Shown here in pieces: positions 1 to 64,000 of a stretch of DNA of 64,000 nt (the stretch's first letter is position 1; each line of letters opens with the position of its first letter). The DNA lies in NCBI GenBank assembly GCA_017654735.1, contig JADPYG010000089.1, positions 10,001-74,000 on the forward strand, given 5' to 3'. Source of the DNA: Vishniacozyma victoriae (lineage: Eukaryota; Basidiomycota; Tremellomycetes; Tremellales; Bulleribasidiaceae). Position numbers and translations under genes: made by a program. The notes under the pieces were generated by a model. The model was not told the origin of the DNA, made no database searches, and saw nothing but the letters and a program-made list of their open reading frames with translations.

Positions 1-544
1 AAATATCTTTGGTGAGCTTTGGCAAGAATGAGCTAAGGGCATTGAGATGCCGCTAGATCAAATGTTGGTCACGGTAGCGTGCAGGGAAGTTATGAGAGAA
101 GTAGGTGGGCGATAATGATTGTATAACGGTACTATATGAAGATAGGTTAAGCTACGGGTGTATAACAATAGGTTACTATAATTAACAACAATCAGAGATC
201 ACTGAGGTTCTTCGAGCCTCGGCGACCTTCCTTATATATCCTTCAGAGTCCATTGGTAGCATGTGGTCGCTTGCTGACCTATATGCTCCATTCGGCGAAC
301 AATAAGGTGAGAACAATAAGACGTTTGAACTGAGTTTTGCCAAGCAAGCTTGACCCTGAGGAACAATAGATGAATTATCGATAAGTTCTTATTGTTCTTC
401 GAGAACAATAAGATTTCGTCGAGGTTGGCCGAAAGTGGAATAAGTTGGCGTAAGTTGGTTTGGCGCGTTATCCGGCTAGTGTGGATTGAGATGTGAACGC
501 GCGTAGTTGAACTTATTCGGATGTTGGCGAGAATTGGGTCTATT
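1..544. other. AT-rich stretch with GAACAATAAG repeats, no gene seen
   Basis: No convincing coding frame. It holds several copies of the 10-mer GAACAATAAG (297-306, 311-320, 403-412), a partial copy at 361-370 and an inverted copy at 388-397. The inverted copy and the one at 403-412 form a hairpin with 10-bp arms and a 5-nt loop. The stretch lies just past the last recognisable part of the decayed integrase-like gene, so it may be what is left of that element's end. This is inference. Confidence 0.4.
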
Positions 545-1335
545 CAGGTGATGGTCGATATGATTCCGTGACAGGATCCCATAGATTCCAAAGCCATAGG
601 CAGAGAGCTTGTCATGACCGTCAATTGACCATTGCTCATTTGGACCTGCAGAAAAGAGCTGTGTTCAATGAATCTTAGCTGCACCTGGGCGCCGCTGAGC
701 AAGAGACTCAGGATCAAAGTCCCGCATGGTGCTATAGACATGCGCTCTGTGAGTTAGCTAATTTGATGCAAAGACACATACCGGGATACCAAGATGCCTT
801 GCCTAGCCAAGTGATGTTTCATACCTCAATACCCAAGGCTTCAAGCTGGATCCTCATCAAGACAATTGATGATGAGCTGCTCAAGATGTCCTGCTGAGAT
901 AGATTGCTTCCGTCCAGTTCCCACATTCAGAGCTCTGGTGAGGCGGAAGAATGAGGATTTGCTTCTGCAAGATCAGCTTTGACAATCATACATGTACGTC
1001 CCCTATCCACATTGCATCACCATGCTCCTGCTTCAGCCGCGCTCTGATGGCTTCCCAACTAGTCATTCCCTGATTGTAGTATCCTTGTAGAATAAGTCCT
1101 AATTGAGGTGTTGCAGCTGCTGCGTCTTTCAGCAATCTAGATGTACAGCAAGGTTTGTACACTTACGCTTAGGACGTTTCCCATTGCGCCCAAACTGATT
1201 GTTATTCACTCTAACTGCTGCAGCAGGAGCAAGGTCTTCCTCAGGATCTTCCTCAAATTCCACCTCCTCATCTTGAAACAGCGTGTTATCAATCTCCTCC
1301 GGGGCGTAATTCTCAGGTGATGATGGCGCATCCAT
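545..1335 (-). pseudogene. decayed integrase/transposase-like gene (DDE core relic)
   Basis: On the minus strand an acidic N-terminus begins at the ATG at 1335 (MDAPSSPENY). It is followed after a plausible intron by a segment reading YYNQGMTSWEAIRARLKQEH, then HLEQLIINCLDEDPA, MKHHLARQGILVSR, MRDFDPESLAQRRPG and GPNEQWSIDGHDKLSAYGF. This order (helical DNA-binding-like N-terminus, then a WxxDGHDKL block) resembles the basidiomycete proteins with an rve-type integrase core as I remember them. The D of DGHD would be the first catalytic aspartate. The frame changes around 810-850, where stops separate DEDPA from MKHHLA, and I could not find the later catalytic D and E residues towards position 1. 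It therefore looks like a truncated, frameshifted relic. Family assignment is from memory and moderate at best; an unusual intron pattern could explain part of the frame changes. Confidence 0.5.
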
Positions 1336-1693
1336 GTTAATAAGTGAACAAGGGGAGAGTGGGGATGCAAAGAGGAGATAGAGTGATAATAGATAGCGCT
1401 CAAAGCCAGCGCTGACAGCTGTATGTTTGCAAGACATCAATGTAAGACATTCTAAGACTTTGCTGAAACAACCGCGTTTTGAGACACATGTTTCTGCTTT
1501 TGTCTCAAGTGATTGTTTGTGAAACCTGATGACTTAGCTGTCTATCCTAGCGTTGTAGGTGATCTCCAGCGTCATCCAAATACCCCTGTCTCTTCTCTTC
1601 CATCCATTCTATCACATCCCAGCCCAAACCGCTCATCGCAAACCCAAATCACTACTATCTTACCCCGCCACAAATACGCCACATACCAATACC

Positions 1694-4153
1694 ATGTCTC
1701 AGACTACCAACTCCCAGTGCGCCAACTGTGACAAACAGTACTTGGCTGCGCACATAGTCAGCCAGCTTTGTCACAAATGCCTTGATGTGGAGCAGGCGGA
1801 GCTTCAAAACGCGCCCAAGAATGAAATTGACAAAATCAAGGTAGGTGAGACTGTAGCTTTGCATACTGATACCTCTCAGGCTCGACCCCAATGTCAGACC
1901 TGCGGTCTTCATGGCTACTCAATCTTTGCTAATGAGAAGTCCTCAACTGTCTGCCGCAGGTGTTTTGACAAAGGTAGGTCCCATCATGCCTAGCGCCCCA
2001 GTCTGATCACGCAGGTGAACGCAGTGCTACCTTTGCATCTATAGAGTCTCAAGCTCAACTTGATTGCACTGAGTCCCGCTTGAGAGCCAACACACATGCT
2101 CCATCCTCCCCAATCAGTGCTGCATCAATTGAGGAGCACTGGTTCCAGAGGAAGGACGCATTCAACAAGGGACTTGGCCATCCGCCTACCTTGACCTCAA
2201 AGATTGTATTCTGTAAGTCTATCTGATCACAGCAACTGATCTGGCAGAATCAAAGGCAAGGTTCACTGTGTGGGACAAAACCGCTGCGCCAGAGAGCTTC
2301 CAGCTTGCTTTCAACACGCCATTCAGTGAAGTCATTGCTCAAGGACTTGCCAAAGTTACAGAGGCTTGGATGTCTGAGGGTGCGCAAAGGAAGTATGGTC
2401 ATGGATTTGGCTAGTAAGTAATGCTCCGCCCCAAGATCTAGTGCTGAGGTCTCAGTTACAATCCCAAGTTTGCCTTGATTAATGGCGCGGGTCAAACCTC
2501 AGTGGTCAATGTTGATGCCTTGGACCCAGACATGACTTTGTTTGCATTCTGGAATACCCAATGTGTGCAGAAAAGACTGTACTGTCAACCCAAGGATGTC
2601 AAGGCGGGATCACTTCATCTTGCCATGATGTTCATCATCTTGGATCCAGAGCAGAAAACAGTGGGTGATTGGATCAGTTATGATGCTGACGCACAGTCCT
2701 CTGAGCTTGACTCTCTGCAACGCTTTACAAAGCCAGCTCAAGAGCGCCATCAGAGCCGCGGTCCTTACCAACGCCCATCAGGCTTGACCAAATCAAGCTT
2801 TGGACTCATGCCACCACCAAGCCTTGGTCCCCACCGCTCTCGAAAAGGAAAGACTCCTGAGCCAAGCCCCAGCAGCCCACCAGCACCCTCAAACCTAGTA
2901 TCAGGCCAAGTCTTCACTCCAATCCCTGTCCGCGCTTCTTCTCTCAGTAGGAATGGTGCGTCAATTCTCAACCTGACTTAGCGCTTACTTATAGCAATGA
3001 CCAATCTCTTTTCCTCCAGCGGAGCAAACCCTATGCCAGCCATGAAGCACATCCGCTTCACCATCACCCAATTCTCAATTGGACCAGATGGTGTAATTGA
3101 GATTTTGCCTTTGCCAGATGTCCACATTGGTCACCTCAGTCAATCTCCAATTGGAAGTGGTGGTATGAAGTCTGCATATAAGGTCAGTTAAAAGGGTTTC
3201 CTTGGCAGAATGCTGATGCTAAGCTCTGCTTCAACAATGACCACCTCATTGCCAAGCAACACTACCGCCTTGACTCCATGAACGCCAATACTGCTCCGCC
3301 CCTTACCCACCAGATGAACCATGATCTCTTGGTCCTTGAATGCAAGCAAGCCATCCAACTTCAGATCTTGGTTGAACAGTTCAACACCAAACTTTCATCA
3401 GTCTACGCCAAGGGCCGCAACTCTGGCACTCCAGTCCTCAGATACACATCAAGCTACCTCATTGTTGAGACTGATGGTGCAGGCGCAAGTGATCCCAAGC
3501 TGTTCCAGAGCTGGATGGTGGAACCCACTCTGGTTGGTGAAGAGATCAAGGTGACAGGCTCCAGCAACTTCAGTCCGCCCAAGAAATGTACTGTATTGGA
3601 GCAGGAAGTGCATGCTTTCCATCATTTTGTGCTGGACATTTCGCTTGCATCTGGTAGAGAGTCTGCAATGATCCCAGCAGATGTTCAAGGTGAGCAGAGA
3701 ACCTAGAGTTGTGCTAATGTGTGCAGGCTTCCTTGTGAAACCATCCAAAGGCGAGAAGAATCAAGCTCTGGTCTTCCACCTATTTGATGTTATGACACAC
3801 ACGCAGGTTCACATATCTGATCCAGCTGACCAAGCAGTGTCCATGGCATGTCAGGCTTGGGAGATGGCGGATCACCATTGATCAATCAATTCCAGTATCA
3901 GCATCACAATAACTGTGCCGCTACATGCCGGAAGCTTGACTTGATTGCGCGTAATGAATGGCAGGCTCTCCCTGCCAGCAAGGAGGTATCATGGTGGTGT
4001 CAAGCCATTATACAGGCCCATCACAATAGTGAGGCCATCAGGAATGCCAAAGAACTCTCTGCGCAGCAAGCCCCCCTTGAGACAATGGAAGAAGAGGATG
4101 GAGAGATTGAGGCCGGAGGAGAGGAGGAAGGCAGCGGAAACCACTCCGATTGA
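1694..4153 (+). CDS. alpha-kinase-type protein with two zinc ribbons; frame disturbed, possibly a pseudogene
   Basis: Multi-exon gene starting MSQTTNSQCANC. The N-terminus has two zinc-ribbon-like modules, CANC...CHKC and CQTC...CRRC. A Pro/Ser-rich linker follows (about 2760-2960), then an alpha-kinase-like domain: glycine loop GSGGMKSAYK (3158-3183), putative ATP-binding lysine in HLIAKQHY, and a core HHFVLDIS...DVQG. The C-terminal zinc motif is FQYQHHNNCAATCRKLDL (His-x3-Cys-x3-Cys). Order and motifs fit the alpha-kinase family (EF2K/MHCK type), which is expanded in basidiomycetes. Two places do not read cleanly. The obvious intron at 2213-2248 creates a TAA at its junction. Near 3830-3848 the frame must shift to go from THTQVHISDPADQ to GLGDGG, with no canonical intron there. 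Either the gene is broken or it uses splice sites I cannot see. The C-terminus is acidic (EEEDGEIEAGGEEE). Confidence 0.6.
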
Positions 4154-4426
4154 GGTGATGCCATGCATGACGCCTGCTAGTATGTACTGTGACCTTCTGA
4201 TATGTAGTGTAGTCCTGGAACCTAATATATGTATGCATGATGTGTTGTTAAGTGTATGTATGCATTGTGGAAAAGCAGCTAACAAGATGTGGAATCAGAT
4301 TCCAAAATAAATTCCGGCCTGGAACTGATGGGCCACGGTAACCATCAGGCACCATCTTTTGCGTTTGGAGTATATATCCCGCTGAACGCGTTGGTACGCC
4401 CGTCATGCATCGTGCAGCTAGATCTG

Positions 4427-4871
4427 ATGGCTCCACTCAAATTTGCGTTTGCAACTGGTAAGTGACGCTGTCCTCCCGAGAGCAGGGAGCTGACAAAGTA
4501 GGGTGCCTAACGTTTCGGGCGGACTGGTGGTCTCGAAAATACCCCAACAAACATCTCACTTGCTGGAATACAACGTACGGCTAGCTCAAATTGCCGAGGA
4601 GAGTGGATTCGAGTTTGCTTTGACTCAAATCCGTTTTCTAGCTGGCTATGGTGCCAAAGAGCAGCATGAGGTAAGTCTCGCATCCAATCAAAGCTGAACA
4701 CACCAGAGCGTCTCCTTCTCTCACGCTATTCTCGTCAAAACAGAACGTCTTCAGGTCATTGCAGCCATTTTACCCGGACCATGGAATCCGACCATCGCTG
4801 CCAAAACCCTAGCCAGCATCAGTTTATACACCAAGTTCCGCACCTTCCATCTTGTGTTGTGCTGGGTATGA
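4427..4871 (+). pseudogene. N-terminal half of SfnG-like FMN-dependent monooxygenase, cut by inversion
   Basis: Exons 4427-4457, 4501-about 4672 and about 4708-4835 give the start of a bacterial-luciferase-like, reduced-flavin-dependent monooxygenase of the dimethylsulfone monooxygenase (SfnG)/alkanesulfonate monooxygenase group. Landmarks are VPNVSGGLVVSKI, EESGFEFALTQIRF, ESVSFSHAILV and LPGPWNPTIAAKTLASIS. Homology stops after the codon at 4833-4835; the next bases belong to the Baeyer-Villiger gene in reverse, and the frame ends at a TGA at 4869-4871. The rest of the enzyme lies on the other strand at 10418-11441, starting with the very next residues of the family (VAVNVVSGWFK). Members of this group oxidise small sulfones or sulfonates with reduced flavin and O2; the true substrate here is unknown. 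As it stands only about 125 residues of the barrel remain, so it should be inactive. Confidence 0.85.
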
Positions 4872-5839
4872 GCGTGGAAGAGCTAGCGATCACAGCAGGA
4901 CTCACATCGAGAAACAATCTCGTTCGTTTGTAAAGCAGCCAGCCGGGGATCCACTTGAAGCAAAACAGTTCCAATCTAGTAAACTTGGGATTTGCTGACG
5001 ATCAGCCCTGACCTGATCTGTCACTTACGCTTTGGAAAGTAATATCCTCCCAACCTTATGAATTGGGTAACATGCGTCCCGGGTAGCTTTGCTATTCCAG
5101 GCTTAAATGAGCTTCTGCCGTTAACTTGTACTCACAATCAATTGAACGGCTGAACTTCCGTTACCAATCACGGCCACTCGCTTATTACTAAATTCCACCG
5201 TCTTGTCCCATCGAAGGTTGTGAAATTTGATGCCTTTGAAAGACTGAAGACCTGGCAATTCGGGAATCTGTGGAGTCGAGAGTGGTCCATTTGCAGATAT
5301 CAAGATATCGGCTTCCAGATTGGTCTCCTCCTTGGTGGCAGAGTCCCATAAAGTCAACGTATGTGTTTGCGACGCGTCAGACCACCTGGATGATTTGTAC
5401 TCCGTATTGAACATGAACGTGTTGTTGAGCCCTTGTCTGATAAGCACCGGTCCAGAAGTTGGCGGCTTACGATACCGGTCAATCAATCCTTCCCAGTACT
5501 CCAGCACTTGTTCCTGAGAAGCATATACGTTCGTCCAGTCATGCTTCAGGTCCGAGTATAGGCTATAGAGATGGATTGGAATGTCGACACCTAATCTCAG
5601 CAATGTTCAACGCCCAATTTCTAGTGCGTTACCGGCTCCGGGCCATGTCAAATCCCGCCATACACCTCCGGGCGAACTAGCTTTTTCAATGACCTATTGA
5701 TTAGTCTTATCCGTGTGATCAGACTGACAGTGATGACTACTCGTCCACCCAGCGCGTCACGTAGTCGTATAGCCTGGGCCAAGCCGGATATCCCAGCGCC
5801 TACGATAGCGACTCGTATTTGTCGCTGATCGGACACCAT
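4836..5839 (-). pseudogene. N-terminal half of a Baeyer-Villiger/flavin monooxygenase, cut by inversion
   Basis: The ATG at 5839 opens RVAIVGAGISGLAQAIRL, the FAD Rossmann motif GxGxxG. After an intron come SSPGGVWRDLTWPGAG and IPIHLYSLYSDLKHDW. The fingerprint FKGIKFHNLRW matches FxGxxxHxxxW, diagnostic of Baeyer-Villiger monooxygenases. The second (NADPH) Rossmann motif VAVIGNGSSAVQLI follows. Further exons read PGIAKLPGTHVTQFIR and KFTRLELFCFKWIPGWLLY, and the last recognisable codons are TRWKVR at about 4850-4836. There homology ends abruptly inside SfnG-like sequence. The continuation (ALEDSLLKYLERTAPAEYL) is on the opposite strand from 11441 on. Such enzymes insert oxygen next to ketones or oxidise heteroatoms using NADPH and FAD. 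The protein made from this half would lack the C-terminal third, so I call it broken. Confidence 0.87.
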
Positions 5840-6385
5840 GTCGAGTGATCACTTGCTAGAAGGTAATTTGGGGTCCAGTGCTGACTTGTTATCCTAGAGC
5901 GATAGACTGGCCGAGATCCAGTCTGGCATATGTTGCCATTTCTTCCAAGACGCAATAGAGACGGTGACTGAAGCTACTAATATGGCGACATGAGACGTTG
6001 AAATCACGTTAAATTGCGCCAAGCGCGTCGCGTCTATATATAATTGATTGATTTCAAATTGGTACTAGCTCCCCGATTGTATTTGTCCTAATCAAAGGGT
6101 GCAGTGCAGGACATGAGTCTAAGCTGGTCTAAGCTTCATGGTCTACACGAGTCTACTGAAGAACCATGATCACCTCACAATAGGCATTTGGTGTAATTGC
6201 GGAAAGAGTGTAGGCGAACGCAGACACGTCCACCCTCCCGTGTTTGATGTTTGTCTTTGAACATCTACCCGCTGCATGGTATGAAACCTCGACCCGCATG
6301 CATGATATCGAGGATTCTAGTTCTACTAACAACTCTCATTGACTCTCGGCATACCTCACTTCCGGCACCTGGCTAATGTTCATGT
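5840..6385. promoter_or_regulatory. upstream region of the Baeyer-Villiger gene and 3' end of the transporter
   Basis: No ORF of note. Near 6115-6160 the short motif GTCTAAGCTGGTCTAAGC is a direct repeat of GTCTAAGC. I see no clear TATA box. Confidence 0.3.
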
Positions 6386-8641
6386 CTACAACGAAGATTT
6401 CAGATCCGTCCCACTATCGTCCGCTGGAGACTCTATACTGAACTCAGAGCTTTGACCCCGGCTTTCTACCTTGCTCTGAGCTGATGACCTTCTGCAAAGG
6501 AGCTGGGTGGCTTTACAAGCGATGTCGGCAAGTGTTCGCCGTCCTTCGATGATTGGTAAGACGGAAACAGCAAAGATAGCCCCAAATGCCCACAACAAAG
6601 AAACGATGACCCATCCTCTGAAGAATGATTTCGAAAAGATGTATCCCGATCCGTACATCGATAGCGGCCAGATGATAAACAAAGCGAGAAACAGGAAGAG
6701 GGTGACTCCCCTAGCCCAATACGCTGCTCGCCTCAATCTTTCGGCATCGTAGGTAGGATCGTTCTTGGCGACATCGTATTCTTGGCCGTTCTCATCAATG
6801 AGACGTACTGCCTTGAGGGTACCCCAGTCGTATCTTGCGTTCTGGAAGATAGATACCGTGATCGTTATCAAGGCTGAAGCGCCGATACCGGCTACACATC
6901 CGTAAAGACAAGGGTCGATAGCGCCGACTGATGTGATCGAGACCTCTCCGCTCAACCTCTGAGCAATTGTGATCCAGACAATAACGGCAACGGCAAATCC
7001 ACCCCAGATACTGGAGACGATGGCGAGGGGCCCTTGTCGAGAGGAGAAGAATGTTCCCACTAGTCCCGGTAGGGCTGATCCCGTGAAGATACCGGTCATA
7101 ATCTAGAACATCAGCAGGATTCCCCGCTTCGACTGGAACTCACATAGATGAAACCAAGATCGATATTGACGCCATGAAGCATCGACGCAAATGCCGCCAT
7201 AAATATGGCAAAGCCAATCACCGCCCACTGGCCTGCCTTCAAGATTTGCTTGTCGGTAGCTTGAGGTCGAAAGTAGGTCTGATAGACGTCGACGGAGATG
7301 ACGGTCGAGACACCAATAAGCTGGGACGATATGGCAGAGGTACAGGACATAAACATGAGTAGGAGGACTGCGCCAGCTCCTCCTGTTCCGGCGATCGTTT
7401 GTGCCGCATAGGGAAGTACCAGACCAGCTCCGATCTCGCTGGTATTCATTCTTCTGGGATAGGTCGGGAAAGCAGGAGTATTCTCGAGGGCGACCGCAAC
7501 GAGTCCCATCGTAGTCGCGAGGGCAAATGGCATGGCGTACCAACTCAACCCTCCAAGGATATATCCAGGGACGGCAGCTGCCGGATCAGCTGCAATCCCT
7601 TTTTGGTGGAAGCTGTTGTCGAGGAATACCACACCGGTGTATTCGAGAATGGACAGTATCGCAAATTTGAGAGCACCAAGGGACCGAATGGTGAGGTAGC
7701 TTCCTTCTTTGGTCGGGGCAGAGAACGAGTTACGGACTTGTGCTTCTCGCAACAAGTCAAACATGCGGTCCGGGCTTCCAATCTGACTTCCTGTAGCGTA
7801 GACCTTGAACCAGAATACCAATATGATGACGAGAATGATGGCGGTATGTAGCTGATATCAGAAACTGATTATGATGGGTGACTCACGTAGTCCGTCAGGA
7901 TTGTAGCTCTTAGACCGCCTCTTGCGGTGTAAGCAGCGACACTGAACGGCAGCAGCCACAAGCTGGTATCATCAGAACAAGCAGGCACTATAAGCCCAAG
8001 ACTCACGATGCGTAGACGCTCATTCCTGTTAAAGCTTCAATTGCTGCGGCACCGCCGATCAGGATGGAGGATACCACCAGCGTATTGGAAGCAAGACTAA
8101 AGAACAAGAACGAGAAGTGAGCAACTCGGCCGTATCAAAGTCGAATGATGTCCAAATAGGTTCGGGCATTTGGGGCTTTTCGTTTTGTTTGCTGGCGAGA
8201 TTAGCAGTACCTCGACGGGATGCCAATCGACTCACAATTGCTAGATTCGAGAATACCATGATCTGGGTGCTGTTACAAGCGGCATAGAAGAATGCACCTG
8301 CAACCCCATACTGATAGGCTACGCTGACACTACTAAGGAGAGTGGTACTGGCATAAGGTTTGGCTACTAAAGAAGAATATACAATCACATACCTCCAGGT
8401 CCAGGACGATATCACGGCGGCGGCTGTCAATCCAGTGCCAATCGATTGTTTGGCAACTGGCGTTAGTGTACCCCCTAGAAATGGACTTGCCTGTAAACTC
8501 TTTGGCATCTTCGACGTTACCACGTTTTCGAAGGATAGTGGTGATGCCTATCATTCCCAAGGCAAATAGAGCACCAAGACCAATCACAACGCCGTATCCG
8601 GCGCCTTGGCTGAGGGGAGCTACAACAATAACGTCAGACAT
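6386..8641 (-). pseudogene. DUR3-like urea/polyamine-type Na+:solute symporter with an in-frame stop
   Basis: Spliced minus-strand exons give a sodium:solute-symporter family protein close to fungal DUR3 urea transporters. It begins SQGAGYGVVIGLGALFALGM, then SIGTGLTAAAVISSWTW, VAYQYGVAGAFFYAACNSTQ, TKRKAPNARTYLDIIRL, ILIGGAAAIEALTGMSVYA, VPGYILGGLSWYAMPFALAT and LLLMFMSCTSAISSQLIGVS, with many hydrophobic segments to the C-terminus. DUR3 proteins import urea or polyamines with a cation. At about 8133-8135 (minus strand) the frame that is correct on both sides contains TGA between DIIRL and YGRVAHF. Relatives have an Arg or similar residue there, so a single C-to-T change would explain it. 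No GT upstream allows an intron to remove the stop without deleting conserved residues. Unless this is a sequencing error, the transporter is truncated early. It lies inside the inverted block and shares a divergent promoter with the MDR gene. Confidence 0.8.
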
Positions 8642-9093
8642 GGTATTCACAACGAGCTGGTCTTCGTATCGAACAGGAAGCTTGATCGTTCTTCAGATGA
8701 TATATACCCGATAGCTAGTCTCAGCAGAGAGCTTCAAAAATGGCGTGCCCTTTGCTGCAAAAGTCGTCACCAAACGTGACTAGCCACATTGATAAACCGC
8801 TGCCGCTATCACCGGGACAACGCGTCCGGTAATCAGGCACTGCGATCAAAGATCTAAGCTAATTTGTTGCCATAGATCTCTTCAAATGCAAAATGTGGCG
8901 TCATCCGAGATATCAATGGAATGCAAATCTCGCCGAGCACGAGGTCCCGTGGTCACCTTCAATGTCGCCATGTTAGCTGCGATGGCGTTTCATGCTCCCC
9001 TAAAGGTCCATGAAGGTGGTGGGGGTAGCCGGAGCTATCTGAGGCGTATCCTGTCAAATCAACGTCAATACCCAAGTCGACTACTCCAGATCA
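8642..9093. promoter_or_regulatory. divergent promoter region, DUR3-like / MDR genes
   Basis: About 450 bp between two divergent starts. It contains short palindromic and AT-rich patches (GATATATACCCGATAGC near 8697-8712 on the transporter side) but no strong repeated element that I recognise. Confidence 0.4.
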
Positions 9094-10379
9094 ATGCCAC
9101 CCATACCCGCTGGCTTCATCCAGCTACTGAGCTCGGCTTCCGAGCCTTGGTCACTACATCGCAATCATCAGCTCCCTGCTTTGGGAGAGGATGAAGTATT
9201 GGTGCGGAACTCGTACGTTGGCTTGAATCCGTTCGACTGGAAAGGGGTCAAGCATCGATTCAGCCTTAAAGCCTTGCCTTCGGTGCTAGGAAGGGACGGA
9301 AGCGGGATCATCGTATCTGTGGGTCCAGCAGTGACAAGGCTCAAGCAAGGAGATAGAGTTAGTCGTTCCGAGGCTCCCGCAAGCTGCGTCACTGACAAGT
9401 CAAGATATGGTTCTGCGCGAATTCGGCTGTACCCAATAGTGGAGCCTTTCAAGAATACTCGGTACACAAGGCAGAGGAAGTGGGTTTGCTTCCTCCGAAT
9501 ATATCACTACGCTCTGGAGCTACACTGGGGACGGGCTTGTTGACCGCTGCCATTGTTCTGTTCAAGTGCTTTCAACTTTCTATCGACAAGCTGCACTCGG
9601 TAAAAGAACGGACAAGAGGTGCCTGGATATTGTACGTTGCAAGGAGGGTATTCCGCTGAGTCTAGCATCGCCTCGGGCTCAGGAAGCACTGGGCAGTATC
9701 TCATACAGCTTTCGAGACTTCTCGGACTTCGTATCATTTGTACCGCCTCAAAGTCAAACCATCAGGTACTCGAAGCACTCGGCGCAGATCTTGTCTTGGA
9801 TCGACACAACTCAGCCCAGAAGATGGTTCAGCAGATCAGGGATATCATGAACGAAGAGGTAATTCTACTCTATACTCCCTGCTGACTGCGTAGGGTGTGC
9901 TCTACGCTGTCGACAATGTGGGTCCTTCCACCGTACAGCTTTGCCGACGGATATTGAATAGTGACCCTGCTTTGCCTGAAGCGCAACTAGTCGCCCTGGC
10001 GGGAAGTCCCAACGGATCACAAGATACTGAGCAACAAATCTCGATCATACCGATCAGCTTCAGCACAACATTCTTCGGCCATCCCAAATTCTCCATCCCC
10101 TTGCAGTTTGCAGTTTGCGCAATGTTGGAGACAAAATTGCTGCGGCCATCACCTTATGAGACCGGCCCAGGCGGGTTGTCTGGGATCAAGGATGCCTTGC
10201 TGCGCCTGGAGATGGGTAAAGTCGGATCGATGAGAAAGTTGATCGTTGACGTCCGAGGCGGGCTTCGGAAGAAGGAGCAGAGGCATGAAGCGACCATCGG
10301 ACCGCAGTTAGTCGGAGTGAAGCGCAAAGCGTCACCGGATGGGGAAGAGCGCAGAACAAGTAAAGCCATTTGCGCGTAG
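9094..10379 (+). CDS. medium-chain dehydrogenase/reductase (zinc-less enoyl reductase/quinone reductase-like)
   Basis: Start ATG at 9094 (MPPIPAGFIQLL). The GroES-like N-terminal domain shows ALGEDEVLVRNSYVGLNPFDW and LGRDGSGIIVSVGPAVTRL. After an intron (about 9357-9403) follow AFQEYSVHKAEEVGLLP and GATLGTGLLTAAIVLF. After a second intron (about 9632-9667) the cofactor-binding Rossmann motif SGSGSTGQYLIQLSRLLG and EALGADLVLDRH appear, then a last exon to the stop at 10379. This is the fungal MDR group that includes ToxD-like trans-enoyl reductases; NADPH is the likely cofactor. The structural-zinc cysteine cluster of alcohol dehydrogenases is not apparent. The frame is intact through three introns. 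It converges on the SfnG-like C-terminal half with only 38 bp between stops. Substrate unknown; the neighbourhood suggests an oxidised intermediate made by the two monooxygenases. Confidence 0.82.
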
Positions 10380-10417
10380 GATGAAGGAGCATGGATGCAT
10401 GCTCATATCTGGATCTG

Positions 10418-11441
10418 CTAGGTGTTTGTCTTGACTCGCTTGCTCCTCCTCTCATCTCCTGCTTTGCTTCCACTTGTTCTCCCCTCGGCCCTTGGCGGGT
10501 AGTTGTCATAGCTCGGCCAGGAGTCTGCATCCCCATTGGCGATTGCCTCTTCTTCATACTTTCTTACCAATGGCATGACTTTTTTGCCAAAGACGGCTAT
10601 GTCGTCTTGCAAGTGTAGGAAAGCGGTCTACGATACTCAACGCTTTGGATGACTGATAGATGAATGACTTACAAGAACCAAGTCAGCCCCAAAGCTCTTG
10701 AGCTGAATGATACGCCGAGCAACCTCTTCTGCCGTCCCGATCAATCCAGTCCGGAACCTTTCGTTGTACTGTACGAGATCCTTGACGCCTGCCGTCGCCC
10801 ACATGCCCTGTCCCTCTTTACTTGATTGACCAGCCTCTTTTACTGCATTTGCAAATTTGGCGAGAGCATTGGTATTGGCACCATTGACGATCTCGTCCAG
10901 CACAGCGTAGGCTTCCTCCTTGGTATCCCGTATGATGACAAAACCACTGAATGTGAGACTCTCTTCTTGCCACCGACTCACTTGATAGCCGTTTTGACCT
11001 GTCTTCCAAGGGCATGGCTCTGTTTTCGAACATCATCAATGTAAAGTTTGAAGGTTTCGTCCGTATTCCCGTTCATGAAGAACCAATCACAATGCTTGGC
11101 CGCCATTTCTTGAGCTGCTACTGAATTACCCCCCATGAATATCAGAATGGGCAAGACTGTCTCTGCTTCTGACTTCAAACTTGACTCAGTGGTAGGCGAA
11201 GCGAGCGGTTTGGGCGAAAGGTTGAATTCGTCATAATTGTAGAACCGGCCCTTGAAGTTGAAGGGGCTCTGCGACCAGATACCGCAAAGACATTGTATAA
11301 ATTCGGACAATTGTTTGTATCGCTCGTCATGCTACACCTCAGCTCTTGCCCTGAAAAGAGACTCACCTCGAGCCACGGCTCGCCGATCAATATGAACTCC
11401 TGTTTGAACCAGCCAGATACAACATTGACTGCTACACAGCG
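10418..11441 (-). pseudogene. C-terminal half of SfnG-like monooxygenase, cut by inversion
   Basis: Minus-strand exons begin at the breakpoint (about 11441) with VAVNVVSGWFKQEFILIGEP. They continue HDERYKQLSEFIQCLCGIW, NFKGRFYNYDEFNLSPKPL, PILIFMGGNSVAAQEMAAKH, FVIIRDTKEEAYAVLDEIV, GTAEEVARRIIQLKSFGAD and FLHLQDDIAVFGKKVMPLV, ending at the stop at 10418. These are the middle and C-terminal blocks of the SfnG/alkanesulfonate monooxygenase barrel, in the right order with ordinary introns. No start codon or promoter exists in front of it now, because the plus-strand neighbour at the breakpoint is the Baeyer-Villiger gene. The N-terminal half is at 4427-4835. No further stops or shifts are seen, which suggests the break is fairly recent. 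The tail is Lys/Arg-rich. Confidence 0.85.
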
Positions 11442-12405
11442 CTCTCGAGGATTCTCTGCTCAAGTACCTGGAAAGAACAGCTCCTGCCGAGTATTTGGAT
11501 GCTCTTCGACCCGATTATCGTGAGTTGATATTGCAAGCGCACCGCTGATCTCAGCTCTCGGGTGCAAACGACCTGCTTTCGATGCCGGCTGGCTTGAATC
11601 GCTGCACCAAGACAATGTCCATCTCACAAATAGTCCCATCAGCAATATCACCGAAGCCGGCATTCAGACTGTCGACGGAACCGAAACCAAGGCCGATATA
11701 ATCGTGTTTGCGACCGGATCAAACGTAGCGGAGCATGGACTCGGTCTCAATATCGGACTCTATGGGGAAGATGGCGTCGAGTTGAGATCTTACTGGAAGA
11801 GCATTGATGGCCCTCAATCATACCTCGGACTATCGGTTCCCAAGTTTCCCAACTACTTCATGGTCGTTGGCCCCAACGCAATCGCCGGGTCCTGGGGTTA
11901 TACAATAGGCAATCAGGTGAGTGAAATGATTCCAATCGACGCTGATCCTAGACCGCAGTGATAGCTCGCCTGGTCAAAGAGATGTACGACAACGATCTCA
12001 ATTCAATACAGCCTCGTGAAGATGTCTTTCACGCACATAACCTCGCTATCCAGCAACAGGTCTCGAACAGCGTGAGTCACTCATGCATACGTATATCTGA
12101 TATCGCAGACCATGGCGAGCAGTAAATGTACCAGCTGGTGGAGAATCACTGGGGGCCGCATATCGGTACCCAGCTCGCTTTCTGCTATTGGCTTGTGGCG
12201 TGCCACCCGCACCACCCGATGGGCAGACTGGCGAGCGGTCCGATTCACTTCTGCTGGACCCCTCGAGGAAGTGCAGATGACTGCAAGACAACGTCGTCGA
12301 GCAATTCAGCGAGCGGTGCTGTGGACCGCTATTGCTGTGGTTGGGGGTTACACGGCAAATTCGGTCAATGCACTGGCTTATATTAGACAGGCCTTCGATC
12401 TGTAG
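11440..12405 (+). pseudogene. C-terminal half of the Baeyer-Villiger monooxygenase, cut by inversion
   Basis: From 11441 the frame reads ALEDSLLKYLERTAPAEYLD and ALRPDY. After an intron (about 11519-11553) come LGCKRPAFDAGWLESLHQDN, then ADIIVFATGSNVAEHGL (the ATG motif of FAD monooxygenases) and NYFMVVGPNAIAGSWGYTIG. Exons after 11915 and 12073 lead to the stop at 12405. It directly continues the half gene at 4836-5839. No start codon or promoter serves it, since the preceding bases are the antisense SfnG-like gene. The C-terminal exon ends in a hydrophobic stretch (VLWTAIAVVGGYTANSVNAL), possibly a membrane-anchoring helix. Frame and splice sites are otherwise intact. Confidence 0.85.
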
Positions 12406-14926
12406 TTTGGCCCAAGAAATGCCGAGTTGACCGCGGATGAGCATGTTGAACATGTAGAAACAGAGGAAGCTGTATAGCGATGCATGGCTATATGCACGTA
12501 CGACTCCAGTTGCGTCTGTTCCACGATTTGCCTTTTTGAAACATCGTTTCCTTCTGAATCGGATGAATGAGCCTGCCATTCAGCTCCTGCCCATTCTTCG
12601 AAGCTTATCAAGCTCACCTGTTGTGCGATGATCGCATACACTGCTACCCTACTGACGTCCAAGAACTTTCCCTAAACCCTCTTATTGGGGCCCGACGTCG
12701 AAGCCTGATAATCTGGTATTGGGTGAATCTTGTCAGGAGAGCGTACCGATTTGCAGTGCGTTGCTTCGAACTTCAGACCAGTATCCCCAGTCGAGGGCAT
12801 CCTCCCCTATCACTCCACCTGCCGGGTAGCGAAGTTTGAAGTTGATGTCGGGATGGTAGGTCGAGTTTATGGGTGACGGTCCCTGATGGCGAGTGTCGAG
12901 CATAGGTAACAAAGATGACGGATTCGCTTGGAATAGCTCAATGCTGGAGTAATGTGGAAGCGCCGACGGGAAATGTGTGGGCTGACAAGAATGCTGAGCA
13001 ATGAAGCCCCTCGAGAAGCCCGGCTGTACCTAGACGTCAGCGAGACAGGCAAATGAATTGCTTACCAATGGGCGACGCAGGGGTCTCACTTCTTCTGTCC
13101 GGCTCTTTCCGTGTTACGGAGATCTAGTCACACTTCTTCACCAGTCCATCCTCTGTAGCACTCGCCGGACCACACACCGCGATCCCTGTTTCCCTTGGCG
13201 CTTTCAAGAGTTTGATTTTCGCCGAGTCGATCAAAGCCGATGGACCGCTGGAGAGACGAGTCAAAAGTGAGGTGGATAGCTAAGCGATGCGAGCTGAGGC
13301 GTTGAGAGGGATCGACCTGTACGTGAGGATTCCGCAAAAGTTTACCATTGACGGAGGTCACCAGGAGTGGTGTGCGCGAAAGATGTTGACCGAGATCATT
13401 GCCGGTTAAGGATGCATCGGACAGAAAGAAATCTCTAAAAGTCAAGTCAGCCTCGGATAGGTGAAGATACTTTCCCTGCTTGGTCGACGTGTCCCCTCGT
13501 TTCCCCTCTGCTCAACCTGCCTGATCTGCAGCCTCATACTCATATTCCCGGTCCCGACCCATCCGTCCATACTTCTTTCGATTCGAGTCCTCCAGGCGCA
13601 CCCATATCCCTTCCCGTCATTCCGAGCCCCAGTGGTGATGACTGCATATCAAGCAAGGATCGGTTAAAACGAAGTAGATGGTTTAGAACGGAGGAGCCAT
13701 TGAGATCGCTTATATAGAGTGGTTCGTGAGTCTAGTTCAAGTGGATGTTGAACACGAGTGGGCGTGGTCCGAGTAAGGTCGAGATGTGGTGGACCGGATC
13801 ATGCGAGATGAGTGAGGTGAGCCGGAATGCGTCGATTAGGCGTCCAATGTTGGCTGGATATCAGCAGAGGACGAAACAATGTGGCTCACCTTCCATGGAC
13901 CGAGTCTTTCCCTCCATCCAAACTATATTCCCCTACTTTCCAAGAAATGAACTAGCCGAGTCGGACGGATAAGAGTTGCGAGCTCTGAGCAAGAGAGGGA
14001 CGAGCCGAGTCGAGGTATGTGTTTGTTATCTTGATCTAGTCGATTCGGATGTATACATTATCTTGGCAGTCGTGACTGGTAGTCAGTCAGCAGCGTTGAT
14101 AAAAGACGTACTTTAAGATCACTCACCGAACAAGCCCACCGAAAAAGTCCCCTCTTCCTGATCCACGAATCTCTTCTAGCAACTTCGGCCTAGCTCCAGA
14201 CCATGTAGGGATGATCATTGGATGACCAGATCAATGAGCATCGAGGAAATCGTGACGGGCATCGACCATTGAGCGATAGGTTGTAGATCACTCAGGGGCT
14301 TGGTAAAGATAGAGATTACAATTGTTGTCGTCGATGAACTACGTAATCAGTACCCATGTCATGAGAGTAGAACTCACTAGTGTTTCTCGCCGTCATGTTG
14401 GTAATAAGAGTATATGGTTCGATATCGGCCTTAGTGACCCGTCAGCCTATCTTCCATCTCCAGGTCACTCTCTAGCATACAGACCGATCAAAAGGCATTT
14501 TTTCAGGAGTGGACTGCGAGACAAGACGATCGTGACAGGCGAAAATCGATAATGCATGAACTGGTAATGAAACTACAGTAACGATACGCAATAGGTTACA
14601 GAGATGTTTGGTGAAACCGACAACGCGTCGAATCCAATGTGGCGGATCCTAGATCCACATCACTAACCGCCCACACCACTAACCCCCTACTAACCCCCTA
14701 ACCCCCTACACCCCCCGAAACGATAAACTCCAAAAAAGTCGGATAAGAGGGATTTCAATGTTTTCGCCCTGAGCCCCACTCTGTTATCTTGTCTTACTTA
14801 ATCAGCGCCCGGTCTTCACATTTACTGCCACTAAACAACGAGACATTAGGCGGCTCGTCAGCTCAGAGCATCGCGATTGGCATCTTCTTCGAGTAAAGTT
14901 TGCATTCACGTCATTCTCGCATTATC
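12406..14926. other. 2.5 kb gene-poor region with telomere-like tract
   Basis: No gene model holds together. On the minus strand around 13660-13130 there is a TATA-like box (CTCTATATAAGC, about 13717), a good intron end (CTGACTTGACTTTTAG, about 13440) and an open stretch DFFLSDASLTGNDLGQHLSR with a possible continuation TGIAVCGPASATEDGLVKK. These may be exons of a small unknown or decayed gene, but exon phases do not join convincingly. The telomere-type repeat at 14679-14710 lies near the right edge. Confidence 0.4.
14679..14710. repeat. interstitial telomere-like repeat (TAACCCCC units)
   Basis: Three TAACCCCC units are seen, the first separated from the others by an extra TAC, within a wider C-rich tract (14655-14717). 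TTAGGGGG is the telomere unit reported for Cryptococcus. The orientation (C-rich strand on plus) is that of a left chromosome end reading inward. Confidence 0.7.
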
Positions 14927-17748
14927 TCAAAGCGCTAGCGTCTCCGATGTGGGTGGTGCCGCAAACTGAGTCTGAAAAGGAGCAGGCGGCCATTCTCCGT
15001 TTGCCTCATACCTGACAACTCGGCTGTGGCTGCCGCTACCCACAACCTCTTCCACATCACCCAATCGCACTACCGCTTCAGTGTTCGGCGGAACTTCGAA
15101 TTCTACTTTCAATTGATCAGAGGATAGGGACCAGGATACCGCCGCCTTGCCGTATGGTGTAATCGTGTGTGCGGTAGCTTGGGTCACTGTGCCTCCTGGG
15201 AGAGGTTGAATGAGGAAGCGTTTATACCCGGGCTCGAGGGGCTTGAGGCCAGCGACCGTGCTGTGCAGGAAGCTAGCCACGGCTCCTAGGGCGTAGTGAT
15301 TGAACGACGTCATCTCCCCTGGCTACAGATTAGTGCGGAAGTCCAAAATGCAGTGAAGGTGACTGACGTTGATGGAGCCGTCAGGCAAGAGACTGTCCCA
15401 TCTTTCCCAGATAGTGGATGCGCCCATAGTAACTGGGTACAACCAGCTCGGACATCCCTTCTCCTGCAACATCCTATATGCGACTTGTAGATGCCCAGCC
15501 TCGACCAGGGCATTCAAGATGCCAGGGGTGCCCGCAAATCCGGTAGCGATCCGGAAGCTACCTTTCCTTGCTAGCCGTATAAGCCTCTCTGCAGCTCCCT
15601 GTATCTGGTGATCATCTAACAATTTGAACTGGAACGCCAGACAGTATGCGGTTTGGGTGTCGCTCGAGAGCCGACCGGAAGGGGTGAGGTATTCGTGCTG
15701 GAATGCTTTTCGTAATTTGGCATGTTCCCTCGCGTACCTTTCGTGTTCGGACAACATGCCTAGAATTTTGGCTACATTCGAGGCAGTGCCAACAACGGCT
15801 ACGAGGTACGCGTCGGCAACCAAAAACTGGTCCGTCAGACCTGCTCCTGGATCGTCAGGAGGAGCTCGTGGGTCGAGCCTTGATGTAAGCGTTCGCAACC
15901 CCCAGCAGACCAAATGATCTCACCAGTCGGAAAGTTGAAATCCATCTCGAGGGTTGTGCCACAGGCCATTACTACCCCTTTTGATTCCTTTGTCCAGCCA
16001 AGTAGTGATACTAGTCCACATCTCCTCGAGGATCAAGGTCGATCCGTATGCGAGGTGTAGGTCTTTTGGGGTGATGACAGCAACGTCACCCTGATACAGT
16101 CAGCCTGGCTCTTGGTACTCCTCGGAAGTCCTCACCCAGACAGCTTGAGCAATAGGACCTCCACCGAATGCGCTCAGCGTATCGGGCACTACAAGAGGAA
16201 CAATGCCGTCCGAATCTTTGAGTTGCTCTTCCGAGAGGTCATGTAGCCAGTTTGCCAGGAAACCGGAGGTGTCGTATAAGAATGATGCCGTCGGTGCGAA
16301 CGCTTGCAGATCGCCTGTCCAGCCAAGTCTGATCTCAGCATAGCACACGTAGCGATATCACAAGCCCACCTCTCGTCTCGTTGCGGACAGTCTGTTGGTA
16401 GTCCTACGAAATTGCCACGAAGTCCCCACACCACGTTTTGGTGTAGTTTGTTGATCAAGTCGTGTGAGCAAGAAAAGTCGCCGATACGTTCCATGTCGGA
16501 ATGTACGACTACGGCCTCGAAATTGTTCATGTAGTCGTCCAGAATACTAAGGGGTCCACTCACTTCACAAAACCTAAATCCGTGTGTTGTGAAAGCCGGT
16601 TGCCATTGGGTCAATGGTTTCTTCCCCAGATAGATCTTGTCGGTGGCTTTCGCGGATCGTAAAGGTCGAGTCCCGAGTTCTCCCTTGTCCAATACTTCAG
16701 CGAACCGTAGAATAAGACAGTCATTGGCAGACTTGCTTGCTGGGACGTTCATGACCCTGACCCATCCGACCAAGTTCTGACCAAAGTCGATGATCTTTTT
16801 GTGGGAAGGAGTCGAGAGTAAAGATTTTGGCCTGAGGACCTCTGTCTCGCGGATGGGGGGAGCCTCGGGAGCGATCAATGACGTAGATTTCGGAAGGGTA
16901 ATGACTTTGGTCGATCGCCATTCCGTATGAGATAGGCTCGCGTCGAACACTTCACCGTCGTACAGGGCGGACTCGAGAAGCTGACCATAGCTCCATTCCC
17001 ACCTTTCGTCGGTGAAGGCGACCGCCTGCCCGTCGTGTTCAAGTTGGAGCTGGACACCAATCTCAGCACCCCAGATATTGCGACGCTGCTCGGCCCAAGT
17101 CAAGCGACCGCTATACCATCCCTCCCCTACAACTACCTCGATGACGTTATCTCCGTCCACCAAAACGCCCTCCTCGATTACATATGTCTGATAATGAAGG
17201 CGATGATTGTAGGATTGCCAGCCTGGAGCGAGGACATGATCGCCAATACGCTTGCCGTTGACCTTGATCTGGTACACCCCTAGAGCAGTTGCGTAGATAC
17301 GGCTTCGTCCAGTCCCCAGATTTATTGATACAGTCTTACGAGTGTAAAATGGACGCTTGGGTGCATTGGCGGGAGGAGTGATATCAGGAGCTATGACCAA
17401 CGCTGTCCAATCTTCGCGATCGAGGAGAGCGGCTTCTAAGGTCTCGGTGAAAGAATCCGTCCACTCGGAATCGCCCTTGGCTCGGACGCTGACCTGGACT
17501 ACCTCCCTAGATTTCAAAGGCTGCGCGTCCTTTGGCCAGGGGACTTCGACATTGTTTCTTGTGTCTTCGTCGTATTTGGTGATTTCGTCGCCTCGTCGCA
17601 GGGTAATCTCAAAGGCACTCTGGATCCATCCTTGGGCCGTTTGATGGTCTTGCTCGTATCTCCAGGACAAAGACGGGCGAGCCTGACCTATACCGATAGG
17701 GCTGGCGTTACGACCAAATGTCAACTTGCTGATACGTGGTGCCGCCAT
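14927..17748 (-). CDS. alpha-L-rhamnosidase, glycoside hydrolase family 78
   Basis: Start ATG at 17748 (MAAPRISKLTFGRN); a long first exon and several short introns give about 860 residues ending at 14927. N-terminal beta-sandwich domains contain ATALGVYQIKVNGKRIGDHV, LAPGWQSYNHRLHYQTY and the block FGQNLVGWVRV. The (alpha/alpha)6 catalytic part begins GLRGNFVGLPTDCPQRDERL and continues GWTGDLQAFAPTASFLYD after an intron; DERLGWTGD is the GH78 catalytic-acid region. Then YPVTMGASTIWERWDSLLPD (the WERWD motif) and SFNHYALGAVASFLH follow, and a C-terminal beta domain. These match bacterial- and fungal-type GH78 enzymes that release terminal L-rhamnose. No signal peptide is evident, so it may act inside the cell on imported rhamnosides, with the divergent sugar porter at 18501 as natural partner. 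Confidence in the family is high. Confidence 0.92.
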
Positions 17749-18500
17749 CGCAGTGTAATGTCCGGGAAAATTCAGTTTAGATGATGGTAAATGGCAGAAT
17801 GAAAAGCAGCTCGGGCGCTATGTAAGCATTGTCATCTTAGAAACCGCTGCCTGACCGAGATTGCTTCGCAACATCATTGCTCCAAGCAATTACACCGGTT
17901 ACGCAAATCTCGGCGATCATGTGATGCCATTGCCAATTGCCCCACCAAAGATTGCCCGGGGCCATTTGCGTGGCCATTGATTCCATCCAAGCAGCGGTAG
18001 TCTCGGTAGTCTCGGCAATCATCGACTGCCGGTATGTTGCCAATCGTTGCCATTCGCTATTTGCTATCCTCGTTTTCCGCCATGGTGAAACACCTGAACA
18101 CTGCTCGGGCCATCAATTTACCGTAATGACCAATATGTAGTCATCACTCATCCGGTCACCTCGGGCTACTGCAAATAGCAACATCGACCTAATCCTGGCA
18201 GCCCTCCGCGGGGCGGAAGATTATCACGACGCGTCGGGGATAGTAATATCCACCGGGAAAAGCCTAGTCCTTGCAGCCCTCCGCGGGGCGGGAAATCATT
18301 ATTACGCGTCGGCGATCGACATTTAGTCTATGAGCCTCCGGGGTCCCTTGGGGCATCACCTTCACAGTTGAGACGCCACCAGATCTCGCCCAGTAATACG
18401 GTACAATAGGTGTCCCGGTGGCTTGACTCCTCACAGTCTCGACCAGAATACATAAGCTGCGTATAATTTAAGAGACGGGCCTCAATCCACCTTTTCCGCG
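17749..18500. promoter_or_regulatory. divergent promoter of rhamnosidase and sugar porter, with GC-rich direct repeats
   Basis: 750 bp between divergent starts. It holds two imperfect ~54-bp direct repeats (about 18188-18241 and 18263-18317) sharing the exact core GCAGCCCTCCGCGGGGCGG, centred on the palindrome CCGCGG. Nearer the rhamnosidase start are many short ATTGCC/TTGCCA copies (17885-18055) and a tandem CGGTAGTCT CGGTAGTCT (about 17994-18011). These look like transcription-factor sites shared by the two genes. Confidence 0.5.
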
Positions 18501-20899
18501 ATGTCCCAGATGGCCGAACAGCATATTGACCTGCACGATGAGAAGCTGAACGAGATCGACCACAAGGAATTGGCCGAGGTGGATTACGGTTTGAGAAAGT
18601 CCCGCTTTGATGATCTGTCGATACCTCGAACTCTGTGGGTCTTCAGGAAGACCGTTCTTGTTGTTTTGTCGGTATACACCGGTACGTTTGATGATGATGT
18701 CTCTCCCCAACCAATGAGCTGACTTGGCAAGGGTACTTATGCGAAGGCTTCGAGGTAAATGAATGATAAGAACTCAGTGTGACCAAGTGACTGATCGTTA
18801 GCTTGGAGCTGGTGGTAGCATCGTCGCCAACGCAGGATTTATAAAGGAGTTTGGGACAGGCGGAGAGGGTGTCCGCGCTTTAGATCCAACTTGGCGCAAG
18901 TCCTTCAGCTGAGATGACGTTCTGTGGGCTGATCTTTAGTCTCGTCGTGGAGTGCCCTGCTCGTTAGTCTCTCTCCTGCACTCCGTTTTCGGTGTTTGAC
19001 ATGTCTAGAACGTCGGGCAGATCCTCACCTTCACATACATTGGTTGGTGAGATCTTCGTCATTTAGCGGATACCAGCCGCTGATCTCATCAGGTTCGCCG
19101 AAAGGTTTGGTCGAAAATGGTCATTCTATCTCGCCTGGATCTGGCTTGTAGTTGTGGGTTCTATTGCCCATTTATTGAAGGCAGACGCTGAAGCTTCAGG
19201 GTTGCGTCTTCCTAAACTTCGCCAAGTCTCCCTCTACATGGGTATGTTACATTGATCATGCTGAATCGCTATCGCACTTGTCACGGTCCTGATGATCGCA
19301 GGCGCTTGCAAAGCTGTGCAATGGGGCCGGTATCGGTATCCTCCAGATCGTCTGCCAGATCTACGTAATGGAGATCGCTCCTAACCGTATCCGAGGGGGC
19401 CTGATTGTGTTCCAAGCTGTCTGGTACGTCAGCTGACGGTCCAAGCTGCGCGTCTGACTGATGTCCAGGTCAAATGTCGGCGGCATCATTGTAGCCCTTA
19501 TGATGCAGCAGCTCAACAAGACCCGACCGGATGACTACTTGTTGGCCATGCGAGTGCTTTGGGTGCCTATTGGACTGATGATCTTGGTACGTCCGTTCGA
19601 CATCGCGGATTTGTCAGAAACAGATCTCACACTCAGTTCTGGATGTGGATTCCCGAGTCCCCGTGGTTCCACGCACGAAAGGGAAACAAGCAAGCCGCCA
19701 TGACCTCACTTCGAAAGCTCTATGGCAACGTCGAAGGATACGATTTCGAAGAAGAGTACTCCATTATTGAGCGAACAATCATCCATGAGCGGGATGTACT
19801 GGCCCACAAGCCGACTTACTTGGACTGTTTCCGAGGGGTCAATCGGGTAGGTTCTCCTGTCTGGTGGTTGTTCCTATGAAAAGCTGACCTGTAGAAACGA
19901 ACTCTTTCCATCATGCTGCTCTCCGCTTGCGGACAGCTGGGGGGCCTATCGATCATCAGCACATATTCGACCTGTACGTGTATCACGTTTACCTAGCTGG
20001 TACATTGTTACTGATGGTCAAGACTTCTTCTCACTAGCCGGTCTTGACGATCCTTTCCTTGGAAGTTTGATATTGTCGTACGTCGTCCCCTGTTTGATGC
20101 ACAACCCTTTCTGACATCTCCCAGCTGTGTAAACTTGCTGGCAGTGCTTCTCTGGTCTTTGACCACGGACAAACTCGGTCGACGAACAATCCTACTGCCC
20201 TGTCAAACTTTGTTGGTCGTAATTCTCTTTGTGGTCGGAGGTCTTCACTTCTCCGGGGCTACTGAAACCGATCCCACACTCGCCAATGCCGCTGCCGGGA
20301 CTGCTTTGGTGAGTGTCAATCGCGGCAGTTGAGAAGACACCATACTGATGATTTCAGCTGGCCATTTGCTGCCTGTGGACATTCTCATTCCAAGTCATTG
20401 CAATGTCTCAGTATGTATTCTCGGCGGAACTTCCGTCGGCTCTATTGAGAAGTGAGTCTCATCCCACACGAGTCTGTGAACTTTTTGTTTACGTGCGCAG
20501 TGAGGACTGGACCAGTAACTTTCCTTGTCAACTCGATTCTCGGTATCGCAACCTGGTAAGATGAACATCTGGAAGTCATGTTTTCGCAAGCTGACGTTCC
20601 AGTTACGCTACCCCGCCAATGCTACTCAATCTCTCGCTCATGACTGGATTCGTTTACGGCGCCTTCTCTCTGCCTATCTGTATCTGCATGTGGCTGTTTA
20701 TTCCCGAGACCAAGGGGTAAGTCCTGAATCATCGCTTCACGAAATCTGGGCTGAGCTGAGCTCATCTTGCAGTCGAGCCACGGCTGAGATTGACGAACTT
20801 TACGAGCGCAAGATCCCCGCCTGGCGATGGGGCAAGACAGTCACTGCTGTTGAAGAGCAAATGCAGTCTGCCGTCCGAGCTCGACCAGTCGGTGAGTAG
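18501..20899 (+). CDS. MFS sugar porter
   Basis: Start ATG at 18501 (MSQMAEQHIDLHDEKLNE). At least ten introns; exons read through to the stop at 20899. Landmarks of the sugar porter family: YLCEGFELGAGGSIVANAGF (helix 1), GQILTFTYIGWFAERFGRKW (the RFGRK loop 2-3), MEIAPNRIRGGLIVFQ, WIPESPWFHARKGNKQAAM (PESPW), QLGGLSIISTYSTYYFFSLA, TDKLGRRTILLP and the PETKG end. The protein should sit in the plasma membrane and take up a mono- or oligosaccharide by proton symport. It shares a promoter region with the rhamnosidase, so rhamnose or a rhamnoside is a fair guess at the substrate, by inference only. N-terminus and C-terminal tail are hydrophilic. Confidence 0.88.
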
Positions 20900-21234
20900 A
20901 ATAGTCGAGGCCTTTCGAGTGGTGGAGTTGCGGAGATTGGTGATTTCGGCGAGCTAGGATCACTTAGGTGTACTTGTAAATTGCCTCTATGTAGTTAACG
21001 GATGAAAGATGTGTTTGTTGCTGCCAAGATAATTGTTTTTCATGAGAAAGCTCAGCCAGATATCTAGGCAGCGCTATCGTTCCTCTCGACAAGTGAACTA
21101 GCAGATCTGCAGTCCCCACTTGATTCTGCCGAGACAACATCTGTGACTAGTCGCCAGACAGTGAGACTCAGGCAAGATCTTCGTGACCTCTCGGTACCGG
21201 TTTTGGAAGGTTGTAATGGGGAAGTATGTTGATT
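20900..21234. other. 3' intergenic region between convergent genes
   Basis: AT-richer spacer downstream of the porter and of the lactonase. No ORF or repeat of interest seen. Confidence 0.4.
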
Positions 21235-22520
21235 TCATTGGCGACGACTCGACTCGGCCCCCTCTACTAGCAGACCATCCACGTGATAGACCCGATCTTC
21301 AGACAGGCATACGAGCCCTTTTGGAACGAAGCAGAAGTTAGCGCAACCGGCCCCCATGTTCCCGTCTGCAAGACCTAAAACACTCGAGAGTGAGCGACAG
21401 CTGGGAAATATGAACGTACATTCTGCCAATCAAAAGTCCAGCCGAGTCTGGTTGTCAGCGGCCGGCAGAGATATCTGGGGGACACCGAGACTTACTCCAT
21501 ACGTGGACACCGTCTCCACACCCAGCGTATACCCGTCCTTCTGCATCGCATTTGACTGGCATCAGCACGTTGACTCTATTCAGACCTACTTCCATCAGGA
21601 ACACCACAGTCGGCGAAAGCAAACAGTCTCCTGTTCCGAAGGGAAGGGACATTCGGGCTATCTGACGGACGGAAAACGTCGAAAGCATATCTATCATCAG
21701 CGCTCAGCCAGTTGTCTATACCTCCAACTAACATGGTGCTCGGAAGACTTGGATCCAGTTTGCCGGATCCATGTATATGGCTAGTATCCGTGACGTAGCA
21801 TGTCATTCCATCGGGTGAAAATGCGATTCCATTCGGGTGATGGAATCCATCCGCGAGCATCCTGACGTGTCCGTCCTTGGGATCGAAAGCGTAAACTGCC
21901 GGAGGTAGTTGGCATGCCGGTCTGAAACCCTGTTCGTTGCCGTAAGGTGGATCGGTAAAGCAGATGAGGTCCCCGGCGGAATGTTCGAGTACAATCACAT
22001 CGTTCAACGAGTTGAATTGACGACCGTTATAATTGTTCAAGATTGGACGGGCATTCATTGGATCGACGAAATCGCAGTAAACGAGCTGTGATGGAGTCTG
22101 ACTTGTCCCCTGATCACAAAATAGGATCCCTTCCCTGTATTTGCATCCTCCGTTACCCAGACGGACTCGACCCACGTCCAAAATCTCTACGGCACCAGTC
22201 CCGAGACTGACTCGACTGATCTCGACGCGCTTTTTGCCATCTTTGAGCAAGAGATTGGACGTGAACCAAACTTCATTGCCTTGGGACGAAAATACTCCAG
22301 CTTCATGAGCGAATGCGTAGTCTTTCCTTGCTAGAACCTTGACCGAAGCGTCGGGTCGGAACAGGGCTTCGAACGACTTATGAGCTGCGAGGAAGGGACT
22401 TTGTACGCTATCGAACAATGAGCTTCCGCTTGCTGAGTCGGACGTAGAGACAAGTGAGTCAGAGAATGCGCCTCTGTTGAAGCTCTCAGGGAGAACAGCA
22501 TGATCTAGCGGGGAAAGCAT
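21235..22520 (-). CDS. SMP-30/gluconolactonase-like lactonase
   Basis: Minus-strand exons from a likely ATG at 22520 (MLSPLDHAVLPESF) give a six-bladed beta-propeller of the SMP-30/gluconolactonase/regucalcin type. Seen are FAHEAGVFSSQGNEVWFTSN (metal-binding Glu region), YNGRQFNSLNDVIVLEHSAG (Asn of the metal site), CFTDPPYGNEQGF, HHPNGIAFSPDGMTCYVTDT (Asn and Asp of the metal site), and after introns VYAGCGDGVHVW and ANFCFVPKGLVCLSEDRVYH. Such enzymes hydrolyse sugar lactones using a divalent metal. Between a porter and a rhamnosidase, a sugar-acid lactone is a reasonable substrate. The last intron (about 21362-21420) cannot be placed without a one-base frame conflict between LLIGR and GLADGN, so the 3' end is either mis-modelled or frameshifted. 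A further upstream coding stretch (MYLISPAFTGPDPNDDGS, 22830) may be an extra first exon or unrelated. Confidence 0.75.
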
Positions 22521-23106
22521 CTGCTCGTCAACCTTGCACCGCAGCTGAACGTACCTGAACACCAGTTGTTTGCCTCATTTCAGTTGTTCGTCGCAGGGGG
22601 GCGGTTTGTCTCGAGCATTCTCGTCCACCATCTCCGCCTGTCCATCAATGGATGACATCCCCAACGGTACTTGTGTATAGCATCGGTCCGTGAGCTCCGT
22701 GAACCACACCGCTGATAGCCGTAGACTGGCCATTTTCGGCGACGGCAATCGTCCCTTCCCGAGTTCCGGTAATTCTAGATCCATCATCGTTCGGATCAGG
22801 ACCCGTGAAAGCCGGGCTGATCAGGTACATTACCCAGATCTAGCATCTCAGTTGCCGCGAGTCGTGCCAAAATAGCCCGCGTGCCTGAGGACCTGGATCT
22901 AACATACACTTCCACATTCAAATTAGATCTGTTCAGAATCTGGATCGCCAACCGGGGGCATCATGAGTCGGACCGCACCCCGCTTGGTCCCCCAGTGGTC
23001 AAGACAGCTGCATCTTGGTCGATCGGACCGTACCCCGGCTGGCTCCCCGCATATATAAACAACTCGATTTCGAGGAAATCAATTTTTTTACACAACACTC
23101 TACATC
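22521..23106. promoter_or_regulatory. divergent promoter of lactonase and sugar porter, with CGGACCG direct repeats
   Basis: Two ~28-bp imperfect direct repeats (22965-22992 and 23021-23048), each starting with TCGGACCG followed by ACCCCG, lie just upstream of a TATA box (CATATATAAAC, about 23050-23060) serving the porter start at 23107. A third CGG(T)CCG copy is at about 22684. CGG-N-CCG is the kind of inverted triplet bound by Zn2Cys6 regulators. Confidence 0.55.
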
Positions 23107-24764
23107 ATGTTCGGCGGAAAATCCTCATTATACACGACCACCGCCCTTACCGCCATTGGCTTTATGCTGATTGGGTACGATAATGTGAGTCTCCTAATCG
23201 CTCTAGGAATGCGCTGACGATAACAGGGAGTCATGGGTGGTATCATCGACAATGCCCCTTTCAAGGAGACGTTCCATAATCCGACCCCCTCGCTACTCGG
23301 CACAATCGTCGCCATTTATGAGATCGGATGCTTCGTCGGATCACTTATCACAGCCCTAGTCGGGGAACGATTGGGTCGACGAATGTCAATTCTGACCGGG
23401 GCAATCATCATGCTCGGCGGTGCTGGTATGCAGGCGGGAGTCAGCGCAGCAGGACCGATGATCGCTGCACGAGTAATCTCTGGTCTAGGCATGGTGAGTC
23501 ATCCATCTTGGGCGTAACTGATAGTAGGGATTCATCAACTCCACCGTCCCAGTTCTTCAAGCAGAAGTCTCACCTAAAGCCGCTCGAGGACGATTTGTCT
23601 GCTTCCAGCTTACACTCCTCAACTTTGGAATCTTCCTCGCCTACTGGACCGGTTACGGATTCACCCCTATGACTGGCAGCAAAGCATGGCGAATTCCTGT
23701 TGCCATGCAAGCGATCTTCATCATCCCCATCATTGTTCTTGTCTTTATTATTCCCGAATCCCCTCGATGGTTGGCGTCTCACGGTCGAGCCGAAGAATCG
23801 CTAGCTGTACTTGGTCGACTCCAGGGCAAACCCATCACTCACCAGGACGTTTTGCTTCAACACCAAGAAATCCAAGATGCGGTCGCTCAGGAGGTCGCCA
23901 TCGGGTCCGGTAAATGGTCAGACCTACTCAAAGGAGACAAGATCAAATCCCGACGTCGAGTCTTCATCGCCTGTTCGATTCAGTTCTTCCAGCAAGCTGG
24001 CGGTATCAATGCCATTATCTTCTACGCCGGAAAGTTCTTCGCCCTAGTTAGCGACAAAGGATCCCTTCTTGCCGGAGGGTTGTTCACTTGGTTCTTCATC
24101 GCCTCATTCATCCCGTGGTTCTTGATAGATTCTGCGGGTCGACGCAAGCTTCTCCTGGTCTGTATATCGGGAATGGCGATGGCCTTCGCGGTCGAAAGTG
24201 CACTTGTCTGGAAAACCTCAACCACCGGCAATAAAGCCGCAGGAGGGGCTGCCATTGCAGTCTTGTTCGTTTACATGGGTCTATTCACCGTATGTCGTTC
24301 GAATGCTTGATAGGATGTATGCTAATAAATCAGACGGGCTTCCAGGCGGTCGTTTGGTGTTATTCCTCCGAAATCATCCCTCTTCGTCTCAGGCAAAAGG
24401 GGGCATCGATCTCTACCGCTTGTAACTGGCTTACCAACTACGCTATTGTTCAGGTAGCTCCAATCGGTGTGGCCAACATAGGTTATAAGTTCTACATCGT
24501 GAGTCATCCGTACAGCTGGTGGGAGTTGAGGCTGACGAGATACAGATTTTCGCAATCATCAATGCCTCTTTCCTTCCCGTCATCTACTTCTTCTATCCCG
24601 AGACAGCCGGACATTCTCTCGAGTCGATTGACTTGCTGTTCTCTGGCGAGTCACAAGCAGGGGAGTTCCACGAAGAACCCAAGACCGATATCCAATTGGA
24701 GGAAGATGTTGCTGTAGATAAGGGAGTTGAGTTGGATGATTACCATCGGGTTAACAAAGTCTAG
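23107..24764 (+). CDS. MFS sugar porter
   Basis: Start ATG at 23107 (MFGGKSSLYTTTALTAIG), 57 bp after the TATA box; four short introns, stop at 24764. Family landmarks: GFMLIGYDNGVMGGIID, ALVGERLGRRMSIL, AARVISGLGMGFINSTVPV, QAEVSPKAARGRFVCFQ, IPESPRWLASHGRAEESLAV (PESPR), IQFFQQAGGINAIIFYAGKF (QQ..GIN hexose-binding block), DSAGRRKLLL, YSSEIIPLRLRQKGAS and YPETAGHSLESID (PET). About 515 residues with twelve expected membrane helices and an acidic C-terminal tail. It should import a hexose or pentose by proton symport at the plasma membrane. The shared promoter with the lactonase suggests joint induction by a sugar. Confidence 0.9.
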
Positions 24765-27700
24765 CTCAAAAGTCATAGCGACTTGCTGTTAGAATGGGCC
24801 GTAGTCGTCTTGTAGTGTTGTTACCAAAGTACACGAGCAATCAAATGGAGAAACACATGTGAATGTATAGCAGTAATAGTAAATAATAAAGATTTAGATT
24901 CTCGTGACTTGACGCGACATTCAATGATTGATTTTCTCAGCATCATACCTTCTCATTAGCTATCACTCAATCATGCATGCAAAGCATCCATCCGTTTGAC
25001 CCAAAGCCCCTCTAAGGTGGCAGCGAGAAGAAAGAGAAGGGCAGGAGTCGAGAGACGATGAGGGACCCAGTGAGTGACGCGATCCTCCTGTCAGTCGCAG
25101 TCGACTGATCAACAGACATGATTACCATGTCCGTCTTCCTACTACCAGTACATCTCAGTCATGGGCACTATAGTAGATCAGAGGCTCATTTCACCGAATG
25201 ACACAAGATCGCGACCCGGGAAGCTTTGTCGAAAGTTCTGTGATATAGGATGGAAGGCGTCCGGATAAGGATTACATGGAAGCTTGTCTCGATGAGTGGA
25301 CCAAGCAAATCCGTGACTTTTGTCTCTTCATCATGCAGAAGGGGCAAGAGCTGGAGACCAGTGCGTGTACCGATAGGATCACTCGCCGACCAATCCGCTC
25401 TCCCTTCATACCCAATCAAACCCTAACGCCCACTTCAATTCCCCCGTCCCCTTCTACACTCATCTACAAATGACGATAGACCGGGAATATTCCAATGCCC
25501 GACGCAAATCGTCATATACCTCGGGACATACGCAATCACTCCGAGTGTCGAACGCTCAGACAGGACTCACGTGGAGGAGAGGACGGAAGACGAGGTTGGG
25601 GTCGAGTGAGGAGGACATGCTGAGTAGGAAGATCACATTCAAGGATCTTTAGCATAACGAGATGAGCAGGCGAGAAGTACATGCACCAGCTGGAAGGGAT
25701 CGGCGGGCGGTTGAAACGCTATGGATAAGATATGGGAAAGGTTGAGCCGATTCGGATATGGATTGTGGTACTAGAAGATCAGGAATGCTTGCTTGCTATA
25801 CTGTAAGCTATCGGGCATCTGAGGGAAGAGCAGGCTGATGGACAGGATCCCAAGCCCGAATGGATCACCTAACATTATCGCATCGCAGCAACTCATATCG
25901 AGCTGGAACACGTGTGATGTAGGTTTTGACGTCTGAGTTCTCAATGAACGCTGATTAATAGTATATTTCTCCGTCATCATCTAAGCTCGGGCAATCTGCT
26001 TGGCAGAGTTTCAGGTCATTAGCTCTCTGCAATTCTATGGTAAGTCCCTTTTCACTAGATATCAGGGCTCACCATCAGAATCGTCGACTCGGTTTCCAGT
26101 TCGAAACCCCCTACACTTTCCACATGTACACCTCCCCTCGCTACCCAACCCTCCTACCTTCATACCGACCGTCATCAAGACCACTCATCTTGGCCTTTTT
26201 TTCCCAGCATCATTAAATTGTAACCTCCCTCGCAACTGGAGGAATGGAGGAGATTCTAGAAGGATATGGATGTGGTTGGAGAATCTGGATCATCGGGCAG
26301 AGCGGGAGGGAAGCTTCAGGGCGGAAAGGATTCGCGTTTCTCGCCCATTCGCCAGACTGGTCATCGTCATTGGGCTTATTCGACCCTCTTACTATTCTTA
26401 CCATTCCGACCTCTCGTACGACCTTGCGTCAGCGTCCTTCATGAAAGCAGTCGACTACGGGTATGAAGATCGACATACCACTTTACATTCGTAACTCGCA
26501 GGTCTAGGCCAGCCTCAAACCTGTCAAATCCATTTCAACAACTTTATACTTACCGTATTCTCCGGTGGAGATAAGAGGATGAGGTAGAGGAGAAGACTGA
26601 GACACAGTAGAGGAGAAGACTGGGATAAACAATACATACCTGGAAGAAAGGATTCTTCGCCTTCATGAGAGGAAGCTGGAAGGGAAGGGGGCTATGATCA
26701 ATCATTTTGGCTACGTTCTCAATCATGCCACTTCGTCGAACTCCTTCTCAACGTCAATCACTGCTCGCTCGATCACAACAGCTTCATCGGAGGGTTGGAT
26801 TCAACTCGGGATTCACTATCGTGGAAATTGAGAAGGATGCTATTAAGGGCTACTATCCATCGAATACTCGATGCGAGAAGTGCTCGAGCGACATACTCTC
26901 CACCCCAACCAGACCACGATAGACCCTGCCTGCTATCCTACTCGTCATCGGTATCGTCTCGATCGTCCAGCCATCGCCGACGTTCACTCATCTCCGCTCA
27001 ATGGACATAGTGCTGACAGGGTGAGGCCTTGATCCATACGGCGTATTTTCTCCGAATGACGTACGAGCATCAGGCAAGGAGTGCAACGCTGGATACTCTC
27101 GACATCGTCCCAACCTATTCTTGGTTCCACTCGTACCGCCTTCATGGTCAACAGATCTATCAATGTAGCGTCAAATGTATATGCATGCAACAGCTTTTCT
27201 CTCAACTTTCCTGACATGCTCGCATTTACCGCTCATTCATACTCAGCATCGAATCAACAAAACCATCGCTACATACACGCGACGGGCCTCTACGCCCGGA
27301 ATAATCGGTAATGGGAAGTATGTTTGTCAAGGACATGATCGCATGAAGAGTATGTCTTTTGTCTCCCTTGAGAAAAGTTGAATAGCTGATGCACAGCCGA
27401 CAAGCCGGTAAAGGAACACTGGGCTTTGTATATGGCTGCGGCAGGATGTTCTGCTTGTTACTGATCGCGTAGAGATGTAGAATATGATGGTACTGTATAC
27501 AAGTGGGATGGTGACGCGATAATTGGCTTCTTATGCAGATCGTCACTTGTGATCGCTGGCTGGGACGTCCTCAAGTGATGACGGGGCATGATACTGCACG
27601 TTGCACCCTCCGGAAATGGTCGTGTGAGAATGAGTTCTACGTGTTACCATCGGTAGACCTGTGCGCAGCGGTATGTGAGACCCAAACGCATATGAAAGAT

Positions 27701-28587
27701 CTGGAGCAAGGCTGAGCTCCTATGGCCCTCAACAGACAAACAAGAGATTTCGTGGGGGCTTATATCGGCTGCAGATATCGGTCCACGAGTTCATTATCCC
27801 TGCTTGGCTGCAGTACGAATGTGATGGAACATGAAAATGGCGATTGACTTCCGTCTTCGCACACCAGAGCACTAGACTCGGGTGCAATTACGTGCCCTAT
27901 CAGTGCCGTCTTTTGGTCGATGACGATCTTCAGGGTCACGTTCGCTGGCCCACGCGGAGAGGAAAGACAGGATATCAAAGAGGATTCAGAGCTGCTTCAA
28001 CCTATCATCCATGCGGAACTCTCTCGATATCGAAAGTGACCTGGCTCGGGACAGATCGACATCGCTTGGACTGTCGATGACTCACACCTATCCTACGCCA
28101 AGTCTTATCTTCCGCAATTTCGCAAAGTATCGTACGAAAAAAAGCCAAGACTTTGGATATAATGCACGTGGTCAGGAAGGCATCCTTTCTTGATCTATAT
28201 GCAGCATCGGTAAGCAAAGTGGAAATGCAGTACAAAAAGTGTGCCAAGCTTTTGCTACTTTTGGACTTGGCAGACTTGGCAACTGCTTGAACGAGTAATT
28301 CCGCCGGGGCGAATTTCACTTTCATAGGACCCTGAAAGCACCGAGGCGGGGTTCAGCTTTTTAAAAGAAGTGGTATCATCTACACACACTTGAAATCGCC
28401 CTCCTCATTCCATATCTTTGATAGTTACACCGCACCCATACTCAAGGCGGATTTTTTCACTATTACTCTATGCTGAAGTCCGCATCGACTCTACCAATTC
28501 AACACGCACTCGCTCTCCACCTAAAAGGCACGAGCGACTCCACTTTTATCTCTTAGACGACTACACGACTCCTCTGCATTAATCATC
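24765..28587. other. 3.8 kb gene-poor region upstream of the ATPase
   Basis: Only short frames without family resemblance (the best is a 60-codon basic ORF at 25470-25652). A 17-bp sequence, GTAGAGGAGAAGACTG with flanks, occurs twice at 26583-26622. The part next to 28587 is the ATPase promoter: CTTTTTAAAAG at about 28360 and pyrimidine-rich leader DNA. Regulatory DNA, a long non-coding transcript or decayed sequence are all possible. Confidence 0.35.
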
Positions 28588-31500
28588 ATGTCCGAATCAG
28601 AAGCGCCGAAAGCAAGGCCAGGCGATTTGCCAGCACCAGCTCATGTCCTTCCCGCCGACAAAGTGATCGCGGCTTTCCAGTCCGACGTCGAAAACGGTCT
28701 GACCGAGACACAAGTACGTCAAAACGCCGAAAAATACGGTCCCAACAAGTTGAAGGAGACCCCGCCACCCTCTTTTCTCTCGATCCTTTTACGAAATGCG
28801 CTCAACGCCATGACGCTCGTTTTAATCGCTGCCATGGCGGTCAGTTTCGGCACCCAAGACTTTATCGCCGGAGGTGTCATTGCTGCATTGGTAGTCGTCA
28901 ATGTCGGAGTAGGAACGGTCAACGAGCACCAGGCGGAGAAGACAGTAGCTGCTCTCGAAGCGATAGGATCACCCACCGCTGTAGTCGTTCGACGAACCTC
29001 CGAGGGCTCCGCTGGAGAGATCTCGACCATCAAAACCGATCAAGTCGTACCCGGAGACATCTTGCTCATCAAGATCGGTGATATCGTTCCTGCTGATTGT
29101 CGAATCATTCCTGGGCACCTGGCCGGTCTCGAATGTGACGAAGCTCTTCTCACCGGAGAATCCCTTCCGTCATCCAAAACCGAAGATCCCATCGAGGATC
29201 CCGTCTGTCCTGTCGGCGATCGTACTTGCATGATATACTCTGGTTCCCAGGTCGCCAAAGGTCGATCTAGGGTCATCTGTGTCGCTACTGGAATGGACAC
29301 TGAGCTCGGTATGATATCCGAGGCCATGTCGAGAAAGGAGAAGCACAACAAGACGGGTTGGGCAGCTCGATGGCACGAAACCAAGGTGTTCTTGGGAGTC
29401 GCCGACACCACACCTCTGCAAATCAAGTTGAACAAGCTCGCATACGTCATCCTCTTTTTCGCCTGCATCGTCGCTGTCATCGTTGTCGCCTCGACTGGCT
29501 TCAAGGACGTCCCCCTTCAGATTGCAACCTATGCGGTAGCTGCCGCCGTCTCTCTCCTTCCCGCCAGTCTCCCTGCGGTCATTGCCATGTCGCTCGCGAC
29601 TGCCAGTAAGAAACTAGCGGAAAGCAATGCTCTCGTTCGACGAATGGATGCCATCGAAACTTTGGCCGCTGTTACCGACGTATGCTCAGACAAGACCGGT
29701 ACAATTACCTTGGGAAAGATGGTTACCAGGTAAGTCTGATTATATAAATCCTGCTGAAAACATACTGATCATTAGACGGATCTGGGTACCTGCTACACTT
29801 TCCGGCAAAGATAGTTCCAATCAATTCTCCCCAGACATCAATGCCGGTCAATTCTATACTGTCGAGACGAGCTCCGATGCCTTTCTCCCCACTGGGCGTG
29901 TTACTGCCGACGCAACAGCCGATTCTTCTTCTGAGGGAACTTTGTGCGATATCCATAATGTTCCGGAACCCCTACATCAACTCACTCTTTGCGCTGCTCT
30001 GTGCAGTTCCGCCAATGTTCAAAAAGTCAAAAATGACAAGGGCGAGGAAGAAGGTTGGGAAGGACACGGAGATGCTACCGAAGTCGCTTTGCAAGTCTAC
30101 GCACACAAGCTCGGCTACGGCAAACCACACTTGACAACCTCTGTATCAGAAAGACATCCCGACATGGTTTACACCGACAGTCCCGATTGCTACGAGCTTG
30201 TCGTCGAGCACGCATTCGACTCGAGTGTAAAGCGAATGTCGATGGTATATATCTGTACTCCGGCAAACAAGGAAGAAAAGGGCTACCTCCTCGTCGTTAC
30301 CAAAGGCGCTTTTGAGCGAGTCTTTGAGCGATGTACCGGCATTCTCGCCCTAAACGGCCGGGATGTCTCGGCGAATGATGCGGACGATGTCAACAAGCAG
30401 TATGAATCTTTGGCGTCCCAAGGTCTTCGGGTCCTCACCATGTGTTCCAAGCGACTTCCTTTGACCGATCTCGAACACGTCAAGACCATGAATCGAGACG
30501 ACCTCGAGACGAACATGTCCTTTCTCGGTCTGGCCGGTATCTACGACCCACCCCGTACCGAATCAGCTATTGCGGTCGGAGACTGTCATCGAGCTTCCAT
30601 CATCCCCCGAATGCTTACTGGCGACCACATCGGTACCGCTATCGCTATTGCCCAATCGGTTGGTATCCTACGGGCCGACTATCCCAAATCTGCGGTCATG
30701 ACTGGACCACAATTTGATCAGCTCAGTGACGCCGAGGTCGACAAACTTGATCCCCTCCCCAGTGTTGTGGCTCGATGCGCGCCCGAGACCAAAGTACGCA
30801 TGGTAGAGGCACTACATCGCCGAGGACGTTTGTGCATCATGACCGGTGACGGTGTCAATGACGCTCCTTCGCTCAAGCGAGCTGATGTCGGCGTTGCTAT
30901 GGGACTCAACGGTTCCGATGTCGCCAAACAATGTGCCGAAATTGTCCTCACCGACGACAACTTTGCGACCATCATTGTCGCGGTACGAAAGGGACGAGGA
31001 ATCTTTTTCAATCTCGCCAAGTTCATGCTTTATCTCATGTCGGGTAACATCGCTCAAATCGTCCTGATGCTGATTGGTCTCGCGTTCATCGACGACAGCG
31101 GACAAAGTACTTTCCCCATCTCTCCTGTCGCCATTCTCTGGGTCAATACGCTTTGCGCAGGTCCCCCGGCTCTTGCCCTCGGCTTGGAAGAAACGCCATC
31201 TGACGCCATGGATCGTGCCCCGAGCGAATATCAGAGCATGTTTACCATGTGGTGGATCATCGATCTTTTCGCTTATGGGTTCTTTATGGCAGCTATCGCC
31301 ATCGGTAACTTTGCCGCGGTCATGTGGGGTTACTTTGACGGGGATCTCGGTATCGATTGCAATGTCGACCTTGACGACAGCATCTGTAACAAGACTGGTC
31401 GAGCTCGAGGTGCAGTGTTTGCGACATTCCTTTTTATCCTCTTGGTACATGCTTTCAACTGCAAACACCCGACTCAGTCAATCTTCAGGATGAACCTCAT

Positions 31501-31786
31501 CGAAAACAAGGCCTTGCTTTGGTCGGTCACCATCCTCCTCATCAGTGTATTCCCCGTCATTTATATTCCTGTCATCAATGACAAGGTCTTTCTCCTTTTC
31601 CCCATCGCTTGGGAATGGGGCATGGTATTCGCATCCATGGTTGTCTTCCTCGGTATTACCGAGATCTATAAGCTGTCCAGGCGACGCTTTGCTCCGCTCA
31701 AGACGGTCGATATGGATACTGCGTCTCCAGATGGCGCGCTTGCCGAAGAGAAACGAATTGCTGGTAATGAGAAAGTCTCAGCTTAG
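28588..31786 (+). CDS. P-type Na+/K+ exporting ATPase, ENA (type IID) family
   Basis: Two exons (28588-29729 and 29776-31786) give about 1050 residues with the full P-type order. A cation-ATPase N-terminal domain (DVENGLTETQVRQNAEKYGP) is followed by the actuator domain with CDEALLTGESLP (TGES) and the helix-4 block SLLPASLPAVIAMSLATAS. The phosphorylation motif CSDKTGTITLGKM (Asp-acyl intermediate) comes next, then nucleotide-binding KGAFERVFERC, RMLTGDHIGTA and the hinge MTGDGVNDAPSLKRADVG. Late helices follow (ILWVNTLCAGPPALALGLEE). Length and the insert between DKTGT and KGAF fit fungal ENA sodium/potassium-exporting ATPases rather than PMA1 proton pumps. It should sit in the plasma membrane and export Na+ or K+ at alkaline pH or high salt. 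Intact, single intron just after DKTGT. Codon use is strongly biased to C/T-ending codons, suggesting high expression. Confidence 0.95.
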
Positions 31787-32065
31787 GCACAGGAGGGCAG
31801 AAAGAGCATGCGTGAGATGAGGACCGAGGCGGAAGTAGACGTGAGGTAAATCCTAGACTTTATATACATGTGAGCGTCATGATGCATATCTCTATTACCG
31901 CTGCTTGCGTTCCGACGAAACCGCGTCCAGGTTGAGTTGAATACATGATAGGACGTGGCATCAATCAATCGAGAGCACATATCTTGCATACAGTGTTCAC
32001 AACAGCAATGTCCTACACTCAATACTTCACAACAGAAATTTCTGGAAGCAGCCTCGTACATCCGC

Positions 32066-32562
32066 TCAACCCCCAAAGATGGCTCGCAATCGGTCCAAGA
32101 AGGACGACTTTGCTTTGGTTGGACGCTGAGCAGACGTTGGACTAGTGGTCGCAGATGTTTTCGAAGAGACTGAGGTCGACTTTGAGGATGCTGTGCTGAC
32201 AGACTGGCTTTTGCAGGTACTGAAATCCAAATAAGGGGTATTGGCATCACAGTTTGAGCTGGATGGCCCTAGGACGTTCAGCGGGAAGCGACGCTGAGAT
32301 TGGAAGTTATTCACGGGATACTGTACAGCATTGGCCATTATTGTTGCAGGCGCGACATGTACCATTTGAGCATGACACCGATCCGCTGCCGCGTATCTGT
32401 ACTCATCAGCAATATTCTGTGCATAGCCACTTTCGAGAATGTACTGGCACTGTATCTTCAACGTACCTTGATCCCGTTCGAACAAGCGTCTCTTGGCTGT
32501 AGCACCGCCGCGTTTGTGCTCGCAAGGACCGCAAGACCAACGAGGATGACCGAGGATCGCAT
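32066..32562 (-). CDS. small secreted Cys/Ser-rich protein
   Basis: ATG at 32562 opens a classic signal peptide (MRSSVILVGLAVLASTNA). About 12 codons later (RDACSNGIK) an intron begins at GTACGT; the best 50-nt intron ends at the CACAG before NIADEYRYAAADRC. The rest reads AQMVHVAPATIMANAVQ, SSSNCDANTPYLDFSTC, then a Ser/Thr-rich stretch (SVSTASSKSTSVSSKTSATT) and a basic amphipathic end FLDRLRAIFGG. About 150 residues or fewer, four or five cysteines. I do not recognise the family; the design fits a secreted or wall-associated fungal protein. Which acceptor is used (17- or 50-nt intron) is uncertain; both keep frame. Confidence 0.6.
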
Positions 32563-33771
32563 TGAAGTCGAGTATGATAAGTCGGGAGTTCGCGAGTGAA
32601 AGGCTGTTATAAGCAGGACCACTCGGTCATGACGTCAAATCGAAGAAAATGAACTGGAAAGTATGACGGCCCTCGATGATGTCGCCCCACGATCACTGCC
32701 GTAAAACGTTCAGGCCATAGCTTTGGAAAATCTCCGCAATGACCCGGAATTCAACTCCCCGATTGGTATCGCCAAATTTGCAGCGTGCAGAACAACACAT
32801 GGATGCCGTGAGCAGCTGACCAAAGTCAGTCACTCCAGTCAGCACATGACTGACAACGCTGCTGAGATCGTGCCGGCGCATTCACCGGATCCTCTTTTGT
32901 GCGTATGTGCCTGATGAATAACCAATCTCGGACCCTGGAGAGTTCCGGCTTAAACCCAGTCTACACGCCTCATTTCCAGGATTTCTGTGGCTACAACAAG
33001 CGCGACAGCGAAATTCTGACGGCTTGCATTGAGGGTGGAGTGGAATGAAAGGGTATGGAAACCATGTCGAGTAGTCAGACCAACGCGAGACGAGCTTTCG
33101 AATGAGCAGACGAGCAGTAGTATCTGATCCTGATTACACAGTGCTCATTCTGATCACTTGGTCTCGTGAAAGACTACAGGCCATCGAATCGCACATGTAC
33201 ATGGCAACGATTTGCGCATCGCGAGACTGGCGGACGTCTAGAGACCAATCGCCACAGACTGCTTGACGCTTACGGACTACTGCGGACTAAGACATGACAG
33301 AGCAGCTCGAAAGAGTGTTAGCCTGGTCTCACCACAAGAGATCCTGCAGCCGATCTTTGCATCCTGCGGCCGATCTTTGCTCACTTAAGCTTGACGATCA
33401 CGAACCTCCCTATAAACATCTGACTAGGCCAAAACCGAGCCTAAGCTCGAACCAAGCGGTCACTCAACGAATAGAAGAATCTTCCCGCCGTCTCCAACAG
33501 TACTGTCAAACGGTCAGTTCCCCATCCCTTCTGCAACCCGTAGACGATCGCTACAAGCGTGAGCAAAGTAGTTGCCCTCTTCTTGAGCTTCTTTCTCTGG
33601 TAAAGCTTCTTCTCCGATTCGACCGAGACGGGTCGCGAATACGATATATCGGTAAGAAGCAGGATTCGGTAGAATCTTGGGACCCAGGACTTGAGTGGCG
33701 GGTATCGAAGTTTTTGGAGAACTTCCAGACTGCTCATTAGCGCTATAACTGCTCCGCTCGAATGTGACGTA
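32563..33771. other. intergenic region, no supported gene
   Basis: A 148-codon plus-strand frame at 33294-33740 has no recognisable motif and overlaps the 3' side of the aldehyde dehydrogenase gene, so I do not call it. At 33341-33380 a 20-bp sequence GATCCTGC(A/G)GCCGATCTTT is tandemly repeated once, and CCTATAAAC (about 33410) is TATA-like. Confidence 0.35.
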
Positions 33772-35865
33772 CTAGTATGGGATCTCTAGTACCGCTGAAC
33801 AGTTAGCATTATGTGACGACAACGACAAAGATCTGGCTCACCCTTTGAGTGTGAGAAAGTGTTGAAGCCATCTCGACCGTGATAAGATCCCCCTAGAATC
33901 AGTAGATGTACCCATCCGAGTAGCAGAGTCTCTCACATCCGCTATCACCGACTCCACCAAACGGCAACTGCCTCGCTACCGTCGTTAGCTGTTTGTGCTG
34001 ATGACACTGCCAAAAAGACATACCAAGAGTAGCAAATCCGAAGTCGTTCCACGTTGCAGAACCACTGGTTGTCTCCTGAATGACTGTTGATCAGCGCAGA
34101 AAGCAGCCCTGCGATCCGAGACTTACCTCGATCGAAGACGGCCTTCTTGCTCGAAAGGACGTACAGAGCGAGAGGTTTGGGCCTTTCATTGATGTACTCG
34201 ATCGCCCTATCGATGTCCTAGCAGCGTCAGTCCATGTACGATAACTCTGATCAAACTTTACCTTGACAGCGATGATCGGCAAAACAGGCCCAAAGATCTC
34301 ATTTTCGACCAATGTACCGGTCGAGGTCTCTTGCTGCTTGACCAGACTGATACCCATTCGCCTTGTTGCGGGGTCGGCTTCAGCACGGTAGAGCAAATTT
34401 CCTTCCTTTTCAGCTTGGTCGAGCGACTCGGTGTGACGCTTGAAATCGCGGTCGGTATGGATATCCGCTGTGACTTCACTCTTGAGGAAAGAACGGGGAT
34501 TTGGCGAGTGTGGGAAGAATTCGTTGAGTCTGAAGATTGTCAGCATGAGCTTACAGCGTTGGTGTACGCCGGTCAGGCTAGTGGAACTCACACGACTCGG
34601 CATTCTTGGATAAAAGCGTCGACCACATCCTCGGAACAAAGCACATAGTCTGGGCAGACTAACATCAGTCGCAATCGGTTTGTATAACATACCGCACATC
34701 TAAAAGTCAGCACCCGTACATTACACAATCCAATTGCACTCACCTGGCCCGCGTTCAACTGCTTGATACTCAACATTCGCCGAGCCGATATCTGGAGGTT
34801 CGCGCAAGACGATACGATGACTGGGCTCTTGCCACCAAGCTACCGTTAGAAGCGTGACCGATAATTGTTCATTAGTAGGGCTCACCTCCAAGGTAGATGG
34901 CGAGAGGGTCTTGGCTGCAGCACCAGCGATGATCTTGCCAACGTTTCCGGAACCCGTGTAAAGGACTACCCATCAGTATGGGTGAATTGCATAGCGAAGA
35001 ACGTACCGTGGCCCCACTGAAGCTCCATCAACTTCGTAGTATGCTCGACCGCGCCATTGATGACTGCATAGGCCTCGGGGTCGAGGTATTTGGGAAGAAG
35101 CTCGGCAAGAAGCGCTGAGGAGACTGGAGCAAGTTCAGACGGCTGTTCATCAGTGAGACTCGATAGTCATTAACGAAGAACAAACCTTGAGAATGACTGG
35201 GCAGCCTGCCGCGATAGCTCCGACCAACGGCGAGAGATTGAGATTCCATGGGTAGTTCTGCCGGTCAGCTCGTTCACTATGACCTCAGCATGCTCACCCA
35301 TGGACTGATGATCTGAAGTCAGCAAAGCTTCTTTCGACATGATTACGAATGAACCTACTAGGCAGACTCCACGGGGCTGCTTCTTGACTTTAGCGGCTGT
35401 CATTTAGCTTTATACACCTGAGTGATGATAGTAGGCTCACAGACGGTCCGGAAACTCCATACTGCATCGCCGGATCGATCTTCGTCCTGCATCCATTGCG
35501 GGAGTCGCTTGATGGCTAGGTCGATCTCGTTCAGAATGACCCAGATCTATGGGTCAGCGAGACACTTTTGGACATCCCACCCTTTCACTCACATCAGAGA
35601 GGGAAGCATCAAATGTACCCTTGCCAAGATCTTCCTTGAGGGCTTGCTCGATCAAGCCGGTATTATCCTTTATCATATAGGCCAACTGCTTCAGGTTGTA
35701 CGTCCTGTAATGGAGAGAACGGGTTACATGAGTCGCAAAACGGGCTTGAAGCCTGTTGTAGGTCTGAGTGCGATCAGCCAGTAAACCTTGGTATCATCAA
35801 AGAGACGAGCCTACCTCTTCAATGTCTGAGAGAGAGCTCTCTTGGTATTGAGGTAGAGCTGGCAT
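33772..35865 (-). CDS. class-3 (fatty) aldehyde dehydrogenase
   Basis: Start ATG at 35865 (MPALPQYQESSLSDIEE). Numerous small exons give a class-3 ALDH: YNLKQLAYMIKDN, the bend SPWNYPWNLNLSPLVGAIAA, CPVILKPSELAP, LLPKYLDPEAYAVINGAVEH, the NAD-binding LGGKSPVI (active-site Glu region), and NAGQ followed by MCVCPDYVLCSEDVV, where the Cys two residues after NAGQ is the catalytic thiol. Then ENEIFGPVLPIIAVK, PKPLALYVLSSK, LPFGGVGDS and DGFNTFSHSK to the stop at 33772. Striking: the catalytic Cys is encoded in a 7-nt microexon (34693-34699) between introns of about 43 and 34 nt. The enzyme oxidises medium- to long-chain aldehydes to fatty acids with NAD(P). It is divergent from the long-chain alcohol oxidase at 36198, the enzyme for the preceding step. 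Confidence 0.9.
34693..34699 (-). other. 7-nt microexon carrying the ALDH catalytic cysteine
   Basis: On the minus strand the exon ending NAGQ is followed by GTGAGT...CTGACTTTTAG, then ATGTGCG, then GTATGT...CTGATGTTAG, then TCTGCCCAGAC. Joining the 7 bases gives M-C-V in frame; skipping them removes the active-site Cys and breaks the frame. Confidence 0.75.
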
Positions 35866-36197
35866 GGTGTTATATTGCTATGTCGTAAGGTGATCTGTGA
35901 ATATGTTCAAATGCTGGTGTCTCATATCGTTCCCCCGGTGATTCAGATAGCCGATCATGGTTAGATAACCAGGTAGAGATGCTATAATGAGCAACTTGGG
36001 TGAAGGGTAGAGTGCAGGATCGTGGTAGTTCAGGGATCTGATCCTATTTGAAGTCGTAATTTAGTCCCGGTGATTAGATATATTATCGGTGACTTCTATA
36101 GCCGACCAAATTCAATCTGGGGATATCACCTCTCGATTCTGAAGTGATTTGGGGCCTCTGCAATCCCCACAACCTCGTGCCATACAATCACGGCGAC
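35866..36197. promoter_or_regulatory. divergent ALDH / alcohol oxidase promoter with repeated CCCGGTGATT element
   Basis: 330 bp between the two starts. CCCGGTGATTCAGATAGCCG (from about 35935) recurs as CCCGGTGATTAGATA (from about 36066), followed by another CGGTGA and ATAGCCGACC. A pair of shared sites in a divergent promoter of two consecutive pathway enzymes suggests co-regulation. Confidence 0.5.
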
Positions 36198-38700
36198 ATG
36201 GTCCATATTCACAACGCCTACCCGGTCCCTCAATTCACCTCATCTCAGCTCGAAACTCTTACTGCGATATGTGATACCTTATTCCAGGCTCACTCTGGTG
36301 AAGAAGCGGCCGCCATTAAAGCGAGGCTGCCAAGCGATTGTCCAGACTGGCAAAAAGCCAAGGGTAGGTTTCAAATCAAGACGAGCACATGTTTTAGATC
36401 GGGATTGACCTTCAGTCGATGCCTATATTACACAGTCCTACTCTCAGAGACCAGGAGCCGTCGAGGCACTGGTTCAATTGATGGGCCGAGCCATGTCCGC
36501 CGAACTTTTAGCGGAATTGTCAACCGGCTTGACTATCTTGTCCAATACAGCCGGGTCGTTTGTCCTGACTGGAGGATATACTACCCCATTTCATAAACTC
36601 CCGGTCAATGATCGAGAAGTGATCCTGCAATCTTGGGGAACCAGCTCTCTCGCTCCGAGGCGTACCTTGGTTAGGGCGTTTGCCTGTGAGTCTGCCTGGA
36701 GGATCGCCTCAATCGAGCTAATGCTTCAGCACTTGGCCTTCTCTCCCTCTACCTCTCTGACCCTACTGTAATCGAAGCAGTCGGCTACCCGTCGCCTGAT
36801 CGTCGTCTTCTCGGTCGTCCTCTGACAGCCCCGAAATTTACCTACAGCTTTATCACTCCTCCCGCACCAGTCGAAGGCTTGGAACTTCCTATCATCAACA
36901 CTCAAGTTTTGATCATTGGTTCTGGAGCCGGTGGAGGAGTTGTCGCGTCTCGCTTAGCACAAGGCTACGAAACACTAGTCATCGACAAGGGTGTCTATGC
37001 CCCGACCGGCAAAAAACACCGAGGCCAAAGTGAAGCTTTAGAGGAAATGTATCAGAATGGCGGCTTCATTGCCTCTGAATCGGGTACTATCTCGATCCTG
37101 GCAGGCAGTGTCTTTGGAGGTGGGACTGCCATCAATTGGAGTGGTAGCTTGAAAACACAGCACTATGTGCGGGAAGAGTGGGCCAAGAAGAAAGGGTTAG
37201 ACTGGTTTTTGTCAAAGGGATACTCGGACGCCCTGGACGCCGTACGTGACGAGAGGTGATTTTGCCTGACTCTAGGTCTGCGATCGTATGGGTGTTTCGA
37301 CGGAGCATATCAAGCAAAGCAAATCAAACGGGAAGCTTCTGGCCGGAAGTAGACAGCTTGGGTATCATGCCGACCCCATCCCCGTACGTACTGTATCCTG
37401 GCTCAGTCTGACTTCTTAGCAAAATACGAGCGGATTAGAGCACAGCTGTGGATATTGCTCCTTCGGATGCCCGTACGGCGAGAAGCAAGGTACCGTTGAA
37501 ACATTCATGGTCGATGCTGCGAAATCCGGTGCCAAGTTCTTGGTTGGGTCCCAAGTCGACCGGTTGCTGTTTTGCCGTTCGGATGAGCGAGCTCCAACGA
37601 CGATGAACGATTCCGAAATGCACTTGTACTACCCCAACGCTCATAGGACACGGTGCTTCGGCGCCCTTCTCACCCTCCAAGACAGGACAAAGGCAGTAGT
37701 GCTTGCCAGCAAGTCCGTCGTCGTCAGTGGCGGCAGCATAAACTCGCCGGCTATCCTGCTTCGAAGTAAGATCAGAAATCCAAATATCGGCAGAAATCTT
37801 CATCTTCATCCATGTACATACGTCACTGCGTACTTTGATGAGCAGATTAATCCTTGGGAAGGGGCTATCATGACTGCGGTGAGTTTTCTCTGATGTTATC
37901 ATGGTCTCCTGAGAGCTGACGAGCAGGTGTCGAATGTCTGCGAAAATAGGGATGGCACACATCACGGCGCCAAACTTGAAGTCTGCATGTCCTTTCCGGG
38001 GGGAGCTGCCGCCGGACCTCAAGTCTGGGAATCGAGCGCCGAGCATAAATCTAGAATGCTAGAATACAGCCACAGCATGACATTGATCACTCTAGTCCGA
38101 GACCGGGATTCTGGCTCGGTAATCATCGACGCCGGTGGTCATCCACGAATCAAGTATGACGTATCGGATTACGATGCAGCTTCCGCTTTACGAGCTGTTA
38201 AAGCTGGAGCCGAGACGATGCTCGCAGCGGGTGCCCGGAGGATCACCACCACCCAAGCGGGAGTCCCAAGTTATATTGCGGAGCCCGGTCATCAAGGTCT
38301 GGTGGACCCGAAATGGCTCGCATGGATCGCAAACGTCGAGGCGGCAGGTACGAAACCTGGCTGGACCACTTATGCAAGTGCTCATCAAATGGGAACGTAC
38401 GTCAGAGTACACATGAATGGAATGACGGCTGATGCCAAGGTGCGCAATGGGCGTATCCAAGCAGACCAGTGTCATCAACCCCCGAGGGGCAGTCTGGGGC
38501 ACAGAGAACCTTTACGTCGCTGATGCGGTGAGTTATCCTGTACCAGGGTGTTTGCTTACTTTCAGAGCGTATTCCCCTCCGCATCGGGGGTGAATCCCAT
38601 GGTGACAACTATGGCCTGTGCCTACAGTATCGCGGGGTTTATGCTGGAAGATCTGGCAAGTGCCGGTATGACGACAGGGAATGTGCAGGCTCGACTCTGA
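36198..38700 (+). CDS. long-chain fatty alcohol oxidase (GMC oxidoreductase)
   Basis: Start ATG at 36198 (MVHIHNAYPVPQF), seven or so introns, stop at 38700. An N-terminal helical region typical of FAO1-type alcohol oxidases (FTSSQLETLTAICDTLF) precedes the FAD motif TQVLIIGSGAGGGVVASRLA, YETLVIDKGVY, GTISILAGSVFGGGTAINWS, the Cys-rich loop CGYCSFGCPYGEKQG, KSVVVSGGSINSPAILLRS and IGRNLHLHPCTYV. The C-terminal block AHQMGTCAMG comes next, then NPRGAVWGTENLYVADASVF and PSASGVNPMVTTMACAYSIA with the catalytic His/Asn region. It oxidises long-chain alcohols to aldehydes with O2, making H2O2, usually in peroxisome or ER membranes in alkane- or fatty-alcohol-using yeasts. The product suits the divergent aldehyde dehydrogenase. 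All splice junctions keep frame. Confidence 0.9.
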
Positions 38701-38891
38701 TGTGTTGTATGACTGCCATGTATTACGATTCTGGATCATATGGCATTTGATCAGGCGACCGCACCCGGTTTCTGACGTATTATCTGATTCATGCCAACAC
38801 AAGGCGCCACTCTACTGCTGATCGATACTTCTTCCTACCTGCCTGTCTGATCTGCAGCTGAAAGAAATAGGGAAAAACAAAGCCAATATCC

Positions 38892-39720
38892 TTATGCCTT
38901 TCCGAACGCTTGTCGGAAATCTTGCTTGATATCGCTATACGTAAGCCAAGGAACATGAACGCATCTTCGTGACCAACTTACTCGATATGCCCAATACCCA
39001 CGTTGACACGAATGGCATCCGCAGTAGTACCCGATGATTTCTTCTCGTCGTCGGAAAGCTGAGAGTGGGTCGTCGAGAAACGATGAATGACGAGCTAAGT
39101 CCGTGAGCAACGACCTCGCGATTTATGACTTACGGTCTTGGCGTCTCCGACATTTTCGAGATTACTTGCGAGTATAATAAGCTGTCTACCACCTTATCAC
39201 CCTGTTCTGCACCGCCTTTGACCCCAAATGATACCACGCATCCGAAATGGTCCTTGCGGAACTGTCTGAGAGCTACGGCAAGATATGGGTGGTCGGGTAG
39301 GCCGGAGTAGTTTACCCATCTACCATCAGCAAAGCTGAAGGAGTTTGGTACTCACGACGCCTGAGGCTGCTCCTGCAGCCATAAGGCCAGTGCGAGAGCA
39401 TTCTGGCAATGTCGATCCACTCTTAGAGCAAGAGTTCCGACTGGTTTGTCAGTATTGAGCAGTCGGCAGCTCCTGAACTCACTTTCTTTCAATAGCAAGA
39501 AAGCGTTGTTTGGGCCAAGTGTTGCGCCGACATCCTGAAGTCAGTAACCATCGAATGATTGCACTTGCTCGCAGAACATCCAATCTAGCCTTGGCAGCGA
39601 ATGCGGCTGGACTAAAAGTCACTGAAAGTGTTAAACCATGATAACCTTCGGATGGTTTCGGTGAATGAAGCAAACTTCCCAGAAGTCCAGTCAAATTTGA
39701 AGGTGTCATAATGTCTTGAA
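38892..39720 (-). pseudogene. C-terminal relic of O-acetylhomoserine sulfhydrylase (homocysteine synthase-like)
   Basis: Minus-strand blocks of the Cys/Met-metabolism PLP enzyme family appear in order: FKFDWTSGKFASFTE, PSEGYHGLTLSVTFSPAAF, FAAKARLDVLR, GPNNAFLLLKE, TLALRVDRHCQNALALALWL, SGLPDHPYLAVALRQFRKDH, VSFGVKGGAEQGDKVVDS, LASNLENVGDAKT, FSTTHSQLSDDEKKSSGTTA, DAIRVNVGIGHI and DIKQDFRQAFGKA. The end agrees with O-acetylhomoserine (thiol)-lyases, which make homocysteine from sulfide. The frame shifts between FTE and PSEGYHG (about 39651) and again between VVDS and LASNL (about 39178). The N-terminal half with the PLP lysine (SATKW block) is absent upstream. I therefore call a truncated pseudogene; introns in the remaining part are still recognisable. 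Confidence 0.72.
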
Positions 39721-40341
39721 GCGCTACGACCTGATACCTGGCATTGGCGAGTCTAGTCGGATCAAAGATGTCCCTGGCTTCGAACTCGGCAGTGATCTGT
39801 GTCCTGATACCGTGTTCGCCGGGCATAAAGTGGTTGAGCACGAAGTGTGCGGGTTTGAGAAGAACAACCGAATTGCCGACACACCGGTCAAGTCTATCCT
39901 CGGATGGATAGCCTGCGAGTCTATCTATTAGTACACCAGTTGAAGGAAAGGATCAAAATTAACCATCGAAGTATTTGACTCCGGCATGATCGTCACTGAG
40001 CTTGACTGCTCTTGATGATTCGCATGTATGTTTGCTTTGTCAAGTAAGTAAAAGCAGGAACGATCTCCCGCCTGATGATAAGACACAACACTATTTCGTA
40101 TGCTCCACTTTTGCTCAGCCATCGTGTTGGTGGAAATCCGACTCGATATTCTGGCCAAAATGACTACCTGACCGAGCTGAAATCCGTATTTCGCGGCGAA
40201 GACTACCAAGGTGTTGTCGTCATGGCCAGTGCGAAGTTGAATAAGATACATGTATTCTATGAGTTAAACAGATATGAGACAACTAAACATGTCAGTCATT
40301 GGCGCATAAAGATGGAGGAAGTTAGACTCACCTATTTCCCG
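39721..40341. other. region upstream of the sulfhydrylase relic, no supported gene
   Basis: A minus-strand open stretch (FMPGEHGIRTQITAEFEARD, about 39830-39770) reads like real protein but joins nothing I recognise; it may be a piece of another decayed gene at the truncation point. The rest is downstream of the lactate dehydrogenase gene. Confidence 0.3.
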
Positions 40342-41410
40342 TTACTTCTCCTCCTTCTTGACTTCCTCCTGGGCCTTGTCCAATTCCCCTTGAGCTTTAT
40401 TCTGCATCTCCTTCAAGGCCTTGGCACTCTTGTCCAGCTTTTTCTGCTCCTCTTCGTTCAATTCCACCTTCATTGTCCTAACGATACCCTTTCGACCAAT
40501 AACAGCAGGCATCGATAATGTCACTCCCAAGTCCTCTTGGTAGAATGATACGGGCCTGATTGTTCTCTGATCGGATAGGATGTATTTACATAGTGAGGCA
40601 GCGATGTTTCCGATTCCGAAGTTTGTACATCCTTTGGCTTCGATGATGGCTGCTGCTGCTCCTGCAGTGTATTTCTCGACAGACGATCGGAATTCGGAAT
40701 CGGCGTCGTGGACGAGTTTGAAGGGAGTACAGCCTATCGAGACGCCAGACCAGTGGATCTCTCATCAGTACAGTCACAGTGCGTTGAGGACCCGAACTCA
40801 CGAATTGGGAATCCCCGTGTTCACCCAAAACATACGCATTCACGCTATTTGGTGATACTTCCAATTCCTGCGCCAGCCTTCCTCTCAGCCTAGCCGAGTC
40901 GAGAGAAGTACCCGATCCAATCACTTGCGTAGGTGGTAGACCTGATAACTGACGAGCGAAATGGGTGAGGATATCGACTGGGTTCGAGACGACGAGGATG
41001 ACGGCATCCTGGTTGAGTGGTTTCATCGAGGAGAAAATGGATTGGAGAATCGCCAAATTTCGAGATAATAGAGATAGTCTATCCTCACCTATTGGTCAGC
41101 AGATGCTAGACATGTCCCTTGCTCGAGAGGACCCACCCTTCTTCTGCTTTGCACCAGCTGTAATGACGATAACATCCGCTTGTCCAGCTTCTTCAAAAGT
41201 CCCCTTTTTTACCCTAACACCGGCATTCCCTCGGAAAGTAGCATCTCCTAGATCCCTGACTTGCGCTTCCAGTAGTTCCTCCTTCAAATCGACCAGGATG
41301 ACATCGTGTGCAACCGGGTTGAGTAGGAGTGAATATGCGATGGATGCTCCGACATCGCCTGCTCCGATGACTGCGATGGATGAAGTGAGTTTCTGGTTAC
41401 TGGAGCGCAT
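40342..41410 (-). CDS. L-lactate dehydrogenase (LDH/MDH superfamily)
   Basis: ATG at 41410 (MRSSNQKLTSSIAVIGAGDV) starts an NAD-binding Rossmann fold (GAGDVG). Next come NPVAHDVILVDLKEELLEAQ, VIVITAGAKQKKG and, after an intron, VVSNPVDILTHFARQLSGLP (NPVDI), QVIGSGTSLDSARLRGRLAQ (catalytic Asp/Arg region) and YVLGEHGDSQF (proton-acceptor His in GEHGDS). After a further intron follow AKGCTNFGIG and LGVTLSMPAVIGRKG. SGT-LDSAR and NPVDI mark it as lactate rather than malate dehydrogenase. It interconverts pyruvate and L-lactate with NADH in the cytosol. An unusual Lys/Glu-rich C-terminal extension (KALKEMQNKAQGELDKAQEE) may form a coiled coil. Divergent from the ureohydrolase. Confidence 0.88.
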
Positions 41411-41583
41411 TCTGGAATAGATGTGGGTGATGGGTCAAAGATCAGGATGGGGAGTATAGTATGTAGAGACACGACGATCTTAATGAGAAGCAAAGTCAAG
41501 GGATGACGTACGGTTACTGTTACTTTCGGAGTTTAAACACATCTCCGTTTACATATAGAATAGATTAGATATACTGTATGTAA

Positions 41584-42492
41584 ATGTATATTGTACCTAC
41601 AGCCTCGGTACCCATCCTAGTATCAATGGTACACAGTATAGCCCTCATCATCTCACCATTCCATGTCGGTATTCATCAACACCGAGTAGGGAAAGGTCCC
41701 GAACGAATACTCGCCAATCTAACACCTCAACTCGACATTCACCATATACCCTACCGAATTGAAACCCTAGGCAAAGTTGACGACTTTGAAGGCGAGATTG
41801 GGCGTAGTTTTGAATTACTTCGACGTATCGCACAAGAAACTACAAAAGCAGTCAAAGCAGGAGAATTCCCAATCATCCTGGCTGGAAATTGTCATTCAAC
41901 AGCAGGAGTCATTGTCGGTTTAAATGCCGCAGGATTACCTCTACACGACCTAGATGTATTTTGGACGGATGCTCATGCCGACGCTCAAATTCCAGACGAT
42001 AATACCAATGGTTATTTCGATAGTATGGGCTCATCTATGATTGCGGGGCTCTGCTGGAAATACCACATGTCGACTCTGGTCAAACATGAACCTCACTCGT
42101 TGGATAATATTACCTATATTGGGATTCGCGATTTAGAAGACTCGGAACGAAGTCGAATAGTAGATGCGGGTGCTCATTGCATCTTTGGTGGAGAAAAAGG
42201 TATCGACTACCCAGCATTATTGCGCAAACGACTTGAATCGCAAGGTACCGATAAAAGGTCGGTTGTCCATGTCGATCTTGATTCTTTGGATCCAAAAGTC
42301 GGTCACGCAAACGATTATCCCGTTCCAGGTGGATTACTCGCCAGAGACCTTCTTGGCATACTTGATGCTCTTGCACCATGTCGACCTACTTCCTTGACGG
42401 TAGCTTCGTTTGATCCGGATTTGGAGAATGGCGCTCGGATCGTGGAGCTCGCAGTAGAGGGTATCGTTAGGTTTTTGAGAGCAGTGAAGTGA
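41584..42492 (+). CDS. arginase/agmatinase-family ureohydrolase
   Basis: Single-exon gene of 302 codons. The domain begins at SIALIISPFHVGIHQHRVGK, so the in-frame ATG at 41626 (MVHSIAL) may be the real start. Metal-site motifs of the ureohydrolase family are present: GNCHSTAGVIVG (GGDHS in most members; the His ligand is kept), FWTDAHADAQIPDDN (DAHxD) and VVHVDLDSLDP (DxDxxDP). The two-Mn site is therefore complete apart from the GNC variation. Such enzymes hydrolyse arginine, agmatine or formiminoglutamate, giving urea or formamide. The GNCHS variant marks an arginase-like subgroup seen in bacteria and fungi whose substrate is often undefined. The end is marked by LTVASFDPDLENGARIVELA. Intact. 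Confidence 0.88.
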   Translation: MYIVPTASVPILVSMVHSIALIISPFHVGIHQHRVGKGPERILANLTPQLDIHHIPYRIETLGKVDDFEGEIGRSFELLRRIAQETTKAVKAGEFPIILAGNCHSTAGVIVGLNAAGLPLHDLDVFWTDAHADAQIPDDNTNGYFDSMGSSMIAGLCWKYHMSTLVKHEPHSLDNITYIGIRDLEDSERSRIVDAGAHCIFGGEKGIDYPALLRKRLESQGTDKRSVVHVDLDSLDPKVGHANDYPVPGGLLARDLLGILDALAPCRPTSLTVASFDPDLENGARIVELAVEGIVRFLRAVK

Positions 42493-45381
42493 GGAATCGT
42501 AGGATAGCGGATAGTCGTGAAACGATTGTTGGAGCTGACCAGACGAAATTGTCCGAGAGGGTGGTGGGGAGTGAATCGTTTCTCGTAATCCAGGATCTAC
42601 GAAGACGCTCGGCCCGGAATAAAGGGAGACTGTCGTAGGTCATTTGATGAGCGGTAGTGATGTATGATCTGAGACTTCAAGGTTGATAGTCGGGCAGGTG
42701 GGTATGACGCCTCATTGGTAGAATACGATAGGTAGTTCCTCTATTCGGCAGCTTGACGACGAGGAAGGTCGGATTTGGATATGTTGGCAGAATTTGTCCG
42801 TTCAAGGGAGAGGGCCTGTATCCGAGGACGTGGGTTGAATCGAGACTGTCTCCTCTGAAATCGTCTTCCTGTGGAAGGGCGCCTTGGGATCTACACATCA
42901 GCGAATTTTGTGTGTGGATGATGAATGCAACTTGCAATTCATGCCTCACGGAAAATCAAGATCGGCAGGGGTCATTCCTCCAAAGTAATTGTATCGTCCA
43001 AGTAGTGGTATCCGACATAGATGTCCGTATCGCCTTTCGTCTCACTTGGGTGATAGCTGTCCTTCGATCCGTTAATACACTAGGGGTTTGAGGAAATGGG
43101 TAGAAGCGATTTTGTTGAACGTCGTCGGAAGAGGGGGTAGACATGGAAAGGTATTCGATTTCTAAGCTGGGGTAGGTGAGACAAGCATATCCCTTGGTTG
43201 TGATTGATAATTAAATCTTGAGTTCTGCTCTTTAGCATGATCTACATTAAAGTGAGAGAGACTCGCGGACAGGTATTCTCACCACCGTACACCAGGAGAG
43301 GTTTGAACGGATGATCCAAGTCCTCCTTTTAGTAGTCCTCCTTCTACTGCGCCAATACCACTCCCAGTTGCAGCGTCGTTCACTTACCACATTCACAACC
43401 AGCCCAACGTTCCCCGTAACAAGCATCGTCTGTTTGCGTATCCGTAATGTAAAATGAGTGGCAGGTTGGGGGAATTCGATATCTTGCGACAGTAGCTTGA
43501 TTATTATAGGATGTGATGTATGCATCGAAAGAGGTCTTATCTATTGAAATTGGGGATGAGTATAGTATATATCATGGGTAGGAGTACCTACAAAAGTGTT
43601 ATGTATACTCCATGTCGTAGCCCAATCCTCCTCGTTACCTCCTAATCTCATGGTGCATTCAACCCCTTCTCGGTCATTACGACCAAGTCGTGACCTGACC
43701 AACGAGGACCAGGGTATGAGCAGCGATGATCACAAGCCCTTCTTAGGTTGTGTGATTGATGTCTGGTGGTGGTGATGATGTAAGATAGAAGATGATATAC
43801 ATTCATGACGAGTGTGGTGAAACAGTTGAAATTTCTGAAGATCAGCAGGATTCCCCTTTCCTCATTATCCGTTCCTAATGCGCTCGCCTGATCCTCCTCT
43901 CCCCCTTTCCCCTCATTTGACCCCTCCTTCTTATTCTTGAATCCCTCTCCTCACTCCGCTAATACGTCTCTCCACTTCCCTCTTCTCCGACGTGGCCGGG
44001 GACATTTCTCCATACTTCCTCCTACTCTTTTCTCATCTCTCTCGATCCTGGCACCCTTGACTCCTTCTCTTCAATTTCTCTCTACGTCTCCTCTCAGTGT
44101 CCCGGAGCTAGACCAGAAGGATCAAGAAGGCTACTCACCATGATGTTCTCTTCCCTTTTCATGATATTAATCCAGCGGTGTGGAGGTCAGGTGTAGAGTT
44201 TGGATACGGCGTTGAGGTGAAGGAATCTATCGTAGGCGATTTCTAGTCGGTGTTATTGGGATCGTTGGAAATGGTGATTGATGAATCACCTGGATGTCAG
44301 TTCATTGAATTGCGAGGAGGAGAACACTGTACCCTACGACCGTTTGGAGATGAAAGCCATCGTCTAGCGTGAATGAGAGTTGAGGGCTTAGTCCCTGCTA
44401 TTGACTGAAAGAAATACAGCCATCCGTAATATAGTTGTAGAATATGAGCTTCGTTTGTCATGACTGTGTCGTCAGCCCTGTACCAAGCTCGAGAGGAAGG
44501 AAACATACGTGTGAATGATGTACATTTAATCCAGATGGAGAAATGGTGGAACGTTTGATACCAGCTAATGAGCCTGATGGTCAGCAGATCTAGAGCAGAA
44601 TACTTTGTTGATCGACAGCTGGGACGAGGGAAGAAATGGTGTATAGGTGACTTGTTCAATAGTTGATAAGGAGGTCGAGGGTTAAAGATTGTTACTTCGA
44701 GGGTAAATCAGTTGTATCTGGTCAAGTCGTGAGGGTGGATGCCGTGATAACTCTATCTTGTTTATAGCTGGGTATGAATACATCTAGTACGGTATAATAG
44801 AATACTGATCAATGAATGAATGGGCAGTGAAGGGGAGAGAAGAGAGAAGATGACCGGATAATCGTCATTTGCTTCCGCTCAGTGGTAGATTGGAGTAGAG
44901 TGAGTAGACGAGCTCAACTCTGTTTTACTATATACAGTACATACGGTTCACATGCATTCGTATCTTGGACAATCTGAATGACACACAACTCATTCCACAT
45001 GCATCCAATAATATGCATTAGCTCATCATGCATGATACCGATACCGATGACGGTGATACTCACCTGAGTCAGGTACTAAAAACGGGGTCAATCAGGTACA
45101 GGTACGCCGATAGTTCCGAGCGGGGAACTAGAACAGGGAAGTGGATACGAGGGTATGACGCAGAGGCTATTGAACCACCCTAGAAGATCGAAGCATAGCA
45201 GCTACAAGGCAAGGTGTCGCAATTCCTGGGCAACAGGCCATGACGACGTAGCCAAGAGGTTCCGAAATTGACCCCGTCATCGAATATGAAATGATTATAT
45301 ATGCACAGCTATCCGTCTCGTCTCTTCTCACCACCTACTACTCGATCACTCACTTACCTTTATATCATTATCATCATTGAA
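42493..45381. other. 2.9 kb region with an unresolved minus-strand gene; otherwise no gene seen
   Basis: Apart from the probable gene listed separately, no long frame stands out. A TATA-like GCTATAAACAAG lies on the minus strand near 44765. A TATATA at about 45292-45298 probably serves the secreted protein at 45382. Confidence 0.4.
43170..43735 (-). CDS. probable part of a multi-exon gene of unknown function, Cys-containing
   Basis: Minus-strand reading with good splice sites gives REGVECTMRLGG, GNEEDWATTWSIHNTF, then (intron of about 57 nt) TSFDAYITSYNNQATVARYR, IPPTCHSFYITDTQTDDACY and GERWAGCECG. After another intron come GGLLKGGLGSSVQTSPGVRW and a possible stop soon after. The composition (paired Cys, Tyr/Trp-rich) looks like real protein, perhaps secreted. 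I do not recognise it. Upstream pieces on the same strand (MYIIHT at about 44529; LYYGWLYFFQSIAG; LEIAYDRFLHLNAVSKLYT near 44210) may be earlier exons, but I could not join them with certainty. Boundaries given are approximate. Confidence 0.35.
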
Positions 45382-46421
45382 ATGTTGGCCCTACTAGCTG
45401 CTTCCACCCTTGCCGTATCTGGTGCTATGGCACAGCTCCTACCCACCGAGATCGCTGGTTTGAGGTGAGTACCATACTTGAACAACTTGCACATATGTCT
45501 GACAATCAGCTTCTCTGCTGGATGTCAGGCCGCCGTGATCGACGTCCTCACCGTCGGTGACTTTGCCGTATGCTTCCCAGCTGCTACCATCCTCCCAGGT
45601 AAGCAATCAAACAATCTCATTGATATAAATGCTGATGATAGCCCTCACTTCCAACTCGTCGATCGTCCCTCCCCTCGATGAGTTCATGAGCCAGTTGTGC
45701 TACAATGAGCCATGTACCGACAGCATCCTTCAGCTCGCCTCTCAGCGAGTCACCGAAGGATGTTCTTCTGATCTCTCAAGCGATGGATTCAGTGACAGCG
45801 TCGTCATGACTGCTTTCCAGCAGTACCCTCTCGTCCGAGAAATCCTCTGCACCAAGACGTAAGTACCATTCAGTATCACTCAGAATACCACTAATGTTAG
45901 TTCCGAGCCATACACTGAGGAATCTTATGGTGGATTTTTGGGCGCACCAGCAATCCCCGTCGACGGCATGACTTACAACTCTACCGACGGTTATTTCTGC
46001 GTTACTTCCCTCATGACCCAACTCTCTGCCTACTTTGGTACCAATATTACCGTCCCATTCGTCACCGATATCGTTTCTGGAAACAATGAAACCGCTCTTG
46101 AACTCGTCAAGACCATCAACCCAAACATCATCTGTAACGAGTGCATCTTCGCTACATTCGATATTATCAACCAGGCCTACCCCGAAGCTGATGGAGCTAC
46201 TTTCGATTTCCTCTTTGGTCTTCTCAACATGACTTCTCCCCTTCCCGCTGGAACCACCCTTGCCGAGTACGCCAATGATACTTGTGCTTACCAGAACTAT
46301 TCCATCTCTACTGGTAAGTCCGATGCCGACGCAATGATAGTAGATGAAGACTGACCCTTCAGATGGTACTTTGCCCGAGGCTGTTACTGTCTCTATCGTC
46401 AACTCGACCTTCTCTCCTTAA
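45382..46421 (+). CDS. secreted Cys-rich glycoprotein of unknown function
   Basis: ATG at 45382 begins a signal peptide (MLALLAASTLAVSGAMA) and the reading runs through four short introns to the stop at 46421, giving about 275 residues. It has evenly spaced cysteines (FSAGCQAAVIDVL, FAVCFPAA, QLCYNEPCTDS, VTEGCSSDL, EILCTKT, DGYFCVTSLM, IICNECIFATFD, NDTCAYQNYS) and several N-glycosylation sequons (NSS, NST, NIT, NET, NMT, NDT, NYS, NST). No membrane anchor is seen after the signal peptide, though the C-terminus ends hydrophobic/Ser. It resembles the large group of Cys-rich secreted proteins of Tremellales without known role. A TATA box lies about 85 bp upstream. Intact; function not inferred. 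Confidence 0.8.
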
Positions 46422-47311
46422 GTGTACGAGAATTTGTCTCGTAGATTCAAGATCGTCTGTAGCCAAAAGGTGATTCCATGAATGTATAGTAGATATATGA
46501 ATCAATTTCCTTCGCTTTTCCTCTGCTGTCACCGGGTCATTTTGGCTTCGACACTGCATCTGGTCCACTCTGTGCGGTCGTTGCACAAGGACCCATCTCG
46601 TCAAAATCCGAAGGGCTGATCGATGCCTGGCATCGTGCAGTCCATGTGGGCATATCTCTCAGGCTCATCTCTTTCACCGTACGCTCGGATCTAGGCCGAC
46701 CTCAGCTCTGGCCGCGGGATTTCCCTTGCTCTCACGATGTCTCATCCGGACTCAAGCTTCGCCAGGCGCGGATCCATCCAGTCAGGAACCCTAGTCCTCT
46801 CAGGAACTACCAAACTGAAGAGCTGAACGAGAATGACCCTGCTAATCTCCTCTACATGTGAGCAGAGCCCCTCACTCTGCTTCCGATCAAGTAGCGATCT
46901 CAACCCCGGATGACTCACAGACCATCGCATCTTCGGACCGTAAGGATAGCCGGCGGTATCAACCTACCGAACCCAGGCTGATATTGGTCATATCGACTCA
47001 CAACGTATGGCGATCGCTCTGACCGGACCGCGCTACCGCCTCTGCCGGACACAGGCTACGAGATGAAAAGCGGATGCTCGGCTCTTGGCTAAATAAAAAC
47101 CAAGTCATCCGGGAAGTGGGGGCACGATATGCCCATGTGACCCCAGAGATGTACAAGGTGAACTAGTCATTTTTCGACCGGTTAAATCGTAACGGCTGTT
47201 CGGGCTCTAATTATGGATCTTGAAACAACTTCCTTAACTTACTTGTTCAAAGCTGACGTCTATAAGAAGTGGAGTAAATTTGGAAATGACCATGCATCTC
47301 AACCCTCAATC
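46422..47311. promoter_or_regulatory. intergenic region upstream of the GH93 gene with two CGGACCG sites
   Basis: No supported gene. TTCGGACCGTAAGG (about 46934) and CCGGACCGCGCTACCGCC (about 47022) carry the same CGG-A-CCG core seen before the lactonase/porter pair. Other CGG/CCG triplets cluster between them. Confidence 0.45.
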
Positions 47312-48515
47312 ATGTTGTTCTCACTCCTTCCCCTCGCTTTCCTCTCCACCCTATGGGCGGTTGTAGCTTCGCCTCTTGCTAAAAGGGATTTCGGACCCGT
47401 CACACTCTTCACCCCTCCCTCCACTTATGCCAATGAACGAACACTTTATGCTAGATCTTTATTGCTTAAAGATGGATCGGTTCTTGCGACTTGGGAGAAC
47501 TATGATTGGTCCGGACAACCTTATTTCCCAATTTACAAATCTACCGATCATGGATATACCTGGAAAGAACTTTCGAGGGTCAAGGTACGTTATTGTATAT
47601 CAAGGATGATGCCGCAAGAACTGACAAACAGGATACGGTGAATGGATGGGGATTAAGGTATCAACCACATATGATCGTTCTTGATCAGGCTTTAGGTGGA
47701 TATCCTGCTGGATCCATCTTACTCGCTGGAAACTCTATTCCCGCCGATTTATCAAAAACTCAACTCGACCTTTATGTTAGTACCGACAGCGGATCCACTT
47801 GGAAGTTTGTCAGCCATATTGCAAATGGTGGTGTAGCCGTGAGTCAAGCCCCACGATGATTTACGCTAATTGATAGAAACCAAACAATGGCGAAACACCA
47901 GTCTGGGAACCTTTCCTCATGGTCTATAAGAACCAGCTAGTCTGTTACTACTCCGATCAACGAGATCCCAAACACGGTCAGAAATTAGTTCATCAGATCT
48001 CGACTGATTTCAAATCATGGGGATCAGTAATCGATGATGAAGCAAATCCCACGTACTCCGCTCGACCCGGTATGCCAGTCATTTCGAAAATGTCCAATAA
48101 CCAATACTTCTACACGTACGAAAATGGTGGTGCCCCCGAAGGTGATTTTGCTGTCTACTTCAAAATCTCGGCCAACCCACTATCATTCGGTTCAGTTACT
48201 GGTAAACCATTAAAGACTGCCGATGGAAATGTACCTACCAGTTCACCTTTTAATATTTTCACCAGTGCTGGGGGTAATTCTGGTACTTTGGTTGTTAGCG
48301 CCAATTCCGATTCCGATCTGTTTATCAACCACAATTATGGTCAAGGGTCTTGGACGAGGTTGAGTAGTCAGGGAGGTAATGGATACTCGAGGAGTCTGGC
48401 TGTTGGATATAACCCGAAGGATATCTTGATTGTGAATGGTGGCAGATTGGGTCAGGGTAGTACCAACAAGGTCACTGCATCGGCGAGGGATGTCAATGGT
48501 TGCTCAACCTGCTAG
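47312..48515 (+). CDS. secreted exo-arabinanase-like enzyme, glycoside hydrolase family 93
   Basis: An ATG at 47312 gives a clear signal peptide (MLFSLLPLAFLSTLWAVVA followed by a KR processing site). A longer in-frame start at 47213 would bury it, so I prefer 47312. The mature part is a sialidase-fold beta-propeller: TLYARSLLLKDGSVLATWEN, PIYKSTDHGYTWKELSRVK, then (intron) GWGLRYQPHMIVLDQALGGY, DLYVSTDSGSTWKFVSHIA (Asp-box-like SxDxGxTW repeats), and after a second intron PVWEPFLMVYKNQLVCYYSD, VISKMSNNQYFYTYENGG and GYSRSLAVGYNPKDILIVNG. Order and Asp boxes fit GH93 exo-1,5-alpha-L-arabinanase, which releases arabinobiose from pectin side chains. It would act outside the cell. A related sialidase-like role cannot be ruled out. 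Confidence 0.82.
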
Positions 48516-48751
48516 GTGCACTGTCGAGGAGACAGTGTTTAAGCAGGGTGATTAAACTCGACAAGTCAATAGTAAAAGAAGATTAGAAAGAGTGAAGGAC
48601 AAGTCAATAGAGAAAGAAGATTAGAAGGCGCGTCGGATGAGAAGAGTATAGTTAAACGCAACGTGAATGAGAGTCAATTGCGAATACATGCACAAACTAC
48701 TTTCAACTTCCTGGCTAGTTGTCCAACAACCGATCAATTATATATCTCGCT

Positions 48752-51112
48752 CTACGCGTAATCTCGAGTCTTTTGGTTGTTGATAACAAGGTCGGGTAGA
48801 GGCTCGTTCTTTCGCCTGAAGATGACTCGTCGAATGAAATGGGGCAAAACAGTGCCGGTCTGGTATTTACCGTAAGTGGCGGTAGGAACCGAGAATACAC
48901 CATCGAGCTCCTCAAGGGTAAGGAGCTTTGTCTCGGGAACAAAGAACCAAATCAACACTAGAGCGATAACGTTGAATGCTGCGTATGCACCGAAAGCACC
49001 TTGAGGGGTGAGAGCTCGGAGCATTCGGGGGAACTATTCATCAGCAACGTTCACATTTCGAAAAAAAGAGGGACATACGGTCAAAGATAGGATCGACGAG
49101 AAACCGAGGCAAACTGCGACGGACCATGCCATACCCTGTTCTCGCTGGGCGAGAGGGAACACCTCCGCCGAATACATGAAAGGTACAGGTCCCTCTCCGA
49201 CAGAGTAGAACGCAGCGAACTGGAATCAGCTTTGATCATATGAATCGATGAAACCGTGCATGAAATCGGAAAATCGGTAAAAGCGTTAAATGGCGTGATA
49301 CGCTGATTTGGGGAACTTGATGAGGGGATCTGACTTGGGGAACTTGATGAAGGGATTTGTGATTGGAAGAGTATCAAACTTACCAGGTAAATGAAGAAGG
49401 CGATCAAACCAGTCCTCATAACCTTGTTTTCAGGGGTGTCGGGAATGAAGAACATCATTCCCGCGGCAAGTAGAGTCCAAGCCATGTTGGGGAAGGTGGC
49501 GAGAAGAAGAGATCTTCGGCCGACTGATCAATCAGCACTTTTTCCCATCGATGATGAGATGTGAGGCTTACAAGTATCAATTGTGAACACGGCTGGGAAA
49601 GCAAAAACAACTTTTTGTCAGTGACATTCCTGTCTGTGCTGGAAAGATGAAGCTTACAGTTAACAGCCCCAAAGCCTAGTGAAGCAAACAGAGCTTGGGA
49701 TGCAGAGTAACCGGACCTGAGGAAGATTGTGCTCGAGTAGAAGGCGATAATGTTGATACCACACATCTGTTGAGCCAACATGACAGTCGAAGCAGCCAAA
49801 GTACCTCGTCGGACTCGTGGAATGGTGAACAACTCGGTCAATCGAGAAAAGTAGGTCTTTCCCTGAATGACTCGGTTCTCCTCGGCGAGTTGGACATGGG
49901 CATAGTACATATCCCTGGCAGCGATAACCTCGGTGTGTCGTAGTCTCTTGAAAGAGTTGAATGCTTTGTCGTATCTACCCTTCTTCATGAGCCATCGAGG
50001 CGACTCGGGGCAGAAAAAGATCAAGATGGCAAGAGGGACGGCGGGGATGAATGCGGAACCGAGCTGGAGTCTCCAAGCGATAGGTCCAACGTCTTTGACT
50101 ACTGCGTTCGCACTATTTGTCAGCATAATGAATAAAAAAGTGTGAGATAGACGTACGCAAAACCAAGGAAAATACCAAAGGCGGTCCACAATTGCCAACC
50201 CATGACCAATGCTCCTCGGATGTTGGCGGGTGCTAGCTCAGCTGCGTACATTGGAACAGTTGCAGCTACAAATCAGCAGAGTCCGGTGGAAGGTGAGGTC
50301 GACTCACCCTTGGCACCCATTCCAATACCCAAAACTAATCGAACAGCAGCAAGGGCTTCCCAAGAGTGAGTGAAACCAGAAGCGATGGGAGTGGCGATGA
50401 GGACTGTGGCCATCAGCTTGTCCCGAAGAAAGGAGACAGGGGAAACTTACTCAATGAGGTGATGAAGATTTCTCCTCGTCGACCAAAGAGGTTGTTCAAG
50501 GGATCAGAAATCCAGACACCGAGTAGCGCAGACGAAATGTAGGGAGCAGAGTTGACGAAACCAACGATCCACTCGTCTCGGTTACCGGCAGGGGTACCGA
50601 TCTCATGATCAAGGCCGAATTCGGCGGGAAAGGACAAGTCTGAACGTTAGACTCTGCTTGAGCGCCATCACCAAAGACTCACTGGCACCGTTAGAACCGG
50701 TCTGGTCCCATCCTTGAGTGGCAGCTCCGATGGCACATGCGATGACTTTAGGTCAGCACAGTGCAGCTCCCGGACCACGTTGGGACTCACCAGTGAAGTA
50801 AAGAGTTTTCGGGTGCGACCACTTGCTTGCAGTAGACTTTCGAAGCCAGTAAAGATCATCCTCGTTTAGTTCGGATATCTGCTCGTACTCCTCTGGTCGT
50901 TGAGCCACGAGGGCTCCTCGCCTAAAGACATCGTTGTGCTCGGTCATACCGGTCTCGGCGCAGAATCTGTCGACATCGGACAAGAGCTGCTCCTTGGGAA
51001 TACCGTGAAGAGGATTGATGGTCTTTTTGGCGCTGCTGACGTCCGCGCCGGAGCCCTGGTCGAGGTGCTCGGACGAATCAATGTGTTTTTCGTCGTAGGT
51101 CTTGGTCTCCAT
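48752..51112 (-). CDS. MFS sugar porter
   Basis: ATG at 51112 ([17 protein letters not shown]) starts an unusually long hydrophilic N-terminus (about 110 residues, rich in Glu/Asp/Lys; [20 protein letters not shown]). Porter blocks follow: [132 protein letters not shown] and [19 protein letters not shown], with stop at 48752. Eight or so short introns keep frame. The N-terminus and [12 protein letters not shown] block resemble fungal porters near the quinate/inositol/lactose branch. Plasma-membrane uptake of a sugar or polyol is likely; substrate unknown. It converges with the GH93 gene. Confidence 0.88.
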
Positions 51113-52155
51113 ATTGTTAGATAAAGAGTAGTAAGGGGGGATGGGTCCGTTGCCATCGGCTCACTGTAGCTATATACCTTGCGATTTTTCCCTTCTGAAC
51201 CTTGAGTTGACCCACACGCAACAAGTCAATCGAAGCGTTGGCAATAAGTCCCAAGCGAGACCCCGAGTCAAGAGCCCCGAGTCAAGCCAAGGCGTGTCCC
51301 CCAAGGTTCCCCGTCTATTTTCGGCGACCAAGCCGACAGTGTAATCAGGGGCAATGGAAGTGGTCGCGCCACCAGACTGGATGCTCCACGCTAGTCATCG
51401 GGGTGGCTCCCGTCGGGTCTCGCGTGAACTCTGCGGGAGCCAGGTAAGAATGCTATTTTGGGATGTTCCAAGAGAGTCGTCATAGCGGCAATTGGCAGCT
51501 CAGCTTCCATGGATCAATGTGGAGGTGAGAAGTTTCCGTAAAAACAACTTTTAGATTGGGAATCTAGAGCAGAGATAGTGATCAAATTGGCAACCTAGAA
51601 GCAAGAACACCGAATCGAATCGGCGGAATGACCGGAATAGGATTTGAGTGGCGTCCACGCGGCCCCCACGTGCAGTCTCCGCGGGTGAGACCGCGGGTTG
51701 TCCCGATAGTGGTCTCACCATGCCCGTAAGAATGCATACATGCATACGAGTCCATCATGGCAATACTGTTATCTTTCGCGATTTGAACGTGTTGCTCTTC
51801 TTAAAGATAAAGGTAAGAGCAAGATATGCATGATCTGCCCAGCCAATGTATCGCTACGAAATGCATGGCCGACGTCATTATGTATGCTGACAGGAACCAG
51901 TGACGAGTCTTGTGACGTCTTGGAAGTAGTCTTGGAACCTTATTCTACAGCCTCTATGCATCACTCCTCTTCTCATACTAGCCTATCGCTACTCCATCTA
52001 TCATAGAACATACGTAAACCAACCCGCTCAAGCAAGAGTCGATATCACTGGAATCATTCGAAGCGAGGCCAAGCAGATTCCAGCAAAAGCGCGGCAACTG
52101 ACAACTGTCAATCGACCCGACGTCATCATCATCTACTTCTACTCTTATACCTACA
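51113..52155. promoter_or_regulatory. divergent upstream region, sugar porter / GRAM-VASt gene
   Basis: About 1 kb without a supported gene. CCCCGAGTCAAG is repeated at 51261-51272 and 51275-51286. CTCCGCGGGTGAGACCGCGGG (about 51676-51696) carries two CCGCGG palindromes, the core also seen in the rhamnosidase promoter. GTACATA/ATGCAT runs follow. Confidence 0.4.
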
Positions 52156-54040
52156 ATGTCGACTGCTGCAGTACAAGAACCTATTCAGCCTGTCGCACTA
52201 GGTGCTGTGGCTGGGTATGGGGTGGAGAAGGAGAGCATGGAGGAGATCGAAGGTACGTACATGCCCCTTTAAAACAATGATATAGCTGACATCGACAGCA
52301 TCTCCCCTACCATCCCCACAAGCTACACTACAACCAACACCTACCAAAGTCTATAGTGACACCGAATCCACCCGGGGTAGAGCTCAATCAACATCATCAC
52401 TAGGAGGCAACAAACCTATCCCAGCAAACCGACAAGCCGACTTTGAAAAGCTATTTGGTCAACAATTGCCGAAACCAAAGGGAGAAGAGACGCCGGATGA
52501 CTTCTTGACGGTACTACAGACTCAATCTGCCGATTTGCAAGCATCAGTATTACTTCACGGACGACTCTACCTCACTCGCTACCACCTATGCTTCAGATCT
52601 AATATCATGGGCTATGTAACCGAGCGAGTTCACGATTTACGAGATATCATATGGGTCGAAAGATCAACAACGGCGAAATGGATCCAGAATGCAGTCAGTA
52701 TAGGGGTGGATACGGACTTGGATGATAAAGTGATTGGATATGGAAGTATGGCGGATCGAGAAGCAATGTATGTGGGATTGATGGAGGTATGGGAGGACAG
52801 GGCACCGGAACGTTATTCCCAGTTCCTGGAAAGGCGCGAGACAAAGAGTGCTATGGATGCCGACTTGGCCGGCGCTGCAACTCGACATCGATCCGCTACC
52901 ACCGCTACCAAGTCAGGTGTACCCCACGATATCGAGATTGCCGGTCGTCATCGATCTGCTACTGCAACCGCCAAGCTCGGTCAGGATAAGCCTACCACAA
53001 ACACCGAAGCTGGGATCACAGAGGAGGATGAGGATGAGCATGATCATGCTGGATCCCAGGATGTCGAAGCGAAAGAAACGGAATGTTGTGGGGAACACTT
53101 TGACGAGGTAGCGCTGGATACGACTCTGCCAGTTGAAATCGACCAACTCTTCAATCTTATGTATCACAACGAGGAGTTTGGACAGGATTTCTTCAAGAAC
53201 AAGCAGAAGCTCACCGGTGAGTCTATCAATCTCGGAGTCCGCTTAGTACTCACATTGCAGACATAAATACAAGCGACTGGATGGAGAAGGATGGTGCCAA
53301 AGAGCGTTCGTTGAAGTACGTCATGCACATGGTGAGTTCATTCCTTCTTCAATTTAAACAAAAGACTACTGAGAACTAGAACAACTACATCGGACCCAAG
53401 AAATCTGATTGTATCGGTTCCGAAAGAGTGGAAGTGGAAAAGCCCGACGAGGTCTATGAGATTGTATCGTCCACACAAACTCCCGATGTCCCATCTGGCA
53501 AGAGGTCAGTGCTTTTCCAGATACCTTGTACCAAGCTTACTTCTTGATAGTTTCAAGATCCACACCCGGACCTGCCTTACACGTACCGTCGAAAATGGAA
53601 CCCCATCAACGCGAATGTACTGTACAACACAATGCGACTGGTCCGCTTCATCCATGCTCAAAAGCACAATCACCCCAGCAGTCATCAAAGGTCAAAAGGA
53701 ATACCATCAATCCTGGCTCGGTGCATTGAAAGAGTGGATCGATGCTCACCCCGAGGACTTTAAATCGGCTGGTGGAGGCAATGCCAGTTCATCCGAAAAG
53801 GCCGAGAAGCCAAAGTCCAACCAACCCAGACAAACAGCAACTGGAGCTAAGGTAGTTCCTCTCGATTCCAAATCCGACGTGATACCTGAACGGTCGACTG
53901 CTCCTATCGACACCCATGTCGTCGATCCTGCTAGCGCTATTCAGGAGTCGACCGATATCACCAAGAATCAGCCGATGATAGCTATTCTTCTCGTCTGCCT
54001 GTTAAGTATCGCACTCAATGTGTATCTCGTATCCAAGTAG
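52156..54040 (+). CDS. GRAM-VASt domain sterol-transfer-type protein (LAM/Aster-like)
   Basis: ATG at 52156, four introns, stop at 54040, about 560 residues. After a disordered N-terminus (SDTESTRGRAQSTSS) comes a GRAM domain (ADFEKLFGQQLPKPKGE, VLLHGRLYLTRYHLCFRSNI, RDIIWVERSTTAKWIQNAVS). A low-complexity acidic linker follows with an internal duplication (RHRSATTATKSG / RHRSATATAKLG). The VASt/StART-like domain has LPVEIDQLFNLMYHNEEFGQ, SLKYVMHMNNYIGPKKSD, RMYCTTQCDWSASSMLKSTI and KGQKEYHQSWLGALKEWID. One C-terminal helix (MIAILLVCLLSIALNVYLVS) ends the protein. This is the architecture of yeast Lam/Ltc and animal GRAMD1, ER-anchored proteins that move sterols at membrane contact sites. A single VASt domain fits the Lam5/Lam6 type. 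Confidence 0.9.
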
Positions 54041-54403
54041 GCTTCGAATGCCTGCATCGTGTATTGTATTATAGTAAGGAATAGCAATATTAGTACGAAT
54101 GCATTATTGAAGATGCCTTTGTGTCTCCCGAGTCGATCCCGTATATCACTAAAGATTCGGCATTACGGGCTGAGACACCTGGTCGTGCAGGTAGGACTGC
54201 TGCGCCCTTTCGTCACTCACACCTCACCGCCTTCTGGCCTGCACAAAGCGCCGTTCATGCATGGTTGATAATCCGGCTAGACTCCAGCATATGCGTACAG
54301 GCACCGATCTCGATCGCGTCATGATTCACTTGCTATTATCATACTCCACTCTTAATACTACACCTATAGACACGACTCACGACTTTACGAAGCACCTGCA
54401 GAA
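54041..54403. other. short intergenic region
   Basis: 3' end of the GRAM-VASt gene and promoter of the glycosylase; no repeat or ORF of interest seen. Confidence 0.4.
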
Positions 54404-55558
54404 ATGACAAAGAGAACCGCAGCAAAGCTAGCGACATCCAAGATATCTCCTTCTTCAGCAAGAGCGAGCAAATCATCACCAGACGTCAAGCAAGAAGTCA
54501 AGGAGGAGGAACCCGATCGGACACCGGCTCGAAAATCTCGTAAACTCCGTCACGACTCGCCCACCCCAACCCCCGTCAAGCGAGAAGACTCACCACTATC
54601 CAAGGTCGAGCCAAGTCCAGCAAAATCAATCGCCCAATCGCCTAAAACACTTCAACAGCGTAAAGCAGCCGCGTTCCAGAAATTCGCATCCACATCTCCA
54701 TTCCCTAATTTCCCTCGTCCGACACCTGCAGAATGTCTACTCGCTCGACAGATACTCGAGTCAGTACACGGAGCCAAGCACCGTCCGAAGGAAGTAAAAG
54801 CATCTGCGAATAGGGCTGGATGTGGAGATAGTCCCATGGTCCTGGATGCTCTGGTTAGGACGATATTGTCGCAGAATACTAGTGATGGAAATGCAAGTCG
54901 AGCGAAACGATCCATGGATGAAGCATATGGCAGGAGTGATGATTGGGAAGCTATTGTTAAAGGAGGAGAAGCTAGATTGGAGGAAGCTATTCGATGCGGA
55001 GGGTTGAGTAAAGTGAAAAGTAAAGTGATTGTACGGATTCTGGAACAGACAAAGGAGAAATACGGATCATACACTCTCGATCACCTTCAATCGGCATCAG
55101 CAGACGAAGCTATGGCAGAGCTGCTAAGCTTCGATGGAGTAGGACCCAAGACGGCAAGTTGTGTCCTACTATTCTCGCTGGGCAAGGAAGATTTCGCAGT
55201 CGATACCCACGTACATCGAATCACCGGATTAATAGGCTGGCATCCTGCTAAATCGAGTCGAGAACAGACATATCATCATCTCAACAAAAAGATACCGGAT
55301 GAACACAAGTACGCATTACACGTCTTGTTTGTATCTCATGGGAAACGGTGTGATGAATGTAAAGCCGGAGGAAGGAGTTCGGGGAATTGTGAATTGAGAA
55401 AGGCTTTCCGTCAGAAAGTGATCGAGGGAACCGATGAGGTGGTCAAGGATATACCAGAGGATGTCAAGGGGTTGGTCAAGATGGAGGACGAGGAGGATTC
55501 GAAACCAGAGGTCAAGGAGGAGAAATCGGAAGTAGAAGACATGAAGCCGGATTTGTAG
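54404..55558 (+). CDS. HhH-GPD DNA glycosylase (endonuclease III-like)
   Basis: Intronless gene of 384 codons. A disordered Lys/Glu/Pro/Ser-rich N-terminus (about 100 residues, with KSRKLRH likely a nuclear signal) precedes the HhH-GPD fold: DSPMVLDALVRTILSQNTSD, AIRCGGLSKVKSKVIVRILE, the helix-hairpin-helix with catalytic lysine LLSFDGVGPKTASCVLLFSL and the catalytic aspartate in FAVDTHVHRITGLIGW. The lysine implies a bifunctional glycosylase/AP lyase acting in base excision repair in the nucleus. The C-terminal cysteines read CDECKAGGRSSGNC (C-x2-C-x9-C). The first cysteine of the usual C-x6-C-x2-C-x5-C iron-sulfur loop is missing, so the cluster may be absent or altered. The end is strongly acidic with repeated EVKEE-type motifs. 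Confidence 0.9.
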   Translation: MTKRTAAKLATSKISPSSARASKSSPDVKQEVKEEEPDRTPARKSRKLRHDSPTPTPVKREDSPLSKVEPSPAKSIAQSPKTLQQRKAAAFQKFASTSPFPNFPRPTPAECLLARQILESVHGAKHRPKEVKASANRAGCGDSPMVLDALVRTILSQNTSDGNASRAKRSMDEAYGRSDDWEAIVKGGEARLEEAIRCGGLSKVKSKVIVRILEQTKEKYGSYTLDHLQSASADEAMAELLSFDGVGPKTASCVLLFSLGKEDFAVDTHVHRITGLIGWHPAKSSREQTYHHLNKKIPDEHKYALHVLFVSHGKRCDECKAGGRSSGNCELRKAFRQKVIEGTDEVVKDIPEDVKGLVKMEDEEDSKPEVKEEKSEVEDMKPDL

Positions 55559-56076
55559 ATGTTGATCGCCTACTGTGATGATCCTCAAATATGTATATCA
55601 TACAATTGATTTGATAGCCAAATTCATGTCCAGCTTATCGTATATATAGACAGATAGTAATAGTACCATCCCCAAGACTGTAGTTTGTTACCAGGAGTGT
55701 GACTTTTCCTACCTTATCAAAGTCTCCAGTGATCCGTCACAACGCCTACGTCATTTGGTCTTCTCATGCAATTTGGTTCGTACGAGGAACCATCTCATGG
55801 TGGTCTCCATATTGCTAAAAGTGAGCCCATGAAGGTGAGACTTACTTTTGAGCGATGAAGGAGAGACGAAAGGTCGAATGTGGCACTTTATTCCATCCAT
55901 CTCCGACACCTCCCCTTTCTCCCATACCTTCGTAAGGCGTATGATAATTCATATGTACTGCATAATACCTTCATGACCACTCATATACGTCTACTGACCT
56001 ACTGATATACCTAACAATCCTTCAATTCCTCTCCAATACGGGAAGTAACCTATTTTCACAAATTTCGACCACCCAT
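55559..56076. other. 3' intergenic region between convergent genes
   Basis: AT-rich spacer with TATATATAGACAG (about 55641) and no supported ORF. Confidence 0.4.
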
Positions 56077-58176
56077 CTACTCGTTCTCGGCCACATCGAT
56101 GACTGTCGACTTGAACTTCCTTGCTGGAATTCGACGACGGAACATAATGTCAATCTCACGATATGATCGACTAGGATGCATCAGCGACAGCACGTGGGAC
56201 GAAGAGGAGGAGGTCGCGCCGAAACAGTGAAAGAATCGGACAAATCTTGATTTGGTGATGGGGTCTCGAGACAAGACTTGAGGACTTACTGCTTGAGCTC
56301 AGGCAGGTAGAAGTAGGCAATAACGAAGCAGATGGCGGCAGTTCCACCCCAGACATAACCACATTTACCGGCGACGTTCCATCCAGTGGGATTCAACAAT
56401 TGCGAGGCCACTGTTCGATCAGTCTTGACTTTCTTAGACTCCAAACGAGCGCAGGGGCTTACAGTAGATCATAGGTATTTCACAGACGTAGTAGGCAGCC
56501 CGGCCGACACCAGTACTCAATGCTCGAAGGCGGACAGAAGAAGTCTCGGCAATAATCGTGTAGGTGATCGGACCCATGGCGAGGGCGTATGTGAATGATA
56601 TGATAATACCTAAGCATGCTTGGGCGTAGTTCGTAGCGCTAGATTGGTTGACAGTAGCTGCGACACCGAGGGCGATGAGGCAGCAGACATTGAAAGCGGT
56701 TCCGTAAAGGTAGATTGTTCGTCGACCGAAATATGCGGTCAAAATAAAAGCGAGTCCGTTTGCCACGAATCCGAGACACGAGTTGATAAGGCCAAGCTGG
56801 AACGAGAAGTTGGTAGACATGCCGGCCTCTAGACCTGGTTAGCATCCATCCTTACTAAAAGATGTATGGCTTACGCTCAAAGAAGAAAGTGGCCTGATTG
56901 GCGATGAGATTACCGGCAAAATTCTGACTGGCGTATGCGAAACAAGTGATGAGGGTTCGCCTTCGATCGATTCCCTTGAATAGGTCTAGTATCGAGGGGT
57001 TACCACCCATCTGAGCCTCAATCTCGACAGTTCGTTCAATCATGGCGAGAACGTCCTTGGGGTCTTGTCTGCTGGAACCGTTCAATCGCTCGACGGATCT
57101 TAGGGCTTCCTTTGTTCGTCCTCGTCGGGCGAGCCAGTAAGGTGACTCTGGAGCAAACAGGATGAAGACTAGAAGGGGAACACTGGAAGTCAACTTCGTG
57201 GATACGATTGAGGTAGTAAGTGACTTACGGGAAGATCCATTGTAGAGCCTAAGGAATGTCAGCTAGATGTACCCGTGAGTGAAATCTGGTAGCTTACAAG
57301 AGGACTGGTATGTCAGCTAACATACTGGTACATTGACGGTGAAACTTACATCCTGTATGCCCACTCATCGTTCCTCTGGTTGTAGTGGTCTAATCCAGTC
57401 AGCGAGTCCTTGACTTCGGAGGGCTGAACCTACAGGTGACGGCTCCAACGACGATACCTCCGATGGACCAACACATTTGAATGGTCGAAGTTGCGAAACC
57501 TCGAAGAGCGAGAGGTACGATCTCACTAGCGTATGCGGGCGAGTTGGCGATAAAGAATCCCCATGGAATACCTTCAAAGAACTGACCAACAGTAAGGACG
57601 GATAGCGAAGTTGCCTAAATCATTAGCCAATGTTGCCTGGATGACATTTAGACTTACAAAGAACGAGATAAAGATGGTACAGATCATGGCGACTAGGGCA
57701 CAGAAGGTTGTCCACTTGTATCCGAGTTTGTTGGTGACTGGTCCAGCAGCAAAGACACCGACGAAAGCCCCACACTGTCCAGCCTGGAAGAGAGCACTCT
57801 GCCATTTGGTTTCAATGACCCATTTTCCATCGAGCTGAACACCGAATCGTTCCTTGAATGCGGGTAGGGCGACAAAATTACCGACCAAGAACATGTCGAA
57901 AGACTCCATGACCTGTGGTGTCAGCCAAGTCCTCACAATCTCGTCACGACTTACGATGGTGAAGGCCATCAAGAATGCCCACATGCAAGCCATAGGATGG
58001 GTCTTGACAGCTTCCCACAGTCCCATCGCATGCTCGGCATTTTCGGCTCGGTAGGCCTCGTTCAATAGTTCTTCATCTCGAAGAACATCAGTGTGACCGT
58101 ACTGGCCCTTTTCTCCAACTTGAGCATCCTCGTTTGAGTCGATGTGCTGGATTCCAGCTTCGTTCGCCTTTGACAT
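56077..58176 (-). CDS. MFS sugar porter, maltose/alpha-glucoside permease type
   Basis: ATG at 58176 (MSKANEAGIQHIDSNED), about nine introns, stop at 56077. Blocks: AVKTHPMACMWAFLMAF and MESFDMFLVGNFVALPAFKE (helix 1, as in MAL permeases), WVIETKWQSALFQAGQCGAF, VTNKLGYKWTTF, FFEGIPWGFFIANSPAYASE, VPLALRGFATSTIQMCWSIG, APESPYWLARRGRTKEALRS (PESPYW), FAYASQNFAGNLIANQATFF, AYFGRRTIYLYGTAFNVCC, TYTIIAETSSVRLRALSTGV, YLPELK and SYREIDIMFRRRIPARKF. These are characteristic of the fungal maltose/alpha-glucoside proton symporter branch. The upstream DNA has two CGG(T)CCG sites. Substrate is inferred from branch only. Confidence 0.88.
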
Positions 58177-59161
58177 GTTGTGGTGTTGAGTGATTGGGGG
58201 ATGATCTGTGGCCCCATCTGGAGACGCGCCGACTATATGCTAAGCGGGGCCAGGCTCGGTAAGTTCACAAAGACGGCTTCGCCGCCGGTAGACGGTACAC
58301 GGTCCGCATCAAGTCCGTCCTCGGTGCGAGAATCGATCTGCTTGGTCTTCTCCTCGCGCCCTCGACAGTTGCGGACGACCCATGCGGGCCACTTTGGTGA
58401 TTTACGAAATATCGAAGCCACAGGCACGCAAGTCAGCTGACCTTGGTGTTTTTTCCCCAAAATAGTATGTGCCTTGGCTGGGTCGATCGGATATTCACGC
58501 CGGCTAAGCGGCTGGAAAACCCTCCGACATTGGAGCCCAGGCAGAATTGGCAATTTCATCGTTGACAACGATACGCTTGGCGTCAGTAGACGATCCTTGG
58601 TTGATGGAGTTCATGGATCTCGGCAGGTATTCTCATGGTTGATACAGCCTTATCTTCGGTCGCTCAAAGATCGCTGAGCGTATCTCGGATGTGAACGATC
58701 GGTCTATCGGTCCGGCGCTTGCTCACTGCTGTCGGACACAACATGCTCAATGGGCTTGCGCCGAGATGGCGCCAGTTTTTTTCCTCCCGAACCTTCAGAT
58801 GACTCAATCCCAGCTAGCATATCCATGTTGACGTGAACACCTGTAGTACATCGAGTGACAATGTCCGGAGAGGTGGAGTCAAATTAGCTCTGTCTACTTT
58901 ATGAGCGCTCTGGGCGGTTTGAGTCCAGGGTCTCAGATGCATTAATACGGTCGAGACTGGCAAGGGAAGGCAGATTCTAGACCACGACTGGTACTTAGCT
59001 CGAAATGATGTTCTGGGTGAAAGCCACTCATTATGCCGCTGCGGGTACAAGTCTACCCGAAGTTGTTCCCGCGATCATTTCCCACGCATCAACTCTGGCT
59101 TGTTTCGCAAGACTTTGCAAGTGTTGCAGAACAACACATATTACCCATATACACCAGAGAA
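58177..59161. promoter_or_regulatory. divergent upstream region, sugar porter / carboxylesterase
   Basis: About 1 kb without a supported gene. ACACGGTCCGCATC (about 58293) and ATCGGTCCGGCGC (about 58704) carry the CGG-T-CCG core. CTTCGCCGCCGG and several AATTGGCAA/CCTTGG boxes are also present. Confidence 0.4.
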
Positions 59162-61044
59162 ATGAGGTTCGCGAGCGACATCCTGCACTCGGATATGACT
59201 GCAGAGCAGCTTGCTCTTCCCGGTTCGCAAAGGGTCAAAGCAACGACTAGATATGGCAAGATAGTCGGAGGGAGAGTGAGAAATGGCTGTCAGGTCTTCC
59301 TGAGTGATCTCATCGTTACTCCTTCCGACGGACTGCTTATCTCTAGATGTCCCTTATGGTATCGATGTGCCTCGATGGCATGATCCCGTAGGGTTGCCCG
59401 ATTCGTTTCGATATGAGGACAAAGAGTATACCAAAGATGGGAAGTACTGTGCGCAGCCTATGCTTGATCTTGCGTCCCAGGGTATGTGACGGAGCCCGGA
59501 AAACGTGAAGACTGATGTAAAGTCTCTCCTCGCGAGAACCTCGGCCTTGGTGAACCAACCGAGAACCCGTTCTTTGCCGATATATTCGTCCCATCGACCC
59601 AGAACCTAGCTGAGCCGGTAGCTTCCCTTCCGGTCCGAGTGTTCATCCACGGTGGATTCCTCCAATATGGCAGTACCAGTGGGAATTCGAATCAGCAGTT
59701 CTTTTGCCCTGAGGAGTATGGAGAGATCCGGGTGATGCTGGGTTACAGGTCAGGAAATCAATTCAATTGGGAAAGGGCTGATGCAAAGGTTATCTGCACT
59801 GGGCTTCTTGGGCGCGTCCAAGCCGGCCATTGCGGGTAATTACGGATTCAAAGATTGCTGGCTAGGATTGACATGGGTCCGTGACAATATTGCATCGTTT
59901 GGAGGTTCGTCATCTTCCATTGAGAAGAACTTGGTACTCATAAACAGGCGATCCAGCACACATCCATCTGGAGGGTCAAAGTGCCGGCGCCCACGTCGTC
60001 CATCAGCTTCTACATCACGCGGCTCGCCAGGCGCCTGCTAAAGCTCCCTTCGTCACGGCACTCCTACAATCTAACGCGATCGTTGCGAATCCTGTCGATC
60101 CTTCATCCAAGAACGACCAAATCAGGCAGCTGTGCGTTGCACTGGCTATCGACCCCGATCGACCAAATGCCCTAGACATCTTACGGGATACGTCGAAAAT
60201 ATCCACAAATCAGCTAATCGAGGCTGTTCAGAGCATGAAGGGCCCCTCGGGTACATTCCGCGGTGTCGTTGGCAGTGACGAATGGGTAAAAAGTGACGAG
60301 ATGGGGTATCAGCGCTCTGGTGGATTGGCGAAAGGTCTCCGCTCTGCAGGGATCAAATGTGTGATTACGGGTGATCTACTTGATGAAGTGTGTTCCTTAT
60401 TACAGCTGTCAACACATCTAATACCAGGACGCATTCTACCAGTTCGCTTACCCCTGTCGATCTGTTGATGATCTCGTACCGAATCTGGAACGCTTCTACC
60501 CCGTAGAAAGCGCAAGATCAATTTTGGCGTCGTATCCAAGGCTTGCTGATGGTGCTTCTCTCGATGAGGTGAATAGATTACAGGGTAGAGTGAGTACCGA
60601 CTTCCATCAGAGCTGACCGTCAGATCTTGGCGGATGTTCAGGTTCACCTGCCTGTCAGGCTCTTGGCTATGGATTTGGCGGCTCATGATTTCCCGGTGGT
60701 CCGGTATACTATTGAAATGGTAGCAAAAGCCCTCAAAACCGGTGGTAGGTCAATCACCTATTTGGAGCCAGTCTAATTGGTCAGGCAAAGTGATTCACGG
60801 ATCGGATTTACCCATTCACCAACTCCGACTTTCGGTGTTGACACCAGAAGAAGCAAAAATCGCTAGGGAGTTCAAGAGAGCATTGCAAGAAGCTGTTCAG
60901 CCGGCACTTGATCCGTCAAAAGGCGAATTCGTGCAGCGGGACGAGGAGGAAGTCTTGATTCTTACTGAGTATGGGGAGTCTGTATGGGGGAAAGACTGGC
61001 GATGGGCACGTCTTCGTGCTGTTGAGCAAGCAGTCAGAGGGTGA
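59162..61044 (+). CDS. type-B carboxylesterase
   Basis: ATG at 59162 (MRFASDILHSDMTAEQLAL), about eight introns, stop at 61044. Alpha/beta-hydrolase of the type-B carboxylesterase/lipase family: RYGKIVGGRVRNGCQVFL, then (intron) NVPYGIDVPRWHDPVGLPDS, FRYEDKEYTKDGKYCAQP, VRVFIHGGFLQYGSTSG (oxyanion HGG), LSALGFLGASKPAIAGNYGF, DCWLGLTWVRDNIASFGG, and the nucleophile elbow IHLEGQSAGAHVVHQLLHH (GQSAG, catalytic Ser). The later part includes LPVRLLAMDLAAHDF and GKVIHGSDLPIHQLRLSV, where the His of HGSD would complete the triad. No signal peptide, so probably intracellular, acting on a small ester. All junctions keep frame. Confidence 0.85.
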
Positions 61045-61126
61045 GATCATATGTTGGACTATGCGTGAAGAAGAGGTAGTCACATACATAGCCATGTTTA
61101 ATCTTCATTAGGCATCAAAACATGTT

Positions 61127-62485
61127 TTACAACTTGGAATCTATCTTTGATCGACGACTCATGAATTCCTGAGCAATACTGGTGACCTCCTCGGCCACCC
61201 CCAGACTACATTGATACCTAAAGTCAGCACAGATCTGCATCTACAGGAAATGACTCACCCTGCCCCTCCGAACCCATACGCGTGTATAACGGCTCCACCC
61301 GGTTTCCTGTTCGCCTTGGCCGTGGAAGTGAGCGGACTACCCAAAAGGTCTTTTCTCTCTTGTAATTCAAGTCTTGCCCCTCCCTCCCTAGCTGGACGAT
61401 GTCCAACATTGTGCGAGACTACTTCGATATCCTTCCAGCTTGTTCCTGATGATCCGGCAAGTTTAGGATCTAGCTTGTAACAATCCCTCAAGATCCTTTC
61501 CGAGACCTTCAAGTCGGGTAGTGGAGACCAATTATCTTTGATGTATGTCCCGCCGAGAACGACTAGACCGTCTGGACCTGGTCGAGGAATAATGTAGGCC
61601 GGTTCAGGGGGCGTGTCTGTCGGTATATCAGCTCTAAAGCGATGTGGGAGCTCTGCAATCACTTACCTTTTCCCTGGTGTATGGGGGCATTGATGAATGC
61701 CTCACAATGCATCACGCATTGCGAGACTTCGGGTGCTCTTACCAGTACAGTCTGTCCTCTTGCAGGATAGACCGCAGTATCCTCGACGCCAATCAGAGAC
61801 CTCGCGCCGAGACCGGTAGCATTGACGACCAATGGCACTTTACCGATGCCAGGTATATCGAAGGCCTGATCCAATGATGCTAGGCGTTTACGTTGTATGT
61901 GTATTCCAATATGTCTAGCCATTCGACCAAGATGAGCTAGATACTCGGGCGCGTTTATGATGTAGGAGGAGAATGAGTGTCCAAAGGGTATATCCATGGG
62001 AAGACGGGTTGGGGAAGTGACATATTCGTACTAGATTTATCAGTCAGATTTCATGTTGGTAGGACATAGACACTCACATCTCCTACTAGATCTTGGAACC
62101 ATATCTGAGTCGCCCGAGCTTGATCGGTCCATACATTCATGAATGGTATTCGTTTACATAGGTTGGGTTGTTGGGAAGCTAGGTCGGCCAGGCGTTTGAA
62201 AGTAACGCGGTCCCATCCAGCTTGACGGGTCGAAGAGTCGGACTCGAAAGAGTGCCAATTACATCCCTACACATCAGACAGCATAGCAAGTATGTCATAG
62301 TACTTACTGCCCATGGTGATGCGAAACCGACACTCTCTGTATCCTCAGGTAGATCCTTCGCGACTATCACAACATCAAGTCCTTTCCGTCTAAGCTCGAT
62401 AGCAGCCGACAAGCCGATCACTACACATCAGCAGAAGTCGTTCCGGATGCTTACCTCCTGCTCCTACTACGACGACATCGACCAT
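61127..62485 (-). CDS. D-amino-acid oxidase, peroxisomal
   Basis: ATG at 62485 opens [10 protein letters not shown], and after an intron [20 protein letters not shown] completes the FAD Rossmann motif (GxGxxG). Following blocks are [43 protein letters not shown] (typical DAAO NATGLG), [54 protein letters not shown] (substrate-carboxylate Arg region) and [12 protein letters not shown] before a last exon reading [18 protein letters not shown]. The protein ends in SKL, a type-1 peroxisome signal, at the stop at 61127. It oxidises D-amino acids to keto acids, ammonia and H2O2. Four to five introns keep frame. In yeasts such genes are typically induced by D-alanine or similar nitrogen sources. Confidence 0.92.
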
Positions 62486-63459
62486 GTTGACCGAGTTGAC
62501 CGATGTATGAGTATGAATTGAGTGATTCGGTTGCGAAGAAGACGCGCTTATCATGTTCAGGGATTCAATCTCTTGGCAAGCCTAATTATCATTTCTTCTT
62601 CGACAGATTGGACATTCTCGTCAATTTTAGCGAGGTGTTGCTCTACAGATGCGGCTCACACAGAGCAGCTCCTAGACTATATATCTACCTGTGTGCATGC
62701 ACCCGATTCTATGGTGATTGACCGAGTTGATTTTGGCTGCCATTCATGGATTGAAGTTCACCACCGGAGCTCATCCACGACCATAGAATCTAGAAAATTC
62801 CGCATCCCGTCCGATCTGCGCAGACAACCTGGATATCGCCCAGTTAGTAGCAAGGTGGGGGACCACTTGCGAATCCTGTTAGGTGTTGTGGTTCATTACC
62901 TTTTGGCGCGTCTTTACCTCAACCAGGATTTGTTGGTTTACGGCCAGCAGGCCAAGCAACTTGACATGCATCAGGCTTCTCAACGTTTTTTGTCGTTCGG
63001 AGGGTCATTGCTCCTGGCGGGTCTCACGAGTCTCCCATATGTTCCCCGGTCGACAATTCAGCTGGCTCAAGTGAGCTGGCGTTGAACTTTGCATGAGGCT
63101 GGATGGGGACGGAGACCGGACGCGTCAAGATCCTCGTTTCGCCCATTCTCCAGAGGTCAGCACTGGTTTCACACCTTTGTGCCTCCCACCAGTCTGTTGA
63201 CTGCCAGAAGTGAATGGTCTATAGCATGAGAGTCTGTGATCCAGCGACGTATGCTTGGTGCCAAGCAGCGGTGCTGAAGCGCATTTTGGTACAGCAATCC
63301 GCAGACCTCGGAACTTCCCCGATCGGTTCCAGGATCTTCGGTTTGCTTGTAAGGAAGCTGTGTAGAGAGATATGTATATATGTCAAACCTCCTTTCAAAT
63401 CTACAAGTACTCCTCTCTCACTACTGTAGTACTAGACATAATCACATCCCAGTCTGAAA
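62486..63459. promoter_or_regulatory. upstream region of the D-amino-acid oxidase and CYSTM genes
   Basis: A divergent region of about 970 bp. A 187-codon plus-strand frame (62522-63085) has no motif and lacks coding-like composition, so it is not called. TGACCGAGTTGA occurs at about 62488-62499 and again at about 62719-62730. ATATGTATATATG (about 63370) is TATA-like, 90 bp before the CYSTM start. Confidence 0.4.
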
Positions 63460-63853
63460 ATGGGCAAAGAGAAATACCCTCAACAATACAGTGCGTGTTC
63501 CCGCCCCGGAGTTGACCGATAAGCTTATTTCGTAGATAACGCACAATACTATCAACCTCAGCAACAAGGTCCATATGGAGCTCAATACGGTGCACCTCAA
63601 TATGGACATTATGCGCCTCAGTAAGTTGACTCTGACTGTTTGCCATATAGACTAATGAGCAGACCACAACCCGTTCGTGCTTTAGTATAGACAGACTGGG
63701 AGATTACTGACTCCGTAGCAAACAATTCTCATCAAGGAGCCTTCGAGAGAACGCGGTGGAGGATGCTGTTCGGCAATAACGTGTTGTGGAATTGGAGCAT
63801 GTTTCGCTTGGTTGTGCGAGTGTATTTGTTGTCCATGTTGTTGTTGCTGCTAG
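63460..63853 (+). CDS. small CYSTM-type membrane-associated Cys-rich protein, 86 aa
   Basis: Four exons: 63460-63490, about 63537-63619, a 10-nt microexon at 63663-63672, and 63719-63853. The product has a Gln/Tyr/Pro/Gly-rich N-terminus (NAQYYQPQQQGPYGAQYG), a short linker TILIKEPSRERGGG and a C-terminal cysteine-rich module with 14 Cys (CCSAITCCGIGACFAWLCEC then ICCPCCCCC). This is the design of CYSTM (cysteine-rich transmembrane module) proteins such as yeast Rcr1/YDL012C-type tails, which sit at the plasma membrane, are often palmitoylated and are linked to stress tolerance. Skipping the microexon puts a stop shortly after, so it is needed for frame. Intact. Confidence 0.8.
63663..63672 (+). 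other. 10-nt microexon of the CYSTM gene
   Basis: ACCACAACCC lies between GTAAGT...CTAATGAGCAG and GTTCGT...CTGACTCCGTAG. It supplies A + CCA CAA CCC and keeps the frame into the Cys-rich last exon. Confidence 0.6.
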
Positions 63854-64000
63854 ACTTTATGGCGGAACTGGTATGTATCTCGTAGTAGAAGAATAGCGTC
63901 TCACATGTATCATATGTAGCTTTACAGGTGAGCAGATGCTACACTCATTGATGTTGCGACTATTATAGGTGGAAGGGAAAAGGGAATGATTGGCATGAGA

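What the first reader, a model, noticed from the sequence alone, without database searches (positions are those of the whole stretch)
4836..11440. A 6.6 kb inversion that cuts two monooxygenase genes at once
Seen directly: the SfnG-like gene runs on plus to 4835 and resumes on minus at 11441. The Baeyer-Villiger gene runs on minus down to 4836 and resumes on plus at 11440/11441. Each half is the exact complement of the other along the family consensus (TLASIS... then VAVNVVSGWFK; TRWKVR then ALEDSLLKYL). One inversion restores both frames to within 1-2 bases. Remaining exons have no other stops, so the event looks recent. It silences both flavin enzymes with one double break and places the transporter and MDR gene in reverse orientation.
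Basis: partly seen in the sequence, partly recalled or inferred. Interest (0 to 1): 0.9.

Follow-up and report, generated by a model that had tools for sequence, protein, structure and literature searches.

The report
Small inversion breaks two fungal enzymes
In a gene cluster probably near a chromosome end of a fungus, one flipped 6.6 kb piece of DNA appears to cut two enzyme genes in half at once, and a transporter gene inside it carries a stop signal of its own, so this looks like ordinary, recent decay of an optional pathway.

Summary
An SfnG-type monooxygenase gene and a Baeyer-Villiger-type (BVMO) gene are each split into 5' and 3' pieces on opposite strands, meeting in reciprocal pairs at 4835/4836 and 11440/11441. 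One balanced 6.6 kb inversion explains this best. No second copy of SfnG, BVMO or the transporter, and no uninverted allele, was found in the held assembly.

(2) The DUR3-type transporter gene inside the inversion has an in-frame TGA where 31 of 33 homologs have Arg. (3) SfnG exon 1 is probably damaged too. So there are at least two lesions, probably three, and the inversion need not have come first.

No inverted repeat lies at the breakpoints, which suggests breakage and end joining. 'Recent' is supported: the pieces still look like constrained protein. An assembly error cannot be excluded without reads. Gene-breaking rearrangements near chromosome ends are known in fungi; interest is modest.

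The parts
4427..4835 (+). SfnG-type FMNH2-dependent monooxygenase, 5' piece (exon 1 from 4427, to 4457 if the consensus donor is used; exons 4502-4670 and 4707-4835); ends at breakpoint 1
   Evidence: TIGR04021 positions 2-101, E 6.4e-43; introns; 78% identical to the Uapishka_1 protein P0001 over the piece
4835..4836 (.). Breakpoint 1: SfnG 5' piece abuts BVMO 5' piece with no base between
   Evidence: sequence; BVMO coding sequence short by about 19-25 nt against its closest homologs
4836..5839 (-). Baeyer-Villiger/FMO-type monooxygenase, 5' piece (ATG at 5839, seven exons)
   Evidence: PF00743 E 8.4e-11 (first 233 residues of an earlier model); spliced reading without stops
6386..8641 (-). 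DUR3-type sodium:solute (urea) transporter gene inside the inverted segment, seven exons; nonsense codon after residue 127 of about 670
   Evidence: 70-79% identity in the best 20 rows; spliced reading with one internal stop
8135..8137 (-). In-frame TGA in the DUR3-type gene
   Evidence: column is Arg in 31 of 33 homologs aligned, gap in 2
9094..10379 (+). Medium-chain dehydrogenase/reductase (MDR), four exons, 389 aa, open throughout
   Evidence: PF08240 and PF00107; best PDB match is the LovC enoyl reductase; open spliced frame
10418..11440 (-). SfnG-type monooxygenase, 3' piece (exons 11440-11367, 11331-10982, 10946-10673, 10627-10418 with stop)
   Evidence: TIGR04021 positions 108-349, E 1e-94; frames; stop read from the sequence
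11440..11441 (.). Breakpoint 2: SfnG 3' piece abuts BVMO 3' piece; a 6-base palindrome (AGCGCT) spans it
   Evidence: sequence; SfnG coding sequence 1 nt short against homologs
11441..12405 (+). Baeyer-Villiger/FMO-type monooxygenase, 3' piece (exons 11441-11519, 11555-11916, 11952-12071, 12109-12405)
   Evidence: 46-65% identical to the 3' part of the six named fungal homologs printed; open spliced frame to a stop

Best explanation
A double break in a metabolic gene cluster, probably near a chromosome end, was repaired by end joining with the 6.6 kb piece between the breaks turned round. One break fell inside an SfnG-type monooxygenase gene (1 nt net loss), the other inside a Baeyer-Villiger-type monooxygenase gene (about 19-25 nt lost). 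Shown: the pieces, their strands, their reciprocal abutment, the shortfalls against homologs, no second copy found, and the nonsense codon in the inverted transporter gene. Inferred: that it was one inversion, that repair was by non-homologous end joining, that both proteins are now non-functional stubs, and that the cluster as a whole is being lost. The order of the lesions is not known.
For: Split profile matches on opposite strands for SfnG; BVMO pieces on opposite strands. Reciprocal junctions with 0 and 5 nt between pieces. Homologs hold both pieces in one protein: 118 for SfnG and 118 for BVMO aligned to both. In Uapishka_1 both proteins are listed on one contig each with length 33,035 bp. 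No inverted repeat lies at the two breakpoints: the longest exact inverted match within 150 bases of both is 8 nt, and 138 of 200 random pairs of sites reach 8 or more. Pieces look recently constrained: BVMO departs at 2 of 83 and DUR3 at 6 of 182 strongly conserved columns, within the range of other members. No internal stop in 2,829 nt of pieces. Independent nonsense codon in DUR3.
Against: No reads and no sister strain could be examined. The two small losses at the junctions also fit a contig placed backwards in assembly. The gene order before the inversion was not seen in any relative. No DUR3 row named for Uapishka_1 or with that contig length is among the 120 listed of 800, so the four-gene cluster may not be ancestral. 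A simple 1-nt loss at the SfnG junction would leave a residue other than the Arg that 120 of 120 homologs have, so the repair there was probably less simple. Short loops occur in 6 of 118 rows at the BVMO site, so part of the BVMO shortfall could be natural. Both Uapishka_1 proteins are marked partial and the BVMO one lacks a stretch of its 5' half.
Confidence: 0.8

Rival explanations
1. Assembly error: a 6.6 kb contig was placed in reverse between its neighbours and the ends were trimmed; the real genes are whole.
For: The arrangement is balanced and each junction lacks some bases, as a reversed contig would give. No reads available.
Against: No N in the window. No inverted repeat at the breakpoints that would mislead an assembler. 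By reasoning, one chimeric read gives one false junction, not two matching ones. An independent lesion inside the segment (TGA in DUR3) fits a decaying locus.
Confidence: 0.12
2. The cluster was already dead, for example through the transporter nonsense codon or the SfnG exon-1 change, and the inversion is a later neutral event. This is compatible with the best explanation and differs only in the order of events.
For: TGA in DUR3. Loss of the conserved Trp at the exon 1/intron 1 border of SfnG, where only a non-consensus donor keeps the frame.
Against: The order of lesions cannot be read from one genome. Lesions are few, so all look recent.
Confidence: 0.45
3. A switch: the segment flips back and forth and turns both genes on and off.
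For: Both genes are interrupted by one segment.
Against: No inverted repeats at the ends; bases are missing at both junctions, so a flip back would not give the homologs' frames.
Confidence: 0.01

Closest known systems
Gene-breaking structural rearrangements near chromosome ends in fungi (Fusarium graminearum survey, PMC11152077; abstract and passages seen)
   Same: In that survey 71.3% of inversions include at least one gene or have a breakpoint overlapping a gene; rearrangements are enriched 3.3-fold within 1 Mb of chromosome ends; some breakpoints fall inside coding sequences
   Different: Here both breakpoints lie in coding exons of two genes of one cluster, seen in a single genome without a comparison strain
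Inversions made by breakage and non-homologous end joining (Drosophila mojavensis, PMC3355041; passages seen)
   Same: Attributed to breakage and end joining, without need of repeats
   Different: The two inversions so explained there carry inverted duplications from staggered breaks; here there is a small loss instead
Dimethylsulfone monooxygenase SfnG (TIGR04021)
   Same: Both pieces match the model in order
   Different: Split gene; neither piece alone reaches the curated cut-off of 382.95 bits (317.8 and 147.5). A review of fungal sulfur sources says that the FMNH2-dependent monooxygenase family is conserved in fungi but yet to be characterised (PMC5857272, passages seen)

Membership tests
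Balanced chromosomal inversion | Both junctions join the outside of one site to the inside of the other, with strands reversed | tested here: met
   Strands and abutment of the four pieces
Balanced chromosomal inversion | Uninverted order present in a relative or sister strain | tested here: inconclusive
   Homologous proteins hold both pieces; Uapishka_1 has both with equal contig length; no DNA order seen
Inversion by recombination between inverted repeats | Inverted repeats at the two ends | tested here: not met
   Longest inverted match 8 nt, as at random sites. One search shows 25 of 33 inverted pairs; a few short ones flank the segment at a distance (such as 14 nt at 3955 and 12569, and 14 nt at 86% at 4475 and 11549), none at the breakpoints
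Inversion by non-homologous end joining | Little or no homology, small losses or gains at junctions | tested here: met
   1 nt and about 19-25 nt short; no long match
SfnG (TIGR04021 equivalog) | Score above curated cut-off for the whole protein | tested here: not met
   Pieces score 317.8 and 147.5 against 382.95; scored only in pieces because the gene is split
SfnG (TIGR04021 equivalog) | Oxidises dimethylsulfone with FMNH2 | not testable with these tools
   none
Baeyer-Villiger/flavin-containing monooxygenase | FMO-like profile PF00743 above cut-off | tested here: met
   5' piece 41.4 bits against 22; the 3' piece, tested in a partial early model, matched no family
Baeyer-Villiger/flavin-containing monooxygenase | Baeyer-Villiger chemistry and substrate | not testable with these tools
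DUR3-type transporter | Full-length relatives of the SSS family (PF00474) | tested here: met
   Best 20 rows all carry PF00474, 70-79% identity over 89-99% of the query; several are named DUR3-urea permease

The most novel reading that the evidence does not exclude
An optional cluster near a chromosome end (two flavin monooxygenases, a reductase, a transporter) is being lost in this fungus by several independent recent hits within a short time, which would point to selection against the pathway, with one inversion removing two enzymes at a stroke while sister strains keep it whole.
Probability: 0.12. Interest if true: 0.45.

Novelty: new member of a known kind. Interest (0 to 1): 0.22.

Why it matters
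It is a clear example of how one double break can remove two steps of a fungal gene cluster, and a warning that automated gene finding might report short false genes here. It also points to an uncharacterised fungal SfnG-type enzyme that seems linked to a BVMO-type enzyme in a second genome, which could be tested for use of organic sulfur. As a mechanism it is ordinary.

Tried and rejected
Rejected: flip-flop switch (no inverted repeats at the ends, bases missing at both junctions). Not found: an uninverted second allele in the same assembly (single matches) or further copies of SfnG, BVMO and DUR3 (these searches score only the best candidates, and at least 10,000 bases of the genome read N). 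The MDR gene was not searched for copies.

Corrected on the way: the first BVMO model kept part of one intron as coding and began one exon too late. Searches used that version or pieces of it, so the BVMO gap counts rest on it, although the errors lie more than 20 residues from the junction. Searches used the corrected version. In one search SfnG gave 35 of 179 departures (second highest of 121 rows), which says little because most of the named homologs are bacterial; the Uapishka_1 protein has 35 of 181.

Led nowhere: the ribosomal RNA family search meant to help name the species (machine busy, same request repeated as the message advised, not answered). The first 10,000 bases of the contig read all N (on it gave nothing). 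Paper searches for Uapishka gave nothing relevant. Searches on fungal inversions, fungal dimethylsulfone monooxygenase, BVMO clusters, inversions breaking two genes and fungal sulfur sources were seen as listings; from them four papers were opened by passages only. One search was an error of mine (term too short), mended; that paper (PMC11185503) is not used as evidence. The script stopped at its last print line; those figures were computed.
Full report
What the window is. The window lies at bases 10001-74000 of a 1.25 Mb contig of an 11.6 Mb, 17-contig genome held without a name. The introns modelled here are 34-47 nt long. The best SfnG relative is a Tremellales protein (67% identity) and the two best BVMO relatives are a Leucosporidium and a Tremellales protein, so the host is probably a basidiomycete of the Tremellales kind; that is inference, not a species name. 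A stretch of about 75 bases near window position 500 recurs at six other places; two of them are shown to lie near contig ends (C13:1587; C12:1242307 of 1,245,840), for the other four the contig lengths were not seen. With the window 10 kb from its own contig end, the locus is probably near a chromosome end.

The split genes. The SfnG 5' piece on the plus strand matches dimethylsulfone monooxygenase model TIGR04021 from position 2 to 101 (E 6.4e-43), and the 3' piece on the minus strand matches 108 to 349 (E 1e-94). The BVMO 5' piece on the minus strand matches PF00743 (E 8.4e-11); the 3' piece gave no Pfam match in the partial early form tested, but aligns with 46-65% identity to the 3' parts of the six named fungal homologs printed. 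At 4835/4836 the two 5' pieces meet with nothing between; at 11440/11441 the two 3' pieces meet. Such reciprocal fusion at both ends is what one inversion of 4836-11440 gives and what two independent breaks would not.

How exact. Of 118 homologs to which both SfnG pieces align, 117 have two residues between the pieces and 1 has three. The window has 5 nt there. Those two residues are Gly-Arg in 120 of 120 rows of the alignment; the letters left in the window do not spell Arg next to the 3' piece, and a 6-base palindrome (AGCGCT) lies on the junction, so some filler or further change is likely there. For BVMO, the stretch between two landmarks is 15-19 residues in 27 of 27 homologs aligned (15-17 in 11, 19 in 16) and 8 residues plus 2 nt in the window, a shortfall of about 19-25 nt against the 11. 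In the wider set the same gap ranges from -4 to 47 residues over 118 rows; 14 of the 16 rows most like the 5' piece, down to the Uapishka_1 protein, have 7-9, and 6 of the 118 have 5 or fewer.

Other lesions. The DUR3-type transporter gene inside the inversion has an in-frame TGA after residue 127; that column is Arg in 31 of 33 homologs aligned and a gap in 2. In SfnG exon 1 the consensus donor at 4458 reads out of frame; only a non-consensus donor four bases further keeps the frame, at the cost of a Trp found in 115 of 120 homologs. This second point is probable, not proven. The first DUR3 intron begins GC, not GT, which may be natural or a further change. The MDR gene is open over its 389 residues. 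So two lesions are clear (inversion, DUR3 stop) and a third is probable.

Age. No internal stop interrupts 2,829 nt of the four monooxygenase pieces. If decay were neutral and no small indel is counted, that bounds neutral divergence since loss at about 2.5% (95%); with 0.10 indels per substitution at about 0.7%. The pieces measured leave out SfnG exon 1 and its probable lesion. BVMO departs from strongly conserved columns at 2 of 83 places (rank 12 of 28) and DUR3 at 6 of 182 (rank 6 of 34), within the range of other members. So loss is recent against the roughly 40% protein difference from the nearest BVMO relatives.

Mechanism. No inverted repeat lies at the ends: the longest exact inverted match within 150 bases of the two breakpoints is 8 nt; among 200 random pairs of sites 138 have 8 or more. 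One search shows the 25 longest of 33 inverted pairs in 3800-12700; a few short ones flank the segment at a distance, none sits at the breakpoints. Breakage and end joining is the simplest route. The SfnG stub would read 11 foreign residues past the junction before a stop, and the BVMO stub 28. The SfnG stub lacks most of the enzyme and the BVMO stub about half, so loss of function is the likely result; this is inference.

Relatives. In Tremellales sp. Uapishka_1 the SfnG and the BVMO homolog are both given with a longest contig of 33,035 bp, which strongly suggests one contig. Both are marked partial, and the BVMO protein lacks a stretch in its 5' half. No DUR3 row with that name or contig length is among the 120 listed of 800. 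In Vanrija albida the two sit on records of different length. The DNA of none of these could be read, so gene order before the inversion remains inferred.

Standing. Gene-breaking rearrangements near chromosome ends are reported in fungi (PMC11152077, abstract and passages), and inversions attributed to end joining are reported in flies (PMC3355041, passages). The finding is a sound, ordinary example. An assembly error remains the main rival and needs reads.

Noticed in passing
window 6386-8641: In a tree of 34 rows that I picked (33 of the 120 proteins listed, plus the window), the DUR3-type protein is sister to a clade of 12 ascomycete proteins (support 99/99), while the other basidiomycete rows branch outside. 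This hints at transfer between a basidiomycete of this kind and ascomycetes; a deeper fork is weakly supported and the window's end branch is long.
   Followed up: partly
window 500-580: Short repeat of about 75 bases with six further matches in the genome, two of them shown to lie near contig ends; the first 10,000 bases of the contig read N.
   Followed up: partly
window 8457-8490: The first intron of the DUR3-type gene begins GC instead of GT; natural minor type or a further lesion.
   Followed up: no
window 6386-8641: Besides the stop, the transporter has Gln where 30 of 33 homologs have Arg (residue 54; 3 gaps) and Ile where 32 of 33 have Asn (residue 433; 1 gap).
   Followed up: no
window 3278-3706: Open frame with a weak alpha-kinase match (E 2.5e-06), perhaps an exon of a larger gene.
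   Followed up: no
window 14927-17748: Alpha-L-rhamnosidase domains in order over three open frames next to the cluster; the stretches between the frames were not modelled.
   Followed up: no
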